Of a stretch of DNA of 64,000 nt, positions 1 to 64,000 are shown in pieces. Numbering within the stretch: position 1 is the first letter of the stretch; each line of letters begins with the position of its first letter. The notes beneath the pieces are model-generated. The model saw only the letters and a list, made by a program, of their open reading frames with translations. It was not told where the DNA came from and ran no database searches. The DNA is taken from the NCBI RefSeq assembly GCF_001049895.1, contig NZ_CVPE01000006.1, positions 1,076,503 to 1,140,502 of the forward strand, written 5' to 3'. This DNA comes from Rubeoparvulum massiliense (GTDB lineage: Bacteria; Bacillota; Bacilli; Rubeoparvulales; Rubeoparvulaceae). The position numbers were made by a program, and so were the translations under genes.

Positions 1-2
1 AT

Positions 3-341
3 AGTGATGTACCAGAAATTAAGACAGAACTTGCAACAGCTAAAGAAGAATTGGCTGCCAGCAAAGAAGAGTTTTTAAATGATTTAGAGGCAAACAAGGA
101 TACTTTCAGTATTAACAAATTTGATCTTCTCTTCGGAATCAAGGATGGCGTTCAAAACTTCCAGTCTATTGATCTTGATATGAACTTCAATGATGCTGGT
201 GAAACCCATGCTGTGAAGCTTCAAGGTCATATCTATGTGACCAATATCAATAAAGAGCCAGAATTTAAATATACTGTTCCTACAGAAGAGGAATCCATCT
301 CTCTCTTCCAATTGATGGGGCTTTTCATGGGTGCCTATTAA
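3..341 (+). CDS. C-terminal part of unknown protein (truncated by window edge)
   Basis: The frame is open from the left edge to TAA at 339-341, so only the last 112 residues are visible and the start lies outside. The first 25 or so residues are rich in Ala, Glu, Thr and Lys and look helical, possibly the end of a coiled coil. The rest alternates hydrophobic and polar residues as in beta strands and ends in a hydrophobic tail (LFQLMGLFMGAY). I do not recognise a family. A strong terminator follows directly, so this is the last gene of its transcript. Confidence 0.75.
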   Translation, partial: SDVPEIKTELATAKEELAASKEEFLNDLEANKDTFSINKFDLLFGIKDGVQNFQSIDLDMNFNDAGETHAVKLQGHIYVTNINKEPEFKYTVPTEEESISLFQLMGLFMGAY

Positions 342-366
342 TCGTCAGAAATTCCATGTGTTCATT

Positions 367-400
367 GTAAAAAGAGCATCGTACCTGATGCTCTTTTTAC
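367..400 (+). terminator. Rho-independent terminator
   Basis: A perfect 14-bp inverted repeat (GTAAAAAGAGCATC, 6-nt loop, GATGCTCTTTTTAC) lies 25 bp after the stop of the first gene and ends in a T-run. Confidence 0.9.
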
Positions 401-432
401 ATAACTAGACTTCTAGAGAAGGTGAGTCTTGC

Positions 433-1509
433 ATGTCTCATTTAAAGCAAAGGTGGGATCTGCTCCTATTTCTCATCTCCCTATTATTTTTATTACAGTG
501 GGCTTTCCCTAGTGTCGCTGCAGATGATCCGTTCACATCTCCAGAGCTAAAAGAGCATATTAGCATCGAGGATCTAAAGTTTCAGCTCCAGCAAATGGAG
601 AAGAAAGAACGCACCCTTGGGCAAAAAATCGCTGGGGTTGAAGAGCAAATAAAAGTACAAGAAATCAATCGACTGTCACAAAAGGAGCATGTTGACCAAA
701 TTCTGATCGCTTACTACACTGGGGAGCGAGATGATTTGCTCCAACTGTTGTTTGAAGCTGATGGTTTAAAAGAAGCTATCGCCATTTGGGAATATATGCA
801 GGTGGTTTTTGAATATGATATGCATCAATTACTACGATATCAGGACACCTATGATAAGCTCTGTGAAAGCAAGCAGGAACTCCAATATTTCCAACAAGAC
901 TTACAGGCAATACATGACCATTATCAAGCACAGGAGCGTCTTCTAGCTGAGCTGGCAAGTATTTATGCAGACAAGTGGGAGCACTGGACAACAACCAAAC
1001 GAAAAGAAGTCCTGATGGAGCAATTGTTAATCCATTGGAATGCAAGTGGGATACAATCATTCCATCAGTTCTTCCAAGCATTGGCTAGCTCCATGGAACA
1101 GCTGCCCGAGATGTTTAATGAGTCCAATCTGAAGCATTCACTTCTCAATTATGAGCTTACCATTACTGATCAAGAATTAAATGATTTTTTAAAGAAGAAG
1201 AATCCTTTATTTCAGAACCTGTCTTTTCGCTTTCAAGCTGGAGAACTAATTGTCCATGGAACTTATCAAGAATCAGTACTGTCGATGCGAGGCTATTATC
1301 ATTTAGATTCGCCAAGTGAATTACAATTTACCATTAATGAGATGATCTATGATGGCTACTACCTTCCAAGCACAAGTATTGAGGAAATGGCTCAATTCTA
1401 TGATTTAGGCTTCTATCCGCAACAGATTGTACCAAATGTGGAGATTACGCAGTTCTCCATGGAACAAGGCAAAATGGTGGTTCAGCTTTCACTCTCACTA
1501 AAAAAATAG
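433..1509 (+). CDS. Exported coiled-coil protein, PcsB/CwlO-type N-terminus
   Basis: 358 residues with an SD (AGAAGGTG) 8 nt before ATG. Residues 1-30 form a signal peptide or anchor ending near FPSVAADD. Residues 40-185 are strongly helical. The segment around LLQLLFEADGLKEAI resembles the coiled-coil domain of peptidoglycan-hydrolase regulators such as PcsB and CwlO. No CHAP or NlpC/P60 domain follows. Instead the last 120 residues (from about LTITDQELNDFLKK) are beta-rich and recall the lipid-binding-type DUF2140/DUF2993 proteins. An envelope role is inferred; the enzyme, if any, is not visible. It is probably monocistronic, between two terminators. Confidence 0.75.
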   Translation: MSHLKQRWDLLLFLISLLFLLQWAFPSVAADDPFTSPELKEHISIEDLKFQLQQMEKKERTLGQKIAGVEEQIKVQEINRLSQKEHVDQILIAYYTGERDDLLQLLFEADGLKEAIAIWEYMQVVFEYDMHQLLRYQDTYDKLCESKQELQYFQQDLQAIHDHYQAQERLLAELASIYADKWEHWTTTKRKEVLMEQLLIHWNASGIQSFHQFFQALASSMEQLPEMFNESNLKHSLLNYELTITDQELNDFLKKKNPLFQNLSFRFQAGELIVHGTYQESVLSMRGYYHLDSPSELQFTINEMIYDGYYLPSTSIEEMAQFYDLGFYPQQIVPNVEITQFSMEQGKMVVQLSLSLKK

Positions 1510-1540
1510 TGTAGCCCTGAGCATAGGGACTACACTATTT
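1504..1540. terminator. Bidirectional terminator between convergent genes
   Basis: AAATAGTGTAG and CTACACTATTT pair across a short inner CCT/AGG stem. A-rich and T-rich flanks on both sides fit use by the exported protein gene (+) and the capA-like gene (-). Confidence 0.85.
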
Positions 1541-1541
1541 T

Positions 1542-2831
1542 TCATTTCTCTACAGGAGGAGTACGGAGAAATTGAAACACATTTTCTCCAAGGCGTGAGT
1601 GGACATGTCCTCTCAGCTCTTCGTGGTATTTTTCTAATTGTGTAATTTGTTGTGCCGTTAATCCTTCTGCACCCTGATCTTTCACTACCTGTTCTAGAGG
1701 AAGGATGCGATAAATACGCTTACCATCCTGCCAATAACGATTCACATAGGTTGGGATGGCCTCTACTTGTTTAAAGATCACTTTTTGACTAGGATACTCT
1801 TTTTCAATGGTCAGATCAAAGATAAGACCTAAATCCTTATAATCTCCCCGTTGATCGGAAATGAAATTACCCAGGGAATAAATCACCACTCCTTGATGTT
1901 CTTTGCCTGCTTCATCCTCCCAAGTACGAATTTCAAACGGTTGAACCACATGAGGATGACTTCCATAAATAATATCCACCCCTGCTGCGAACAGCTGATC
2001 CACTAAGGTGACCTGTTGTACACTTGGTTCCCTCTGATACTCATTGCCGAAGTGAACGGCCATGGCAATAACATCAGCTCCTGCTTGCCTAGCTTTCACA
2101 ATATCAGCCTTCATCTGCTCTAGGTCGATTAGATTGACTAGATAATCCTTCCCATTAGGAATGGGAATTCCATTGGTACCGTAGGTATAGGCAAAAAGAG
2201 CAATTGTGATGTTGTTTTTGGTTAAGAGCAAAGGCTCGTTCCGCTCTGCTTCAGACCGGAAGGTGCCTGTATATAAGAACCCCTGCTCATCAAGGCGATC
2301 TAGCGTTCGAAGCACACCCACCTCACGGCGATCCAAGGAGTGGTTATTGGCTGTTGTAATCACATTAAATCCAGCATTCTTCAAAGCAACTGCCAATTCT
2401 GCAGGAGAATTAAACTGCGGGTAACCTGTAAACCCCTTATCACTACCTGCAAGTGTGGTTTCTAAATTACCAAGCACCCAATCCCCCTCTGCAAAAATGG
2501 GGCTTACCTCCGTAAAATAGCTATCGAATTGATAGCCTGCCTCTGGAGAGATGAATGCAGCCTGTAGTTGATTATCATGAACCATGATATCCCCAACGGT
2601 TATCACACGAACAGAGGTTGTATAATGAATACTTTGGCGAAAGTCTTGCCATTCTCTTTGCAATCTCTCTTTACCTTTAGTAATTCCATCGAATATGCTA
2701 CTCTCTTCAACTTGTGCTGGCTGCTCAGATTGAGCCATGGGTTCAGTCTGAGCAAGACCATATCCCACTGCAATACTAAGGAGGAAGGCAAAAAACAGCA
2801 GAAGCAAAAGAGGTGAAGAAGCTTTTCTCAT
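1542..2831 (-). CDS. CapA-family (PGA_cap) exported metallophosphoesterase-like protein
   Basis: 429 residues. The chosen start is the ATG at 2831, 8 nt after AAGGA; an ATG at 2840 is too close to any SD. An N-terminal membrane segment (LLLLLFFAFLLSIAVGYGLA) exports the protein. The CapA signature is complete: VGDIMVHDN near residue 80, GNLETTLAG, ITTANNHSLDR, AVHFGNEY, GSHPHVVQPFE and YSLGNFISDQ, which supply the calcineurin-like metal-site residues. Family members are linked to poly-gamma-glutamate capsule attachment, but there are no capBCDE genes here, so the substrate is unknown. It lies 15 bp behind the MBL-fold gene and is probably cotranscribed with it. Confidence 0.9.
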   Translation of the reverse strand: MRKASSPLLLLLFFAFLLSIAVGYGLAQTEPMAQSEQPAQVEESSIFDGITKGKERLQREWQDFRQSIHYTTSVRVITVGDIMVHDNQLQAAFISPEAGYQFDSYFTEVSPIFAEGDWVLGNLETTLAGSDKGFTGYPQFNSPAELAVALKNAGFNVITTANNHSLDRREVGVLRTLDRLDEQGFLYTGTFRSEAERNEPLLLTKNNITIALFAYTYGTNGIPIPNGKDYLVNLIDLEQMKADIVKARQAGADVIAMAVHFGNEYQREPSVQQVTLVDQLFAAGVDIIYGSHPHVVQPFEIRTWEDEAGKEHQGVVIYSLGNFISDQRGDYKDLGLIFDLTIEKEYPSQKVIFKQVEAIPTYVNRYWQDGKRIYRILPLEQVVKDQGAEGLTAQQITQLEKYHEELRGHVHSRLGENVFQFLRTPPVEK

Positions 2832-2846
2832 TTTCACCATTCCTTT

Positions 2847-3479
2847 TTACTTTAGATTAAGGGGGAGAAGATAAGGGTTGATACGCTTTTCTAGTGCTAA
2901 TGTCGTCTCAGGTCCATGACCTGGATAGACTTTCATATCAGCTGGCAGCTGTGTAAGAATCTTACCTAGGCTTCGTACCATCACTTCACCATCTCCACCT
3001 GGTAAATCAACTCTACCTACAGAGCCAGCAAAGAGCAAGTCACCACAAAAAAGCTGACCATCAATAACATAAGAAAGGCTTCCTGGTGAATGCCCTGGCG
3101 TATGAATCACTTCGATCTGAAAAGGAGAAATTTCAAGCTTTTTCTCCTCATGGAGGATGACATCGGCAGGAGGTGCCACAACAAGATCGACCGGCCAATG
3201 GAGTGATCCATTATGTTCTGGCTGATATAGCCATTCTGCTTCCAGATGGTGGATATAAACAGGCGCCTTCCTCTGCTTTAATACCTGCACTAATCCGCCA
3301 ATATGATCAAAGTGAGCATGGGTTATGAGGATGGCTAATAGATCCCAAGGAGCTTTATCCAGCACCCGAAGGAGATCTTGGGAGTCCATTCCCGGATCAA
3401 TAAGAAGAGCTGACTCTCCCTTTACAAGGAGATAGGCATTGGTATGCAGAGGACCACAGGGGTAGGTGAATACTTCCAT
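2847..3479 (-). CDS. MBL-fold metallo-hydrolase, glyoxalase II-like (YqgX type)
   Basis: 210 residues with SD AAAGGAG 8 nt before ATG. The zinc-binding motif THAHFDH is at residues 53-59. Further metal ligands are seen in VIHTPGHSPGSLS, FCGDLLF and VYPGHGPET. The short single-domain form matches the small hydroxyacylglutathione-hydrolase-like proteins of Bacilli, such as YqgX, which is involved in bacillithiol or methylglyoxal metabolism in B. subtilis. The substrate cannot be read from the sequence. It is the first gene of a two-gene unit with the capA-like gene. Confidence 0.9.
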   Translation of the reverse strand: MEVFTYPCGPLHTNAYLLVKGESALLIDPGMDSQDLLRVLDKAPWDLLAILITHAHFDHIGGLVQVLKQRKAPVYIHHLEAEWLYQPEHNGSLHWPVDLVVAPPADVILHEEKKLEISPFQIEVIHTPGHSPGSLSYVIDGQLFCGDLLFAGSVGRVDLPGGDGEVMVRSLGKILTQLPADMKVYPGHGPETTLALEKRINPYLLPLNLK

Positions 3480-3503
3480 CTAACTTACTCCTTTCTCTTA
3501 GAA

Positions 3504-3546
3504 AAAACCCATACTCCTGTGCACTGTTTGCAGAAGTATGGGTTTT
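3504..3546 (-). terminator. Rho-independent terminator
   Basis: AAAACCCATACT and AGTATGGGTTTT form a 12-bp stem followed on the minus strand by a T-run. It lies just after the PNPOx-fold gene. Confidence 0.9.
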
Positions 3547-3550
3547 ACTC

Positions 3551-4009
3551 TCATGGGAGTTGTAGCATTCGTGCAAAAACCTGATTATCTAGCTTGATGG
3601 CTTGTGCAGCCGGATAGGTTTTTTCATATTGAGGTTCTGTAGTAAGTTTAGCTCCGTAGAACATCACATCCCGCACCGCATCCACACGAGCCTCTATACA
3701 AGTTAATTTAATGGGAACATCTTGCATACCATCTTCAAGGATGGTCGCTTTTGCTTCAATGGCATAGACTGTTGCTTGTGCAAATAACGTGAGGACAATA
3801 TTGGGATCTTGTTTTATATTGGTCACAATTCGCGATTGCTGTGAAACTGCGAAACGAATCCTCTGTGCATCTACGGCTCGTACCCAGGAGATTGCACTCA
3901 TTGAAGGAGTTCCATGTTCAAAATCCACAGTAGATAATAATACCATACGCTCTGCCTGTAAGCTCGTAATCAGATCCGCTGAAAGCTCATTGACGATCTG
4001 GTTAGTCAT
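3551..4009 (-). CDS. Pyridoxamine 5'-phosphate oxidase-fold (FMN-binding split barrel) protein
   Basis: 152 residues from the ATG at 4009, chosen because GGAGGG sits 7 nt before it; an in-frame ATG at 4060 has only a weak SD. Features such as LLSTVDFEHGTPSMSAISWVRA and IRFAVSQQSRIVTNIKQDPNIVLTLF are typical of small PNPOx-like proteins. A flavin or heme cofactor is likely, but the reaction is unknown and this is probably not PdxH. The gene is followed by a terminator and preceded by the LCP gene in the same orientation. Confidence 0.8.
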   Translation of the reverse strand: MTNQIVNELSADLITSLQAERMVLLSTVDFEHGTPSMSAISWVRAVDAQRIRFAVSQQSRIVTNIKQDPNIVLTLFAQATVYAIEAKATILEDGMQDVPIKLTCIEARVDAVRDVMFYGAKLTTEPQYEKTYPAAQAIKLDNQVFARMLQLP

Positions 4010-4080
4010 TCCAATCCCTCCAGTCAATGCTATTGTACAGGATGGAAATTGGGAAGGCAATGCTTCGACCCTTGGCTGGA

Positions 4081-5121
4081 TTAGCGATTAAGCTTCATTA
4101 ATTCTTTCAGCTCCTGTTGAATAGCCGCTAGTCTCTCATCAGGGATTACGGTTGCCTGGCTAGCTGAATCCCAATAAGCATCATTAGGGATGGTTTCGAT
4201 TTTATCGCTGCCATAATCTTGGAAGGAGAAGGTGAGATCTTTGATTAATGAATTGGGAATATCACGTCGTACATGATCCCCAACAATATCCATGACAGAA
4301 TAAATTTTGGTCATCCCGTCAAAACTGGATAGACGATCTACAAGGGCACGAATCACTGCTTGTTGACGTCCGTTACGATCGAAGTCGCTGGAGTTATCCC
4401 CATCATCACTTTGACGAAAACGTACAAAATCCAGAGCATTCTTACCATCCAAACGTTGTTGGCCCTCCTGGAGATTAATGGATGTTCCATCAGTAGGATC
4501 ATGGTAGCGCATGTTACGATCCACATAGACATCCACTCCGCCCAATTGATCGATCACTTGCTTAAAGCCTTCAAAATCAATGGTAGCATAATAATCAATG
4601 GGGATTCCCAATTGATTAGATAATGTCTTTTTCACTAAGCTTGTGCCAGTCTCTGTAACCAATTCATGATTCCGTTCTGCACGTTTTTCCTCTAAATATC
4701 CTAAGGCAAAGACGCTATTAATTTTATGAACACCAGAATAGCCAGGTACCTCCACCTTCAAGTCACGTGGAAGTGAAAGAAGATGCACATTCTTCTCCTG
4801 CATATCAACAATGGCCAACATCATTACATCGGTATTCATCGTGCCTAAATCTGGTCGAGTATCCCGCCCAAGAATGATCATAGAGAAAGGACGATGCTTT
4901 CCTGCATCTTCATCTCCTGAAGCGAAGGAACCAGTTCCCACAGGTTCAGGTGCATATGTCTTGTCTAGGGTTTGATTCACTTTATTAATCGTAAAACCTG
5001 CCACACCAATAATGGAGGCTGCTAACAGAAGAAGGAGTGTAAGAAGGAGTCCTCTCTTCTTTCCCTTTTTCTTTCGATTGCGCCGTTCAATTATTGTTTG
5101 ATCTTGATTTTGTTCTGACAT
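4081..5121 (-). CDS. LytR-CpsA-Psr (LCP) family cell-wall ligase
   Basis: 346 residues from the ATG at 5121, 7 nt behind AGGAGGT; the GTG/ATG choices further upstream lie before that SD. A basic cytoplasmic tail of about 25 residues (RRNRKKKGKKRG) and one membrane segment precede the LCP domain. Conserved LCP features are visible: ILGRDTRP, TDVMMLAIVD, LLSLPRDLKVEVPG, HKINSVFALG and FVRFRQSDDG with its catalytic or pyrophosphate-binding Arg and Asp. LCP enzymes transfer polyprenyl-linked polymers such as teichoic acids to peptidoglycan on the outer face of the membrane. No polymer synthesis genes are adjacent. Confidence 0.93.
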   Translation of the reverse strand: MSEQNQDQTIIERRNRKKKGKKRGLLLTLLLLLAASIIGVAGFTINKVNQTLDKTYAPEPVGTGSFASGDEDAGKHRPFSMIILGRDTRPDLGTMNTDVMMLAIVDMQEKNVHLLSLPRDLKVEVPGYSGVHKINSVFALGYLEEKRAERNHELVTETGTSLVKKTLSNQLGIPIDYYATIDFEGFKQVIDQLGGVDVYVDRNMRYHDPTDGTSINLQEGQQRLDGKNALDFVRFRQSDDGDNSSDFDRNGRQQAVIRALVDRLSSFDGMTKIYSVMDIVGDHVRRDIPNSLIKDLTFSFQDYGSDKIETIPNDAYWDSASQATVIPDERLAAIQQELKELMKLNR

Positions 5122-5172
5122 GTTGCTTACCTCCTGCATATTTCCCTACCTCTTTCGACGCAAAAATCGCTA

Positions 5173-5217
5173 AAATGTTACACTACTCCATCATGTGTTA
5201 AAATTAGTGTAGCATTT
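5173..5217. promoter_or_regulatory. Inverted repeat between divergent genes
   Basis: AAATGTTACACTA and TAGTGTAGCATTT form a 13-bp imperfect inverted repeat (one G:T pair) with a 19-nt spacer. It lies between the LCP gene (-) and the DUF5665 gene (+). It could be an operator or a leader hairpin; no T-run follows. Confidence 0.4.
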
Positions 5218-5294
5218 CCTTTTAAAAGTATCCTGAAATAACTTGGTTGCACTGGTGAAAAGATGTGATAACCATGGAGAAAAGAGGAAGTCCA

Positions 5295-5618
5295 ATGTCA
5301 ACTGATGAAACAGATAAAAATGAAAAAAGCAATACCTCCATACATCAGCAACACTTAGATTCTCTTAATCTATTTTTGACCAGGGTCAATATCGCTGATC
5401 TGATTACGAACTTTAACCGGCCAGGTTATGTGTTTCGTATCAATTTTCTCGCTGGATTGGCACGTGGTCTTGGCCTAACAGTGGGTACAGGAATTATTCT
5501 AGCTGTCACAGTCTATATTCTTGGGCAATTTGTTTCACTGCCTATTATTGGTGAGTATATTGCAGACCTCTTAGAATATATCAATTTATCCTTAAATTCT
5601 CGAATCCCTCACCCCTAA
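5295..5618 (+). CDS. DUF5665-type small membrane protein
   Basis: 107 residues from the ATG at 5295. GAGG is spaced 7 nt before it, while the upstream GTG (5265) and ATG (5274) have poor SDs. A polar N-terminus (DETDKNEKSN) is followed by a segment NRPGYVFRINFLAGLARGLGLTVG typical of the DUF5665 family, then one clear membrane span (TGIILAVTVYILGQFVSLPI). The function of this family is unknown. The gene is divergent from the LCP gene and ends at a bidirectional terminator. Confidence 0.75.
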   Translation: MSTDETDKNEKSNTSIHQQHLDSLNLFLTRVNIADLITNFNRPGYVFRINFLAGLARGLGLTVGTGIILAVTVYILGQFVSLPIIGEYIADLLEYINLSLNSRIPHP

Positions 5619-5636
5619 TGGAATGCATAAAAAGAA

Positions 5637-5674
5637 GAAAAGAAAAGTACTCTCTAGGAGAGAAACTTTTCTTT
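5637..5674. terminator. Bidirectional terminator
   Basis: GAAAAGT and ACTTTTC arms with an inner CTCT/AGAG stem, flanked by A-rich and T-rich tracts, separate the DUF5665 gene (+) from the end of the typA-nfo operon (-). Confidence 0.75.
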
Positions 5675-5715
5675 TTCGCATGGTTGGATCTTCTTTCCTT
5701 ACCATTCGACCAGTT

Positions 5716-5994
5716 TCACTGGTTATTATATCGCGGTTCTGACTGAATAGCAATAATAAGACTTTCCACAGATAATCGATCAAACCCTGCCTCTTCCCAA
5801 TCCTCTTCAGCCTGTAAATAGTGGACTGTATACTGGATGGGATCCCGTTCATACTTAATCTCTTGAATCTGAAAGTCTTCGCGTAGTACCTCTCGAAAAA
5901 AACGTTGTGTCTCTTGTGCCGATTGATCATCAGGGCGTGCTACAACCACCACGGAAATTTGAAGCCAGTTTAATAATGCACCGCGTAGCTCCAT
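5716..5994 (-). CDS. Small unknown cytoplasmic protein
   Basis: 92 residues. Its ATG overlaps the TAA of the upstream gene (TAATG), and GGGGGA is 7 nt before the start, so translational coupling is likely. The sequence begins MELRGALLNWLQISVVVVAR and looks like an alpha/beta single domain with many charged residues; no membrane span or known motif is seen. It is the last gene of the typA-nfo transcription unit. I do not recognise the family. Confidence 0.7.
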   Translation of the reverse strand: MELRGALLNWLQISVVVVARPDDQSAQETQRFFREVLREDFQIQEIKYERDPIQYTVHYLQAEEDWEEAGFDRLSVESLIIAIQSEPRYNNQ

Positions 5995-6869
5995 TATAAT
6001 CCCCCTACCTGTTCGGAAAAATAGGGACGCTTACGGACAATGCGATAGACGAGCAGGATGGCTACACCTACAGAAAGTGCTGAAATAATTGGAAGTCCCA
6101 AAGCTCGTAGCATAATCAGAGGAATACACCCGACGATTAAAAGCAAATAGATAATTAACGTTTTTAAGATGGGCAATCTCTTTGCAAAGCCTAAGTGATA
6201 CATCATAGCCGATAGAAACACAATAATAAGAAATGCATAACGATCAATCCATGAAATGGTAAAATATTGCTGAGAATGATATTTTAATCCTGTATCATCT
6301 GCTACGATGACCTCAATGCTTGATCCTTCTTCCACGGTCTTCCCTTCTAAGAGTTCCACAACATCCAGCTTCAGTATCCCTTCACTGTTAAGATTAACAT
6401 CATTTTCTAGAAGAAGTTCTCCATTTTGATTATGAATCTGATAGGTAACCTTACCCTTGCTTGGTCCATGGACAATTGCTTTTTGTTTGATTTGGTCAGC
6501 GGTTACATATACCTTAGAAAAGCGGTAAAGATAAGCATGACCTTTCAATTCGAACTGCAATGTTGCATCGTCCTGAAGATACTTGGGATCAATCCCTGTA
6601 AATTGGCGGATGCCTCCCGTTGCTTCCTCTAAGCGAAGCTGATCCGTTCCTATTTGCAGTATAATTTGGAGCGGTGTATCATCAGGAACTCCACTTACCT
6701 CAATGACCCTGTTAGGAATATCTACCGTTGCCTGTACCATCTGCCAATTGAAGCTCGTTGATGGATTGGACGTTGCAGAGGAACTTGCCCATGGATAGAG
6801 CACCAACATGAGTAGTAGCAAACCAATCACTGAGAAAGTGTGGAGAAATGGCCTGATTGTTCTCATCAT
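5994..6869 (-). CDS. Unknown exported/membrane protein with C-terminal transmembrane segments
   Basis: 291 residues from the ATG at 6869. GGAGGAG lies 9 nt before it, inside the 3' end of nfo; an upstream in-frame ATG at 6920 overlaps nfo by 47 bp and is less likely. A signal/anchor segment (FSVIGLLLLMLVLYPWASS) is followed by about 170 extracytoplasmic beta-rich residues, then three membrane spans (YAFLIIVFLSAMMYHLGFA; a segment around LIIYLLLIVGCIPLIML; ISALSVGVAILLVYRIV). The family is unknown. It sits between nfo and a small unknown gene, with start and stop overlaps that suggest coupled expression. Confidence 0.75.
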   Translation of the reverse strand: MMRTIRPFLHTFSVIGLLLLMLVLYPWASSSATSNPSTSFNWQMVQATVDIPNRVIEVSGVPDDTPLQIILQIGTDQLRLEEATGGIRQFTGIDPKYLQDDATLQFELKGHAYLYRFSKVYVTADQIKQKAIVHGPSKGKVTYQIHNQNGELLLENDVNLNSEGILKLDVVELLEGKTVEEGSSIEVIVADDTGLKYHSQQYFTISWIDRYAFLIIVFLSAMMYHLGFAKRLPILKTLIIYLLLIVGCIPLIMLRALGLPIISALSVGVAILLVYRIVRKRPYFSEQVGGL

Positions 6870-6873
6870 TTCT

Positions 6874-7710
6874 TCACACTCCTCCCTTGAGCTGATGGAG
6901 ATATTGAATCTCATCGGCATACTCTAGTTCATTAGCTACTGGAGTTTCTAAAACCACAGGAAGATGCTGAAAATGTTCATCCTCCAAAAAGAGGCGCAAG
7001 GCGTCAGCACCAATCTCCCCTTGGCCAATCTTTTCATGACGATCCTTCCGACTTCCATAGGGCGCTTTACTATCATTGAAGTGAATCGCCACTAAATGAT
7101 CGAGATAATCTGTTTCGTCCATGGTATGAACCAGTTCATGATAGCTTTCATGATTCCAAATTCCTGCGGCAAAAGCATGGCATGTATCAAAACAAAATCC
7201 GATCTTCTCTGGATACTTCGTTTGATGACGGATCTCCATCAATTTCTCCACCGATTGCCCCAATTCAGTCCCTTGGCCTGCTGTGTTCTCCAAGAGTAAC
7301 AGTGTTGAACCATTATACTCCTCTAGGATCGTATCAAGGGTTTCCACCATTCGTTTTGTTCCATATTCTTCACCGTTTCCCACATGCTTACCACAGTGAA
7401 CCACAGCACCTACAGCACCATAGGCACTTGCGATCTCCAAATCTTCACGTATGGAGGAGACCGTTTTCTCCCATAATTCCGGATCAGCCGTTGAAAGATT
7501 AGTTATATAAGGCGTATGCGCTACAACAGCCAAATCATGGGTCTCACAATATTGAGCCCCTTGTTTAGCATCTTCCATATCTAATTTTTTTGGACGTAGC
7601 CCCCGTGGATTCTTCGTAAAGATTTGAAAAGAGCTTGCTCCTAATTCCACGGCACGTTGGGCAGCAGGGTAAAACCCCTTACTTACACTAATATGACATC
7701 CAATTTTCAT
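6874..7710 (-). CDS. nfo: Endonuclease IV (AP endonuclease, family 2)
   Basis: 278 residues from the ATG at 7710, where GGGGTGAT is the SD and the family N-terminus MKIGCHISVSKG begins; longer in-frame starts add unrelated residues. Zinc-site motifs of the TIM-barrel family are present: VVHCGKHVG, LLLENTAGQG, GFCFDTCHAFAAG, and HFNDSKAPYGSRKDRHEKIG. The enzyme cuts the backbone 5' of abasic sites in base excision repair. It lies 65 bp downstream of typA and probably shares its promoter. Confidence 0.96.
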   Translation of the reverse strand: MKIGCHISVSKGFYPAAQRAVELGASSFQIFTKNPRGLRPKKLDMEDAKQGAQYCETHDLAVVAHTPYITNLSTADPELWEKTVSSIREDLEIASAYGAVGAVVHCGKHVGNGEEYGTKRMVETLDTILEEYNGSTLLLLENTAGQGTELGQSVEKLMEIRHQTKYPEKIGFCFDTCHAFAAGIWNHESYHELVHTMDETDYLDHLVAIHFNDSKAPYGSRKDRHEKIGQGEIGADALRLFLEDEHFQHLPVVLETPVANELEYADEIQYLHQLKGGV

Positions 7711-7775
7711 AATATCACCCCACATGTTAAACTTACCATCTTTCGTGGAAAAGGAACAAGCTTTTTGCATCATGC

Positions 7776-9587
7776 TTACTTATTTTTTGCTTTTACTCGA
7801 TCAGACTTGGTGAGATATTTCTTACGTAAGCGAAGATAATTAGGAGTAATCTCGCAATACTCATCGTCACCCAAGTACTCTAATGCTTCTTCCAAGGTTA
7901 GAATATGAGGAGCCTTAAGCATTTCTGTAGTCTCCTTCGTAGCAGAACGGACATTAGTTAAGTGCTTCATTCTACATACGTTTACCGTCAAGTCTTGATC
8001 ACGATTATGCTCTCCAACAATCATGCCCTCATAGACCTCCGTACCAGGATTGATAAACATAATCCCACGATCCTCCAAGGAGAGTAGGCCATATGGCGTT
8101 GCTGTGCCTGTGTCACTGGCAATGAGTACACCATTTCTCCGGCCACCCACTTCTTCGGTAATAATCGGTTTATACGTTGCGAAGGAGTGATTGAGAATCC
8201 CATAGCCATGCGTTAAGGTAACAAACTCTGAACGATATCCGATTAAACCGCGAGAAGGAATAAGAAATTCCAAGCGTACCGTACCATTCTCTTGATGTAC
8301 CATATTTTGCATCTCGGCCTTCCGTGGGCCTACACTTTCGAGCACCGCACCAAGGTATTCATTGGGAACATCAATGATCACTTCTTCCACAGGCTCCATC
8401 TTCTTGCCATCAATCTCCCGAATAATAACCTCTGGCTTGGAAACCTGCACCTCATAGCCACCACGGCGCATCTTTTCAATTAAGATCGAGAGGTGAAGTT
8501 CACCACGTCCAGATACGATAAAGGAGTCTGGACTATCAGTCTCTTCTACACGTAGACTCACATCACGCTCCATTTCCGTAAAAAGGCGCTCGCGAATTTT
8601 TCGTGAGGTAATATACTTCCCATCCTGTCCGGCAAAGGGACTATTATTTACGATAAATGCCATCTTCAAGGTCGGTTCATCGATCTTTAGGAGAGGAAGA
8701 GCTTCAGGGCATGCTGGATCAGCGATGGTTTCACCAACCATCATATCGCCAATGCCTGCTACTGCCACAATATCACCAGCCATCGCTTCCTCAACTTCAA
8801 TCCGTTTTAGGCCTAAGAATGAGTAAAGCTTTTGAATACGAACAGATTCCTTACTACCATCCCGCTTTAACAGAACTGCTGATTGATTACGGCGTAATTT
8901 CCCCCGTTCAATTCGACCAATCCCAATTCGGCCAAGATAATCATCATAATCCAGCATGGTAATCTGCATTTGGCTCGGTCCCTCTTCATCTACATGGGGA
9001 GCAGGGATATGTTCAAAAATGGTTTGGAATACGGCCTCCATCCCCGGTTGCTGCTCCTCAGGGATCAATGACGAAGTACCTTGTAAAGCAGATGCATAGA
9101 CGATGGGGAATTCTAATTGCTCGTCATTGGCACCTAGTTCAATAAAGAGATCCAAGACCTCATCCACGACCTCCTGCGGGCGTGCATTAGGGCGATCGAT
9201 TTTATTGATAACCACAATAGGCACTAGGTCTTGCTCTAATGCTTTACTAAGAACAAAACGGGTTTGTGGCATACAGCCTTCAAAGGAGTCAACAACAAGT
9301 AATACACCATCCACCATCTTGAGAATACGTTCCACTTCGCCACCAAAGTCAGCGTGTCCTGGTGTATCGAGAATATTGACTCTTCGGTCACCTAATTCAA
9401 TCGCTGTATTCTTAGCAAGAATGGTGATCCCACGTTCACGTTCAATGTCATCTGAGTCCATCATCCGATCTTGTATCTGTTGATTCTTTCGGAAGGTTCC
9501 TGCGTGAACCAATAATTGATTCACCAAGGTTGTTTTACCGTGATCAACGTGGGCAATAATTGCGATATTCCGAATTTCCTTCTTCAT
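7776..9587 (-). CDS. typA: Ribosome-associated GTPase TypA/BipA
   Basis: 603 residues, normal for the family. GTPase motifs are [11 protein letters not shown] near residue 14, [24 protein letters not shown], and [10 protein letters not shown]. The C-terminal half has the EF-G-like domains and the BipA-specific region ([38 protein letters not shown]). TypA acts on 50S ribosomal subunit maturation and stress adaptation, notably at low temperature in several bacteria. The SD is GAAGGAG. The 5' leader contains a terminator-like hairpin (9612-9658), suggesting attenuation. Confidence 0.97.
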
Positions 9588-9611
9588 TCTATTCAGTCTC
9601 CTTCTTTGACA

Positions 9612-9658
9612 GAAAAAAGATATCCTTCATAGGATGCCTTTCGCACCCAAGGATATCC
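9612..9658 (-). terminator. Terminator-like hairpin in the typA leader (candidate attenuator)
   Basis: On the minus strand GGATATCCTT-GGGTGC-GAAAG-GCATCC-TATG-AAGGATATC is followed by six T residues. It lies between the typA promoter and the typA SD, about 25 nt before the start codon. Each arm contains a palindromic GATATC core, so alternative folds are possible. Confidence 0.75.
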
Positions 9659-9691
9659 TCACCCCTGTGGCTAACCTTTGAAATACGTATT

Positions 9692-9720
9692 ATTTTATCA
9701 CAGTGATATCTATCTCGCAA
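9692..9720 (-). promoter_or_regulatory. Sigma-A-type promoter of typA
   Basis: On the minus strand TTGCGA, a 17-nt spacer, then TAAAAT. The predicted transcript includes the downstream leader hairpin. Confidence 0.7.
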
Positions 9721-9721
9721 G

Positions 9722-9752
9722 AAAAAAACAGGAGAAGCCAGCTTCTCCTGTT
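9722..9752 (-). terminator. Rho-independent terminator of the fumarase gene
   Basis: AACAGGAGAAGC and GCTTCTCCTGTT form a 12-bp perfect stem with a 2-nt centre, followed by seven T residues on the minus strand. Confidence 0.92.
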
Positions 9753-9786
9753 CAAGTTGAACCAAGCATTGGAACTATCTTGTAGT

Positions 9787-11331
9787 TTAGAATACCCGTT
9801 CCTTAAACTGTGTAAGCTTCTCAAATGAGCTCTTTTCCACATCTGCATGAAGACTATTCCCATGGGCATCCATGGTTACAATGGCAGCAAAATCAGCTAC
9901 CTGTAAGTGCCACATTGCTTCTGGTACACCAAACTCTAGATAGTCTACACCTTCAACTTTCTTAACCCGCTCAGCATAATATTGAGCTGCGCCTCCGATG
10001 GCATTGAGATAAACACCACCGTGCTCCTGCAGTGCCTGTAAGGTTTTGACTCCCATGCCACCCTTCCCAATGACTACACGGATCCCGTACTTCTTCATCA
10101 CATCACCTTGATAAGGCTCCTCCCGAATGGAGGTCGTAGGGCCAGCTGCTTTCACATGCCATTGGTTATCCTCATCCTTTAACATTACAGGACCACAATG
10201 GTAGATGATCGCTCCATTGAGGTCAATATCCACGTCATTTTCGATCAGATATTTATGCATCGCATCGCGACCAGTATGCATCATGCCATTGATAAGGACC
10301 ACATCGCCTACACGAAGCTGACGAACTTGTTCCTCAGTAACTGGTGCTTGCAGTACCACGGTACGTCCAGAAGGCTTAGCCTCCTTATCTGCTACTGTGG
10401 CTTCAACTGCTGCTGCCACCTCTTCCTGACCATCCTCGTCACGATAGAGCCAACGCATTATCTCACCGGTCTTAGGATCAATAATCATCCCTAGACGCCG
10501 ATAAGCCCAACAATTATATGCCACGGAGACAAAGAAGCTAGCTGGAATCCGATTCATGACTCCGATCTTACAACCTAATAGCGTAGTTTCACCGCCGAAG
10601 CCCATGGTACCGATTCCAAGTTCATTGGCTTTTTCCAATATATATGCTTCAAGTTCCTGCAACTCAGGGATTGGATTCACATCGTCTAAGGGACGGAGTA
10701 ATTGCTCTTTGGCTAATTCATAGCCCATGACACGATCGCCACCGATTCCTACCCCGATGAAGCCTGCACTACAGCCTTGTCCTTGTGCTTGATAAACACT
10801 ATGTAGAATACATTTCCGAATACCATCTAAATCGCGACCTGCTCGGCCTAAGCCTTCAATCTCAGCAGGTAGGCTGTATTGGATATTTTTATTTTCACAG
10901 CCGCCACCCTTTAGAATCAGGCGGACCTCGATGACATCCTGCTCCCATTGTTCAAAGTGAAAAACGGGCGTACCAACTCCCAAGTTATTACCGGAATTTT
11001 TTCCAGTCAATGAGTCCACTGAGTTAGGGCGAAGCAATCCATCAGCAGTTGCTTGCGCAATGGCTTCTTCCATCATTTTTTTCATTTCAATCTGGTTTAC
11101 CCCAATAGGTACCTTACAAAAAAAGGTTGGTAGACCTGTATCCTGACAGATTGGTGAACGCTTCTCTTCTGCTAGGTCAATATTCAACCCAATGGTAGAA
11201 AGTGAAAAAGCAGCCCGTGTTGCCGCATCCTCACGCTCTTGTGCTCGACGAATTGCCTTGCGCACATCCGGTGGTAGATTGGATGAGGTTTCTACAACTA
11301 GTTCATATATGCTTTTCTTAAATGTTTCCAT
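9787..11331 (-). CDS. Class I fumarate hydratase, iron-sulfur type (fused alpha and beta domains)
   Basis: 514 residues. Alpha-domain cysteines that should bind the 4Fe-4S cluster are seen in PICQDTGLP (near residue 62), GGCENKNIQYSLP and TLLGCKIGVMNR. The beta domain starts near residue 320 with the swivelling-domain motifs LRVGDVVLINGMMHTGRDA and KGGMGVKTLQAL. The enzyme hydrates fumarate to malate in the citric acid cycle; it is oxygen-sensitive, unlike class II FumC. The start is the ATG at 11331. A cre-like site and a palindrome in the promoter indicate carbon and perhaps redox control. It is monocistronic. Confidence 0.93.
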   Translation of the reverse strand: METFKKSIYELVVETSSNLPPDVRKAIRRAQEREDAATRAAFSLSTIGLNIDLAEEKRSPICQDTGLPTFFCKVPIGVNQIEMKKMMEEAIAQATADGLLRPNSVDSLTGKNSGNNLGVGTPVFHFEQWEQDVIEVRLILKGGGCENKNIQYSLPAEIEGLGRAGRDLDGIRKCILHSVYQAQGQGCSAGFIGVGIGGDRVMGYELAKEQLLRPLDDVNPIPELQELEAYILEKANELGIGTMGFGGETTLLGCKIGVMNRIPASFFVSVAYNCWAYRRLGMIIDPKTGEIMRWLYRDEDGQEEVAAAVEATVADKEAKPSGRTVVLQAPVTEEQVRQLRVGDVVLINGMMHTGRDAMHKYLIENDVDIDLNGAIIYHCGPVMLKDEDNQWHVKAAGPTTSIREEPYQGDVMKKYGIRVVIGKGGMGVKTLQALQEHGGVYLNAIGGAAQYYAERVKKVEGVDYLEFGVPEAMWHLQVADFAAIVTMDAHGNSLHADVEKSSFEKLTQFKERVF

Positions 11332-11354
11332 GGTTAAGGTTCCCCCTCTTCTTC

Positions 11355-11369
11355 CGAAAACGTTTTCAA
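11355..11369 (-). promoter_or_regulatory. cre-like CcpA site upstream of fumarase
   Basis: TTGAAAACGTTTTCG on the minus strand matches the cre consensus WTGNAANCGNWNNCW in all but the last position. It lies between the -10 box and the start codon, where CcpA would act as a roadblock or repressor. Confidence 0.65.
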
Positions 11370-11378
11370 TTCATAAAT

Positions 11379-11408
11379 ATTGTAACACATTTACGATGTA
11401 AATGCCCA
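11379..11408 (-). promoter_or_regulatory. Fumarase promoter with palindrome in the spacer
   Basis: On the minus strand TGGGCA, an 18-nt spacer, then TACAAT. The spacer contains a perfect palindrome CATTTAC-ATC-GTAAATG (11388-11404), a position expected for an operator. Confidence 0.55.
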
Positions 11409-11426
11409 AATTGTATAACACTTTTA

Positions 11427-11639
11427 TTATATTTCCTCATAAACTTCACCTTGCCAGGATATGATGGCTGTGGCAAGTGGCAGATTAATCTCATGGGCTC
11501 CACCAGGTTGGCCATTAATATTAATGATCTCTGTAACGATGACTCGATCGTTATGAATCTCTACTTCTCCTGTATAAACACGGACTTGCTGCGGATCAAG
11601 AAAGCACTCCACTTTACCAGAACCTACTGTTTTAGCCAT
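11427..11639 (-). CDS. Small unknown protein
   Basis: 70 residues starting MAKTVGSGKVECF, with AAGGGGG 9-10 nt before the ATG. The composition suggests a compact beta-rich domain (VRVYTGEVEIHNDRVIVTE). No membrane span and a single cysteine near residue 13. It lies just upstream of the fumarase promoter in the same orientation and without an obvious terminator, so some read-through into fumarase is possible. I do not recognise the family. Confidence 0.65.
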   Translation of the reverse strand: MAKTVGSGKVECFLDPQQVRVYTGEVEIHNDRVIVTEIININGQPGGAHEINLPLATAIISWQGEVYEEI

Positions 11640-11807
11640 GACTTACATACCCCCTTTTGCTTCCATTCTAAGCCAACCGATGAAATAAATACAGTTGAAA
11701 AGCAATCTGATTCTCATACTAGGTTTCACTCTACCAATATTAATCAATTATTGATATAATAATCAACGTACTTACATTGTTTACTGTCTTAAGAAGGAGG
11801 TTCAGTC

Positions 11808-12176
11808 ATGAGAGGAATTGTCTCAATTATTGGGGGCGGTTTAGCTTTATTATTAGTCCTGATCGGATTCTATTATATGGATAATCCTAATAAGGAAGAG
11901 GCTACAACCATCGATCCCATGGAAAAAATGCAAACCCTAGCGGCTAGTTCTTGTGTCTCCTGCCATGGAAATGACCTGACAGGTAATGCTGTGATACCTA
12001 GCTTAGTCGATGTTGGTGAACGGCTTACAAAGGAACAGATCGTAGAAGTATTGAAAAACGGTCGTAACGCAATGCCCGCGAACCTTGTACCTGGTCAAGA
12101 AGATTTGATGGCTGATTACTTGCTTTCCCTTGGGCAGCCCCAGGAAGCAGCCCCTGTTGAAGATCAGTCCAAATAG
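11808..12176 (+). CDS. cccA: Membrane-anchored c-type cytochrome, c550/CccA-like
   Basis: 122 residues; the SD AAGGAGG is 8 nt before ATG. An uncleaved N-terminal membrane segment (IGGGLALLLVLIGFYYM) anchors a single cytochrome c domain. The heme-binding motif CVSCH is near residue 50 and the axial Met is likely in NAMPANLVPG. The size and the lack of a lipobox Cys fit CccA (c550) rather than the lipoprotein CccB (c551). It should carry electrons on the outer membrane face. A perfect TATAAT sits inside TTGATATAATAATCAA (11751-11766), a possible regulated promoter. Confidence 0.85.
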   Translation: MRGIVSIIGGGLALLLVLIGFYYMDNPNKEEATTIDPMEKMQTLAASSCVSCHGNDLTGNAVIPSLVDVGERLTKEQIVEVLKNGRNAMPANLVPGQEDLMADYLLSLGQPQEAAPVEDQSK

Positions 12177-12208
12177 TGCTGATTGTCTAGTAAGCTATGA
12201 GAATGAAC

Positions 12209-12246
12209 AAAAATGACCTACGTGTATAAACGTAGGTCATTATTCT
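12209..12246. terminator. Bidirectional terminator
   Basis: AATGACCTACG and CGTAGGTCATT form an 11-bp stem between the cytochrome gene (+) and a small gene on the minus strand, with A- and T-rich flanks. Confidence 0.88.
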
Positions 12247-12260
12247 TCCATTGATCTCCC

Positions 12261-12449
12261 TTAGATTTCCAGCAACAGCATCTCCCTGCGTAGTTCCTCG
12301 AGACGAAGTTTGGCCCGCTCAATCGCTTCTAAATCACCACATTGGATCGCTTCATGCAATGTGGCTAATTCATAATCTAGTTCAATGCGAATGACCGGAA
12401 TGCGTTCTTCAGCATCATAGCGATTGAGCACCTCTAACAGTTGCTCCAT
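12261..12449 (-). CDS. Small helical unknown protein
   Basis: 62 residues with AAAGGAG upstream of the ATG at a rather long spacing of 12 nt. The protein is almost entirely charged and leucine-rich and should form helices or a short coiled coil (LEAIERAKLRLEELRREMLL). No cysteines and no membrane span. It is isolated between the cytochrome terminator and the YktB-like gene. Function unknown. Confidence 0.55.
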   Translation of the reverse strand: MEQLLEVLNRYDAEERIPVIRIELDYELATLHEAIQCGDLEAIERAKLRLEELRREMLLLEI

Positions 12450-12657
12450 TGGTGCAACACTCCTTTACTCTAGTCTTTGTAGGGACGAACATGGATATGG
12501 AAAGGTTAAACCCTGGTAATCACCGATAGATTACCCTATATGTATGGCAGAGCTCATTAGACTATTCCTGCTGTAGTTCTCCTCATGTTTATCCTTTCCC
12601 ATTTATGCTATATTAAAACTACCCAGTCCACATCCTTCCAGAGAAAGGGGCCTATTA

Positions 12658-13296
12658 ATGACATTTACTGGATTTAACAAGGATGACTTTGATGTGTTTC
12701 ACATTCCAGGATTAGAGTCGAGAATGGAAGCATTGCGTACACAGATTCAACCGAAATTTCACCAGCTTGGTGAAATTTTTGCACCGGTTCATTCATTGCA
12801 TTTAGGTGACCCATTTTATGTCCATGTGGCAAAGCATGCACGGAGGACCGTGAATCCTCCTTCTGATAGTTGGGTAGCATGGTCTCCCCAGCGCCGAGGC
12901 TATAAGAACATGCCTCACTTCCAATTGGGGCTATGGGATACCCATCTCTTTATCTGGTTTGCCATTATCTACGAGGTACCGAATAAAGCAGAATTAGGCG
13001 CTCAATTGGCACAAGATACAGCCCGTTGGATCAATGAGATCCCTTCACACTTTGTGTGGTCCATTGACCACACAAAGAAAGAGGTACTACCTCATCAAGA
13101 TTTAACGAAAGCAAAGCTCCAGCACCACCTAGAACGACTACAGCAGGTAAAGAAGGCGGAGTTATTATGTGGAATGCAGATCCCTAATCATGATCCAATT
13201 CTGCAAGACGGTGAGCAATTGATTGCATACCTAGAGGAACAATTTCAGTACCTCTATCCCCTCTATCATGCAACTCGCCTTATTCCCATGGGCTAG
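12658..13296 (+). CDS. YktB/UPF0637 (DUF1054) family protein
   Basis: 212 residues, the usual size, with AGAAAGGGG before ATG. The start MTFTGFNKDDFDVFHIPGLE and the segments HVAKHARRTVNPPSDSWVAW and GYKNMPHFQLGLWDTHLFIW are characteristic of the YktB family, a conserved Bacilli protein of unknown function with a known alpha/beta fold. Its TAG overlaps the TAG of the convergent permease gene within a single CTAG, so there is no room for a terminator. Confidence 0.88.
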   Translation: MTFTGFNKDDFDVFHIPGLESRMEALRTQIQPKFHQLGEIFAPVHSLHLGDPFYVHVAKHARRTVNPPSDSWVAWSPQRRGYKNMPHFQLGLWDTHLFIWFAIIYEVPNKAELGAQLAQDTARWINEIPSHFVWSIDHTKKEVLPHQDLTKAKLQHHLERLQQVKKAELLCGMQIPNHDPILQDGEQLIAYLEEQFQYLYPLYHATRLIPMG

Positions 13297-14192
13297 TCAG
13301 TATTGCGTGGATCTAAGACATCGCGCATTCCATCGCCTAATAGATTGAAGCCTAATACAACCAGCATGATGGAACATCCTGGGAAGATTAAGGTCCAAGG
13401 TGCAAGCTGAATGAAGCTTCGTGAGTCTGCTAGCATCTTGCCCCACTCTGCTGCTGGTGGAGGTGGTCCCAAATTTAAAAACCCTAGGGCTGCTGCTTCC
13501 AAAATAGCTGTAGCGATACTCATCGTCCCTTGAACAATGATGGGCGATAAGCTATTGGGTAGGAGATGACGCAAGAGAATACGACTGGTAGGTGTCCCAA
13601 TTACCCTTGAAGCTGTAATATACTCCTCTTCCTTTACCGTTATCACCTTAGCACGGACTAAACGTCCAAAAACCGGGATATTCACAATAGAAACAGCAAG
13701 AATGGCATTATTTAAGGAAGGACCCAGAATCGAAACGATGGCAATGGCTAAAAGAATGGCCGGAAAAGCTAACATAATATCAAAAATCCGTGAAATAAGT
13801 TGATCTACCCATCTTCCGAAAAAGCCAGCAATCAATCCAAATAATGTTCCAATAATACTTGCCCCGAGGACGGAGACAAGTCCAACCCAGAGGGAGAGAC
13901 GTGCGCCATAGATCACCCTGGTAAAAAGATCGCGACCAAAGTCATCGGTACCAAACCAATGCTCTGATGATGGAGGTTGGAGCCGTTCCTCCCAATAGTT
14001 TCCGTCGATTGGATAAGAAGTAAGATATGGTGCTAAAAATGCAATTAGTGTGAATATAAAGATGATACCTCCACCAATGAGAACCCTTGGATTCTTACGG
14101 AGACGACGTCGCGTTTTTTTCCAAGGTGTTTCCATTTTAGTGGGGCGGAAGGAGTGCTTTTGGGAAGGAGAGATTGCTGATGATGGTTCCAC
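13293..14192 (-). CDS. Peptide/nickel-type ABC transporter permease (DppC/OppC)
   Basis: 299 residues. The start is a GTG at 14192, 8 nt after AGGAGGT, and the SD overlaps the end of the upstream permease gene. An OppC-type N-terminal domain (first span LIGGGIIFIFTLIAFLAPYL) precedes the BPD_transp_1 domain. The EAA motif is near ITASRVIGTPTSRILLRHLLPN. Motifs HWFGTDDFGRDLFTRVIYGA are standard. It works with the permease and binding protein just upstream; no ATPase subunits are encoded in this cluster, so they must come from elsewhere, possibly from the opp locus at 59-61 kb. Confidence 0.93.
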   Translation of the reverse strand: MEPSSAISPSQKHSFRPTKMETPWKKTRRRLRKNPRVLIGGGIIFIFTLIAFLAPYLTSYPIDGNYWEERLQPPSSEHWFGTDDFGRDLFTRVIYGARLSLWVGLVSVLGASIIGTLFGLIAGFFGRWVDQLISRIFDIMLAFPAILLAIAIVSILGPSLNNAILAVSIVNIPVFGRLVRAKVITVKEEEYITASRVIGTPTSRILLRHLLPNSLSPIIVQGTMSIATAILEAAALGFLNLGPPPPAAEWGKMLADSRSFIQLAPWTLIFPGCSIMLVVLGFNLLGDGMRDVLDPRNTD

Positions 14193-14205
14193 GTTCAGTC
14201 ACCTC

Positions 14206-15210
14206 CTATTTATATTGGATTCGTGGATCAAATAACTGGTAAAGCAGATCTACAACTAAGTTGATCATCACGAAGGTAAAGGCAATAAGTAGAATGCCTG
14301 ATTGAACAACTGGGTAATCACGGAATTGAATCGCGTCATAGATATATCGCCCCACTCCTGGCCATGCGAAGATGGTCTCCGTTAAAACCGCCCCTCCTAA
14401 TAGAAATCCCATCTGCAAACCAATGATAGTAAGAATGGGAATAAAGCCATTCTTTAGACCATGACGATAAACGACCCAAAAGGAACGCACACCTTTGGCA
14501 CGTGCAGTTCGAATATAATCTTGATTCATCACTTCTAGCATACTTGAACGACTAATCCGAGCAATTAGGGCCATGGGAATGGTAGCTAATGCAAAACCAG
14601 GGAGTATTAATTGGGATAAAACCAGTTTAAATTGACTCCATTCTCCTTGTATCAGCGTGTCTAGCAGATAGAGATGGGTAATCGGGTGAATCGGATGAGC
14701 AGGATTCTCTCGACCAACAGCAGGTAACCACTGCATTTTTTGCGCAAAGAACCATTGCTCCATGAGACCAAGCCAGAAGATGGGCATGGAGATACCGATA
14801 AGAGCAACTAACATACTGATATGATCAAACCAGGAGTCCTTTTTCCAAGCACTGATGATACCTGCATTCAACCCGAACAACAGTGCGATGAACATGGCTA
14901 CCAAGGTGAGCTCAAGGGTAGCAGCGAAATATGGCAGAATCTCCTCTACAATCGGAACCTTAGTTCGATAGGAAATCCCTAAATCCCCTGTGAGAAGCTG
15001 TTTAAGATAGATGCCATATTGAATAAACCAAGGTTGATCAAGCCCCATTTTTGCCCGTAATTCATGGAGGGCCTCTTCACTTGCTCGTTCTCCAAGAATA
15101 GCCGTAGCTGGATCACCTGGAATATTATAAATAATGAGAAAGACAACAAATGTCATTCCCAAGAGGACAGGAATCAGCAGTGCCAGTCGGCGCATGAGAT
15201 ATTGGAACAT
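14206..15210 (-). CDS. Peptide/nickel-type ABC transporter permease (DppB/OppB)
   Basis: 334 residues, normal for the family; SD GGGAGGGG. Six membrane spans can be seen from MRRLALLIPVLLGMTFVVFL to the C-terminal LLIAFTFVMINLVVDLLYQL. OppB features are IYNIPGDPATAILGERAS, the EAA loop IRTARAKGVRSFWVVYRHGLKN, and GAVLTETIFAWPGVGRYIYD. The gene follows the binding protein gene and precedes dppC by 13 bp. Confidence 0.93.
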   Translation of the reverse strand: MFQYLMRRLALLIPVLLGMTFVVFLIIYNIPGDPATAILGERASEEALHELRAKMGLDQPWFIQYGIYLKQLLTGDLGISYRTKVPIVEEILPYFAATLELTLVAMFIALLFGLNAGIISAWKKDSWFDHISMLVALIGISMPIFWLGLMEQWFFAQKMQWLPAVGRENPAHPIHPITHLYLLDTLIQGEWSQFKLVLSQLILPGFALATIPMALIARISRSSMLEVMNQDYIRTARAKGVRSFWVVYRHGLKNGFIPILTIIGLQMGFLLGGAVLTETIFAWPGVGRYIYDAIQFRDYPVVQSGILLIAFTFVMINLVVDLLYQLFDPRIQYK

Positions 15211-15247
15211 GGATCACCCCTCCCATCAAATATGCAGAAATAAAAGT

Positions 15248-15272
15248 GGAGGATGTATCACCTACACCCTCC
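15248..15272 (-). other. Intercistronic hairpin after the binding-protein gene
   Basis: GGAGGGTGTA-GGTGA-TACATCCTCC on the minus strand is a 10-bp stem with one G:U pair. It has only a weak T-rich tail, so it more likely stabilises the upstream mRNA or partly attenuates than fully terminates. That fits the usual excess of binding protein over permease. Confidence 0.55.
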
Positions 15273-15279
15273 AAGACCA

Positions 15280-16956
15280 TTACTCTGCAAGGTATACCCT
15301 GGTTAGCTTCTCTGAACCAGTTGGCCATGCTACATAATCTTGAATCTTGCTTGATCCGACAAGAACAGGGGTGGAGTGTACAAGTGGAACCCAAGGAGCG
15401 TCTTGATGAATCAAGGCTTGTGCTTGTTTATAGAGTTCAACTCGACGACTTTGATCCGTAACACTCTGCGCTTCAATAAGGAGTTTGTGTACCTCATCAT
15501 TGGCATAGCGGGCACGATTACTACCATTAATATTATCTTGATCAAGTAAAACATAGATAAAGTTGTCAGGATCACCGTTATCTCCCGTCCAGCCTAAGAG
15601 GAACATCTCTTGCTTACCTTGCCGTGTCTCATCGAGGTAGACAGTCCAATCACGGGTTACGATGGTGGTTTGTACACCAATCTTCGCAAAATCTGCCTGT
15701 AATGCTTCTGCAATCTTCATACCATTAGGCATGTAATCACGAGGAACAGGCATTGCCCATAACTCCAGTTCAAAGCCATCAGGATAACCTGCTTCTGCTA
15801 GCAATTGCTTTGCCTTCTCCAGATCATAAGGATAATCTTCAATCTCATCATTATATCCCCAGATACTTGGAGGCATGGGGTTCTTGGCAGGCTCAGCCAT
15901 GCCATTGAAGAAAGCCTGAATCAGTGCTTCCTTATTTACAGCGTGGCTTAAGGCGATTCGTACCTTCGGGTTATCTAGGGGTGGCTTCTCCACATTGAAT
16001 CCTAAATATCCAACATTCATCGGTGGTCGTTTGATAATTTGAAAATCAGGATTCTTCTCTGCCAATGCAATATCATCGGGATTGATCCCATCCATAATCG
16101 TGATCTGACCGCTCAAGAGTGCATTGAACCGTGCACCATTATCAGGGATGGAGCGATAGATCAGCTTATCCAGCTTCGGATAACCTGCTTTCCAAAAGTT
16201 TGGATTCTTCACCAGAGTAATATAATCATTGCGCTTCCATTCCTGGAACATAAAAGGGCCTGTACCAACTGGATTTTCCATAAATTTATCACCATAGGTC
16301 TTTATTGCCTCAGGACTAGCGATTGCAAATGGAGGCATGGCAATATTCTGAAGGAATGGCGCTTGTGGGCGTGTGAGATGGAAACGAACAGTATTTTCAT
16401 CAACTTTCTCTACTTTCGTAATCACGTGCCCCTCTTGATCGATGGTTCCACCAAATTGCGAATTATAATACTCAAAGGTGATATCTTGATCGCTGTAACG
16501 ATGAGGATGATCAGGCAGCATCCAACGTTCAAAATTAAATACGACAGCATCTGCATTAAAATCAGTGCCATCATGGAATTTTACACCTTGCTCAAGGTAG
16601 AACGTATAGGTTAGACCATCCTCACTAATCTCCCAATCTTTAGCCAAGTGGGGAATTACGTTAGTGGTACCTTCTTCATAATCCAGTAATGTATCGAAGA
16701 TATTTAATGTGACCTTAAGTGATTCTCCATCTGTAACAATACCAGGATCTAATGCAACAGAGTCACCACCACGGCCGAAGATCAACACCTGCTCTGCAGC
16801 ACCCTTTCCCGGGTCTGAAGAGGCATTTTGCTTCGATGCATTGGCATCATTCTCTTTCGGTTGAACTCCACCCTCTTGGGAACCACTACTACATGCAGTG
16901 ACCATCAATACAAGAACCAAGAGAAGAGTCCAGACCAAGGATCTCTTTCTATTCAT
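15280..16956 (-). CDS. Peptide-type ABC transporter substrate-binding lipoprotein (family 5)
   Basis: 558 residues from the ATG at 16956, which has GGGAGGGG 7 nt upstream; a longer in-frame start is not supported. The lipobox is VLMVTACSSG, so the mature protein is a lipoprotein anchored outside the membrane. SBP_bac_5 features include DSVALDPGIVTDGES, LAKDWEISEDGLTYTFYL, GVKFHDGTDFNADAVVFNFER and GTGPFMFQEWKRNDY. It delivers peptides, or possibly another small ligand, to the two permeases downstream. It is the first gene of a three-gene unit. Confidence 0.93.
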   Translation of the reverse strand: MNRKRSLVWTLLLVLVLMVTACSSGSQEGGVQPKENDANASKQNASSDPGKGAAEQVLIFGRGGDSVALDPGIVTDGESLKVTLNIFDTLLDYEEGTTNVIPHLAKDWEISEDGLTYTFYLEQGVKFHDGTDFNADAVVFNFERWMLPDHPHRYSDQDITFEYYNSQFGGTIDQEGHVITKVEKVDENTVRFHLTRPQAPFLQNIAMPPFAIASPEAIKTYGDKFMENPVGTGPFMFQEWKRNDYITLVKNPNFWKAGYPKLDKLIYRSIPDNGARFNALLSGQITIMDGINPDDIALAEKNPDFQIIKRPPMNVGYLGFNVEKPPLDNPKVRIALSHAVNKEALIQAFFNGMAEPAKNPMPPSIWGYNDEIEDYPYDLEKAKQLLAEAGYPDGFELELWAMPVPRDYMPNGMKIAEALQADFAKIGVQTTIVTRDWTVYLDETRQGKQEMFLLGWTGDNGDPDNFIYVLLDQDNINGSNRARYANDEVHKLLIEAQSVTDQSRRVELYKQAQALIHQDAPWVPLVHSTPVLVGSSKIQDYVAWPTGSEKLTRVYLAE

Positions 16957-17130
16957 GAATAATCCCCTCCCTATAAGTAAGTTTCGATCAGTATGGTTCA
17001 AATATATTCGACTAAATGCAGCAATTCCCTTCTTATATTTTTGATTTTTTTGAAGATTTTGAAATTGGTTCGTAGGTCATGATTGGAGTTATAAAAACAA
17101 GAATAACTATGAATAATCTAGTAATGATTG

Positions 17131-17158
17131 TTTACATTAGGAATGACTCAATTAAAAT
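17131..17158 (+). promoter_or_regulatory. Predicted sigma-A promoter of speA
   Basis: TTTACA, a 16-nt spacer, then TAAAAT, about 100 bp before the speA start in an AT-rich divergent region that also serves the binding-protein gene. Confidence 0.5.
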
Positions 17159-17257
17159 TTCATTATCGGTAAAAATTTCTACCTTAAATCACTTGTATTT
17201 ATCACATCTTTTTTTTATGCTTTTAATATTTGATGTTTGCTATAAGGGGGTATCATA

Positions 17258-18730
17258 TTGATAAATCAAGAAAAAATGCCATTATTCCATGGATTGATCC
17301 AACATGCCCAACGGAGGCCCCTTCAGTTTCATATCCCCGGTCATAAAACTGGATTAGGAATGAATAAGGAATTCCGTGACTTTATTGGCTATAATGCTCT
17401 CTCCATCGACTTAATCAATATTGCTCCACTGGATGATCTTCATCACCCTCATGGCTTAATCAAAGAGGCAGAAGAGCTTGCTGCAGCAGCCTTTGGAGCT
17501 GATTATACCTATTTCTCTGTCCAAGGTACAAGCGGAGCCATCATGGCAATGGTCATGTCCACTTGTAAACCAGGCGATAAAGTAATCGTACCCAGAAATG
17601 TCCACAAATCGATGCTGAATGCAATCATTTTTGCAGGCGCATTACCCATCTTTGTCTATCCTGAAATGGACCAGCGTCTTGGTATTGCTCATGGTGTTTC
17701 TACCGACTCTGTCCGCCGAGCCATCCAACAGCATCCTGATGCGAAGGCAGTTTGCGTCATTAATCCTACCTATTTCGGGATTGCTGCTGACTTACGCTCC
17801 ATCGTTCAACTTGCCCATGATGCAGGGATGTTTGTGTTAGTTGATGAGGCTCATGGTGCTCATCTACCTTTCCACGAAAAGCTTCCTGTTTCCGCCATGG
17901 AAGTAGGTGCTGATATGGCTGCGACCTCTTTACATAAGCTAGGAGGGAGTCTTACAGGAAGCTCTGTTTTAAATATTCGTAAAGACAGGGTTCGTCCTGA
18001 GCATGTACGAGCTGTATTTAGTATGCTAACCACCACATCAACCTCTTACATTTTATTGGCATCCTTAGATGCTGCCCGACAGCAGCTTGCCCTACAAGGA
18101 CACGAATTAATTGGTCGTACAATTAAGCTGGCAGAAGAAGCACGTCAACGTATTAATGAGATTCCTGGACTCTATTGCTATGGTGCCGATATTCTTGGCG
18201 GACCTTCCACCTTCGACTATGACCCAACCAAATTGACCATTCATGTGAATGGATTAGGGATCAGTGGCTATGATGTTGAGAAGTGGTTACGTGAGAAACA
18301 TAACATTGAAGTGGAACTAAGTGATCTCTATAATATCCTCTGCTTTATCACCATGGGGGATAATGCAGAGAGCATCCATGCTTTAGTACAAGCCCTTCAA
18401 GATCTCTCCACTACCTTTTTCAAGGAAGGATTACGACAAGCACAGCCTGTTACCCTCCCTCATCTTCCTGTGCTAGCCATGTCACCACGGGATGCGTTCT
18501 ACGCTGAGACAGAGGTTGTTCCTTTTGCTGAAGCTGTAGGCAGAATCATTGCCGAGTTTGTCATGGTCTATCCCCCGGGCATTCCCATTCTGATGCCAGG
18601 AGAAGTGATTGAACAGGAGAACCTAGCATATATCCAACAGAATCTTGAAGCTGGCTTGCCAATTCAAGGACCTGAGGATAATCAAATTCAATCTCTCAAA
18701 GTGATCAAAGAGCATGAACCTATACGCTAA
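17258..18730 (+). CDS. speA: Arginine decarboxylase SpeA (Orn/Lys/Arg decarboxylase family)
   Basis: 490 residues, the same length as B. subtilis SpeA. The start is a TTG at 17258 spaced 7 nt after AAGGGGG, which keeps the family N-terminus (LFHGLIQHAQRRPLQFHIPG); an ATG at 17276 would cut it. The PLP-binding lysine is Lys227 in SLHKLGGSLTGSS, with DEAHGAHLPFH before it. The C-terminal domain holds SPRDAFYAETEVVP and VMVYPPGIPI. The enzyme converts arginine to agmatine, the first step of polyamine synthesis in Bacilli. It is convergent with an SR1-like small RNA gene. Confidence 0.95.
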   Translation: MINQEKMPLFHGLIQHAQRRPLQFHIPGHKTGLGMNKEFRDFIGYNALSIDLINIAPLDDLHHPHGLIKEAEELAAAAFGADYTYFSVQGTSGAIMAMVMSTCKPGDKVIVPRNVHKSMLNAIIFAGALPIFVYPEMDQRLGIAHGVSTDSVRRAIQQHPDAKAVCVINPTYFGIAADLRSIVQLAHDAGMFVLVDEAHGAHLPFHEKLPVSAMEVGADMAATSLHKLGGSLTGSSVLNIRKDRVRPEHVRAVFSMLTTTSTSYILLASLDAARQQLALQGHELIGRTIKLAEEARQRINEIPGLYCYGADILGGPSTFDYDPTKLTIHVNGLGISGYDVEKWLREKHNIEVELSDLYNILCFITMGDNAESIHALVQALQDLSTTFFKEGLRQAQPVTLPHLPVLAMSPRDAFYAETEVVPFAEAVGRIIAEFVMVYPPGIPILMPGEVIEQENLAYIQQNLEAGLPIQGPEDNQIQSLKVIKEHEPIR

Positions 18731-18747
18731 GTGAAATAACCCCATTC

Positions 18748-18786
18748 AAAAAAAAACGCTTCGTAATTTAAACGAAGCGTTTTTTG
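18748..18786. terminator. Bidirectional terminator shared by speA and the SR1-like RNA
   Basis: AAAACGCTTCG and CGAAGCGTTTT form a strong stem, with T-runs on both strands. Confidence 0.93.
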
Positions 18787-18789
18787 CCG

Positions 18790-18933
18790 TTATTCATCCT
18801 CGCACTCAGCATCTTCATCTTTACAGTGACAGCCTGTTTTCCCGTGCTCACACGTCCCATATGCAGTTCCTGCTTTGTCTGAATCAAGATACTGCAATAC
18901 TTTTCCACAATGTTGACATACCAATGCTTCCAT
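18790..18933 (-). CDS. SR1P-like GapA-binding peptide
   Basis: 47 residues, beginning MEALVCQHCGKVLQYLDSDK and ending in an acidic, cysteine-rich tail (CHCKDEDAECEDE). The CxxC near residues 6-9, the YGTCEH segment, and the CHC motif match the SR1P family, whose B. subtilis member binds glyceraldehyde-3-phosphate dehydrogenase GapA and promotes RNase J1 and RNase Y association. The SD is GGGGAGAGG. A longer overlapping frame in this stretch is a shadow. Zinc binding by the cysteines is likely from their spacing. Confidence 0.8.
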   Translation of the reverse strand: MEALVCQHCGKVLQYLDSDKAGTAYGTCEHGKTGCHCKDEDAECEDE

Positions 18934-18977
18934 CCAACCTCTCCCCTTTGTATGGAATACCCTAGTTCATCATATTG

Positions 18978-19007
18978 ATCGTAATCTGTTATGCTACATT
19001 TCGTCAA
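18978..19007 (-). promoter_or_regulatory. Predicted promoter of the SR1-like RNA
   Basis: On the minus strand TTGACG, an 18-nt spacer, then TACGAT. In B. subtilis SR1 is repressed by CcpN and CcpA under glycolytic conditions; I could not identify a clear operator here. Confidence 0.5.
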
Positions 19008-19066
19008 TAGGATATTAATGCTATACTATTTCCAACTGCTCGCACTTTTGCCCAATTGTCATATTG

Positions 19067-19095
19067 TTGTCAAACTTATTGGGGAATGTTACACT
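19067..19095 (+). promoter_or_regulatory. Predicted promoter of the DUF1885-like gene
   Basis: TTGTCA, a 17-nt spacer, then TACACT, 53 bp before the start codon. Confidence 0.5.
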
Positions 19096-19147
19096 AATTA
19101 TAGTAATTATCATGACAATTCAGTGCAATTATCGAGGAGTGGATACC

Positions 19148-19606
19148 ATGGAAAAAAGCGCCTATATCAAGTTGGTTGAAGGCTCCACACAGGCAAAAAT
19201 TGATTTGCAGGGCGTTGAAAATTTGTTACGGCAATATCAAGAGATGCTTAAGAAAACTGGTCAACAGCTGGATAGTGATTATACACAGTGGGCATTCCCC
19301 TATCAAATGGAGAAAAAGAATGATGGTGAACACTATTGGCTACAGTTAACCAGTAAAGAGCCGATGAAGTATAAATATATCCTCATGGGTGTTGGTAATG
19401 AAGAAGTCATCGTTCCTGCTGAGAATGAAGAGAATGCGAATCCACAGACCATAACCCGTTCTTACATCCAGGTTGTCCTACCTGATGTAGCCATGCAGAG
19501 TGATAAAGGCAAGGCTAATGAGTTTTGTAAATTTATGGCGAAACAATTAAAGGCTGAATTACATATGTTCAATGGACGGATCCTGTATTATAATCCTCGC
19601 AAATAG
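19148..19606 (+). CDS. Small unknown protein, DUF1885-like
   Basis: 152 residues from the ATG at 19148, which has GAGGAG 7-8 nt upstream; earlier in-frame starts would run into the promoter. The N-terminus MEKSAYIKLVEGSTQAKIDL and the central AFPYQMEK resemble the DUF1885 family of Bacillales, known by structure but not by function; this assignment is from memory and moderate. The protein is soluble with no membrane span. Its 3' end is followed after 5 bp by a solitary IS-derived hairpin that now serves as its terminator. Confidence 0.7.
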   Translation: MEKSAYIKLVEGSTQAKIDLQGVENLLRQYQEMLKKTGQQLDSDYTQWAFPYQMEKKNDGEHYWLQLTSKEPMKYKYILMGVGNEEVIVPAENEENANPQTITRSYIQVVLPDVAMQSDKGKANEFCKFMAKQLKAELHMFNGRILYYNPRK

Positions 19607-19611
19607 CAAGC

Positions 19612-19686
19612 CACGTAAAAAAATTGGGCGGAAAACATTACGTTATTCCGCCCTACTTTTTATTTTGGGACTTATTGAACAGCCCC
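19612..19686 (+). mobile_element. Solitary right end of an IS1182-like element, acting as terminator
   Basis: This 75-bp stretch matches the right terminus of the IS1182-like element at 47453-47527 almost throughout, including CACGTAAAAAA, GGAAAACATTACGTTATTCC, and the end TTATTGRACAGCCCC. The stem bases differ but pair: TGGACGG/CCGTCCA in the full copy, GGGCGG/CCGCCC here. No transposase sequence precedes it. The hairpin plus T-run follows the DUF1885-like gene by only 5 bp. Confidence 0.85.
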
Positions 19687-19702
19687 GTTCAATCTACTGT
19701 CA

Positions 19703-20341
19703 TTATTCCACTGTAAGTACTTTTTCGGCTAGTGTAACATAATTGGAAGAATCGAAATCTTTCATTTTAAATAGAAGCTTGTAATCCCCTAATTCTGTGA
19801 AGGTCCCCTTCGCTACTAAATTACGAACCTTAAAGCTACTATTTTTGTTGGTGGAAAAATAATTACTATCGTTCTTGAAGAAGGAATGAACCTCTTCTCC
19901 CTTCGGTGATACCAAGACGATTTTACTGTCAAAAGATTGTGATGTTGGTACATGATCCACTTCAGCATAGATGACTAACTGGTATTCCGCCCCTTGCTTG
20001 AAGGTACGCTGAGGCTCAACGATGGTTTTATTATTGTCACGATTTAGTGCCTCATTAATAACGACCATGTTAACAGAAGGTTTATAGATTTGGACTTGGT
20101 CCTTCTTCTGATTCCATTGCACAAGAAGCCCTAACTCTTGGGAAACTTCCCGTAAAGGAATCACAGTACGTCCCTCAATAATGAAAGGTGGAACATCACC
20201 AGTAATAAGATTACCATTCAATGTGACACGTACTGATTCAAGATCCTTATGCTTTTCAAAAAAAAGTGGAACTGCAGCGTATACACTTAAGGCTGTGATT
20301 GAGAGTAAAAGTACTAATAAGACGACAACCTTTCTTTTCAT
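19703..20341 (-). CDS. Exported stalk-domain (copper amine oxidase-like N-terminal domain) protein
   Basis: 212 residues with a cleavable signal sequence (VVVLLVLLLSITALSVYAA). Residues 35-100 form a copper amine oxidase-like 'stalk' domain: VRVTLNGNLITGDVPPFII, EGRTVIPLREVSQELGLLV, QWNQKKDQVQIY. The following 110 residues are beta-rich (FKQGAEYQLVIYAEVD, ELGDYKLLFKMKD) like an Ig-type domain. Proteins with this architecture are surface proteins of Bacilli without a known enzymatic role. The gene ends just beyond the IS-end hairpin and is followed on its own strand by that same structure. Confidence 0.85.
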   Translation of the reverse strand: MKRKVVVLLVLLLSITALSVYAAVPLFFEKHKDLESVRVTLNGNLITGDVPPFIIEGRTVIPLREVSQELGLLVQWNQKKDQVQIYKPSVNMVVINEALNRDNNKTIVEPQRTFKQGAEYQLVIYAEVDHVPTSQSFDSKIVLVSPKGEEVHSFFKNDSNYFSTNKNSSFKVRNLVAKGTFTELGDYKLLFKMKDFDSSNYVTLAEKVLTVE

Positions 20342-20408
20342 GTAAGACCCTCCATGAATAATAACCTATACTACAATCTTATACGCATGGAGGAGAAAAT
20401 TGTCTCTC

Positions 20409-20954
20409 TTAATCTTCGATTTCTTCCATAAGGAGTATTCCTTTTTCTCGTAGTAAAGCACAAGCCTCTTCGATCTGAACCATCTGCTCCGCTTCAATCG
20501 TGTGAAGATGAATCCCATTAGTGAGGGAGGATAAGAGTCCTGCTTGATTGTTCTTGATTTGATTCAGAAATTGTTGAACATCCCACCGAGTTTTTACCAT
20601 CAGCGAACCATGCAGTTCGCCATAGACAGGATGCTCAACAATCACATCTAGCACAGTTACGCCATGATCAACAAGGATGGTTAACTCTTCCTCTGCATCC
20701 TGCATGCTGTGCTGACATGCGATGACTTTTCGTACACCGACTTTTTCATGAGGTATTAAGTATTGATATCCCTGAGGTGTAGATATAATCGGTTGATCCT
20801 TTGCACGAAGTAGCGCAATATCCGATACAATCACTTGCCTGCTTACCTGTAGAGTCTCTGCCAGTTCAGTACCAGTAATAGGCGCGGGGCTATTACTTAA
20901 TAATGTACATAATAATTCTCTCCGTTCATCACCGGTCATTCTCTTCTGTACCAA
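20409..20954 (-). CDS. niaR: Transcriptional repressor NiaR (HTH_11 plus 3H domain)
   Basis: 181 residues. An N-terminal winged helix (LLCTLLSNSPAPITGTELAE, VSRQVIVSDIALLRA) is followed by the 3H ligand domain, with histidines in VIEHPVYGELHGSL-type and TNGIHLHTIE segments. NiaR binds nicotinate and represses niacin uptake and NAD synthesis genes (nadBCA, niaP) in Bacillota. No such target is adjacent, so it acts in trans or on itself. The gene precedes, and is divergent from, the oppA-like gene. Confidence 0.9.
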   Translation of the reverse strand: MVQKRMTGDERRELLCTLLSNSPAPITGTELAETLQVSRQVIVSDIALLRAKDQPIISTPQGYQYLIPHEKVGVRKVIACQHSMQDAEEELTILVDHGVTVLDVIVEHPVYGELHGSLMVKTRWDVQQFLNQIKNNQAGLLSSLTNGIHLHTIEAEQMVQIEEACALLREKGILLMEEIED

Positions 20955-21072
20955 GCTTCTAGCACCTCCGTCCTAAGCTCTTCCTATTCGCATCGATGAA
21001 CTATTCAATTATTATAACACGTCAATAAGTGCTCATACTAAAAAATGCCACAATTACTCCAAGCTCTCATCA

Positions 21073-21101
21073 TGGACAAAGAATCTTATCAATGTTACAA
21101 T
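21073..21101 (+). promoter_or_regulatory. Strong sigma-A promoter of the oppA-like gene
   Basis: TGGACA, a 17-nt spacer, then TACAAT: five of six consensus bases in each box. Confidence 0.75.
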
Positions 21102-21131
21102 AAGTCTCGCACTATGTAACACACTGTTACA
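21093..21131 (+). promoter_or_regulatory. Three TGTWACA boxes over the oppA promoter start site
   Basis: TGTTACA at 21093-21099 overlaps the -10 box, TGTAACA is at 21115-21121 and TGTTACA at 21125-21131. The first two are inverted (15-nt spacer). The layout suggests a repressor binding over the start site. Confidence 0.45.
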
Positions 21132-21158
21132 AATAGACGTCTAGGAGGGAAATTCTAC

Positions 21159-22757
21159 ATGAATTTGCGTAAAGCATCTTTGCTTTTCCTTGCAACCATC
21201 ATGCTGTTTAGTGTTGTATTAGCAGGTTGCGGTGGAAATGATAAGAATGAAGGAGCTCAAGAAGAGAACACAGCCACCGAGGCTACTCCTCAAGAGCTAC
21301 ATTTAATGATCAGCGATGAACCATTACTTGATCCACAAAAGATCTCCTATGCCTTTGAGTTTACTGTTGTTGCTAATGTAATGGAAGGCTTGGTTCGTCT
21401 TGGTGAAAATGAAAAAGTAGTACCTGGGATGGCTGAAACCTGGGAAACATCCGAGGATGGCTTAACTTGGACTTTCAATCTTCGCGATGCTAAATGGAGT
21501 GATGGATCTGCTGTCACTGCAGACGACTTTGTCTATGGATGGAATCGTGCAACCTCTCCTGATGTAGCTGCCATCTACAGCTATATCGTGAACGACCATG
21601 TGTCCAAAGTAGAGGCTGTTGATGAAAAAACATTACAAGTCACTTTAAAGAACCCAACACCTTACTTTGAATCCTTAATGGCATTCGCAACCTTCTTCCC
21701 AGCTAAGAAGGATTTCGTTGAAGCACAAGGTGCAGAGTACGGTACTGATGCCGATAAGCTACTATATAATGGTCCATTTGTCCTAAAAGAATGGAATCAT
21801 AATAACAAGCTTATTTTGGCTAAAAATGAAAATTATTGGGATGCAGAAACCGTTCAGCTTGATACTATCACTTTAGATATTATTAAAGATGGTAACGCTG
21901 CTCTCTCCCTCTATGAGGAAGGTAGCCTTGACCAAACAGGCTTAGCCCGCGAGCAAGTAGTTATGTATCAAGATAGCCCAGAATTTAATGTAGAATCACA
22001 AGCGAACCTTTTCTGGATTATCTTCAATACAAAGAACCCTGCTCTCCAAAATGCCAACATTCGTAAGGCACTTTCATACGGTTATGACCGTCAAGCCTAT
22101 ATTGATGTTATTCTCAATAACGGTGCTAAGGTAGCAACTGGTCTCGTTCCAGAAGGTATTCCTGGACCAGGTGGTAAATCATTCCGTGAAGTAAATGGTG
22201 ACCTCGTCACTTATGATGAAGCTAAGGCAAAAGAGTATCTTGAACAAGGCTTAAAAGAGTTAGGTATGGATAAGCTTCCTACCATTACTTATATCGGCTA
22301 TGACAATGATTCTGGTATTAAAGGCGCTGAGTTCTTAAAAGAGAACTATAAGAAGATCGGGGTCGATGTGAAGATCGAAAACCTCCCTGTTGCAGCTGTT
22401 AAAGAGCGTAAACAGAATGGCGATTTCGATATCTTCTTTACCGGCTGGGGTCCTGACTATTGGGATGCTATGACATTCCTTGATGTATTCGTAACAGATG
22501 GTCCTAACAATGATGGTAAATGGTCCAATGCTGAGTTCGACCAATTAATTGCTGCTGCTCGTGTAGAAGCAGATCCAGAAAAACGTCTTCAATACATGGT
22601 TGATGCAGAAAAAATCTTAATCCAAGATGACGCTGCCATCGCACCTGTCTTCTTCAAATCTGTTTCCTACTTGAAGAAACCTTATGTGAAAAATGTTATT
22701 CGTCACCAATTTGGTTATGATGAAGACTGGAAATGGGCTTCCATTGAAGGTAAATAA
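21159..22757 (+). CDS. Oligopeptide-binding lipoprotein OppA-like
   Basis: 532 residues; SD AGGAGGG before ATG. The lipobox is VVLAGCGGN. Family 5 binding-protein features are seen in ISDEPLLDPQKISYAFEF, VPGMAETWETSEDGLTWTFN, LRDAKWSDGSAVTADDFVYG and FTGWGPDYWDAMTFLDVF. The last group (W..DY.D...FL) is typical of OppA proteins that bind tri- to pentapeptides. It is an orphan: no permease or ATPase follows, so it probably feeds an importer encoded elsewhere. A strong promoter with repeated boxes suggests high and regulated expression. Confidence 0.92.
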   Translation: MNLRKASLLFLATIMLFSVVLAGCGGNDKNEGAQEENTATEATPQELHLMISDEPLLDPQKISYAFEFTVVANVMEGLVRLGENEKVVPGMAETWETSEDGLTWTFNLRDAKWSDGSAVTADDFVYGWNRATSPDVAAIYSYIVNDHVSKVEAVDEKTLQVTLKNPTPYFESLMAFATFFPAKKDFVEAQGAEYGTDADKLLYNGPFVLKEWNHNNKLILAKNENYWDAETVQLDTITLDIIKDGNAALSLYEEGSLDQTGLAREQVVMYQDSPEFNVESQANLFWIIFNTKNPALQNANIRKALSYGYDRQAYIDVILNNGAKVATGLVPEGIPGPGGKSFREVNGDLVTYDEAKAKEYLEQGLKELGMDKLPTITYIGYDNDSGIKGAEFLKENYKKIGVDVKIENLPVAAVKERKQNGDFDIFFTGWGPDYWDAMTFLDVFVTDGPNNDGKWSNAEFDQLIAAARVEADPEKRLQYMVDAEKILIQDDAAIAPVFFKSVSYLKKPYVKNVIRHQFGYDEDWKWASIEGK

Positions 22758-22786
22758 GCTGTTGAGATAAGCTTCATCATCTCAAC

Positions 22787-22835
22787 AACAAAGAAAACGC
22801 AGGAGTCGATTAAACGACTCTTGCGTTTCTTTGTT
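22787..22835. terminator. Bidirectional terminator
   Basis: AACAAAGAAA-ACGC-A-GAGTCG pairs with CGACTC-T-GCGT-TTCTTTGTT, a stem of about 20 bp between the oppA-like gene (+) and the dUTPase gene (-). A smaller hairpin TTGAGAT/ATCTCAA precedes it. Confidence 0.85.
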
Positions 22836-22851
22836 AGTAAACCTACTGAGA

Positions 22852-23337
22852 TCAATAACCTTGATCTTGACGCTGATGATTAATCTCATTCTTTTTCAAA
22901 TAAGCCTGAGCGATCTCTTCTTCTGTAAAGCCGAGCATCATGCCCAATGTGAGTAGATCTTCCATTAAGTTGCGGTACTCTTCCACATTGGGAGATTGGG
23001 TAAAGCGCTCAAGCTGGGAAAACAACTGGCGGAACTGAAGCGTAACAGAAGAGGCTGGTGTTAATGTACCAAATTCATCTTGCTCTGTGCCACATGTCAA
23101 ACCAATGCTTAGAACAAAGTGGAGACAATCCACATACTCCTCAAGTACAACCTCCTTCGGGGAGGATGGCTTGTTACTCCAATACTTAAAGCACCTTGTT
23201 TCATTCGCTAGCTCTCCCAATTCAACCTGGAGAGCGAGGACTTTGGCTGGTAATAAATTTTGTCCTTCAAGCTGGTGTTCTTGAATAATTCGTTCATCAA
23301 GATTACGTTGAATGCGAAAGATCTGATTCCAATTCAT
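22852..23337 (-). CDS. Dimeric dUTPase-like protein (all-alpha NTP pyrophosphatase, MazG-type)
   Basis: 161 residues from the ATG at 23337, where GAGGTG lies 6 nt upstream; two in-frame ATGs further up have poorer SDs. The metal-binding helices LQVELGELANETRCFKYW and LEEYVDCLHFVLSIGL carry the ExxE...ExxD pattern of the dUTPase_2 family known from Bacillus and its phages (YncF/YosS are trimeric; this one is the dimeric type). It should hydrolyse dUTP to dUMP, limiting uracil in DNA. Substrate specificity is inferred. Confidence 0.82.
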   Translation of the reverse strand: MNWNQIFRIQRNLDERIIQEHQLEGQNLLPAKVLALQVELGELANETRCFKYWSNKPSSPKEVVLEEYVDCLHFVLSIGLTCGTEQDEFGTLTPASSVTLQFRQLFSQLERFTQSPNVEEYRNLMEDLLTLGMMLGFTEEEIAQAYLKKNEINHQRQDQGY

Positions 23338-23445
23338 CGACATCACCTCATGATTTCTATTATTTCATACCTTTTCCCTGTTGGTAAGCCATTTTTTTCG
23401 ATATAATGTGAAAAGTGACCACTCAATTCTTCAGGAGGTGAACTC

Positions 23446-24525
23446 ATGAAACTGATTCCCGAAATATCACTGATACGTACAATCGCATGTCTATCTATTT
23501 TACTCATCCATACATCGGCTCCCTTCATGGTGAGTGAGTACCATTGGGTCAATGCCATTCCTAATCAGCTTGCTCGCTTTGGTGGACCCATCTTCGTTAT
23601 GATCGGTGCCTTTCTCTTGAGTAATAAATACTTGCGTAAGCCACTAGAGGTAGGCAAATTCTACCGCTCTCGCGTGTTGAAAATCTTCATCCCATACGCG
23701 GTGTTTACAATGGCCTACACCTTCTTCTACGACTATCTTTATCAGATGATGGTACCCCTTGATCAGTATCCAGCTCGGATCTTCCATCACCTGCTCTATG
23801 GAACCGCAGCTGGTCATCTTTACTTTATCTCTGCCATCTTCCAATTTTATCTCATCTTTCCCCTCTTTTTCTGGGTGATGAAGAAGGTGGAGAAGCATCC
23901 TTGGATTTTTAGCATTGGTTTAACCGGTGTTCTTTTTATGCTGTTTGCATCCTACTATTATCATTGGATCGATGCACCCTGGCTAAATTTTGTCGCTTAT
24001 CGTTACCATGCTAATGCGCTGTTCTGGATGCCTTATTTCGTCTTTGGCTTCTATGCAGCTTACTATTGGGAATCGATCAAGAATTGGGTCAAAGCCCATC
24101 CTTGGCTAGTGAATCTCTTAGGCTTTGCTGCTTTTGCTGCGATGTGGGGTGAACATCTTCTCAGCAATCTGGAACCCTTAGGTTCAGCAAGACCCTTAAT
24201 GTATTTCTATACATTCCCAATCTTTATCTTCTTCATCTTTTGGGTTCAATTGATTCAACGTTACTTACCTTTACTAGCGGATGGAATGCATGCTTTTAGT
24301 CGTACTTCATTCGGTATCTACCTTATCCATTTCTTCAGCATCGATTTTTATAATCATTTCCTTGCTCCTATCTTTGTTACCAATTATATGGCCTTTAACT
24401 TTGCCATCTTCTTTGTGATGGTCACCCTGATCTCCTTCGTCTCTGTCTTTGTGTTACAGCGTGTACCAGGCGGGCGTTGGATTGTGGGAACACCACCGAT
24501 CAAGATGAAAAGGCAAGCAGTATAA
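23446..24525 (+). CDS. Membrane acyltransferase family 3 (OafA/WecH-like)
   Basis: 359 residues; SD CAGGAGGTG 6 nt before ATG. About ten membrane spans and the family start SLIRTIACLSILLIHTSAP, with the catalytic His in the first helix, identify an Acyl_transf_3 protein. Also seen are FGGPIFVMIGAFLL and HFFSIDFYNHFLAPIF. Such proteins O-acetylate cell-surface glycans or other exported molecules using cytoplasmic acetyl-CoA. There is no neighbouring glycan locus, so the acceptor is unknown. Confidence 0.88.
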   Translation: MKLIPEISLIRTIACLSILLIHTSAPFMVSEYHWVNAIPNQLARFGGPIFVMIGAFLLSNKYLRKPLEVGKFYRSRVLKIFIPYAVFTMAYTFFYDYLYQMMVPLDQYPARIFHHLLYGTAAGHLYFISAIFQFYLIFPLFFWVMKKVEKHPWIFSIGLTGVLFMLFASYYYHWIDAPWLNFVAYRYHANALFWMPYFVFGFYAAYYWESIKNWVKAHPWLVNLLGFAAFAAMWGEHLLSNLEPLGSARPLMYFYTFPIFIFFIFWVQLIQRYLPLLADGMHAFSRTSFGIYLIHFFSIDFYNHFLAPIFVTNYMAFNFAIFFVMVTLISFVSVFVLQRVPGGRWIVGTPPIKMKRQAV

Positions 24526-24532
24526 TTTACTT

Positions 24533-24575
24533 TTAAGCGCCACGAGGCTCATTCATACCCCGTGGCGCTTATTAT
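24533..24575 (+). terminator. Rho-independent terminator
   Basis: AAGCGCCACG and CGTGGCGCTT pair, extended by an inner GG/CC, with a T-rich tail, 8 bp after the acyltransferase gene. Confidence 0.88.
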
Positions 24576-24818
24576 TAGTATTGATCGATTTTCCGATTTC
24601 TCATCCCCTTTATTATATCGGCCTGAAACAGTGTGGTTGTGCTCACCAATTGAACCTTAATCGTGATTTCAAGTCCAATGATTTACACCATATTACCATT
24701 TATTTCTTATTTTTCGCATATGTAATTTTAGTGTAGATTCATTTACAAGCAAAGATCACAGGTGCTGAAAAGATTGAATAACTTTGGAATACAGGCAATA
24801 CCATCACAATTTAACTGC
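24576..24818. other. AT-rich intergenic stretch without visible gene
   Basis: No open frame with an SD and no clear repeat or RNA fold was found between the acyltransferase terminator and the aconitase terminator. Confidence 0.5.
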
Positions 24819-24855
24819 ATAAAAATAACACCAACCATAAAATGATTGGTGTTAT
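24819..24855 (-). terminator. Rho-independent terminator of aconitase
   Basis: ATAACACCAA and TTGGTGTTAT form a 10-bp stem followed on the minus strand by a T-run, about 65 bp after acnA. Confidence 0.85.
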
Positions 24856-24919
24856 CGATTTTTGCTTTTATCACTGTCTACTTGACAGGGGGCAGTTCAG
24901 AACCATCTTCATGAATCGC

Positions 24920-27622
24920 TTATTTACGAAGCTGACGTAGAACTGTTTGAAGAATACCACCATTATGGTAGTATTCAATATCTACCACACTGTCGAGACG
25001 TACAATGGCGTCGAACTGAAGGGTTGTTCCATCCTCACGTTTTGCTTCGACTTTGACTGTTTGACCTGGTGTAATCTCATTGCTGAGGCCTAGGATGTCA
25101 AAGGTTTCAGTACCATCGATACCAAGGTCCTTCCAGCCTGTATTACCAGCAAACTGTAGTGGGAGCACGCCCATCCCTACGAGGTTACTACGGTGAATCC
25201 GTTCGAAGCTCTCAGCGATAACTGCTTTAACGCCAAGAAGGTTGGTACCCTTGGCTGCCCAGTCTCGAGAGCTACCTGTACCATACTCTTTCCCTGCTAA
25301 TACAACAAGCGACGTGCCATCTTGTTGATACTTCATGGCTGCATCATAGATGGACATCACTTCATCGGTTGGCAGATACTTTGTATAACCGCCTTCCACA
25401 CCAGGAATCATCTGATTCCGAATACGGATATTGGCGAAGGTACCGCGCATCATCACCTCATGGTTCCCACGGCGTGACCCATAGGAGTTAAAGTCACGAA
25501 CCTCCACACCATGTTCCTGTAGATATTTACCAGCTGGGCTATCCACAGCAATATTCCCAGCAGGTGAGATATGGTCTGTGGTTACAGAATCCCCCAGTAA
25601 AGCGAGAACCTTCGCACCACGAATCTCTATAATATCCGCTAATTCACCTTTTAATCCCACAAAGAATGGGGGATTTTGAATATAGGTAGAACGCTCATCC
25701 CAATCATAGAGCTGTCCTGTCGGTGCTTCAATCTGATTCCATTGCTCATTGGCATCGAAGACGGAAGCATATTGCTGACGGAAGAGCTCTGCGTCCATTC
25801 CTTGTTTAAATGCCTCGGCAATCTCTTGAGCAGTAGGCCAAATATCGCGAAGATACACAGGTTGACCCTGTTCATCTTGACCAATGGCTTCAGTCTTGAA
25901 GTCAATATTCACATTACCAGCTAAGGCATAGGCCACAACAAGAGGTGGCGAAGCGAGATAGTTCGCCTTCACTTGAGCATGGATCCGACCTTCAAAGTTC
26001 CGATTTCCTGAGAGTACAGCAGCCACAGTTAAATCGTTGTCAGCAATGGCTTTGCTCACTTCATCAGGCAGAGGACCACTGTTCCCAATACAGGTGGTAC
26101 AGCCATAACCTACCACATTGAAGCCTAACTTTTCGAGGTATGGTAATAAACCAGCACGGGTAAGGTACTCTGTAACCACACGGGAACCAGGTGCTAGTGA
26201 GCTCTTCACAAAGGCTGGCTTCACAAGACCCCGCTCCACTGCTTTTTTCGCTAGCAAGCCTGCGCCTAGCATCACACTAGGATTAGAGGTGTTGGTACAG
26301 CTGGTAATGGCAGCGATCACCACTGAACCTGTGCCTAGCTCAGAATGCTGACCATTAGGATGTTCCACTGTTACCTTTTTGCACATAGCATCTGCAGCTA
26401 CCCCAAATCCACCATCTTGGATGGGCTTCTGTAGTGTAGCTTGCCAGTTTGCTTTCATCTCGTCGAGATCGATACGATCTTGTGGACGACGAGGACCAGA
26501 TAGACTTGGCTTCACAGTAGCAAGATCCAGCTCAAGAGTATCCGTAAATTGTGGAGCCTCCATGCCATCGACACGGAATAAGCCTTGTTCTTTATAGTAA
26601 GCTTCCACAAGTTGAACTAGCTCTTCATCACGACCGGTGCTCCGTAAGTATTGAAGTGTCTCATCATCTACTGGGAAGAAGCCCATGGTTGCACCATACT
26701 CTGGTGCCATGTTGGCAACGGTAGCACGGTCAGCCAAGCTAATATTGCTGAGGCCATCTCCATAGAACTCAACAAATTTACCAACTACACCTTTTTTCCG
26801 TAGCATCTGAACAACAGTGAGTGCTAAGTCAGTTGCAGTAGCACCCTCTTGCAATTGACCGATTAGCTTAAATCCGATTACCGCTGGTGTGACGAAATAG
26901 AGGGGTTGACCAAGCATTCCTGCTTCCGCTTCAATTCCACCTACCCCCCAGCCTAGTACACCGAGACCATTGATCATGGTGGTATGGGAGTCGGTACCCA
27001 CTAAGGAATCAGGGAAAACAACCTTCTGACCATTCTCTTCCTTAACCTGAGCTACCTTGGCAAGGTACTCCAAGTTTACCTGATGCACAATACCGGTAGC
27101 TGGTGGTACAACGCGGAAATTTTCGAATGAGTCTTTTGCCCAGCGCAAGAATTTATAGCGCTCCTCATTCCGTTCAAATTCCCGTTTCATATTGTATGCT
27201 AATGCATCGTCATTACCGAATTGGTCGACCATCACAGAGTGGTCAATGACTAAATCCACAGGTACCAAGGGATTAATTCGATCTGGATTTCCATTCACGT
27301 CAGCCATGGCTTGTCGCATAGCAGCAAGATCTACTACTGCTGGAACACCTGTGAAGTCCTGAAGTACAATACGCGCAGGCTTGAATGGTACCTCTTTATT
27401 CTTGCCAGCTCCTTCACTCCAGCTTGCTAGTTGCTTGACATGCTCTTCTGTGACAGATTTTCCGTCTACTTGCCGAACTGCTGCTTCCAAGAGTACCTTC
27501 ATAGAGAAGGGGAGTCGAGAAACAGGGCCGAATCCTTGCTCTTCCAAGTCTTTCAAGGAATAGTAAGCATATGATTGATCCCCAACTTGTAAATCACGCT
27601 TTACATTAAAAACATCTTTCAT
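24920..27622 (-). CDS. acnA: Aconitate hydratase AcnA
   Basis: 900 residues, normal for AcnA/CitB/IRP-type aconitases. Cluster ligands are in [18 protein letters not shown] (near residue 440) and [14 protein letters not shown] (near 505). Substrate motifs include [35 protein letters not shown], and [13 protein letters not shown]. It interconverts citrate and isocitrate, and apo forms of this class also bind RNA in Bacillus. It is monocistronic with a perfect TATAAT (27698-27703, minus strand) but no good -35 box, which suggests regulated transcription, for example by CcpC or CodY in relatives. No operator was confirmed. Confidence 0.97.
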
Positions 27623-27781
27623 TCACGGTCCCTCCTTTAACATCCCTTGCTTGTTGTTTCACCTGTTGAAACTGTGTTTTACTTTTTAATCATTTTTATT
27701 ATACATGATCTCGTAACAGAAAGGTAGCCTTAATTCACAACTTATTCGCACTTAGTTCAATTAAAGTCTTGATTTTTTCAC

Positions 27782-27810
27782 TTTACTGTTCTTCGGTTAT
27801 TTATTATAAT
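27782..27810 (+). promoter_or_regulatory. Predicted promoter of the IclR-family gene
   Basis: TTTACT, a 17-nt spacer, then a perfect TATAAT, 55 bp before the start codon. Confidence 0.55.
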
Positions 27811-27865
27811 CATAATCATTACAATGTGGTTTCACACTCCGAAACAAATGAGGCGAGTGATAATA

Positions 27866-28618
27866 ATGAGTAATCAAGAACATGAGAAAAAAGTACCTGT
27901 TCGTGCAGTGGAGAGAGCCTTACATATTCTGCTCTGCTTTCTCGATGAACGGGAATTAACCCTAACGCAGATCGCCACCAAGACAGGACTTCATAAAAGT
28001 ACTGCTTATCGCTTGCTCGCTACGCTAGAGCAAAACGGTTTCATCATCCGAGAAGATGATGGCGAGCAGTATCAATTAGGCTACCGCATCTGGGAACTTT
28101 CCAATCAGGTGAACACCTCCCAGCATCCAGCACTCCTCTGCCTATCTGAGATGGAGCAATTGCGTGATGAATTGGATGAAACGGTCAGTCTTTATGTCCG
28201 TGATGGCTATGAGCGCCTGCGCATTCAATCAGTGGAAAGCCGTCAGCCCATCCGACGTGTAGCTCCTGTGGGTGTTCGTCTTCCCCTGATTGTGGGTGCA
28301 TCAAGTAAGGTGCTTGTTGCATATGAGGCACCTGATGTACAAAGCAGGTTGATCGATGAATTAGCTAGTGCCTCATCCATTCAACCAGAACTTTATCGCG
28401 CACAGATTCTTCAAGTTCAGCTCCAAGGCTTCGCAAAAAGCTTCGAAGAGCGTGAAGTCGGGGCAGCAGCCATCAGCGTTCCTGTCTTAACCAAGTCCAA
28501 TCGGCTCATCGCTGCACTTACTGTCTCCGGTCCCGCTAATCGCCTTACATCCGAGCAGATGGATCAAATTCTACCGTGCATTCAGCAGTCTTCAGAGCGT
28601 ATGGGTGCAAAATTTTAG
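27866..28618 (+). CDS. IclR-family transcriptional regulator
   Basis: 250 residues from the ATG at 27866, which has GAGGCGAG upstream; an earlier in-frame start at 27824 lies close to the promoter. The winged helix-turn-helix is VRAVERALHILLCFLDERE to STAYRLLATLEQNGFIIRED. The effector domain follows with YVRDGYERLRIQSVESRQPIRR-like and VGVRLPLIVGASSKVLVA segments, ending EREVGAAAISVPVL. IclR regulators sense small organic acids and control catabolic genes. It is divergent from acnA, but control of acnA is only a positional guess. Confidence 0.92.
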   Translation: MSNQEHEKKVPVRAVERALHILLCFLDERELTLTQIATKTGLHKSTAYRLLATLEQNGFIIREDDGEQYQLGYRIWELSNQVNTSQHPALLCLSEMEQLRDELDETVSLYVRDGYERLRIQSVESRQPIRRVAPVGVRLPLIVGASSKVLVAYEAPDVQSRLIDELASASSIQPELYRAQILQVQLQGFAKSFEEREVGAAAISVPVLTKSNRLIAALTVSGPANRLTSEQMDQILPCIQQSSERMGAKF

Positions 28619-28656
28619 CCTCCCACCCTTTAAGTTCAATCTCCCTAAATGGTTAC

Positions 28657-28694
28657 GAAAAAAGATTGGGAAGCCTAGTTCCCAATCTTTTTTC
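28657..28694. terminator. Bidirectional terminator
   Basis: GAAAAAAGATTGGGAA and TTCCCAATCTTTTTTC form a perfect 16-bp stem. It serves both the iclR-type gene (+) and the mrp operon (-), and it overlaps the mrpG stop codon. Confidence 0.95.
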
Positions 28695-29052
28695 ATTCCT
28701 TCTCTGTATGATTTTCCTTTAGATCATCATGAATACTAATGGATGCTAGAGGAACACCACGATGATATGCAGCTCGTGCGATCATATGTCCTCCCACTGG
28801 CGATGTCATAAAGAGGAAGATAATCCCTAATAATAGTTTCCCGACAAAGAGTTTATCCACATCCCAAAAATAGAAACCAGTGGCCAGTAAAAGACCGATA
28901 ATTCCTAAGGTAGAGCTTTTCGTAGCTGCATGCAGTCTTGTATAGATATCTGGCAAGCGTACTAGGCCAAAAGAACCCAAAAAGCTGAAGAAAAGACCGA
29001 CAATCAGCATGAAACTAATCACGTACTCGCTCAATAATGACACCCTTTTCAA
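28693..29052 (-). CDS. mrpG: Mrp Na+/H+ antiporter subunit G
   Basis: 119 residues with three membrane spans and the MrpG signature LGSFGLVRLPDIYTRLHAATKSSTLG. The ATG at 29052 gives a 38-bp overlap with mrpF; a TTG at 29034, 6 nt after AAGGGTG, is a realistic alternative start. MrpG is one of the small subunits of the hetero-oligomeric antiporter that exports Na+ in exchange for H+, important for alkali and salt tolerance. It is the last gene of the operon; the polar tail (SIHDDLKENHTEKE) is cytoplasmic or exposed. Confidence 0.93.
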   Translation of the reverse strand: MKRVSLLSEYVISFMLIVGLFFSFLGSFGLVRLPDIYTRLHAATKSSTLGIIGLLLATGFYFWDVDKLFVGKLLLGIIFLFMTSPVGGHMIARAAYHRGVPLASISIHDDLKENHTEKE

Positions 29053-29296
29053 AGTATTTTGATGCAGCTACTGTCCCGATGAAGGACAAGATGCTAAACA
29101 ATAAAATCACATCAGCAAAGGCTTCGGTATGAAATTTCATCGAGAGTAAGGCAATCACACCGATTAAGTTGACCCCTAAAGAGTCGAGAGCGATCACTTT
29201 ATCAGCTCGTGTAGGACCACGTAAGACACGATATAGACAATTGAGGATAGATATCGCTAGGATGACTAAACCGACGTTGACGATGATCTCAATCAT
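29015..29296 (-). CDS. mrpF: Mrp Na+/H+ antiporter subunit F
   Basis: 93 residues with three membrane spans. The segment CLYRVLRGPTRADKVIALDSLG is the MrpF/PhaF hallmark, with the conserved Asp in the R-A-D motif. SD GGAGGTG 5 nt before ATG. Its start overlaps the mrpE stop by 4 bp (ATGA), so translation is coupled. B. subtilis MrpF also affects bile acid and Na+ efflux. Confidence 0.94.
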   Translation of the reverse strand: MIEIIVNVGLVILAISILNCLYRVLRGPTRADKVIALDSLGVNLIGVIALLSMKFHTEAFADVILLFSILSFIGTVAASKYFEKGVIIERVRD

Positions 29297-29769
29297 CTTG
29301 TCACCTCCATAATCTGACGTTCAAACGTATCCTTGATGGAACGAATCGCTTCCTCCACATCAGGAAGATCCATGGCATGAATGTAGAGAATATTCCCTTC
29401 AGGTGCAATGTTCACTGTTAATGTGCCTGGTGTTAAAGTGATCAAATTGGCTAGCAATGTAATCTCGAACTCTGTCGTCAATTCTGTAGGTAGTGCAAAG
29501 ATGCCTGGTTGAATGTTCAGTTTCGGTGAAAGCACTTGCTTCGCCACCGTAATATTGGCCTTAATCAACTCCACAATAAAGAGTAAGGTGAGCTTGATAA
29601 AAGCCCAAACACGCTTTAGATAGAATGTTCCAGGTAGAAAGTTATGAAACACATAGAGCAATCCCATCCCGATTACATAGCCCACAACCAAGGTGACAAA
29701 AGACCAATCATCATTTAATAATGCCCAGACAATTGATAATGCAAGGTTCAGCACAATTTGAAATGCCAT
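29293..29769 (-). CDS. mrpE: Mrp Na+/H+ antiporter subunit E
   Basis: 158 residues. Two to three N-terminal membrane spans (IVLNLALSIVWALLNDDWSF, LVVGYVIGMGLLYVF) precede a cytoplasmic domain with the family motif ANLITLTPGTLTVNIAPEG. MrpE is needed for full antiport activity. The SD is GGGGTAA, and the gene starts 6 bp after mrpD. Confidence 0.94.
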   Translation of the reverse strand: MAFQIVLNLALSIVWALLNDDWSFVTLVVGYVIGMGLLYVFHNFLPGTFYLKRVWAFIKLTLLFIVELIKANITVAKQVLSPKLNIQPGIFALPTELTTEFEITLLANLITLTPGTLTVNIAPEGNILYIHAMDLPDVEEAIRSIKDTFERQIMEVTR

Positions 29770-29775
29770 TTATCA

Positions 29776-31257
29776 TTACCCCTTTAGCACCGCATCAATA
29801 TAGATGGTGGGATCACTCAATTGTTTTGCAATGGTCTCAAACACTGGCATAAACCATTCTGCTCCCAATCCGAGGATAATCGATAAGGTTACCAAGAAAA
29901 TACTTGGGAAAAGAAGTGAACCGATGGCTTTACGCGGCTCCCCTTCCTTCAACTTCGATACGCCCCAGAAACCATGTATAAAGATGCGCATTAATGAGTA
30001 GAGAATGAGGAAACTGACTGCAATGCTGATCCCTACCAACAAATACTGTTCCACTTCAAAGCCACCTTCAATTAAGAGTAGCTTTCCAACAAAGCCACTA
30101 AATGGCGGAATACCTGCTAAGGATAAGGTTGCTAAGAAGAACGTCCAGCCTAAGGCAGGGTAGGATTTGATTAAACCACCCATCTGACGATAATCATGGG
30201 TAGATGCTACATAACCAATGGTCCCCGCTAAGAGGAAGAGTCCAGCCTTAATGATCATATCGTGCACCATATAGAAGATGGTACCTTGAATGGCGGTGGT
30301 GGTTCCAAATGCAACCCCCATCAACATAAAGCCTACAGCAACAATGACATTATAGGCCACGATAGAGCGTACATCCTTGCTGGCGATCGCACCGAAGATT
30401 CCAAACACCATGGTGAGACCCGCAATGACAAAGAAGAAGGGCTGGACGAAGCCTGAATCCATACCAAATATGATGAGAAAACTACGAATAATCGCATAAA
30501 CACCGACCTTGGTCAAGAGTCCACCAAACAGAGCTGCAATGGCGCTTGGTGGTACTGTATATGAACCTGGTAACCAGAAATAGAGTGGGAATAAGGCTCC
30601 CTTCATGGCAAATACGAGGAAGAAAAGGATGGCGATAACCAGTAAGATCCCTTCACCTTCCACAGAATGAATACGTTGGGCTAAATCTGCCATATTCAAT
30701 GATCCAGTTACTGCATATAGATAGGCAACTGCAATGAGGAAGAGCGTTGACGAAACGATATTGATGATCACATACTTGATCGTTTCACGAAACTGTGCCT
30801 TATTTCCTCCGATGATAATAAGTACATAGGATGCAATTAAGAGCACTTCAAAGAAAACGAATAAGTTGAAAATGTCACCGGTAAGAAAAGCGCCTACAAC
30901 CCCTAAGAGCATAAATTGAAAGAGGGGATAAAAATAGCTCTTTTCTCGATCCTCCCCAATGGTTGAAAAGGAAAAGATCAGCGCAGCTACCGCTACGATG
31001 TTGGCAGTAATCACGAGGACAATTGCCAGCATATCCGCAACAAAAGCAATTCCATAAGGTAATGGCCATCCTCCAAAGGTGAGTGTCTGTATCCCATCTG
31101 TCATAATCTGCTTACCAACGATAATAGCAACAAAAATCGTAGCGAAAATCGAAAGAATACTCAAAGTCCGTTGCAATACAACATGCTTAGCAAAGAATAT
31201 TAAGAAGATCCCCGTTAAAAACGGAATGATAATGGGAAGCACAATTAAATTATTCAT
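29776..31257 (-). CDS. mrpD: Mrp Na+/H+ antiporter subunit D
   Basis: 493 residues with about 14 membrane spans, homologous to the complex I subunits NuoM/NuoN. A conserved Glu in the early helix region (FNLFVFFEVLLIASYVL) and the Lys/His-containing core FAMKGALFPLYFWLPGSYT are proton-pathway residues. SD GAGAGGAG. The gene overlaps mrpC by 8 bp. Together with MrpA it forms the ion-translocating part of the complex. Confidence 0.95.
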   Translation of the reverse strand: MNNLIVLPIIIPFLTGIFLIFFAKHVVLQRTLSILSIFATIFVAIIVGKQIMTDGIQTLTFGGWPLPYGIAFVADMLAIVLVITANIVAVAALIFSFSTIGEDREKSYFYPLFQFMLLGVVGAFLTGDIFNLFVFFEVLLIASYVLIIIGGNKAQFRETIKYVIINIVSSTLFLIAVAYLYAVTGSLNMADLAQRIHSVEGEGILLVIAILFFLVFAMKGALFPLYFWLPGSYTVPPSAIAALFGGLLTKVGVYAIIRSFLIIFGMDSGFVQPFFFVIAGLTMVFGIFGAIASKDVRSIVAYNVIVAVGFMLMGVAFGTTTAIQGTIFYMVHDMIIKAGLFLLAGTIGYVASTHDYRQMGGLIKSYPALGWTFFLATLSLAGIPPFSGFVGKLLLIEGGFEVEQYLLVGISIAVSFLILYSLMRIFIHGFWGVSKLKEGEPRKAIGSLLFPSIFLVTLSIILGLGAEWFMPVFETIAKQLSDPTIYIDAVLKG

Positions 31258-31588
31258 CTTTGACTCCTCTCAACTCATCCATATCATCCGTACCCAGCTT
31301 CTTGTGCATACTGTAAGCAAGCACCAATAGGTAAGAAGTAACGCCAAATCCGATGACGATGGATGTTAAGATAAGCGCCTGCGGTATGGGATCTGTATAT
31401 GCTGTTACTCCATCAGTAATCACTGGTGGCGCGCCTCGTTTCAGCTTAGACATGGTCATAATCAAAAGATGAACTCCGTGGGAATAGATGACCGTGCCTA
31501 GAATGATCCGGAATAGGTTACGCGACATCACGAGATATGTGGCCACTGTGAGAAGAACTCCAACTACCACAATCATGAGTAATTCCAT
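31250..31588 (-). CDS. mrpC: Mrp Na+/H+ antiporter subunit C
   Basis: 112 residues with three membrane spans, homologous to complex I NuoK. Family features are MSRNLFRIILGTVIYSHGVH, SKLKRGAPPVI and DPIPQALILTSIVIGFGV. Start and stop overlap with mrpB and mrpD show tight coupling. Confidence 0.95.
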   Translation of the reverse strand: MELLMIVVVGVLLTVATYLVMSRNLFRIILGTVIYSHGVHLLIMTMSKLKRGAPPVITDGVTAYTDPIPQALILTSIVIGFGVTSYLLVLAYSMHKKLGTDDMDELRGVKDE

Positions 31589-32019
31589 TATTCATCGGCT
31601 CCAATCGAAAGAATAATTGTCATCGTAACACCCACGACAACGAAATAAACCCCTAAATCAAAGATCGTAGCAGTTGCTAGTTCTGTCTCACCAAGAAACG
31701 GGAGATCAAACATTCCAAATGCATGGGTTAAAAACGCTTGTCCAAACAATACGCCTCCTAACCCTGTACCAACTGCCAACAGAAGACCGATCCCAATCAT
31801 GATACGGAAGTGAAAGTTCTTCCGCTTTTCGATGGTCTCCATATCAAATGTAAGATAATTAAGCACCAGCGCTGAAGCTGTGACAAGACCTGCTACGAAT
31901 CCACCGCCTGGATTATTATGACCTGCCAAAAAGAGATAGATGGCAAAGGCTAGGATTAAGTAGGATACGACTTTTGTGGTAGTTTCCAATATCACATTAT
32001 TTAATCGCGGTAGTCTCAT
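31588..32019 (-). CDS. mrpB: Mrp Na+/H+ antiporter subunit B
   Basis: 143 residues with four membrane spans. The motif YLFLAGHNNPGGGFVAGLVT is characteristic of MrpB, which is related to the C-terminal part of MrpA. The gene starts MRLPRLNNVILETTTK and overlaps mrpA by 4 bp (ATGA). Confidence 0.95.
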   Translation of the reverse strand: MRLPRLNNVILETTTKVVSYLILAFAIYLFLAGHNNPGGGFVAGLVTASALVLNYLTFDMETIEKRKNFHFRIMIGIGLLLAVGTGLGGVLFGQAFLTHAFGMFDLPFLGETELATATIFDLGVYFVVVGVTMTIILSIGADE

Positions 32020-34346
32020 ACATCATCCTCTTTTCTATTCCGTAATTTGATCATCGAGTAGATTCCCAGACCAGCAATACTCAAAACAAGAATCTCCAAC
32101 ATGGTATCAAAACCACGGAAGTCAACAAGGATTACATTCACAATATTATGACCGCCAGCTAGATCATAGGAGTGCTTAATAAAGTACTCAGAGATGGGTG
32201 TAAAGAGTCGTGTGCTATGAGCAGAAATTGCAATTAGCATCACGAGTAATCCTACACTGCTACTAATCAGCAGGTTTCTCAATTTTAAGGATTTACTGCC
32301 TTTCTCTTTCGGTACTCGTGGTAGATGAACGAAGGCTAATAGGAAAAGAACCATGCTGATGGTTTCTACCACAAGCTGCGTAAGGGCTAAGTCAGGAGCA
32401 CGGAAATCTACAAAGAAAAGAACAACGATATAGCCGATGGCTCCAGTGGTTAAAACCATGGCAATTCTCGATGTGAGAAATGGAACGGTAATAGCTGCTG
32501 CAATCACACCAAGCGCCAAGAGAACCTCATACCAGCCAACAGGAGCTAAGTCCGAAGTGGAGAATGCAAAACTATCGGTAGTAAGGAGAAGTCCGCCACT
32601 CAATACGAAAATAAAGATAAAAATAATCGCTAGATAATTACGGAGAGAGCCTGTCATTTGGATACGGGTAAGACTTGTTGTAATCCGATCCAGACCGCGA
32701 AGACTCCGATCATACCAACCATTCCATGTTAAGAATTCAGGTAGATGATTATAGATATGTAGCCACTTTCGGTAGCTTAAGTAAATCAAGGTTCCCACTG
32801 CGATCACGATAAGCGTCATCGCTAACGGCCAGTTAAAGCCATGAAAATGTTCAATCTCTACAGGTTCCTGGGGAATCAATGTAATCGCTTCCACTGCAGG
32901 TGCAAGGATTGGCGCAGAGATCAGGTTTGGGAACAACCCGATGGTAAGGATAATAACCACAAGAATTAATGGAGAAATCAACATCCCTTTCGGTGGATCA
33001 TGGGGCTTTTGCTCCAATTGCTCAAGCTGAAGCTCACCACGAAACACCTTAAAAAAGAGCATCATCGAATAGACAAATGTAAAGATACTCCCTAGGACTG
33101 CAAGAGCAGGAAGTAGGAAGCCCCAATTTAACGTTCCAGCATACTCTACCGATGCAGCAAAGAACATCTCCTTACTAAGGAAACCATTAAAGGGAGGAAT
33201 CCCTGCCATGGCAAAGGTTGCAATAAAGCCCACTGTTGCAGTAATGGGCATGAATGAGAAGAGCCCACCTAAGCGACGGATATCCCGTGTTCCAGTTTCA
33301 TGGTCCACTATCCCTGCCATCATAAAGAGTGAACCCTTGAATGCTGCATGGTTAAAGAGATGGAAAACAGCAGCAGTGACGGCAAGTGGCGTAGAGAATC
33401 CAAGTAGGATGATAATTAAGCCCAGCTGGCTCACTGTGGAATAAGCCAGAATGCCCTTCAAATCAGTCTGCTTCACCGCAAGGAAGGACCCCCAGATGAG
33501 GGTGAGCAGCCCGATCCCAGAAACGATAGGGAACCACCAATCATGAACAGCATAGAGTGGTAAAAAGCGTGCGATCAGATAGATCCCCGCCTTTACCATG
33601 GTGGCCGAGTGCAGATAAGCACTAACAGGAGTTGGTGCTTCCATGGCATCCGGTAACCAGATATGGAAGGGGAACTGTGCTGATTTTGAAAAAGCACCAA
33701 GTAAGATCAAGAGCATACTAGGGAGAAAGAGCGCACTCTCCGCTACCATATCTTTTTGTCCCAATATTTCGCGAATACTGAATGTACCAGTAATCGTATA
33801 AAGTAACACGATTCCTGCAAGCATAGCTAGTCCACCAAAAACCGTCAACAATAAGGACTTCTGTGCACCAAAGCGCGACTTATCTCGCTGATACCAGAAG
33901 CCAATAAGTAAGAAGGATGAAAGACTTGTAAGCTCCCAGAAGGTATAAAGGACAATCATGTTGTCGGAGAGGACAACACCGAGCATGGCCGTCATGAAGA
34001 GCAAAAGATAGATATAGAAATGTCCCAACTGCTCACTGCGGTTGAGATAATAGATGGAATATAGAACAACAAGAGAACCAATGCCTGTAATTATCAAGGC
34101 AAAAAGGATGCTCAAACCATCTAAATAGGTCGTAAAATTCACACCGAGGGAGGGAATCCAAGATAGGTCCTGCAGGACTCTCTCTCCATTCGCCACCTGT
34201 GGTAACAAGCGAAGAAAGCTAACGAATAAGAGAACGGGAACAAGTAGTACGAACCACCCAACATGGATGGCCTTCACCCTTCGATAAAGCAGTGGTACAA
34301 AAAGGGTAAAGAGCAATGGTGCCAACACGAGAAGCTGCAATTGCAC
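32016..34346 (-). CDS. mrpA: Mrp Na+/H+ antiporter subunit A
   Basis: 776 residues, close to the usual 800. The start is a GTG at 34346, 10 nt after GGAGG. It is a NuoL-like protein of about 20 spans with a C-terminal MrpB-like extension. Key segments are FWELTSLSSFLLIGFWY (with the conserved Glu), SKSAQFPFHIWLPDAMEAPT (with the conserved Lys and Asp) and SATMVKAGIYLIARF. It is the first gene of the seven-gene operon. A perfect TATAAT (34416-34421, minus strand) lies about 70 bp upstream with a weak -35 box. Confidence 0.96.
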   Translation of the reverse strand: MQLQLLVLAPLLFTLFVPLLYRRVKAIHVGWFVLLVPVLLFVSFLRLLPQVANGERVLQDLSWIPSLGVNFTTYLDGLSILFALIITGIGSLVVLYSIYYLNRSEQLGHFYIYLLLFMTAMLGVVLSDNMIVLYTFWELTSLSSFLLIGFWYQRDKSRFGAQKSLLLTVFGGLAMLAGIVLLYTITGTFSIREILGQKDMVAESALFLPSMLLILLGAFSKSAQFPFHIWLPDAMEAPTPVSAYLHSATMVKAGIYLIARFLPLYAVHDWWFPIVSGIGLLTLIWGSFLAVKQTDLKGILAYSTVSQLGLIIILLGFSTPLAVTAAVFHLFNHAAFKGSLFMMAGIVDHETGTRDIRRLGGLFSFMPITATVGFIATFAMAGIPPFNGFLSKEMFFAASVEYAGTLNWGFLLPALAVLGSIFTFVYSMMLFFKVFRGELQLEQLEQKPHDPPKGMLISPLILVVIILTIGLFPNLISAPILAPAVEAITLIPQEPVEIEHFHGFNWPLAMTLIVIAVGTLIYLSYRKWLHIYNHLPEFLTWNGWYDRSLRGLDRITTSLTRIQMTGSLRNYLAIIFIFIFVLSGGLLLTTDSFAFSTSDLAPVGWYEVLLALGVIAAAITVPFLTSRIAMVLTTGAIGYIVVLFFVDFRAPDLALTQLVVETISMVLFLLAFVHLPRVPKEKGSKSLKLRNLLISSSVGLLVMLIAISAHSTRLFTPISEYFIKHSYDLAGGHNIVNVILVDFRGFDTMLEILVLSIAGLGIYSMIKLRNRKEDDV

Positions 34347-34463
34347 GCGAACAAACCCTCCTTCATCTTTAATCTTTGACGCTTTTGCAAATCATGACAC
34401 GAAATTCATATAGCTATTATACAACATTTGGACATAAAACTTGAACATAAGAATAAAGTATTT

Positions 34464-34506
34464 AAAGAAAAAGACGAGCCGTTATTCCTGCGACTCGTCT
34501 TTTTTC
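34464..34506 (-). terminator. Rho-independent terminator after mobB
   Basis: AAAAAGACGAG and CTCGTCTTTTT form an 11-bp stem 20 bp beyond the mobB stop, with a T-run on the minus strand. Confidence 0.9.
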
Positions 34507-34526
34507 AACTTGTTCGTTTTTCCACC

Positions 34527-35102
34527 TTACGCGTTATTACTACGATTTTCGTTCTGATCTACCTTTTTTGCAATGATTTCAATCATCCATGTAAGGTATG
34601 CTTGTTCATCATCAATATGGAAGATAGGAATCCGTTCTTTTAACTCTTGATAAGCAACGGATGTAATTTTATCTAATGGCACCCAACTGATGATGGCCTG
34701 CAGATTCTCCAGCTTACTAGCGACACAGAACTCCTCTTCTTCACGAACCAGCATCAATTTTGGATAAGCACCTTCTTTATAGCCTTCCACAAGGACAAAA
34801 TCCACATCCAAACAACGATAAAACTTGAGAAGATGCTCGAAGGAGATGCTTTCCTCTGCATTGATTTGCAAAATAAAGGTGCCATTTCCTTCTACACCAG
34901 TAACTATAGCACCAGCATTACGATGTTTTGCAGTATCGGTGCCGTTGTCATGGATGAATGGACGTCCTCCATGTCCATGGTGCTTCAGCGTTGCTACCCG
35001 CCATCCCTCCATATTACAGGCATGGATCACCTTTACGATCAAGGTCGTTTTACCACTATCCTTGTAGCCTACCACCTGTAGAATTGGCTTACCTATGTCC
35101 AT
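34527..35102 (-). CDS. mobB: Molybdopterin-guanine dinucleotide synthesis adaptor MobB
   Basis: 191 residues from the ATG at 35102; AAAGG lies 9-12 nt before it, whereas an ATG at 35114 overlaps that SD. The P-loop is VVGYKDSGKTTLIVKVI near residue 11, followed by ATLKHHGHGG and DTAKHRNAGA, all typical of MobB GTP-binding proteins. It assists MobA in attaching GMP to molybdopterin. It overlaps the end of moeA by 10 bp, so the two genes are cotranscribed. Confidence 0.92.
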   Translation of the reverse strand: MDIGKPILQVVGYKDSGKTTLIVKVIHACNMEGWRVATLKHHGHGGRPFIHDNGTDTAKHRNAGAIVTGVEGNGTFILQINAEESISFEHLLKFYRCLDVDFVLVEGYKEGAYPKLMLVREEEEFCVASKLENLQAIISWVPLDKITSVAYQELKERIPIFHIDDEQAYLTWMIEIIAKKVDQNENRSNNA

Positions 35103-36358
35103 AAGCGTTCGCATCCTTTATCATGAAATAGGAGGACATTAACTTGCTCTCCCTTCTGAAATCCTCTTGTACCTCCTGGTAAGATTAAAAGGGAGTTTGT
35201 TTCGCCAAGTGAAACTACAGCGCCAGATTTATCGAGGCCAGTTGAACCCACATGGAGAACGCCATCCTCGATCCATGTATAGCTACGGACAAAGCGGGTA
35301 AAAGGATTTGGCTTTGAATTATCATAGCCAAGAATTGCTTTTTCACAACAGAGATAGGGGCGTGTAGACCCACACATGGTACGAATAACCGGGCGGGCAA
35401 AGAGCTCAAACCCTACATAGCAAGCTGAAGGGTTGCCAGAGAGGCCATATAAAATTTTGCCGTTTTTCTGTGCAACGGTAGTAACACTACCTGGTCGCAT
35501 TGCCACCTTATTAAATAGCACCTCCGCCTCCATTTTTTTATAGATTTCGGGTAAGAGGTCAAAATCCCCAACTGAAACGCCACCGGTTGTAATCAGGATA
35601 TCTACTTCATCAAATGCCTTGGTAATAGCTGTATAACAGGTATCCAATTGATCAGGTAATTTACCATAATAGATCGGTTCGCCACCAACCCGTTCCACTT
35701 GAGCAGCAACCATATAAGCATTACTATTACGAATCTTGCCTGGCTGTAACGCTTCTTCTACCTCTAGCAATTCAGTCCCTGTTGCATAGATGCCTACTTT
35801 TGGTTTACGGAAGACAGAGACCTCCGCATAGCCAAAAGTGGCCAATAATGCCATAATACCTGGGTCAATGATTCTGCCTTTTTCAATTAATACAGTACCT
35901 TTTTTTGTATCCTCACCTTGAAAAGAGATACTATCCCCTGACTTGAATTGCCTTTTAACTTGAATATAAGCTTCACCATGATGTTCCACTTCTTTAGCCA
36001 ATTCAAACATGACTACCGCATCGCAGCCTTCAGGAATTAATGCACCTGTCATGATCCGAATTGCTTCACCTTTCGCGATCGGACGAGATGCAAGATGTCC
36101 TGCTCCCACCGTTTCTGTAACTTTTAGCTCCACTGGATGCTCAGAGGATGCTTCAAGCGTATCCTCTGCTCGGATTGCAAAGCCATCTAAAGGCGAACGA
36201 TCGAATGCGGGTACATCATGAGTAGCAACGAGGGTTTCAGCCAAATAGCGGTGATGGGATTGCAATATTGGTACACGCTCTACCTCCCCCTCTTTGGCAA
36301 ACTGCATAATTCGTTCTATAGCTTCTTCTACTGGAATTGCCTTTCGCCGTTCAAACAC
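35093..36358 (-). CDS. moeA: Molybdopterin molybdenumtransferase MoeA
   Basis: 421 residues. The start is a GTG at 36358, 8 nt after AAAGGTG. MoeA signatures are VPAFDRSPLDGFAIRAEDT, IMTGALIPEGCDAVVMFE, ATGTELLEVEEALQPGKIRN and TTGGVSVGDFDLLPE, plus LSGNPSACYVGFELFARP near residue 300. It inserts molybdate into adenylylated molybdopterin. With mobB it forms a two-gene unit; the earlier cofactor steps (moaA-E, mogA) and a molybdate transporter are not in the window. Confidence 0.95.
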   Translation of the reverse strand: MFERRKAIPVEEAIERIMQFAKEGEVERVPILQSHHRYLAETLVATHDVPAFDRSPLDGFAIRAEDTLEASSEHPVELKVTETVGAGHLASRPIAKGEAIRIMTGALIPEGCDAVVMFELAKEVEHHGEAYIQVKRQFKSGDSISFQGEDTKKGTVLIEKGRIIDPGIMALLATFGYAEVSVFRKPKVGIYATGTELLEVEEALQPGKIRNSNAYMVAAQVERVGGEPIYYGKLPDQLDTCYTAITKAFDEVDILITTGGVSVGDFDLLPEIYKKMEAEVLFNKVAMRPGSVTTVAQKNGKILYGLSGNPSACYVGFELFARPVIRTMCGSTRPYLCCEKAILGYDNSKPNPFTRFVRSYTWIEDGVLHVGSTGLDKSGAVVSLGETNSLLILPGGTRGFQKGEQVNVLLFHDKGCERLWT

Positions 36359-36562
36359 CTACGTCACACCTTTCCTCAAGCCTAACAACATCTGTGATCT
36401 ACACTTGTACCAACCTATGAAACATTGTTTCCTCATCCTATATTTTACAACACCATCCAGTGTAAAATCTCTTAGATTTATGAACCTTAGTCGAACTTAT
36501 TTTGAAGCTTTATCATCCTAATATTTCCACCTTGGAAGCTGGTAGTATTGGTAACTCCGTAA

Positions 36563-36603
36563 AAAGAAAGGAGGATGCTTGTAATTATGGCATCCTCCTT
36601 TTT
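36563..36603 (-). terminator. Rho-independent terminator
   Basis: AAAGGAGGATGC and GCATCCTCCTTT form a 12-bp stem 25 bp after the CcdC-like gene, followed by T-rich sequence on the minus strand. Confidence 0.88.
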
Positions 36604-36627
36604 GTATTATGTTCCACCATGTTAATC

Positions 36628-37152
36628 TTAGACTGCTTTTTCAAGGGTTAGCTCTGCCTCATGTTTTTTCAAGAGTCGCTGGTACATCAGCGCCATGGCA
36701 ACCCGCCAAGGTAAAATCATCCCAAATGCAAGGATAAAAAAGAGTCCTGCTGTTGCTTCAACTGAAATAAGTTCTCCCATAATTATCTTCATAGTCACAC
36801 GAATTAAGAGTAAACCAATTAGGATGAAAGGAAATGCTTTTGAACGTTTTAAGTAAACCGCTGTACCCATCACCTCAAAACGGGATGTAAGAATGAGTGG
36901 GATGGAAAAGAGTGTACCCACTAAAAATGACTCCAGTGCAGAAAACCAGTCTACACGGAAGATGGGAAAGAGAAACATCAAGAATCCCGTACTCATAAAG
37001 AAAGGTGGAAGGATGATTCTTTTCATTGATGTAGGTCGTTTCGCCGCCTTTAAGCGGATCACAATCACCATGGAAGCCATCATGATCCCAAATAGCGTAC
37101 TGATTATCATTAAGAGATGAGGACTTATTTGTGTATGGAAAATGCTATTCAT
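36628..37152 (-). CDS. CcdC-like membrane protein (DUF1453)
   Basis: 174 residues from the ATG at 37152, 8-9 nt after AAGGAGG; an earlier start at 37197 lacks an SD. Five membrane spans are seen, with the family segment RPTSMKRIILPPFFMSTGFL and RSKAFPFILIGLLLIRV. B. subtilis CcdC is encoded beside ccdA but is not essential for cytochrome c maturation; its role is unclear. Here it stands alone. Confidence 0.82.
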   Translation of the reverse strand: MNSIFHTQISPHLLMIISTLFGIMMASMVIVIRLKAAKRPTSMKRIILPPFFMSTGFLMFLFPIFRVDWFSALESFLVGTLFSIPLILTSRFEVMGTAVYLKRSKAFPFILIGLLLIRVTMKIIMGELISVEATAGLFFILAFGMILPWRVAMALMYQRLLKKHEAELTLEKAV

Positions 37153-37344
37153 GTTGTAAGTACCTCCTTCTAACAAGATCCAACCAACTATAATCACTTA
37201 TCATCATTATAACAGTGTTTATGATAAGTATAAACATTTTCGAATCAACTTTATCGTTAGCCTTGGATATTGCTAAGGTGTGGAAGGTACCCCATCATAT
37301 TATGAATAGCCTATGGAATCGCTTTCTCATAATAAGCTCATGGT

Positions 37345-38562
37345 TTAGCCAATCATTTTCCAACGTTCTTCAAGTCCTTGGAGTTCATCATAGAGAACTT
37401 CCAAGGTGGCTGCTAGCTCACGATTGGTAATGGTCAATGGCGGAAGGAAACGGAGAATCCGTTTTTGGGTGACATTGATCAAAAAACCACGTTGGACAAG
37501 GCGCTTTTGTATGAGAGCTACTTCTTCTGGAGGAAGTGACATCACCACGCCCATCATCATTCCTAAGCCCCGAACCTCTTCGACATGAGGAAATTCCTGC
37601 TGCATCTTTTCTAAACCTTCACGGAAGTAGGCAGCCTTCCGCCCTACTTCTTGGAGAAAATCTCCTGATAGGATAAAGCGAATAGCTGCATTCCCTAAGG
37701 CTGCGCTCACAGGTGAAGGTGCAAAGGTAGAGCCATGATCACCAGACTGGAAGAGATCCTGTAGTTCCTTCCCTGCAATAATCCCACCTAAAGGTAATCC
37801 TCCACCTACACCTTTCCCAAAGAAGATTAAATTCGGGGTAATGCCCGCATGTTGATAAGCAAAGAGCTTGCCTGTTCGTCCCATTCCAGTCTGAATCTCA
37901 TCCACAGCCAATAAAACACCATGTTGGCGACAGAGCTGCTCTGCTCCTTGTAAAAATTCTGTTGTTAGAGGAACAATACCACCAAAGCCTTGCACGGGTT
38001 CTACTAGGAAGGCCACTGGCTTTTCTGTTTGTAATATTTTCTCCAGTTCCTCTAGGTGATTCGGTGTCACCTCAAAGATTGGAATATTAGGAACAGGATA
38101 ATCCTGATAGACCGAGGCTTGCCGTGTCATCCTCATCGCTCCAAAGCTACGGCCATGGAAGCTATTCTTCAATACTACAATTCCATTTTGGCCTTCATGA
38201 CCATGACAGCGCCACTTATGTAAGAGCTTCAGGGCAGCATCGGTGGCTTCCGTTCCAGAATTGGCAAAAAAGACTTTGCCAGGAATGGAATGATCCACAA
38301 GCATCTTGGCTAAGTGGAGCGCAGGAGGATTGTAGAATTGATTGGAGAGATGGAGATAGTGCTCACCTTGCTCATGAAATGCTTCTAATAGGACAGGATG
38401 ATGATGACCTAAGAGGTTCACCGCAAGTCCTGTAAAAAGATCAAGATAGGCATTACCATCTATATCATATAAGTAATTTCCTTCTCCACGCTCAATGATC
38501 ATGGGTAAACGATGATATGTGTTCATGAGATACTGCTCATCTAGTTGTTCTAACTCGTCCAC
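37345..38562 (-). CDS. Class III PLP aminotransferase, acetylornithine aminotransferase-like
   Basis: 405 residues from a GTG at 38562 with GGGAG upstream. The architecture is that of the ArgD/RocD/GabT family: LDLFTGLAVNLLGHHHPVLL, FFANSGTEATDAALKLL, SFHGRSFGAMRMT, and LAVDEIQTGMGRTGKLFAY. The PLP lysine is in FFGKGVGGGLPLGG near residue 250. The best guess is an N-acetylornithine aminotransferase (ArgD) for arginine synthesis, but there is no arg operon around it and a related substrate (ornithine or 4-aminobutyrate) is possible. The 5' region holds a candidate leader ORF and hairpin. Confidence 0.8.
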   Translation of the reverse strand: MDELEQLDEQYLMNTYHRLPMIIERGEGNYLYDIDGNAYLDLFTGLAVNLLGHHHPVLLEAFHEQGEHYLHLSNQFYNPPALHLAKMLVDHSIPGKVFFANSGTEATDAALKLLHKWRCHGHEGQNGIVVLKNSFHGRSFGAMRMTRQASVYQDYPVPNIPIFEVTPNHLEELEKILQTEKPVAFLVEPVQGFGGIVPLTTEFLQGAEQLCRQHGVLLAVDEIQTGMGRTGKLFAYQHAGITPNLIFFGKGVGGGLPLGGIIAGKELQDLFQSGDHGSTFAPSPVSAALGNAAIRFILSGDFLQEVGRKAAYFREGLEKMQQEFPHVEEVRGLGMMMGVVMSLPPEEVALIQKRLVQRGFLINVTQKRILRFLPPLTITNRELAATLEVLYDELQGLEERWKMIG

Positions 38563-38657
38563 GGAGACTTACTCCCTTCCATTACCATGATATTCGCCAT
38601 TATTTCCACTGATTTAATTACCATAAGCCTTGCGAATTATGTAAATCGCCTCCTTTA

Positions 38658-38702
38658 TTATGAAGCGCTTATCGCTTCAGAGACAAAGGAAATTTCTCTC
38701 AT
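38658..38702 (-). CDS. Candidate 14-residue leader peptide upstream of the aminotransferase gene
   Basis: AAAGGAG is spaced 9 nt before an ATG that reads MREISFVSEAISAS and stops. The last codons lie in a perfect hairpin (TGAAGCG-ATAAG-CGCTTCA), and directly after the stop there is a strong AAAGGAGG (38649-38656) with no ordinary start codon behind it. The peptide could regulate the aminotransferase gene about 95 bp downstream. No codon enrichment points to a particular amino acid. Confidence 0.3.
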   Translation of the reverse strand: MREISFVSEAISAS

Positions 38703-38815
38703 ATCATTGTACTCCTTTCGGCTTAAAAATTCATGTTCCATCTCATGCTAAAAGGGCTCATGAGGTCATGCTGATGTGGGAACGCTAATCCTAACATCAT
38801 CCTAGGAGGAATCCA

Positions 38816-39082
38816 ATGCAGATCTGTCCCATATGTAATGGTATTGAATTAATTCATTTAGCTTGTCCTCATTGTGGTGCCCTCATGGAGGAACATGGAA
38901 AAGTAAGCGACTACTATGCTCCCTATAGTCCTTATCGAGAGATTAGTCATGTTCAAACTTTAGAAGGTTCGGACCCTATCCATCTCCTCTACTGTAATCA
39001 CTATTATCACTGCCCCCATTGCCAGCATTTTCTCACCTATTCAGCGAAGCAATTCGCTTCGCCTTTTGCCCCGATGGTCTAA
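38816..39082 (+). CDS. Small zinc-ribbon protein
   Basis: 88 residues; SD TAGGAGGA is 6-7 nt before ATG. Two zinc-knuckle pairs frame the protein: CPICNG plus CPHCG at the N-terminus and C-N-H plus CPHCQH near residue 65. Between them is a polar segment with tyrosines (SDYYAPYSPYREIS). This arrangement fits a structural zinc site. Small proteins of this type are conserved in Bacillales without known function. It is divergent from the aminotransferase gene and convergent with mnmA. Confidence 0.75.
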   Translation: MQICPICNGIELIHLACPHCGALMEEHGKVSDYYAPYSPYREISHVQTLEGSDPIHLLYCNHYYHCPHCQHFLTYSAKQFASPFAPMV

Positions 39083-39126
39083 AGAAATATCACCGGAACT
39101 GCTTAACTGGCAACTAGGCAACTGAT

Positions 39127-40288
<1,162 letters not shown>

Positions 40289-40342
40289 TTATCTTATCAT
40301 TGTACAACACTTCATCTTTGAATCAAACATTAGAAAAAGATA

Positions 40343-40371
40343 TTGACATATGGGTACATGACTGCTATAGT
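40343..40371 (+). promoter_or_regulatory. Promoter of the met operon
   Basis: A perfect TTGACA, 17-nt spacer, then TATAGT, about 35 bp upstream of the riboswitch aptamer. Confidence 0.85.
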
Positions 40372-40405
40372 GTAAACCATATTAACAATTGAATGATAAT
40401 ACGTA

Positions 40406-40522
40406 ATCTCTTATCGAGAGAGGTGGAGGGACTGGCCCGATGAAGCCCAGCAACCATCAAGCCTACACGCTTGAAAGGTGCTAATTCCTGCAGAATGTTA
40501 CGATTCTGACAGATGAGAGGGT
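40406..40522 (+). promoter_or_regulatory. SAM-I (S-box) riboswitch
   Basis: The conserved core reads GAGAGAGGTGGAGGGACTGG, then CCCGATGAAGCCCAGCAACC, and later AAGGTGCTAATTCCTGC. P1 is formed by CTCTTATC and GATGAGAG. It precedes a strong terminator and metNIQ, so SAM binding should terminate transcription. Confidence 0.96.
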
Positions 40523-40539
40523 TTCGTTTCGTGTGAACG

Positions 40540-40574
40540 CTTCCCGTCTGATTTGTCAGACGGGAAGTTTTTTT
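40540..40574 (+). terminator. Riboswitch-controlled terminator
   Basis: CTTCCCGTCTG-ATTTGT-CAGACGGGAAG is followed by seven T residues. It is the expression platform of the S-box. Confidence 0.95.
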
Positions 40575-40615
40575 GATCAGCATGAGTCAACAATATAAAG
40601 TAAGGAAGTGGGAAG

Positions 40616-41389
40616 ATGATACAGCTAAGCAACGTCAGTAAAACCTATCAGCGAAAAGGCGAATCCTTCCATGCCCTTCAGGATATCTCCCTCACTATTG
40701 AGGATGGCGAAATTTTTGGCATCATCGGAAAGAGTGGCGCAGGAAAAAGTACGTTGATACGCTTGATCAATCGCCTTGAAGAGGTAAGCACCGGTGATAT
40801 ATGGATCGATAACATCCATTTAGAAACACTGCGAAGAAAGGAATTGCAACAGCTTCGTCAATCTATCGGAATGATCTTCCAACATTTCAACTTGCTCTGG
40901 TCCCGTACTGTGGCGGAAAATATCTCTTTCCCACTGGAGATTGCCAAGGTTCCAAAGGATGTAAGAACAGCACGAATTCAGGAATTAATCTCATTGGTTG
41001 GTCTAACTGGTAAGGAAGACGCCTATCCTGCAGAACTGAGTGGTGGTCAAAAGCAACGGGTAGGGATTGCGAGGGCACTGGCCAATAATCCAAAAATTCT
41101 TTTAAGTGATGAAGCCACCTCTGCTCTTGATCCCAAAACCACCCAAGACATCCTTCAACTATTGAAGCAGATTCAAAAAAAGACTGGGATCACCGTCGTT
41201 CTTATCACCCATGAGATGGATGTAGTAAAAAGTATCTGCGATCGCATCGCTGTTATCGATCATGGAAGAATTGTAGAGATGGGTCCGACACGAGATATCA
41301 TTCAAGCACCTCAACACGGTGTTACGCAACAACTCTTAGCAGACTCCATTCTACCTAATAAATGGGAAGAAGGAGGGATAGAAGGATGA
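40616..41389 (+). CDS. metN: Methionine importer ATPase MetN, short form without the NIL domain
   Basis: 257 residues. Walker A GKSGAGKST is near residue 39, the signature is [16 protein letters not shown], Walker B ILLSDEATSALDP, and the switch His is in VLITHEMDVV. MetN proteins normally have about 340 residues with a C-terminal NIL/ACT domain that binds methionine and shuts the importer from inside. Here the protein stops right after the ABC domain (QQLLADSILPNKWEE), and the ATGA overlap with metI shows that the short end is genuine. Feedback would then rest on the riboswitch. Confidence 0.93.
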   Translation: MIQLSNVSKTYQRKGESFHALQDISLTIEDGEIFGIIGKSGAGKSTLIRLINRLEEVSTGDIWIDNIHLETLRRKELQQLRQSIGMIFQHFNLLWSRTVAENISFPLEIAKVPKDVRTARIQELISLVGLTGKEDAYPAELSGGQKQRVGIARALANNPKILLSDEATSALDPKTTQDILQLLKQIQKKTGITVVLITHEMDVVKSICDRIAVIDHGRIVEMGPTRDIIQAPQHGVTQQLLADSILPNKWEEGGIEG

Positions 41390-42042
41390 CTTGGAATATC
41401 TTATGGGATGCTACCTTAGATACGCTCTATATGCTATTTAGTTCAACCCTCTTTGCTACCTTAATCGGAATCCCCTTAGGCATCCTACTCTTCATGAGCA
41501 ACCCTGAGCTGGGGATGTATAAAGGATGGGGTGCTCAGATAATCCATCGTATAAGCGGATTACTTGTCAATCTCTTCCGGTCCATTCCTTTTATTATCTT
41601 GATTCTACTTTTGATTCCTGTAACACGTTGGCTCGTACAGACCAGTGTTGGTCCTACAGCAGCCATCATTCCCTTGGTGGTAGGTGCTGCGCCCTTTGTT
41701 GCACGCCTTGTTGAGACCTCCTTACGTGAAGTGAATAAGGGTGTCATTGAAGCAGCGGAATCTATGGGTGCTAGTCGCTGGAACATCATCTGGAAGGTGC
41801 TTCTACCAGAGGCTCGACCAGGGATCATCTCCGGTATCACAGTCACCATGGTCAATTTAGTGGGTTTTACTGCCATGGCAGGTGTGGTAGGAGCCGGTGG
41901 TTTAGGCGATTTGGCCATTCGCTTTGGTTACTATGCCTTTGATTATAAAACCACGTTGATTACCACCCTCATCCTTGTCATTCTTGTTCAATTGATTCAG
42001 ATGAGCGGTGATTTCATAGTAAAAAAAATTGATAAAAGATAG
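41386..42042 (+). CDS. metI: Methionine importer permease MetI
   Basis: 218 residues from the ATG at 41386, overlapping the metN stop by 4 bp, with AGGAGGG 8 nt upstream. Five membrane spans and the MetI EAA loop (GVIEAAESMGASRWNIIWKV) are present, with VNLFRSIPFIILILLLIPVTR near the N-terminal half. It forms the homodimeric channel of the D/L-methionine importer. Confidence 0.95.
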   Translation: MTWNILWDATLDTLYMLFSSTLFATLIGIPLGILLFMSNPELGMYKGWGAQIIHRISGLLVNLFRSIPFIILILLLIPVTRWLVQTSVGPTAAIIPLVVGAAPFVARLVETSLREVNKGVIEAAESMGASRWNIIWKVLLPEARPGIISGITVTMVNLVGFTAMAGVVGAGGLGDLAIRFGYYAFDYKTTLITTLILVILVQLIQMSGDFIVKKIDKR

Positions 42043-42053
42043 GAGTGTTCAAA

Positions 42054-42929
42054 ATGAAGAAAAAATGGGTATTATTTGGTCTTACTTTTCTATTAATCGT
42101 TGCCTCTCTTGGACTGGCTGGTTGCGGAAGCGACAAAGCTACGAGCAGTGATAATAAAGAGACCGCAGCATCAGAAAAAGCAGACGCTGGCTCTCAAGAG
42201 GTGGTTACCATAAAAGTGGGTGCCACACCAGTCCCTCATTCCGAGATCCTAGAAAATGTTGTTAAACCATTGTTGGAAGCAGAAGGGGTTAAGCTGGAAG
42301 TCATTACCTATCAGGACTATGTACTACCCAATCAAAATCTCAATGACAAAGAGATCGATGCCAACTTCTTCCAACACATCCCTTACCTCGAAGACTTTAG
42401 TGCAAAGCATAATCTAGCCATTGATTGGGCAGCGAAGGTTCATCTTGAGCCCATGGGCATCTATTCCAAAAAGGTTGAAGACCTGAACCAAGTCAAAGAT
42501 GGCGCAAAGGTAGCTGTTCCTAATGACCCTTCCAACCTAGGTCGTGCTTTGTTACTACTTGAAAAAGCTGACCTTCTCACCTTGAAAGAGGGCGCTGGTA
42601 TTGCCGCAACTGAATTGGATATTACCGATTCCAAGGTATCCGTTGTTCCCATGGATGCAGCCATGCTTCCTCGTAACCTCGAAGATGTGGAGCTTGCAGT
42701 CATCAATACCAACTTTGCCATCCCTGCTGGCTTAAATCCATTGAATGATGCCCTCTTCCTTGAAGAGAAGGATTCTCCTTATGCCAATGTACTGGCCATT
42801 CGTAAAGGTGATGAAACACGTCCGGAAATCGAAAAATTGATCAATGCCATCACCTCGGAGGATGTAGCCAAATATATCAATGAGAAATATGAGGGTGCTA
42901 TCCTTCCAGCCATTGAGGTTCGCCAATAA
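42054..42929 (+). CDS. metQ: Methionine-binding lipoprotein MetQ
   Basis: 291 residues from the ATG at 42054; AGGAG is 8-9 nt upstream. The lipobox is LGLAGCGSD. The NlpA/MetQ domain is recognised from VGATPVPHSEILE, DANFFQHIPYLEDF, HLEPMGIYSKKV and VPNDPSNLGRALLLLE. It captures methionine outside the membrane for MetNI. It is the last gene of the SAM-riboswitch operon. Confidence 0.95.
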   Translation: MKKKWVLFGLTFLLIVASLGLAGCGSDKATSSDNKETAASEKADAGSQEVVTIKVGATPVPHSEILENVVKPLLEAEGVKLEVITYQDYVLPNQNLNDKEIDANFFQHIPYLEDFSAKHNLAIDWAAKVHLEPMGIYSKKVEDLNQVKDGAKVAVPNDPSNLGRALLLLEKADLLTLKEGAGIAATELDITDSKVSVVPMDAAMLPRNLEDVELAVINTNFAIPAGLNPLNDALFLEEKDSPYANVLAIRKGDETRPEIEKLINAITSEDVAKYINEKYEGAILPAIEVRQ

Positions 42930-43021
42930 TCATGCTTCCCGATACTTGTACCCTCCCCAATCCTTCACATTTTCGTTACAATGAGGAAAAGAGCATGGAA
43001 TACGATGGGGAGTGATACAAG

Positions 43022-43336
43022 ATGGAGCATCACTTTCAATATGATGAACGACTCGGGGTCTCCCTTCCACGATTAGAGCAGGAATGGAGATCCTACACGA
43101 GTCAAGAACAAGGCTTGATCATTGAACTTTGGCAGCAACAGCGTGCCAAAATTCCAGAACGAATCTACGCCATGGAGCAAAGCATCAAGGAGCAGCAACA
43201 ACTACTCCAAGAGGAAGAGAACTTTCAGCGCTCCTGCGAGATAAACCGTGAAATTGCCAAGTTAGCCAGCATCATTCATGACTTACAGATTCTTTTTCGC
43301 GAGGATCCAGAGTTATGGGCCAATGATGAGCAATGA
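43022..43336 (+). CDS. Small helical unknown protein
   Basis: 104 residues; GGGGAGTGA precedes ATG. The protein is almost fully helical with Gln/Glu-rich coiled-coil stretches (MEQSIKEQQQLLQEEENF) and no membrane span. It lies about 90 bp behind metQ with its own TACAAT-like element, so it may or may not be part of the met transcript. A terminator follows. No family recognised. Confidence 0.65.
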   Translation: MEHHFQYDERLGVSLPRLEQEWRSYTSQEQGLIIELWQQQRAKIPERIYAMEQSIKEQQQLLQEEENFQRSCEINREIAKLASIIHDLQILFREDPELWANDEQ

Positions 43337-43352
43337 AGCGAATACAGAAAGA

Positions 43353-43392
43353 CAAAGATCGGATAGCCATTCGTTATCTGATCTTTGCCTTT
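43353..43392 (+). terminator. Rho-independent terminator
   Basis: CAAAGATCGGATA pairs with TTATCTGATCTTTG with one mismatch, followed by a T-rich tail, just after the small helical gene. Confidence 0.8.
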
Positions 43393-43447
43393 TATAATAT
43401 CCTTGCTCCTCAAATATAAAAAATATTCAATATTTATAGGTCCATAC

Positions 43448-44233
43448 AATAAAAAATCCTTTACAATGGAAAGACAGGTGGTTCCTGTCCAAATCCAACG
43501 TAAAGGATCGTTCACATGGACAAGGATACACTAATTTCGTCATTTGGTAAATGGATTTCTCCCATCAATTTTGACTTTTTTGATGAACAGGTCATAATAC
43601 GGAACCTTGACTACTACACAAAAAAGATAACGACAGAAACTTACTTGAAATTGATGCTTCTCGCTCAGCTATCGCGACGGAATCGTGAAATTCCATCGGA
43701 TGTGATGACCATAATATTCTTCCAACTGGTCAGTAAAATAAAGGCTTTCCATCAAAAGACCCAACCATCCATGCCATTGAATATCATTGATTCAACTACT
43801 ATCCCGTTGAATTTAGGGAAGTATGCTTGGGCGGATTTTCGGAAGACGAAGGCAGGAATCAAAGTCCATCTACGCTTAGTAATGATGGACCAACACATGA
43901 CCTATCCTGACCAACTCACGATTACACCCGCTAAAGAACACGATCGCGGGCAATTGGAAGTTCTCATCGATGACAAGAACGCGACGTATGTGTTTGATCA
44001 AGGGTACATCGACTACGAACGCTTTGATCGTATGACGGATAACTGCTATTTTTTCGTGTCCCGTTTGAAAGCCAATGCCATCACTCATCCCATTAAATCC
44101 TTTGACACCGGTGAAAATACTAAGATCCTTTCAGATCAACTGGTTGAAGCAGTATGTGAAGATTAAAACGTTCTATGGTAAAAGTGAGAGAATCAATAAG
44201 CAAAATATTCTATCCTTATTTATGCAACACTAG
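43448..44233 (+). mobile_element. Decayed IS4-family insertion sequence (left part and fused tail)
   Basis: The left end holds a large inverted structure: ATCCTTTAC (43456-43464) pairs with GTAAAGGAT (43500-43508), enclosing a smaller GACAGG/CCTGTC hairpin. The outer stem hides the transposase SD (AAAGGA), a known IS4-family device against read-through expression. The left boundary is approximate and no right terminal repeat was found. The transposase has lost its central and C-terminal core. Confidence 0.75.
43516..44233 (+). pseudogene. IS4-family transposase, internally deleted and frameshifted
   Basis: The first 208 or so residues (MDKDTLISSFGKWISP...) carry the first DDE region, DSTTIPLNLGKYAW with the catalytic Asp, and the second, VFDQGYIDYERFD. 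After ILSDQLVE the frame ends at 44166. In the +1 frame from 44150 the typical transposase tail QYVKIKTFYGKSE continues, then diverges and stops at 44231-44233. The normal 100 or more residues with the YREK motif and catalytic Glu between these points are missing, so it is inactive. A full-length protein would have about 370 residues. Confidence 0.85.
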
Positions 44234-44257
44234 TGAATTGTACTATATCATTTATTT

Positions 44258-45028
44258 TCATTTATTTCGTTCATCATGAATTTCATCTAACCATCCTGTG
44301 ACTCTTTCTTTTTCTTCATTCGTTAATGGTATGTCTAGTAAAGCTTCTAATTTTTTCTCTGCCTCATCTAAATTACCATTGAATATCAACGCTTTACAAT
44401 ATTCGATTTTAATATGAACATTGTCTGGATCAAGTTTTAAGTATTTTTGATAATATTCAATTGATTTCGTATATTCATGGATAAACACATTTAGATTTCC
44501 AAGTCGTTCCAAAACACCTTGCTTCAAACTTTTACTATGATATTTTGATTCCATTTCTTCTAGTACAGCAATTGCGGTATCATACTCTTCTAAGCTTAAG
44601 TATGCATCTACCATTTTATGATAAACAATATAGTCTAAGGCGCTCTCTTCTTGTGTAATACTAAAATAAGCATGGTAATAATCTAATGATTCTTGAAATT
44701 GATCTAATGAATAATATGAGTATCCCATATTATAATAGATAGACTGAAGATCCTTGTAATCTGGTGCTCTTTCAAGTAACAAAGTAAATGTATCAATGCT
44801 ATCCTTGAATCGGTCTAATTTTATCTCAGAAATTGCCTTATAATATAAACTATTTTCAGTTAGATTTTTCTCTGGTATATTTTCATATATCCTTAAGACT
44901 TCCTTATATTCTTCTTTCTTAAATAAGGCTTCTCCTTGAGATTCTATCGTTTCCATGCCAGCCTTCTGCGGAACATTACAACCAGATAAAAACAATATCA
45001 TGCAGACAATTATTATTCTTTTCAACAT
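44258..45028 (-). CDS. TPR-repeat lipoprotein of unknown function
   Basis: 256 residues. The lipobox is MILFLSGCNVPQ. About five tetratricopeptide-like repeats follow (for example YYNMGYSYYSLDQFQESLDY, AYLSLEEYDTAIAVLEEM, IEYYQKYLKLDPDNVHIK). TPR lipoproteins act as protein-binding scaffolds on the outer membrane face. The gene is clearly more AT-rich than its surroundings and lies between the two IS elements, divergent from the secreted protein gene, which suggests acquired DNA. The partner is unknown. Confidence 0.82.
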   Translation of the reverse strand: MLKRIIIVCMILFLSGCNVPQKAGMETIESQGEALFKKEEYKEVLRIYENIPEKNLTENSLYYKAISEIKLDRFKDSIDTFTLLLERAPDYKDLQSIYYNMGYSYYSLDQFQESLDYYHAYFSITQEESALDYIVYHKMVDAYLSLEEYDTAIAVLEEMESKYHSKSLKQGVLERLGNLNVFIHEYTKSIEYYQKYLKLDPDNVHIKIEYCKALIFNGNLDEAEKKLEALLDIPLTNEEKERVTGWLDEIHDERNK

Positions 45029-45146
45029 ATTGCACCTCTTAATTTACCGTTTTTTATATTATTCCTATTATACCACATTTTATGATATGAGGATTACAAG
45101 CCTTATGTCAATATTAGACAAGCTGATAAAGTGAGGGAGGTATATT

Positions 45147-45737
45147 ATGAAAAAGATTTTGACTATTTTTTCAATTTTGTTCGTTTTTGTTGGTGCAAAT
45201 GTAAATGCTACAGATATTGTACCTTATGGTTCTGGATACACTACTTCTGAAGTATATTATAAAACTAATCAATACCCCATAAAAATTATGGGCTATGAAA
45301 CTGGGGCTACTTTCCAGGGGAAAATACTAGCAGAAGTAACAGTTGTTCATAATGATGAAAGGACTTGGTCCATCGGTAATATAATACATTATCGAACTGA
45401 TGTGAACGGGGTTAAAGTTGACTCACCTAGGGATGCATGGGAAAGAAGTGGAAACACATTTAGAAGGACCTATGATATTAGTGGTGATAGTACTTTAAAT
45501 GGTTCAATCTCAATGAGTGCAGGCGAAGCAAAATCGTTTGTAACAACTGGTGGAATAGATGTAGATTTAATTTACGCCGGTGGTAAGTATTATGAAAATG
45601 TTGAAGACATTACTAACAATTCAACTACCGTTACCATAGGCTTCACAATCAATAAAAATTTTAACACTAGTGCCAGAGTTTCCATGAGTATTATCGGACC
45701 AAATCCAAGTGATGTAGTATCTAGTATTCGATGGTAA
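45147..45737 (+). CDS. Secreted beta-rich protein of unknown function
   Basis: 196 residues; SD GGGAGGT is 6 nt before ATG. The signal peptide is ILTIFSILFVFVGANVNA. The mature part has alternating beta-strand patterns, many Thr, Ser and Asn, no cysteine, and no recognised domain (TSEVYYKTNQYPIKIMGYET, FQGKILAEVTVVHND). The nonpolar tail SARVSMSIIGPNPSDVVSS ends the protein. It is AT-rich and divergent from the TPR lipoprotein gene, with the IS1182-like element starting 32 bp after it. Confidence 0.72.
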   Translation: MKKILTIFSILFVFVGANVNATDIVPYGSGYTTSEVYYKTNQYPIKIMGYETGATFQGKILAEVTVVHNDERTWSIGNIIHYRTDVNGVKVDSPRDAWERSGNTFRRTYDISGDSTLNGSISMSAGEAKSFVTTGGIDVDLIYAGGKYYENVEDITNNSTTVTIGFTINKNFNTSARVSMSIIGPNPSDVVSSIRW

Positions 45738-45865
45738 AAAATATTGACATAAGGCGAATTTATGAAGAAGGGGCTGTCCAGAAAGTCAGTGAAAGCTGAC
45801 ATCTGGACGCCCCATTTTTGTTGAATGTTAAAAATGTACGCAAAAAAACCGTCTATTCCTATAAA

Positions 45866-47527
45866 ATGAAAGTTACGACACCACCATTTTAAGATTAGAT
45901 CTGGAATCGTTGATCCCTGCTCACCATGTGGCTCGTGTCATTGATGAGATGATTGAAGCCATCCCAGACGATCAGTTGTTTGTTCATTATACAGGTGGAG
46001 GTCGTCGCGCCTACCACCCCAAAATGATGCTGAAGATGATCCTTTACGGCTACTCACAAAAAGTCTATTCCTGTCGCGGCATCGAAAAGCTGCTGCAAGA
46101 AAATATCCCAGCCATGTGGCTAGCCGCCATGAAACAATCCGATTTCCGTACGCTGAATGACTTCCGTGGTCAACGGATGAAGGCGTTCATGGATGAACGA
46201 TTTGAAACGATGATCCGAAAGCTCATCGCGGACAACTACATCACAATGGAGCATTATTTTCTGGATGGCACCAAGATCGAAGCCCATGCCAACTAGTATT
46301 CCTTTGTGTGGAAAAAATCGACGCTGCGATTTGAAGAGAAATTGAAAGAAAGGATTCAAGCAACCCTTCGTCACATTCACGAGATCACACATCAGGAAGT
46401 CAGCGACCATGGAGATACAGCGCCAGAAGCACTGTCTGCCCGATTAGAAGAGACAACGGCCGTACTTGAGGAAAAGATCGAGGTATTATCCGAGCAAATC
46501 GCTTCGGAAAACAGTGTGGCGACACGACAGATCTTACGGGAGCAACGCAGTGCCTTGAAAAAACCGCTGAAGCTCCTGCGCGAGGATTATCTCCCACGAT
46601 TAGCGAAATACGAGCAACAGAAAGCCTGCTTCGGTGATCGGAACAGCTATTCCAAAACCGATCCAGACGCAACATTTATGCGAATGAAGGAAGACCACAT
46701 GAAGAATGGCTAACTGAAGCCGGGGTATCATGTCCAGATGGCAACGGAGAACCCATTTATTTTGTATTATAGCCTTCATCAGCGACCCACGGATACGCGC
46801 TGCTTCATTCCACATATGGAGCGACTTGCAGCATCTTCCTTGCCGATGCCCAAAACGGTGATTGCCGATGCGGGTTATGGCAGTGAGGAAAACTACTTGT
46901 ATGCGATCGGCGAGGAAAAAGACCCGCGTTTTGATGTTCTGATTCCCTATGGGCTTTACCTAAAAGAGAAGACCAGAGGCTACAAAAGAGACATTCGGCA
47001 TGCTACTAATTGGACGTATGAAGAGCTGGAGGATCGTTTTGTGTGCCCGAATGGCCGGCACGTCCGGTTTAAAAAGTACCAGACGAAAAAGACGCACTCG
47101 GGCTTGAAGCAAAGCTTTAAAGTCTATGAATGTGAAGATTGTAGCGATTGCCCGTTGAAACCAGCATGCACAAAGGCTAAAGGGAACCGTCAGGTTCACT
47201 GGAATACGATATGGGAAGAGTTAAAAGCAAAAGCGAAAACAGCCCTTGAGGATGACCCAAAATCCGTGATCTATGCTCGACGTAAAGTGGAGGTCGAGAG
47301 CGTATTTGGTCACATCAAGGGCAATCGATCGTTCCGCCGCTTTTCCTTACGGGGCTTGGAAAAGGTGCATGTGAAGTTTGGAATTGTGGCTTTAGCCCAC
47401 AATCTACTGAAAGTAGCAGGCATCCGCCTCACTACTTTCATACAAAAACAAACACGTAAAAAAGTTGGACGGAAAACATTACGTTATTCCGTCCAACTTT
47501 TCATTTGGGGACTTATTGGACAGCCCC
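45866..47527 (+). pseudogene. IS1182-family transposase with one frameshift and two in-frame stops
   Basis: A normal start ATG (45866) reads MKVTTPPF, then stops. One extra T in the T4 run near 45887-45890 would join it to LRLDLESLIPAHHVARVIDE. The frame then runs to TAG at 46294-46296 (HAN*YSFVWKKS, where Lys is usual) and TAA at 46711-46713 (KNG*LKPGYHVQ, where Gln is usual), and continues in the same frame to the right end. The DDE regions are recognisable: DGTKIEAHAN, VIADAGYGSEEN and RRKVEVESVFGHIKGNR. The pattern is point decay, not rearrangement. Confidence 0.9.
47459..47501 (+). terminator. Right-end hairpin of the IS1182-like element
   Basis: AAAAGTTGGACGGAA and TTCCGTCCAACTTTT pair around AACATTACGTTA. 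The same structure occurs alone at 19612-19686. Confidence 0.85.
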
Positions 47528-47545
47528 TTCTTTTTAACCTATTCA

Positions 47546-48610
47546 TTATCCCAGATGGTACTTATAAATCCACAATACGCCCGACTTCAAAATTCGTGGG
47601 ACACGACCTAGCAAGGGCGTATCACCAATGACGGCAAAGCCTTGTTTCTTGCCGAGGGAGCCGAACATAGCGCTGAGCTTGAGGCGTGGAAGCTCCACCG
47701 TCTCACCCTTCCACTTCGCTTGTAGAACCATCACCAGCCGATCGGCCATCTTCTCTGCCAGATACGCACTCGGTGCAAACTCTGCCGATGCACAATCACC
47801 AATCACATAGAGATCAGGATATTGAGGATGAGAATAGTCTTCCTTCACTAGGATACGCGCATTCCGATCACGTTCTCCAGGAATATCATCTACCACATGG
47901 GAAGGACGAATCCCTGCCGACCAGACGATAGCATCACATGAAAGCTCTTCTCCATTCTCCACTTGTAAATGATCTGCACCTACCCTTGTCACACTCTGAT
48001 GATTCAAGAGTTGAACATCATTCTCGATAAACCATTTACTCACATAATTCCGTAGTTTCTGAGGAAAAGGACTAAGGACACCATCACCACGATTAATGAT
48101 GGTGATATTTAAATCAGCCCGTGACTCACGCAACTCTGCAGCTAACTCAACCCCACTTAGGCCCCCACCAATAATGGCCACCTTCTCATAGGGATCCAGC
48201 GTGGTTAGTTTTTGCGAGGCGTGCTGCGCTTTTTTTATGGTTTGAATACTCAGGGCATGTTCTTCAGCACCAGGGATCCCCTGATAATGATCGACGCAAC
48301 CTACTGCAATCACCAGTTCATCATAGGGGATGGTCCCTGCTTCCCGAACAAGCACCACCTTCTCCTCAGGATCGATAGCTTGCACTTCACCATATATCTT
48401 CGATAACGATGGATGATCAGGAAATGGATAGGTTAAACTAGCAGCTGGCTCTGTACCTGCAGCTAATGCATAGTACTCTACCTTAAATGTATGATAAGGT
48501 AAACGATCAATTAGAATCACTTCACGGTCAGAAGGAAGAGTAGGTAGTAATCGCTGTAACAGACGCATGCCCGCATAACCGCCACCAAGAATGACCATTC
48601 TCTTTTTCAT
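47546..48610 (-). CDS. NAD(P)H-dehydrogenase-like FAD flavoprotein (type II NADH dehydrogenase family)
   Basis: 354 residues from the ATG at 48610, which follows GAGGAG by 8 nt; the longer start at 48655 is not supported. The N-terminal FAD-binding motif is VILGGGYAGMRLL, the NAD-binding motif is VAIIGGGLSGVELAAEL, and the second FAD motif is LYVIGDCASAEF. The size matches the YutJ type rather than the 390-400 residue Ndh. It probably oxidises NADH with a quinone or another acceptor. The IS1182-like element is inserted 18 bp after its stop codon and has probably replaced its terminator. Confidence 0.88.
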   Translation of the reverse strand: MKKRMVILGGGYAGMRLLQRLLPTLPSDREVILIDRLPYHTFKVEYYALAAGTEPAASLTYPFPDHPSLSKIYGEVQAIDPEEKVVLVREAGTIPYDELVIAVGCVDHYQGIPGAEEHALSIQTIKKAQHASQKLTTLDPYEKVAIIGGGLSGVELAAELRESRADLNITIINRGDGVLSPFPQKLRNYVSKWFIENDVQLLNHQSVTRVGADHLQVENGEELSCDAIVWSAGIRPSHVVDDIPGERDRNARILVKEDYSHPQYPDLYVIGDCASAEFAPSAYLAEKMADRLVMVLQAKWKGETVELPRLKLSAMFGSLGKKQGFAVIGDTPLLGRVPRILKSGVLWIYKYHLG

Positions 48611-48765
48611 AGCAACCGCTCCTCTTTTCATCTCTAGAAAACTCTCTACGTACAAGAGAACGATTTTGTTAATAAATTTGTCACAATTATATTCTACCCT
48701 TTTCCAGTAATTCTTTCAATGAAGGAGGTGCAAAGCAGCATATCGCGTGCTTCAAATTGCTAAGA

Positions 48766-49518
48766 TTAGGTCAACGGTGGCATTTTATCAAAATAGCGCA
48801 TGCGAAAACTATTGCGTGCTGTTTCCCCTAATTGTTCGAGCAGATGATAATTGGCCCATGCTCCCACAATCGCTCCGACACCTGGGAGCATTTGGAGCAT
48901 CTTGACTAGATCGAGATGATCGCGATATTCGATCTGCAGCTTTTCCCAATCCACCTCTTGGGTATAATCAAGACGAGGAGGAAGTGTGTGAACGTAAGTG
49001 GACCAGTTCTTCATACGGGTATATACCTTCTCCTGCCAGGCTTTACTAGAGTAAGTCAATTGAAAGATGTAAAGGAGATAGAGACGCTCGCGATAATCAT
49101 GGATGTCGTGACCATAGATGGCCGCTCCTTGAAAGAGAAATTTCATCTTGATACTGAGAAGCAATGGGAAATCAACCAATCCCAAGAAGATCCCACCAGC
49201 CCCAGTCCCTGCACCTTCTACAGCCGCCGTTTTTTTATACTGATTCAGTGCCTCATCGAATAGACGCTCACGGCGGTATAATGTATACGCCTCAATACGA
49301 GGAACCTTCGTGGTATACTGCGAGCCATTTAACGTGGCCTGTACCATATTCCTGATGCTGGAAGTCATTAGGTTTTGGAACCTCTGAGGAATCATTTGGT
49401 TAAAGCGATTCTGAATTCCCTTCACGGACTGTTGAAAAGAGAGGTTGCTAGCTGGCCGCTCCATCTTCCGCTGCCAGGCTTGGAGTTCCTTATATATTTC
49501 CAATTCAAATTGATCCAT
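48766..49518 (-). CDS. EcsC-family protein
   Basis: 250 residues; GGGAGCAAGG precedes ATG. Family features include QARYT-like helical starts, the Gly-rich segment EGAGTGAGGIFLGLVDFPLL, and YLLYIFQLTYSSKAWQE. EcsC was named from the B. subtilis ecsABC cluster, but here no ecsA or ecsB is adjacent. The function is unknown; a membrane-associated role is likely. It is monocistronic. Confidence 0.88.
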   Translation of the reverse strand: MDQFELEIYKELQAWQRKMERPASNLSFQQSVKGIQNRFNQMIPQRFQNLMTSSIRNMVQATLNGSQYTTKVPRIEAYTLYRRERLFDEALNQYKKTAAVEGAGTGAGGIFLGLVDFPLLLSIKMKFLFQGAAIYGHDIHDYRERLYLLYIFQLTYSSKAWQEKVYTRMKNWSTYVHTLPPRLDYTQEVDWEKLQIEYRDHLDLVKMLQMLPGVGAIVGAWANYHLLEQLGETARNSFRMRYFDKMPPLT

Positions 49519-49654
49519 CTAGCCTTGCTCCCTTCAAACCATTACCATTTCCTTTTTATCAAATACACACTACGATGAGATCATTTATCCTTTTCATTCT
49601 ATCCATGTTACCATTTCTCCTTGTGATATAGAAGAATTGGTTCGATGCTGAGTT

Positions 49655-49691
49655 ATAAAAAAGCGATGGTCATGATCATAACCCATCGCTT
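49655..49691 (-). terminator. Rho-independent terminator of nrdAB
   Basis: AAGCGATGG and CCATCGCTT form a 9-bp stem with an outer A/T tract, 20 bp beyond the nrdB stop. Confidence 0.85.
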
Positions 49692-49709
49692 CGCTACCAA
49701 TTAATTCAC

Positions 49710-50750
49710 TTATAGATCATCCCAATCTAGATTACCTGCCTTGCTGTAATTGGTGACCTTCTGCTCAAAGAAATCAGTCTTCACACCATTTAAGTCATTG
49801 AAGCGTTCTACCCAGCGCAAGGGATGATCCTTCACCTCTGGATAGAGAGGCTCAAGCCCTAAACGTTCTAACCTTTGATTGCCAAGATAACGGATATAGA
49901 GGTTGATCGCCTCGTTAGTAAGCCCTGGTATCTCTTCATTCATCACATATTGACCCCAAGCAATCTCATGCTCCACCGCTTCTGCCATCATCCCCCGTAG
50001 CTCCTCTATTAAGTCTTGGGTGAACCAGCTTGAATTCTCCCGCCGCAGCTCCTGAAAGATGGCTTGGAATAAGGCGAGATGAGTTAACTCATCCCGCTGA
50101 ATATATTTGATCTCTGTGGCTGTCCCCATCATTTTCTCCATACGCGCCAGTGCAAAGAAGAAGGAGAAGCCACTATAAAAATAGATTCCTTCTAAGATAT
50201 AATTGGCCATCATGGTCTTGATCAGCTGTTTTTCAGTAGGATTGGCTAAAAAAGCTTCATATAGATCGGTAATAAAACGATTCCGCTTCAATAGATGAGG
50301 ATCATCCCGCCATTCTTGATAGATCTGTTCCCGAATCTCCGGTGTGACCACACTCTCTAGAATATATCCATAGCTCTGAGAATGGACCGCTTCTTGGAAC
50401 GCATGAACACTTAAGCAGAGATTTACCTCTGGTGCAGTAATATAATCATTAATATTAGGTAGATTATTGGTCTGGATTGAATCTAAGAAGATGAGAAAGC
50501 TGAGAATCTTATGATACGCCCGCTTTTCACCTGTGGACAACTTCGTCTGATAATCCTTGGCATCCTGGGCTAAGGGAATCTCCTCGGGAATCCAGAAATT
50601 ATTCATCATGGCGCGATACATCTTATAGGCCCATTCATACTTAATATGATTCAACTCAATGAGATTGCTACTATTTCCGCCGACGATGCGACGTTCGCCC
50701 CAATCTCGTTCCCCATCTTCATTAAAGAGTCGCTTTTTCTCTAATTGCAA
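49710..50750 (-). CDS. nrdB: Class I ribonucleotide reductase small subunit NrdB
   Basis: 346 residues. Di-metal ligands are visible: the Asp in FLIFLDSIQTNN, Glu and His in HAFQEAVHSQSYGYI, the Glu in ANYILEGIYFYSGF, and Glu and His in QRDELTHLALF. The radical Tyr is the second-last group of QSYGYI, in the position equivalent to E. coli Tyr122. The C-terminal tail (KAGNLDWDDL) should dock into NrdA. The start follows nrdA by 77 bp in the same unit, so expression depends on the upstream cobalamin riboswitch. Confidence 0.95.
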   Translation of the reverse strand: MQLEKKRLFNEDGERDWGERRIVGGNSSNLIELNHIKYEWAYKMYRAMMNNFWIPEEIPLAQDAKDYQTKLSTGEKRAYHKILSFLIFLDSIQTNNLPNINDYITAPEVNLCLSVHAFQEAVHSQSYGYILESVVTPEIREQIYQEWRDDPHLLKRNRFITDLYEAFLANPTEKQLIKTMMANYILEGIYFYSGFSFFFALARMEKMMGTATEIKYIQRDELTHLALFQAIFQELRRENSSWFTQDLIEELRGMMAEAVEHEIAWGQYVMNEEIPGLTNEAINLYIRYLGNQRLERLGLEPLYPEVKDHPLRWVERFNDLNGVKTDFFEQKVTNYSKAGNLDWDDL

Positions 50751-50827
50751 TGATTTCCTCTCCCTTCATCAGACCCTATTGGCACGAAGAAACTTCTCAA
50801 GATGCTCTAAAGCTGATCGCGAAGATC

Positions 50828-53032
50828 TCAAGACGAACAGCTCACACATTCTTCGATCTCCATGCTTTGACTTCGTACATAATAGATCGTCTTCAGGCCC
50901 TGTTTCCAAGCCTCTATATAATAGGAAAGAAACTGTTTTGCTGTAATATCCGGTGTGATATAGAGATTGAAGGATTGGGCTTGATCGATATGACGTTGTC
51001 GCCGTGCAGCTGCAGCGATGCTATAGCTCTGATCGATCCGATGAGCCTCCTTGTAATACCAGAAGTTTTGCGGAGATAGATCTGGTGCTGTAACGGGAAT
51101 GGTCCCATCCTTCTTCTCCTCCATAAAGAAGCGCCGAAAGACTGGATCGATACCCGCCGTAGTTCCTGCAATATAGGATGTAGTACTAGTCGGTGCAATC
51201 GCCAGCATGTAGCCATTGCGTACACCGTACTTCCCAATCTCAGCTTGTAGATCTAACCACTTCGCATCATCATACTGTCGTAAATGGAAGTATTCTCCAC
51301 TCTCCCAATCACTGCCCTGATAATAGGGATAGACTCCACGTTCTTTAGCAAGGAGCATTGAACCTTCAATAGCACAGTAATTGATCCACTCATATAATTG
51401 ATCAGCGCTCTGAAGATGTTCATCAGATTCCCAATCAACCCCATGAGTTGCGAGAAAATGATGATAGCCGCTGGTTCCTAATCCCACAGCTCGATAACGT
51501 TCACTGGTAATCCGTGCCTCTGGTACAGGATAAGCATTCAGGTCGATGACATTATCCAGCATGCGCATTTGGAGATGAACCACACGGCGAATCTCTTCCT
51601 TGGTCTGAACTCGGCCAAGATTGAGAGAAGAAAGATTGCAGACGACGAAATCGCCACTTACTCTCCGTTCCATGATTTCATCCCCTGCTACAGTAAGGGA
51701 TTGAAAAGTAGTGGGACTCATGTTTTGACAGATTTCCGTACATAGATTCGAAGAATAGATCATCCCCTTATGCTTATTGGGGTTATATCGATTCACTGTA
51801 TCGCGGAAGAAGCAGAAGGGTGTCCCTGTTTCATAGGCGCTCTGCATGATGAGCTTCATCACTTCAATGGCAGGGATTTCATAATGGGTTAAGCGTTCTT
51901 CCCTGACACAGTCCCAGTACCGCTTGGAAAATGCTTCACCATAATAATCCTCCAGGCGATAGCCCATCACCTTCTTCACTTCATAAGGATCGAAGAGATA
52001 CCACATCCCCCGTTCCTCTACTTGCTCCATGAATGAATCAGGTATAGAGACCGCAGGGAAAATATCATGGGCTTTCATACGATCATCCCCGTTATTAGTG
52101 CGTACCTGGAGGAAATCCAGCACATCCCGATGCCAGATATCGAGATAGATGGCAACCGCTCCCTTCCGTACCCCGAGCTGATCTACAGCAATGGCGGTAT
52201 TATTATAGTTCTTCACCCAGGGGATGACCCCGCCTGAGGCCCCTCGTACATGGCGAATGGAGGAGCCCTTTGCCCGTACCTTCCCTAGATAGATCCCTTG
52301 TCCGCCACCCATCTTGGACACCTGTGAAAACTGCTGATCCGCATGATAGATACTCCAGAGATCATCATCCACCGTGTCAATAAAGCAACTGGATAATTGA
52401 GGGTGAGTGGTACGAGCATTAGCCAGAGTAGGTGTTGCCACTGTCAATTCTAATAAGGAAAGTACATCATAGAATTGCTTCGCCCATTTTACAGGCTCTT
52501 CTTCATTCATAGCGAGGTGCATGGCCACCCCCATGAAGAGCTGCTGCGGTAATTCCAATAAGTCTTCACCATTCCTCCGTAAAAGATAACGATCAGCCAA
52601 TGTCTTCATCCCAAGGTAAGAAAAGAGTTGGTCGCGTTCTGGCTTCAGCGCTTCCCCTAACTGGAATAGCGCCTCTTCTCCATAGCATTCTAATAAATAG
52701 GTGCCATATAAACCTTCATCCACCATGGCATGAACAAACTGGGGAAAATGATCATAGATCTCACCATTCACAAGATTACGATTCTGACTCACTTCTCCAT
52801 AGAGCATCTGACGATAGAGACGCCCTGCAACCCATTGCCATTGTGGCTCTTCCACGCTGGTACGCTCTACTGCTAATCGGATTAGAAGTTGGAATTGTTT
52901 CTCCGCTGATAGATTTTGATTCATCTCCTGCTGCCACTGGTGTAAGAGTTCTTCCCTTTGATCACTAGTAACTAGCCCCTCACATGCTTGTCCAAATCGC
53001 TCTTCGATCCTTGACCCCATCATGACCTGCAT
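50828..53032 (-). CDS. nrdA: Class I ribonucleotide reductase large subunit NrdA
   Basis: 734 residues; AAAGGATGGG precedes the ATG at 53032, and an ATG three codons later is also possible. Active-site cysteines are in QLSSCFIDTVDDDLWSIY, SSNLCTEICQN and FVVCNLSSLNLG, and the tail has the reducing pair CVSC. The allosteric core (GGGQGIYLGKVRAKGS) is present. The N-terminus lacks the RDG and KI residues of an ATP-cone, so the usual dATP overall-activity switch seems to be missing. The enzyme makes deoxynucleotides aerobically without B12, yet is headed by a B12 riboswitch. Confidence 0.95.
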   Translation of the reverse strand: MQVMMGSRIEERFGQACEGLVTSDQREELLHQWQQEMNQNLSAEKQFQLLIRLAVERTSVEEPQWQWVAGRLYRQMLYGEVSQNRNLVNGEIYDHFPQFVHAMVDEGLYGTYLLECYGEEALFQLGEALKPERDQLFSYLGMKTLADRYLLRRNGEDLLELPQQLFMGVAMHLAMNEEEPVKWAKQFYDVLSLLELTVATPTLANARTTHPQLSSCFIDTVDDDLWSIYHADQQFSQVSKMGGGQGIYLGKVRAKGSSIRHVRGASGGVIPWVKNYNNTAIAVDQLGVRKGAVAIYLDIWHRDVLDFLQVRTNNGDDRMKAHDIFPAVSIPDSFMEQVEERGMWYLFDPYEVKKVMGYRLEDYYGEAFSKRYWDCVREERLTHYEIPAIEVMKLIMQSAYETGTPFCFFRDTVNRYNPNKHKGMIYSSNLCTEICQNMSPTTFQSLTVAGDEIMERRVSGDFVVCNLSSLNLGRVQTKEEIRRVVHLQMRMLDNVIDLNAYPVPEARITSERYRAVGLGTSGYHHFLATHGVDWESDEHLQSADQLYEWINYCAIEGSMLLAKERGVYPYYQGSDWESGEYFHLRQYDDAKWLDLQAEIGKYGVRNGYMLAIAPTSTTSYIAGTTAGIDPVFRRFFMEEKKDGTIPVTAPDLSPQNFWYYKEAHRIDQSYSIAAAARRQRHIDQAQSFNLYITPDITAKQFLSYYIEAWKQGLKTIYYVRSQSMEIEECVSCSS

Positions 53033-53052
53033 CTACATCCCATCCTTTCCAA

Positions 53053-53079
53053 TAAAAAAACCATCCTTCGTGGATGGTT
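53053..53079 (-). terminator. Riboswitch expression-platform terminator next to nrdA
   Basis: On the minus strand AACCATCC-ACGAA-GGATGGTT is followed by T5, only about 20 nt before the nrdA start codon. Confidence 0.88.
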
Positions 53080-53081
53080 GG

Positions 53082-53131
53082 AAAAAAGAATCTTTGTTAG
53101 AAAGAAACATGATTGATCTAGAAGATTCTTT
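53082..53131 (-). terminator. Second hairpin with T-run between riboswitch and nrdA
   Basis: On the minus strand AAAGAATCTT pairs with AAGATTCTTT across about 28 nt and ends in a T-run. It may be a second terminator or the alternative (antiterminator) partner region. Confidence 0.6.
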
Positions 53132-53164
53132 GTCCCTGCCCCACGACCCCGAAGGCGAAACATC

Positions 53165-53344
53165 AGTCTGTTACTAGGCAGGTCTCCTGACTTATGCTTC
53201 TCTCTACTCTGGTCCTTCCCATATTGGCGGCGATTCAACCCTTCCAATACAGTGGTTCTCCATTTCGTCCACATTTACAGTTGCGGGGACAGTTCCGGAC
53301 TCTCACCGGATTCCCGATTAAGCCTTGCGGCGCCTAACAGACTA
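53165..53344 (-). promoter_or_regulatory. Cobalamin (B12) riboswitch
   Basis: On the minus strand the core is complete: GGGAATCCGGTGAGAGTCCG, then CTGTCCCCGCAACTGTAA, GAGAACCACTGTATTGG, and the B12 box AAGTCAGGAGACCTGCC. P1 pairs GTCTGTTA with TAACAGAC. It is followed by two terminator-like hairpins and then nrdA, so B12 should reduce nrdAB transcription. Confidence 0.95.
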
Positions 53345-53377
53345 ACACAATATATTGAATTTTGTTTGATAAAACAA
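53345..53377 (-). promoter_or_regulatory. nrdA promoter with overlapping NrdR-like box
   Basis: On the minus strand TTGTTT, a 17-nt spacer, then TATATT (53349-53354). The plus strand at 53345-53360 reads ACACAATATATTGAAT, which matches 14 of 16 positions of the NrdR box ACACWATATATWGTGT and covers the -10 box. A clear second box, usual for NrdR, was not found. Confidence 0.65.
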
Positions 53378-53418
53378 CTATATGTATGATATCATGTCTG
53401 ATTTTGGAAAGCAATGGA

Positions 53419-53449
53419 GAAAAAAAGCTGGCAGTTCATCTGCCAGCTT
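53419..53449 (-). terminator. Rho-independent terminator of tpx
   Basis: AAGCTGGCAG and CTGCCAGCTT form a perfect 10-bp stem followed by a T-run on the minus strand. Confidence 0.9.
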
Positions 53450-53486
53450 GAGTAGGTTATTCTCTACGTACCGATCTTGCGATTCG

Positions 53487-53993
53487 TTATTTTGCTTGCT
53501 TCGCAGCCACAATCGCTGCCTCATAATTGGGATGGTTCGTAGCCTCTGGAACATACTCTACATGGACCAAGCGATTGGCTGAATCAAGGACAAATACTGC
53601 CCGTGTCAACAGGCGGAGCTCTTCGATGGCTACGCCATAGGCTTGACCAAATGAAAGATCACGATGGTCTGATAAAGTAACTACTTGATCAATTCCTGCT
53701 GCTCCACACCAGCGCTTTTGGGCAAATGGGAGATCCACCGAGAAGGTGTAGATCATCACACCAGGTAGATTGGCTGCCTCTTCATTAAAGCGACGTGTCT
53801 GGGCATCACAAACTCCAGTATCCAAGGATGGTACAACAGAGAAGATTCGTACTCCCTTGGTATCTCCGAGTGTAACCGCCTGTAAGTCATTGGCTAAAAC
53901 ACGAAAGTCTGGGGCAAGGTCGCCAACATTTAATGCTTTCCCAAGCAAGGTAACTGGCTTTTCTTTAAAAGTAACCGTATGATTTTGCGTCAT
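53487..53993 (-). CDS. tpx: Atypical 2-Cys thiol peroxidase Tpx
   Basis: 168 residues. The peroxidatic Cys is in [19 protein letters not shown] near residue 60, and the resolving Cys near residue 95 is in [12 protein letters not shown]. The N-terminus [19 protein letters not shown] and the C-terminus [11 protein letters not shown] are typical. It reduces peroxides using thioredoxin. It is monocistronic, transcribed from an upstream promoter not clearly seen. Confidence 0.96.
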
Positions 53994-54237
53994 TTTTAGA
54001 ACGCCTCCTTTATCATCTTTTCAAGTAAACATGACTTCATCTCTATTATAGTTAAGTTATCACTATTAATAAAGTGTTTATATGTTTTTAACATATACCC
54101 AATATTTTTGAACAATCTGTGAAAAAACTATTCCCTTTTTGTGAACGATACGTTACAATAGTTTTAGAAGTTCACAATTTCGCCAAATTTATCATAAAGG
54201 GGAAAATATTATGGAACGATATAAGGAGGAGTTTATT

Positions 54238-54402
54238 ATGAATCTACTTGTTGTGTTGTCACTGATCCTAATGTTTATTGGTTATATTAATGATACAAGT
54301 GGTCTAATTGTGGCAGTGACAGCCATTCCTTGTGTAATATTAATGGCCATTGCAGCTTATGCTTCATTAGATTCAAAATATAATCGTGAACACGCTCAGT
54401 AA
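54238..54402 (+). CDS. Small two-span membrane protein
   Basis: 54 residues from the ATG at 54238, which follows AAGGAGGAG by 6-7 nt. A second candidate start at 54211 also has an SD (AAAGGGG) and would give 63 residues, so dual initiation is possible. Two hydrophobic spans are seen (LLVVLSLILMFIGYI and IVAVTAIPCVILMAIAAYA), joined by a short polar loop and ending in a charged tail. The function is unknown. Confidence 0.65.
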   Translation: MNLLVVLSLILMFIGYINDTSGLIVAVTAIPCVILMAIAAYASLDSKYNREHAQ

Positions 54403-54431
54403 GGACATGAATGCATCTTCATGTTCTAGAA

Positions 54432-54474
54432 CGTAGGGGATATGCCGAATAGGGCATATCCCCTATTTCTTTTT
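54432..54474 (+). terminator. Rho-independent terminator
   Basis: TAGGGGATATGCC and GGCATATCCCCTA form a perfect 13-bp stem followed by a T-rich tail. Confidence 0.93.
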
Positions 54475-54590
54475 ATCTTCTCACTTCAAAACAACTTACA
54501 ATGATTCGCAGTAAGAGCCTGTATATTTTACCATCATTTTTAGCAATCTAATCTAGAAACAATAAATGCTCTGCAGAAAGAGGAAGATTG

Positions 54591-55121
54591 ATGAAACGTT
54601 CACTTTACTTAATCATATTGAGTTTGCTGTTTTTCACTGTTCTGCTTAACCCCTATGCAGTTATGGCAAAAAAGGAGAAGGATTTTCCCTTGCGCATCGG
54701 GGATCCACTGCCATCAATCACCCTCACTGATTTAGAAGGGAAAGAACATGAACTTCGTCAATCCCACTCCACCCCATTTATCCTGAACTTCTGGGCTAGC
54801 TGGTGTCCCCCCTGTCGTGATGAGATGCCAGTGATGCAGCAATTCTATACGGAGAAGAAAGAGCTCTTGCCCATCATTGGAATCAATCTCTTTGAAACAG
54901 AGAAAGGAGAAAAAGAGGTTCAAAAATTTTTGGAACAATTTGGGGTTACTTTTCCCATTCTCCTGGACCCTAACTCTCAAGTAGCTAAGCAATTTAATGT
55001 TTTTGCAATTCCCTCCACCTATTTAATTAACGAAAAAGGGATGATCATTGACCAATGGATTGGACCTCTAACGAGTGAGGTTCTTCAAGAATGGATGCAA
55101 CATCCTTCTCTTCATAAGTAA
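54591..55121 (+). CDS. TlpA/ResA-family thiol-disulfide oxidoreductase
   Basis: 176 residues from the ATG at 54591 with GAGGAAG upstream (an adjacent in-frame TTG at 54588 is less likely). A signal/anchor segment (LIILSLLFFTVLLNPYAVMA) precedes an extracytoplasmic thioredoxin fold. The active site is FWASWCPPCRDEMPV near residue 75, with the cis-Pro in VFAIPSTYLINEKG. The CPPC motif is like StoA and TlpA; ResA has CEPC. It could reduce apocytochrome c or act in sporulation; neither context is present. Confidence 0.88.
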   Translation: MKRSLYLIILSLLFFTVLLNPYAVMAKKEKDFPLRIGDPLPSITLTDLEGKEHELRQSHSTPFILNFWASWCPPCRDEMPVMQQFYTEKKELLPIIGINLFETEKGEKEVQKFLEQFGVTFPILLDPNSQVAKQFNVFAIPSTYLINEKGMIIDQWIGPLTSEVLQEWMQHPSLHK

Positions 55122-55151
55122 CTTCCATCACTTTGCATAGTATCTAGGGAA

Positions 55152-55188
55152 ATAAAAAACAGTCACTTACATCGTGACTGTTTTTTAT
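55152..55188. terminator. Bidirectional terminator
   Basis: AAAAAACAGTCAC and GTGACTGTTTTTT form a perfect 13-bp stem between the thioredoxin-like gene (+) and oppC (-). Confidence 0.93.
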
Positions 55189-56108
55189 TAGCGATTGGAT
55201 TTAGGATTAAGTGCATCTTTTAGCCCTTCTCCGATAAAGTTGATGGACAATAATGTACTGATCAACATGGCAGCTGGTGGCAACCACATCCAAGGCTGCT
55301 GCTGTAAAACCTTGGTTTGCCGCGCCTCTGCCAACATATTCCCCCAGCTTGGCTGTTCTGGAGGGATACCAAATCCAATAAAGCTAAGTCCTGTCTCCAA
55401 AACAATCATCGCAGCCATCAATAGGGTAGCTTGCACAATAATTGTGGAGATTACATTGGGTAATAAATGTTTCGTAATAATCCTGCGCGATTTGGTTCCA
55501 ATGGAGACTGCTCCAAGGATATAATCATTCTCTTTTTCCTGTAAAATTTTACTCCTTACCATCCGCGCCACACCACCCCAGGAGAGGGCACTCATAACGA
55601 GAATTAAAACCCATGCGCCCGTTAGCTTTCCCATGAAGATGGTATTGAGGACGATAATAAAGATTAATGCAGGAAAGATTAAGACAAAGTCAGTAAACCG
55701 CATGAGGAGTTGGTCCATTCTACCACCAAAATAACCAGCAAGTGATCCGATGACCGTTCCATAGATGATCACTAATAGGGTAGTGAAGAAGCCAACCTGT
55801 AATGAGGTTTGCCCACCGTATAAGAGTCGTGCGAAGACATCTCGCCCATTGCTATCTGTACCAAACCAATGGGCACTAGATGGTGGTTGATCGATCCCTC
55901 GGATATTAACCCGCTTCACTTCTTCCATGCTGATTCCAGAAATTAGGGGGGCAAGGAAAGAGAACAGCGTAATCAACACCAAAACACATAGACTGATCAT
56001 GGCTACCTTATTTCGCCGAAACTTTCCGAAAGCAATGGACCATGGTGATAAAGATTTAATCACCGGAGTATCTACTTGTTCACCAACCATTGGTGTATTC
56101 TGTTCCAT
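55188..56108 (-). CDS. oppC: Oligopeptide ABC transporter permease OppC
   Basis: 306 residues. After the short N-terminal cytoplasmic tail and first span (MISLCVLVLITLFSFLAPLI) comes the permease domain with HWFGTDSNGRDVFARLLYGG and the EAA loop LGAVSIGTKSRRIITKHLLPN. It is the last gene of the opp unit and ends at a bidirectional terminator. Confidence 0.94.
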   Translation of the reverse strand: MEQNTPMVGEQVDTPVIKSLSPWSIAFGKFRRNKVAMISLCVLVLITLFSFLAPLISGISMEEVKRVNIRGIDQPPSSAHWFGTDSNGRDVFARLLYGGQTSLQVGFFTTLLVIIYGTVIGSLAGYFGGRMDQLLMRFTDFVLIFPALIFIIVLNTIFMGKLTGAWVLILVMSALSWGGVARMVRSKILQEKENDYILGAVSIGTKSRRIITKHLLPNVISTIIVQATLLMAAMIVLETGLSFIGFGIPPEQPSWGNMLAEARQTKVLQQQPWMWLPPAAMLISTLLSINFIGEGLKDALNPKSNR

Positions 56109-56119
56109 CTACCCACCCC

Positions 56120-57085
56120 CTATTCCAACCGGATGCGGGGATCAGCTACGCCATAGAGTAGATCCGCAACCAAGTTTCCAAGCAAAGTGAAGAGCGATAA
56201 AAATAGCGTGAGCGTCATCACCACAGCATAGTCCCGACGGGTAATGGAGTCTAGAAAAAGCTGACCGATCCCCGGATAAGTGAATATGGATTCTGTAATC
56301 ACTGCACCACCAACAATACCACCTAAATCAAAGCCAAAAATAGTGACTAAGGGGATCAAGGAATTACGGAGGATATGCTTATTATAGATGATCCCTTCAC
56401 TTGTTCCTTTTGCCCTTGCAGTCCGGACAAAATCTTTGCGACTATTTTCAATAATATCATTGCGAAGAAATTGGGTGTAGGAAGCTGTGCTAAAGACTCC
56501 TAAAATGGTGGCTGGCAACAAGACATGATAAAACCGGCTCTGCCAATATTCCCATGTGCCTGGTACCTTCCCAATGCCCACCGACCCATTGGAGGGAAGC
56601 CAACCTAAATGAAAGGCAAAAAAATAAATAGCAAAGATAGCGAGGACATAATTGGGTACAGCCAATGCAAAATAGTTATAACTGGCGATGGAATAATCTC
56701 CGATTCCATATGGCCTTCTCCCAGCATACATCCCCATGATGAATGAGAGAATATAAGTAATCACTAGGGATACTGTGGCTAGAAAGATCGTATTTGGTAG
56801 ACGCTGTAAAATAACATCCTTCACTGGAAGCTTATAGACGAAGGATTTACCAAAATCCCCTTGAATGAAAGAACCAGCCCACCGTAGATACTGTTCATGA
56901 ACGGGGTCATTATAGCCCAATTTTTCTCGCATCTCTGCGATATATTCTGGCGTGGTATTAGTAGGATCGATCTCCCCCGAAAGGGCATCCCCTGGCATCA
57001 TCTTTGCCAGGGAGAAGACCACAATCGAGAGTAGAAAGAGCATGGGGATCGTGATTAAGAGACGCCGAATTGTGTAGGATAGCAT
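56120..57085 (-). CDS. oppB: Oligopeptide ABC transporter permease OppB
   Basis: 321 residues with six spans, starting MLSYTIRRLLITIPMLFLLS. OppB motifs are MMPGDALSGEIDPTN, the EAA loop VRTARAKGTSEGIIYNKHIL and GAVITESIFTYPGIGQLFLD. It precedes oppC by 11 bp and forms the membrane channel with it. Confidence 0.94.
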   Translation of the reverse strand: MLSYTIRRLLITIPMLFLLSIVVFSLAKMMPGDALSGEIDPTNTTPEYIAEMREKLGYNDPVHEQYLRWAGSFIQGDFGKSFVYKLPVKDVILQRLPNTIFLATVSLVITYILSFIMGMYAGRRPYGIGDYSIASYNYFALAVPNYVLAIFAIYFFAFHLGWLPSNGSVGIGKVPGTWEYWQSRFYHVLLPATILGVFSTASYTQFLRNDIIENSRKDFVRTARAKGTSEGIIYNKHILRNSLIPLVTIFGFDLGGIVGGAVITESIFTYPGIGQLFLDSITRRDYAVVMTLTLFLSLFTLLGNLVADLLYGVADPRIRLE

Positions 57086-57147
57086 CGTTGTTTCCCCTCA
57101 CCTTCTACAAGATTACAATAACTACGCATGCTTGCGTAATTCTCATC

Positions 57148-58884
57148 TTATTGCTCCAAATACCACTTGTGAGGGTCACGCTGATTTCCACTCCAGTCAA
57201 CGGTAACACCTTTTAATTTGGCGTTAATGGCATGTACGTCTACATTTTCCCATAGAGGAAGAATCGGTAACTCTTCATTCATGATCTTCTGCCACTCTAT
57301 ATAGATAGCCTTCCGTTTCTCAATATCGAAAGCCTCTTCAGAAGTACCACGATGTAAGAGGGCATCAGACTCTTCATTGATCCAACGTGGGAAGTTCCAA
57401 AGATCGGTACTGAGCCAGAGGCCCTTCGGATCTGGATCAGAACCTGTTACCCAACCACCAAAGAAGAGTTCAAACTCTGGATCATCATTTTCCAGCAAGT
57501 CATAGTAGAGATTCCCTTCTTTTAAGGGCTCTAGGGTCACATTCAGACCAATATCTCGCCACATTTGTGTTAAGGCTTGGGCACGCCCTTCAAAGGTGGC
57601 AGGTCCTTGATAGTGTTGGAACTTCATGGTCAATGGTTTGCCTTCTGGATCTTCTACAAATCCATCCCCATCAATATCCTTATAGCCTGCCTCAGCTAGT
57701 AATTGCTTCGCTTTCTCTGGATCGTAGTTGTATTGTGTTAAAAGGCTCTCATCCGCTTTAATCCAGTGAACGGATGGAACAGGGGTATTAATGGGCTCAG
57801 CTACACCACCGAGATATGCATCGATTACAGCCTCACGATCAAGGGCATAGAACATGGCTTTACGTAAATTCTTATTGTGGAATTTCGTACGATCCATGGT
57901 AGCAACACGTTTATCCTTATCATAGGTTCCCATCTTGAATCCAACATAAGAATAGCTTAAGCCACGGGCTGTTTCTACCTTCATATTGGGTAGCGCTTCA
58001 ACTTCAGGAATCAATGTGGGCTTAATCCCCATGATGTGGATATTTTCATTTTGCAGCTCCCCGACTGTTAAGGAAGGATCGATCACCTTCACCGTAATTC
58101 CATCAAGTAAAGGCTTACCATCCCAATAGTCATCGAATCGCTCGTATTCCACATACTCACCGGGGACAACACTCTTCACTTTAAACGGTCCTAAGCCTAC
58201 AGGCTTGGTCCGTGCTTGTTCTGATTCTTCCATCTTTGCGATCTCTACGCCTTCAAAATGCTTCTTCGGCATGGGGTGAGACCATAGATTTTCTAGATTA
58301 TTCACACGTGCTTCTATGAAGGCGATCTTCATGGTATAGGGATCGATAATCTCCAGACCAGAGATGGCATCTGCCTTCTTATCCTTCATCTCAACAGCGC
58401 CTTCAATATGCTCCACATAGTTGAAGCGGGGACCTGTATAATCAGGATGAGCCAGTACTTCCATGGCAAACTTCCAGTCTTCCATGGTAAGTTCTTCCCC
58501 ATTATGCCACTTCACACCCTGCTTCAGCTTAAAGGTATAGACTTTATTATCTTCCGTCTCCCATGTAGCAAGATTAGGCTGAATCTGAATATTTTCATCA
58601 TTAGTAAACATGGATTCATGCATAAAAGCTGCAACGTCAGAATCTGTAGCATTACCAATAAAAGCAGGGTCTAAAACACCACTGGGTGGAGCATCGATTC
58701 CATAGACCACAACACCGCCTTCTTTTGGCGCTCCCTCTTCACCCTTCTTCTCCTCTGCTGGAGGTGGATTCTCCCCCTTATTCGGCTCTGTGCTACCTTC
58801 CTGTTTACCACCACATGCTGTAAGAATCATTGATAAGGCTAAGACTAACGTTAATAATAACATGAATGATTTTCTCAACTTCAT
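57148..58884 (-). CDS. Oligopeptide-binding lipoprotein, copy 1
   Basis: 578 residues from the ATG at 58884, 6 nt behind GGGAGTG; a GTG inside that SD would be an alternative. The lipobox is ALSMILTACGGK, followed by a Pro/Glu/Lys-rich linker. Family 5 features are PSGVLDPAFIGNATDSDV, KLKQGVKWHNGEELTMEDWK and GYKDIDGDGFVEDPEGKPL. The last segment, a typical insert, is almost identical in copy 2. It lies inside the opp unit between oppF and oppB. Confidence 0.93.
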   Translation of the reverse strand: MKLRKSFMLLLTLVLALSMILTACGGKQEGSTEPNKGENPPPAEEKKGEEGAPKEGGVVVYGIDAPPSGVLDPAFIGNATDSDVAAFMHESMFTNDENIQIQPNLATWETEDNKVYTFKLKQGVKWHNGEELTMEDWKFAMEVLAHPDYTGPRFNYVEHIEGAVEMKDKKADAISGLEIIDPYTMKIAFIEARVNNLENLWSHPMPKKHFEGVEIAKMEESEQARTKPVGLGPFKVKSVVPGEYVEYERFDDYWDGKPLLDGITVKVIDPSLTVGELQNENIHIMGIKPTLIPEVEALPNMKVETARGLSYSYVGFKMGTYDKDKRVATMDRTKFHNKNLRKAMFYALDREAVIDAYLGGVAEPINTPVPSVHWIKADESLLTQYNYDPEKAKQLLAEAGYKDIDGDGFVEDPEGKPLTMKFQHYQGPATFEGRAQALTQMWRDIGLNVTLEPLKEGNLYYDLLENDDPEFELFFGGWVTGSDPDPKGLWLSTDLWNFPRWINEESDALLHRGTSEEAFDIEKRKAIYIEWQKIMNEELPILPLWENVDVHAINAKLKGVTVDWSGNQRDPHKWYLEQ

Positions 58885-58947
58885 TCTCATCACTCCCTTT
58901 TTATTTTTTGATCTACCACATTAGTTAATATCGAATCTTACAAGGTA

Positions 58948-59931
58948 TTATGAATACAGATGACAGGCCACGTATTGACTAGGCCTCACCTCCTTTAATA
59001 GCGGCCGTGTCACCTTACACTCATCCATGGCCTTGGGACAACGTGGGTGGAAGGCACAGCCCTTTGGAGGATTGGCTGGACTAGGTACATCACCGGTGAG
59101 GACGATCCGCTCCCGTTTTTGCCGCGGATCTGGAATGGGAATGGCAGAGAGTAATGCTTGCGTATAGGGATGGAGGGGATTACGATAAAGCTCCTCATTA
59201 TTCGCCAGCTCTACCAATCTACCGAGGTACATCACACCGATCCGATCACTCATATGCTCCACCACACTCAAGTCATGAGCGATGAACAGATAGGTAAGTC
59301 CAAACTCGTCCTGTAATTCTTTCAAAAGATTAAGTACTTGAGATTGAATGGAAACATCCAAAGCAGAGACAGGCTCATCAGCAACGATCAATTTAGGACG
59401 GAGGGCTAATGCTCGAGCGATTCCCACCCGTTGTCGCTGCCCGCCAGAAAATTCATGAGGATATTTATAATATGTCTCAGGTGCTAACCCCACCCGGGAC
59501 AGTAATTCCATCACTTGCTCTTGTAACTCGTTTTTCGGAATATTGAAGTAGTTCCGAATGGGCTCAGCAACAATATTGCCCACCATCATCTTAGGATTGA
59601 GAGAGGCATAGGGATCTTGAAACACCATTTGCATCTCTTTCCGAACCTGACGAAGCTCCCCCCCACGCAAGTCAGTAATCTCTTGGCCCATGAAATGGAT
59701 GGAACCATCGGTGGGATCCTGTAAACGCATGACCGTTCGACCCGTGGTAGACTTCCCACAGCCTGATTCTCCTACCAGGCCTAAGGTTTCTCCCTTATGA
59801 ATGGTGAAGCTAACATCATCCACCGCTTTTACATCACCGATGTGGCCACGAAAAAAGCCACCGCGAATAGGGTAATATTTTTTAAGATTACGAATTTCTA
59901 AGAGTTGATTATCGGTCGTGTCAGCTTTCAT
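58948..59931 (-). CDS. oppF: Oligopeptide ABC transporter ATPase OppF
   Basis: 327 residues from the ATG at 59931, overlapping the oppD stop (ATGA) and preceded by GGGGG; a longer in-frame start is inside oppD. Walker A is [17 protein letters not shown], the signature is [18 protein letters not shown], and Walker B is [14 protein letters not shown]. The C-terminal oligo_HPY-type domain has the cluster-like motif [14 protein letters not shown]. It pairs with OppD to power import. Confidence 0.95.
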
Positions 59932-60959
59932 TTTGCCACCCCCACGCTCTGACTTGGTTGACAGGGAGTATATTGGAGGCAACGGACGGTATGCCCTGAT
60001 TCCACTTCTGCCAACAATGGTGTAACAGTAGTACATTCCTTCGTGCCTTCTTTACAACGATTGGCAAAGCGGCAGCCTACCTTTGGCATATTCACCAGCG
60101 AAGGGACAAGCCCATCAATGGTATCTAAATTCTCCTTCCGTTCACCTAAGCGGGGAATGGAACGTAGTAGTCCTCGTAAGTAGGGATGCTTCGCTTGATA
60201 GAATACTTCATCCACATTACAGTGCTCCACAATTTGCCCTGCATACATGACGAATACTTCATCAGCCATCTCTGCAATTACACCAAGGTCATGAGTGATT
60301 AAGAGAACGGTCATCTTCTTTTCCTTCTGGATTTGTTTAATTAACTCAAGAATCTGCGCTTGAATGGTAACATCTAAAGCAGTTGTGGGCTCATCAGCAA
60401 TCAGAAGTTTAGGCTCGTTCGCCATGGCCATCGCGATCATCACACGCTGACGCATTCCACCTGAAAGTTGATGGGGATATTCATTCATCACATCTGCGGC
60501 GCGGGGAATACCTACCTGCTCAAGAAGCTCAATACAACGTCTACGTGCTTCTTCCTTACTCACCCTGCGATGATTATGAATCACCTCTTCAAGTTGAAAT
60601 CCGATGGTGAAAACAGGATTGAGTGCTGTCATTGGTTCCTGAAAAATCATGCTAATCTCATTTCCACGAATCTGGTTCATCTCATCTTCAGTTAAGCCAA
60701 CAAGATTACGCCCCTCTAATAGAATCTCGCCACCGACAATCCGGCCATTCTCCTTCGGCAGTAAATCCATAATGGAGAGAGACATCACGCTTTTCCCACA
60801 GCCCGATTCTCCTACCACGCCATAGATTTTCCCCGGTTCTAGCTGGAATGAAACATCGTCCACTGCCAAATATGTATTACCTTGAATCAAAAAGCCAGCT
60901 TGCAAGTTTCTCACCTCAAGAAGAGCCGGCTTGCTAGACTGGTCATGGACTTTCATCAT
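59928..60959 (-). CDS. oppD: Oligopeptide ABC transporter ATPase OppD
   Basis: 343 residues from the ATG at 60959, 9 nt behind GAGGTG; a GTG at 60971 lies at the SD itself. Walker A is [17 protein letters not shown], the signature QLSGGMRQRVMIAMAMA, and Walker B LLIADEPTTALDVTIQ. The C-terminal cysteine motif is CRFANRCKEGTKEC. It starts a new unit after the terminator that follows copy 2 of the binding protein. Confidence 0.95.
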   Translation of the reverse strand: MMKVHDQSSKPALLEVRNLQAGFLIQGNTYLAVDDVSFQLEPGKIYGVVGESGCGKSVMSLSIMDLLPKENGRIVGGEILLEGRNLVGLTEDEMNQIRGNEISMIFQEPMTALNPVFTIGFQLEEVIHNHRRVSKEEARRRCIELLEQVGIPRAADVMNEYPHQLSGGMRQRVMIAMAMANEPKLLIADEPTTALDVTIQAQILELIKQIQKEKKMTVLLITHDLGVIAEMADEVFVMYAGQIVEHCNVDEVFYQAKHPYLRGLLRSIPRLGERKENLDTIDGLVPSLVNMPKVGCRFANRCKEGTKECTTVTPLLAEVESGHTVRCLQYTPCQPSQSVGVAK

Positions 60960-60971
60960 CGGAATATACAC

Positions 60972-61216
60972 CTCTTTATCTCGTTCATACTATTATTCAA
61001 AAAAGATGATGAAGCAAAAGGTGGGTCATTTGTTGAAACACGCGAATTTTTCTGACATTTCATTATTTTTAACTATTATGGCAATACAGCGTCCAAATGT
61101 CAAGAATTTCTTACCCTTTATTAATAATTCCTACTATATATTTAATTGACTTTATTGTTTTTTTTTGTCTTATTATTAACTTCCAAGCTACTTCCCAATG
61201 TGTGAGGCACAATAGA
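60972..61216. other. AT-rich spacer between copy-2 binding protein and oppD
   Basis: It holds the presumed oppD promoter region (minus strand, very AT-rich). No gene with an SD, no repeat and no RNA motif was recognised. Confidence 0.5.
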
Positions 61217-61260
61217 ATAAAAACAATGACACCAATCACAATGGACGGCGTCATTGTTTG
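61217..61260 (-). terminator. Rho-independent terminator of the copy-2 binding protein gene
   Basis: AAACAATGACACC pairs with GGCGTCATTGTTT (one mismatch), with a T-run on the minus strand, 15 bp after the stop. Confidence 0.85.
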
Positions 61261-61274
61261 CCAGAAGGATCAGT

Positions 61275-63014
61275 CTATTGCTCAAGATACCATTTGTGCA
61301 TATCTCGTTGGTTCCCAGACCAATCGATGGTCACACCTTTTAATTTTTTATTGATGGCATGAGAATCCTTGGACTCAAAAAGTGGCAGCATAGGTAATTC
61401 TTCATTTACGATCTTTTGCCATTCAATATAGAGCTGCTTTCGTTTCTCTACATCAAATGCTTCAGGAGAGAGGGCACGATCCAATAATTCATCGGATTCC
61501 TTATTCACCCAACGTGGATAGTTCCATAGATCGGTGCTGTACCATAAGCCCTTTGGATCTGGATCTGAACCAGTACTCCATCCACCCCAGAACATATCGA
61601 TGGATGGATCATCAGCTTCTATTAGATCATAGTGGAGAACAGGATCTTTCAGCTCTTGTAGCTCCACATCAAGACCAATATCACGCCAATTCTGAGTCAA
61701 TGCCTGAGCCCTTCCCTCAAATGATGCGTCTCCCTTTTGATGATGGAATCGAATCTGGAGCTTATTGCCCTCTGGATCTTCCACAAACCCATCTCCATCA
61801 ATATCCTTATAGCCTGCTTCTGCCAGTAATTGCTTCGCCTTCTCAGGATCATAATTATATTGGGTCAAGGTACTTTCATCTGCCTTAATCCAATGGACAG
61901 AAGGTACAGGCGTATTGACCACCTCAGCTAATCCTCCAAAATAGGCATCGATAATTCCTTCACGATCAATGGCATAATACATGGCCTTCCGAAGGTTTTT
62001 ATTTTGGAATTTTGGGTTATCCATAATATTTACACGCTGCTCTTTGTCATAATGCCCCAGCTTAAAGGCAACATAATAGTAGACCAGACCTTTGGTGCTA
62101 TGAACATCTACACTAGATAAGGTCTTAATCTCTGGGATCATCACATTCTTGATGCGAATAATATGGACAGATTCATTCTTCAATTCTCCTACTACTACAG
62201 AAGAATCAATAATTTTTACCGTTACACCATCTAAATAAGGCTTTCCTTGCCAATAATCATCAAAACGCTCATAAACCACGTGCTCACCTGGCACCACACT
62301 TTTCACCTTAAATGGACCTAGTCCCACTGGATTCATACGAATCTGTTCAGCTTCTTCTAATTTTGCAATTTCAATGCCTTCGAGATGCTTTTTAGGCATT
62401 GGCTTTGACCAAAGCTGCTCCAGATTATTTACCTGTGGTTCCAAAAATGTAATCTTCATCGTATATGGATCAAGAATTTCTACGCCAGAGATGGAATCTG
62501 CCTTTCCATCCTTCATCTCTTCCGCTCCAACAATATGACGGACATAGTTAAAACGTGGTCCGGTATAATCGGGGTGAGCGATTACCTCGAGTACGAACTT
62601 CCAATCCTCAACGGTAAGTTCCTCCCCATTATGCCATTTAACTCCCTCTTTGATTTTGAGGGTATAGACCACATTATCATCGGTTTCCCATGTAGCAATA
62701 TGTGGTTGCATTTGCAAATTTTCATCAAACGTGAACATATCTTCATACATAAATCTCGTTACCATGCTATCTGTTGTGGAACTACTCAAAGCTGGCTCGA
62801 AGAGGCCTTCAAATGTCCCCTCCACCGCATAGGTGACGACACCACCCTCTTTCGGGCCTGATACAGCCTCTTCCTTTTTCTCCCCTTCCTTCTTCTCTCC
62901 TTCAGAATTAGGAGGTGGGGTACTCCCAGTCTCTTTACCTCCACACGCCGCAAGTACGATGGAGAATGTTAATAGAATGGTTAACAACACAAGTAGTGTT
63001 TTACGCCCTTGCAT
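61275..63014 (-). CDS. Oligopeptide-binding lipoprotein, copy 2
   Basis: 579 residues; AAAGGGTGA precedes ATG. The lipobox is FSIVLAACGGKE, followed by a Glu/Lys/Gly/Pro linker. It is a close paralogue of copy 1 over the whole length, sharing WHNGEELTVEDWKF, GPFKVKSVVPGEHVVYERFD and GYKDIDGDGFVEDPEGNKL, and ending alike (DMHKWYLEQ here, DPHKWYLEQ there). It has its own terminator, so its level can differ from that of the transporter. A candidate leader ORF ends inside its SD. Confidence 0.93.
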   Translation of the reverse strand: MQGRKTLLVLLTILLTFSIVLAACGGKETGSTPPPNSEGEKKEGEKKEEAVSGPKEGGVVTYAVEGTFEGLFEPALSSSTTDSMVTRFMYEDMFTFDENLQMQPHIATWETDDNVVYTLKIKEGVKWHNGEELTVEDWKFVLEVIAHPDYTGPRFNYVRHIVGAEEMKDGKADSISGVEILDPYTMKITFLEPQVNNLEQLWSKPMPKKHLEGIEIAKLEEAEQIRMNPVGLGPFKVKSVVPGEHVVYERFDDYWQGKPYLDGVTVKIIDSSVVVGELKNESVHIIRIKNVMIPEIKTLSSVDVHSTKGLVYYYVAFKLGHYDKEQRVNIMDNPKFQNKNLRKAMYYAIDREGIIDAYFGGLAEVVNTPVPSVHWIKADESTLTQYNYDPEKAKQLLAEAGYKDIDGDGFVEDPEGNKLQIRFHHQKGDASFEGRAQALTQNWRDIGLDVELQELKDPVLHYDLIEADDPSIDMFWGGWSTGSDPDPKGLWYSTDLWNYPRWVNKESDELLDRALSPEAFDVEKRKQLYIEWQKIVNEELPMLPLFESKDSHAINKKLKGVTIDWSGNQRDMHKWYLEQ

Positions 63015-63018
63015 GTTC

Positions 63019-63105
63019 TCACCCTTTCAATTTACTCGGTCCTCGTAATAAAGCTGTTGAATCTAATAAATATAAGTGACCCGTAACCAAATTGCCTGGC
63101 TTCAC
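63019..63105 (-). CDS. Candidate leader peptide (23-28 residues) before the copy-2 binding protein
   Basis: A full-length SD (AAGGAGGTGA, 63102-63111, minus strand) stands far from the binding-protein gene. An ORF from GTG 63105 or TTG 63090 reads LVTGHLYLLDSTALLRGP and on to KLKG, and its TGA overlaps the SD of the lipoprotein gene (AAAGGGTGA). This geometry suggests a coupled leader peptide. The GTG sits inside the SD, so TTG 63090 (11 nt after the SD) is the likelier start. Confidence 0.4.
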   Translation of the reverse strand: MKPGNLVTGHLYLLDSTALLRGPSKLKG

Positions 63106-63136
63106 CTCCTTAAAGATAAATTCTACTGATTTTTTC

Positions 63137-63169
63137 AGTATATTCTGTATTTTTGATATATTATGTCAA
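63137..63169 (-). promoter_or_regulatory. Predicted promoter of the copy-2 binding protein unit
   Basis: A perfect TTGACA (63164-63169, minus strand) with CAGAAT 16 nt further, and TATACT slightly beyond. The -10 assignment is uncertain. Confidence 0.45.
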
Positions 63170-63251
63170 TAATTATTATTCCTGTCAATATCCATTATTA
63201 TTTCTAGATATTAGGAATCATGCTCTCGAAGTTCATATTCAGAATTTTATT

Positions 63252-63326
63252 AAAAAAAATCCCTTACAGCGGTGGTACAGGTCGTACCTGTCTAATTCCC
63301 GTGTAAAGGATAATCGTGTTGGATTA
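63252..63326 (+). mobile_element. Solitary left end of an IS4-family element
   Basis: This stretch aligns with the left end of the IS4-type element at 43451-43516: AAAAAATCCYTTACA, an ACAGGTSGTWCCTGT hairpin, then AATYC and GTAAAGGAT before CGT. Both the inner hairpin and the outer stem around the transposase SD are kept, with a changed loop. After the SD a TTG would read LDYEKHLDT and stop, so no transposase remains. Confidence 0.75.
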
Positions 63327-63363
63327 TGAAAAACACCTCGACACTTAGCATTTCATAAGTGTC
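63327..63363 (-). terminator. Rho-independent terminator of the foldase gene
   Basis: GACACTTA and TAAGTGTC form an 8-bp perfect stem, followed after a short GAGG stretch by a T5 run on the minus strand. Confidence 0.7.
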
Positions 63364-63372
63364 TATTTTCTC

Positions 63373-63999
63373 TTACTCTGCAGAGGTGACGATTTCTACT
63401 TTATACATTTTTTTCAATTCTTCTTGTTTTTCTTCATATAATTTTTGCTGTTTTTGCGATTGAATTTGCGAGCTAATCATCTCTTTTACTTCTTCTAGCG
63501 GGCGCATACGGCCTTCAAATTTTTCTTTTACCCTTATTAAATGATAGCCAAATTGTGTTTTTACTACATCACTGATTCTGTTGATCGGTAAAGCAAATGC
63601 TACTTTTTCAAATTCCTCAACCATCATTCCACGGTGAACTAAACCTAGAGAGCCTTCTCGTTCTTTAGATGGGCAGATCGAATGTTTACTTGCAGCATCT
63701 TCAAAGGATGTTTCACCTTTTTCGATCGCATTCTTGATGCATATAATCTCTTGTTCATCCTCTACCAAGATGTGCTCTACATCAATACTCTCTTTTTCCT
63801 CAAAAGCATTCTGATTTGCTTCATATAATTCCTTAACCTCTTCATCTGAAACGGTTATTGTAGAAAACATTTCACTCATGACAATTTGCGTTAGAATCTG
63901 TTCCTGTAATTCTTTGATCTTCCGCAAGTATTCTTCTCTTTGATCAATACCTAGTGACTTCGCATATCTACTCATTAATTTGAATGCCACCATTTGATC
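63373..63999 (-). CDS. PrsA-like foldase, parvulin-type peptidyl-prolyl isomerase (truncated by window edge)
   Basis: At least 206 residues; the frame stays open to the right edge, so the N-terminus, including any signal peptide, is not visible. The helical SurA/PrsA-like N-domain part (EYLRKIKELQEQILTQIV) is followed by a parvulin domain: DVEHILVEDEQE, DAASKHSICPSKEREGSLGL, MMVEEFEKVAFALP and VVKTQFGYHLIRVKE. A charged helix (QSQKQQKLYEEKQEELKKMY) ends it. Such proteins fold exported proteins at the membrane surface; a cytoplasmic variant cannot be excluded. Confidence 0.85.
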   Translation of the reverse strand, partial: DQMVAFKLMSRYAKSLGIDQREEYLRKIKELQEQILTQIVMSEMFSTITVSDEEVKELYEANQNAFEEKESIDVEHILVEDEQEIICIKNAIEKGETSFEDAASKHSICPSKEREGSLGLVHRGMMVEEFEKVAFALPINRISDVVKTQFGYHLIRVKEKFEGRMRPLEEVKEMISSQIQSQKQQKLYEEKQEELKKMYKVEIVTSAE

Positions 64000-64000
64000 C

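Follow-up and report, generated by a model that had tools for sequence, protein, structure and literature searches.

A divergent sr1 orthologue beside speA in Rubeoparvulum massiliense, with CcpN-type boxes at its promoter

The window that we analysed, a stretch of 64,000 nucleotides from the genome of Rubeoparvulum massiliense (2,843,796 bases), carries what sequence comparison identifies as a real, divergent orthologue of sr1, the gene for the small RNA SR1 and its peptide SR1P. The peptide half of this assignment is well supported by comparison. Taken as a whole, it is quite probable that the gene is an sr1 orthologue that is repressed by CcpN on sugar and whose peptide acts through GapA on RNase J1; transcription, translation and the binding of CcpN and GapA at this locus are inferred. 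The locus is a further case of a known system, here in a distant branch, and no new kind of thing.

The SR1P gene and its neighbours

An earlier note on this DNA had assigned a short cysteine-rich ORF to the SR1P family, and a profile search agreed: the ORF (18790-18933, minus strand, 47 codons plus stop) matched Pfam PF13790 with 27.1 bits (E 4.7e-6), over the curated cut-off of 26 bits. In a six-frame search of the source genome the same place was the single SR1P match and scored 24.8 bits, below the cut-off of 26. It also had the lowest score among the places listed in the class-wide SR1P search, and nothing was returned from NCBIfam for the 47-residue ORF. The ATG is preceded by GGGGAGAGG (18938-18946, minus strand), a ribosome binding site read from the sequence. 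The peptide, as read from the ORF, has a CxxC motif (C6, C9), Y25 of the YG motif, C28, a C-terminal cysteine pair (C35, C37) and two further cysteines.

Among the genomes compared, the source genome was the only member of its family and of its order, and homologues were therefore sought across the class. SR1P was found in 145 of the 398 sampled class genomes, in 81 of 145 genera; about 151 SR1P places were counted in the class, and 131 loci were used (130 plus the window locus). Since these loci are related and unevenly sampled, the locus counts are not independent. Every one of the 131 peptides carries an N-terminal CxxC, and four or more cysteines are present in 130; in the alignment, C6 and C9 are invariant and the Y25 region is nearly so. 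A second CxxC, present in 98 of the 131, is missing from the window peptide, in which the C-terminal cysteines are unusually spaced (C28-x6-C35-x-C37). The longer acidic tail that the earlier note had singled out lies inside the variation of the family: 13 of the 131 peptides are at least 47 residues long, and in the net acidity of its last ten residues the window peptide is at the top, level with seven others.

That the ORF arose by chance or is what remains of a decayed gene is very improbable. The lowest listed score in the class search, the lack of an NCBIfam match and an Rfam score below the gathering threshold (see below) would fit such an origin, but the Pfam score is over the cut-off, the residues that are invariant (C6, C9) or nearly invariant (the Y25 region) are in place, the order of promoter, box, ribosome binding site, ORF and terminator is intact, and both neighbours are conserved. 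An overlapping 79-residue frame that starts with TTG (18768-19007, minus strand) was rejected as a gene, as profile searches gave neither a Pfam nor an NCBIfam match. Because it has no family match and its start codon is the TTG with which the -35 hexamer begins, we regard this frame as spurious, as had been suggested before.

In the window, the SR1P gene is convergent with a speA-type decarboxylase gene (17258-18730, plus strand; Pfam OKR_DC_1, 349 bits) and divergent from a DUF1885 gene (19149-19606, plus strand, in a frame of 19064-19606, the start being approximate; Pfam PF08968, 157 bits). The place beside speA had been described as conserved, and this is indeed the case. Flanks of 1.5 kb were fetched for 30 loci and of 2.5 kb, contig permitting, for the others; 85 of the 131 loci had speA in this flank, convergent and downstream every time, with its start within 600 nt in 71. 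Among the 46 loci with no speA in the flank are many from relatives with long genomes, part of them Brevibacillus. A DUF1885 gene was divergent and upstream of sr1 in 75 of the 131 loci. Because speA is convergent downstream and DUF1885 divergent upstream in the same way, comparison of gene order identifies the window locus as an sr1 orthologue. A functional link of DUF1885 with SR1P or speA is possible.

Named records with SR1P include Brevibacillus, Melghirimyces, Laceyella, Shimazuella, Thermoactinomyces, Virgibacillus and Evansella. The available text of a 2021 paper places SR1 homologues in 139 species, "only in Bacillus and Geobacillus" (PMC8501984), and that of a review of the same year confines all SR1 homologues to the order Bacillales (PMC8464778). 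The first range is too narrow; with the order taken in the broad NCBI sense, the Bacillales range remains valid. The closest peptides in the named records were those of Melghirimyces, Laceyella, Shimazuella and Thermoactinomyces, the best of which were 62-64% identical across their first 28-29 residues. Thermoactinomyces-type SR1P shares the MEA-VC start with the window peptide, whereas its C-terminal cysteines align closer together, and some loci of this type have no speA in the fetched flank.

The locus resembles the B. subtilis SR1/SR1P (YkzW) system in its peptide family (PF13790), in an RNA of about 200 nt with an ORF that ends beside the terminator, in the convergent speA, in the placing of CcpN-type boxes before the -35 and within the spacer, and in the presence of GapA. 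The convergent speA was seen in three loci (L010-L012) that we take to be the B. subtilis group, L012 having a 221-bit Rfam match. The window peptide is longer than that of B. subtilis (47 versus 39 residues), and its C-terminal cysteines are further apart.

The SR1-like RNA and its pairing with argR mRNA

The ORF would be carried by a predicted SR1-like RNA of about 223 nt (18749-18971, minus strand), the 5' end of which was placed from the promoter and from an Rfam match at 18976-18750; SR1 is reported to be about 205 nt long and to be expressed under gluconeogenic conditions. The match to Rfam RF02376 (antisense_SR1) covered model positions 1-210 of 210 with 29.6 bits (E 7.9e-4 in 601 nt). 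In contrast to B. subtilis SR1, the window RNA does not reach the gathering score of 45 bits and is therefore absent from the Rfam list made at this threshold. The SR1-like RNA of about 220 nt proposed earlier is supported by this weak match over the full model, which falls short of the curated gathering threshold. When 13 other SR1P loci were scanned with RF02376, seven matched at E ≤0.1 and four reached 45 bits. The predicted RNA has a folding energy of -59.3 kcal/mol (z -3.4). Elsewhere in the window, a SAM riboswitch (40408-40519, plus strand) and a cobalamin riboswitch (53160-53352, minus strand) scored over the gathering score.

Transcription would start from a sigma-A-type promoter, TTGACG-18-TACGAT (18978-19007, minus strand), which matches the consensus in 9 of 12 positions and has a poor -10 (TACGAT). 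Three comparable sites were found in 801 nt versus 2.0 expected, and the promoter call is therefore weak by itself. The leader between the RNA start and the SR1P ORF is about 38 nt long. At the other end, the stop codon is followed after 4 nt by the 14-bp stem of a bidirectional terminator hairpin (18751-18785, both strands) that is common to sr1 and speA and flanked by T runs on both strands. Its predicted energy is -18.5 kcal/mol on the minus strand and -17.6 kcal/mol on the plus strand, and none of 200 shuffles was as good on either strand, which bears out the earlier claim of a terminator common to the two convergent genes. This hairpin was missing from the output of the consensus scan, though found by the folding test.

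The claim of pairing with argR (ahrC) mRNA gained no support from the prediction, which performed no better than shuffles. The best accessible duplex of the window RNA with argR mRNA had -8.3 kcal/mol, and 40 of 60 shuffled RNAs were as good; for the window terminator arm, 224 of 300 shuffled targets paired as well. RNA 3' ends were set by a T-run heuristic, and for L029, L082 and L087 no T run was found. Undetectable argR pairing is a difference from B. subtilis SR1, to be read with the fact that most B. subtilis-group controls failed too: shuffles were as good in 40 of 60 cases for L012 and 19 of 60 for L010 in the duplex search, and in 263 (L010), 58 (L011) and 283 (L012) of 300 cases in the terminator-arm test. 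Therefore, the pairing tests lack power, and an sRNA function is neither shown nor excluded by them. Over the whole set, two of 31 pairs in the terminator-arm test had no more than 8 of 300 shuffles as good (L080 with 4 and L083 with 8), and in the accessible-duplex search L007 beat 60 and L132 50 of 60 shuffles. For the LYG-codon region in 31 species pairs, the mean duplex energy was -17.7 kcal/mol with the cognate argR versus -16.6 kcal/mol with non-cognate argR (permutation p 0.011, composition not controlled). In B. subtilis, pairing starts in the left terminator arm according to the available text of a review (PMC8464778); the sequence of this arm is different in the window.

A full dual-function RNA as in B. 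subtilis, which would code for SR1P and also pair with argR mRNA and block its translation, is conceivable here but rather doubtful. The orthologous position and the RNA length speak for it, as do the csrA and argR genes present in the source genome and the slightly stronger cognate duplex over the 31 pairs, with the stated proviso on composition; it is opposed by the shuffle results for the duplex search and the terminator arm, both from low-power tests, and by the changed sequence of the arm in which B. subtilis pairing starts. We lean slightly towards a small mRNA, in which SR1P would be the sole product and the RNA would have no target, with CcpN control as in our main account. Apart from leader and terminator, the RNA consists almost wholly of the ORF, it is the peptide and not the terminator arms that is conserved across the loci, and the argR signal was absent from the duplex and terminator-arm tests. 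This reading has to be set against the weak cognate signal over the 31 pairs and against the available text of two publications, which report that B. subtilis SR1 and most of the homologues tested have both functions (PMC8464778, PMC8152036).

CcpN boxes and the connection to GapA

The best functional clue at the locus is a pair of CcpN-type boxes, which are absent from the earlier note. All box scans used TRTGHYATAYW, which we take to be the CcpN box consensus. One box, TATGCTACATT (18990-19000, plus strand), is in the promoter spacer and the other, AATGCTATACT (19017-19027, plus strand), directly upstream of the -35; each matches in 10 of 11 positions. A third box-like sequence in the 5' UTR, TATTCCATACA (18949-18959, minus strand), also matches in 10 of 11 positions and is probably due to chance. 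The two main boxes, with their one mismatch each, are placed as in the B. subtilis promoter psr1, where, according to the review text available (PMC8464778), one CcpN site adjoins the -35 on its upstream side and the other is within the spacer.

Taken alone, the two boxes are modest evidence: two such boxes occurred in 110 of 5000 shuffles of the window upstream stretch, and one-mismatch boxes were not enriched across the whole window (54 found, 47.5 expected). Much larger differences were seen family-wide, where counts were compared with exact dinucleotide shuffles. A box with at most one mismatch was present upstream of SR1P in 124 of the 131 loci (shuffles 35.7, maximum 44), at least two boxes in 107 (shuffles 9.6, maximum 12) and an exact box in 100 (shuffles 2.6, maximum 6). 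The operator thus travels with the gene (124/131), which offers a simple rule for finding sr1. The only exact box in the window is at 12604-12614, 44-54 nt before a 212-residue ORF (12658), and may be there by chance.

The consensus was checked on GAPDH genes: exact boxes were found at most 230 nt upstream of 13 of 13 gapB-like genes versus 0 of 15 gapA-like genes. This set comprised the 28 of 30 loci that were readable (the pattern did not catch L256 and L258), and L261, equally near the gapA and gapB types, was counted as gapB-like. In the source genome itself, exact boxes precede gapB and, in two copies, pckA, and gapA has none. The genome also encodes CcpN (NCBIfam equivalog NF053704, 326 versus 260 bits), and an exact box lies across the likely start of ccpN (L135), which suggests self-repression; autoregulation of ccpN has been predicted for lactic acid bacteria, as the accessible part of one paper states (PMC3616900). 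We conclude that control of the window sr1 by CcpN is well supported by comparison, with binding at the two boxes being predicted.

A cre-like core, ARCGNTTWCAWW, was found in the leader, about 30-60 nt before the start codon, in 49 of the 131 loci (shuffles 4.0). The upstream scan detected no such element in the window leader, and in this the window 5' UTR differs from B. subtilis SR1. The CcpA site of B. subtilis sr1 is about 260 bp upstream, according to the review text available (PMC8464778).

GapA had been named earlier as the partner of the peptide. The source genome indeed has a gapA behind a CggR-type gene (CggR_N upstream), as well as a separate gapB; binding of the window peptide to this GapA would be as in B. 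subtilis. There, the available text reports that SR1P binds GapA and raises RNase J1 activity, Lys332 of GapA being decisive (PMC8152036). K331 of the source genome GapA falls in the Lys332 column. Since this column is a lysine in only 7 of the 15 gapA-like proteins compared, all from SR1P-bearing genomes, it carries no weight as evidence for GapA binding.

The most likely course of events is that on sugar CcpN, at the box upstream of the -35 and that in the spacer, would keep the sr1 promoter shut, and sr1 is probably switched off during growth on sugar. Under gluconeogenic conditions, CcpN would most likely free sr1 together with gapB and pckA. The RNA of about 223 nt would then be translated into SR1P, which would most likely bind GapA, the glycolytic enzyme then idle, at its C-terminal helix. 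By analogy with B. subtilis, the SR1P-GapA complex would raise RNase J1 activity, so that the otherwise idle GapA would serve in RNA decay. Nearly all work on the CcpN-sr1-GapA circuit comes from B. subtilis; the circuit itself is probably ancient.

Likeness of SR1P to the Fur/PerR cysteine site

SR1P shares a CxxCG-like first knuckle and a YGxC-type second knuckle with the Zn(Cys)4 site of Fur, PerR and Zur, but has neither the intervening helix nor the rest of the protein. A speculative and on balance unlikely extension of our account would be that SR1P is a small Fur/PerR-type Zn(Cys)4 site standing on its own, which would bind zinc; in the window peptide, the second knuckle of this site would be stretched. 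The metal or thiol state of SR1P would decide on docking to GapA, and decay by RNase J1 would then answer zinc or oxidative stress in addition to the carbon signal from CcpN. This likeness makes the role of the SR1P cysteines, a long-open question, directly testable. Among the freely accessible papers searched, those listed for SR1P with zinc or cysteine included none with a title on SR1P and metal.

The likeness itself may be due to common ancestry, to convergence on a zinc knuckle or to neither. A profile of 81 SR1P peptides picked up both halves of the Fur-family Zn(Cys)4 site, with a best whole-sequence E of 0.003, and no single stretch was significant in this search. The AlphaFold model of SR1P has three strands and a mean pLDDT of 74. 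In Foldseek, the first 20 rows were Fur-superfamily by their titles, with a best E of 0.58 and none significant; VIA-align gave no match of the model at Z ≥2. Fur-type C-terminal regions were readable by pattern in 17 of 30 loci, and a profile comparison of SR1P with these 17 gave a probability of 87% (E 3.8e-6, for a single comparison) versus only 12.5% in a global alignment in the other direction. When columns were shuffled with the cysteine columns kept, none of 100 shuffles reached the score (maximum 27.0 versus 30.2).
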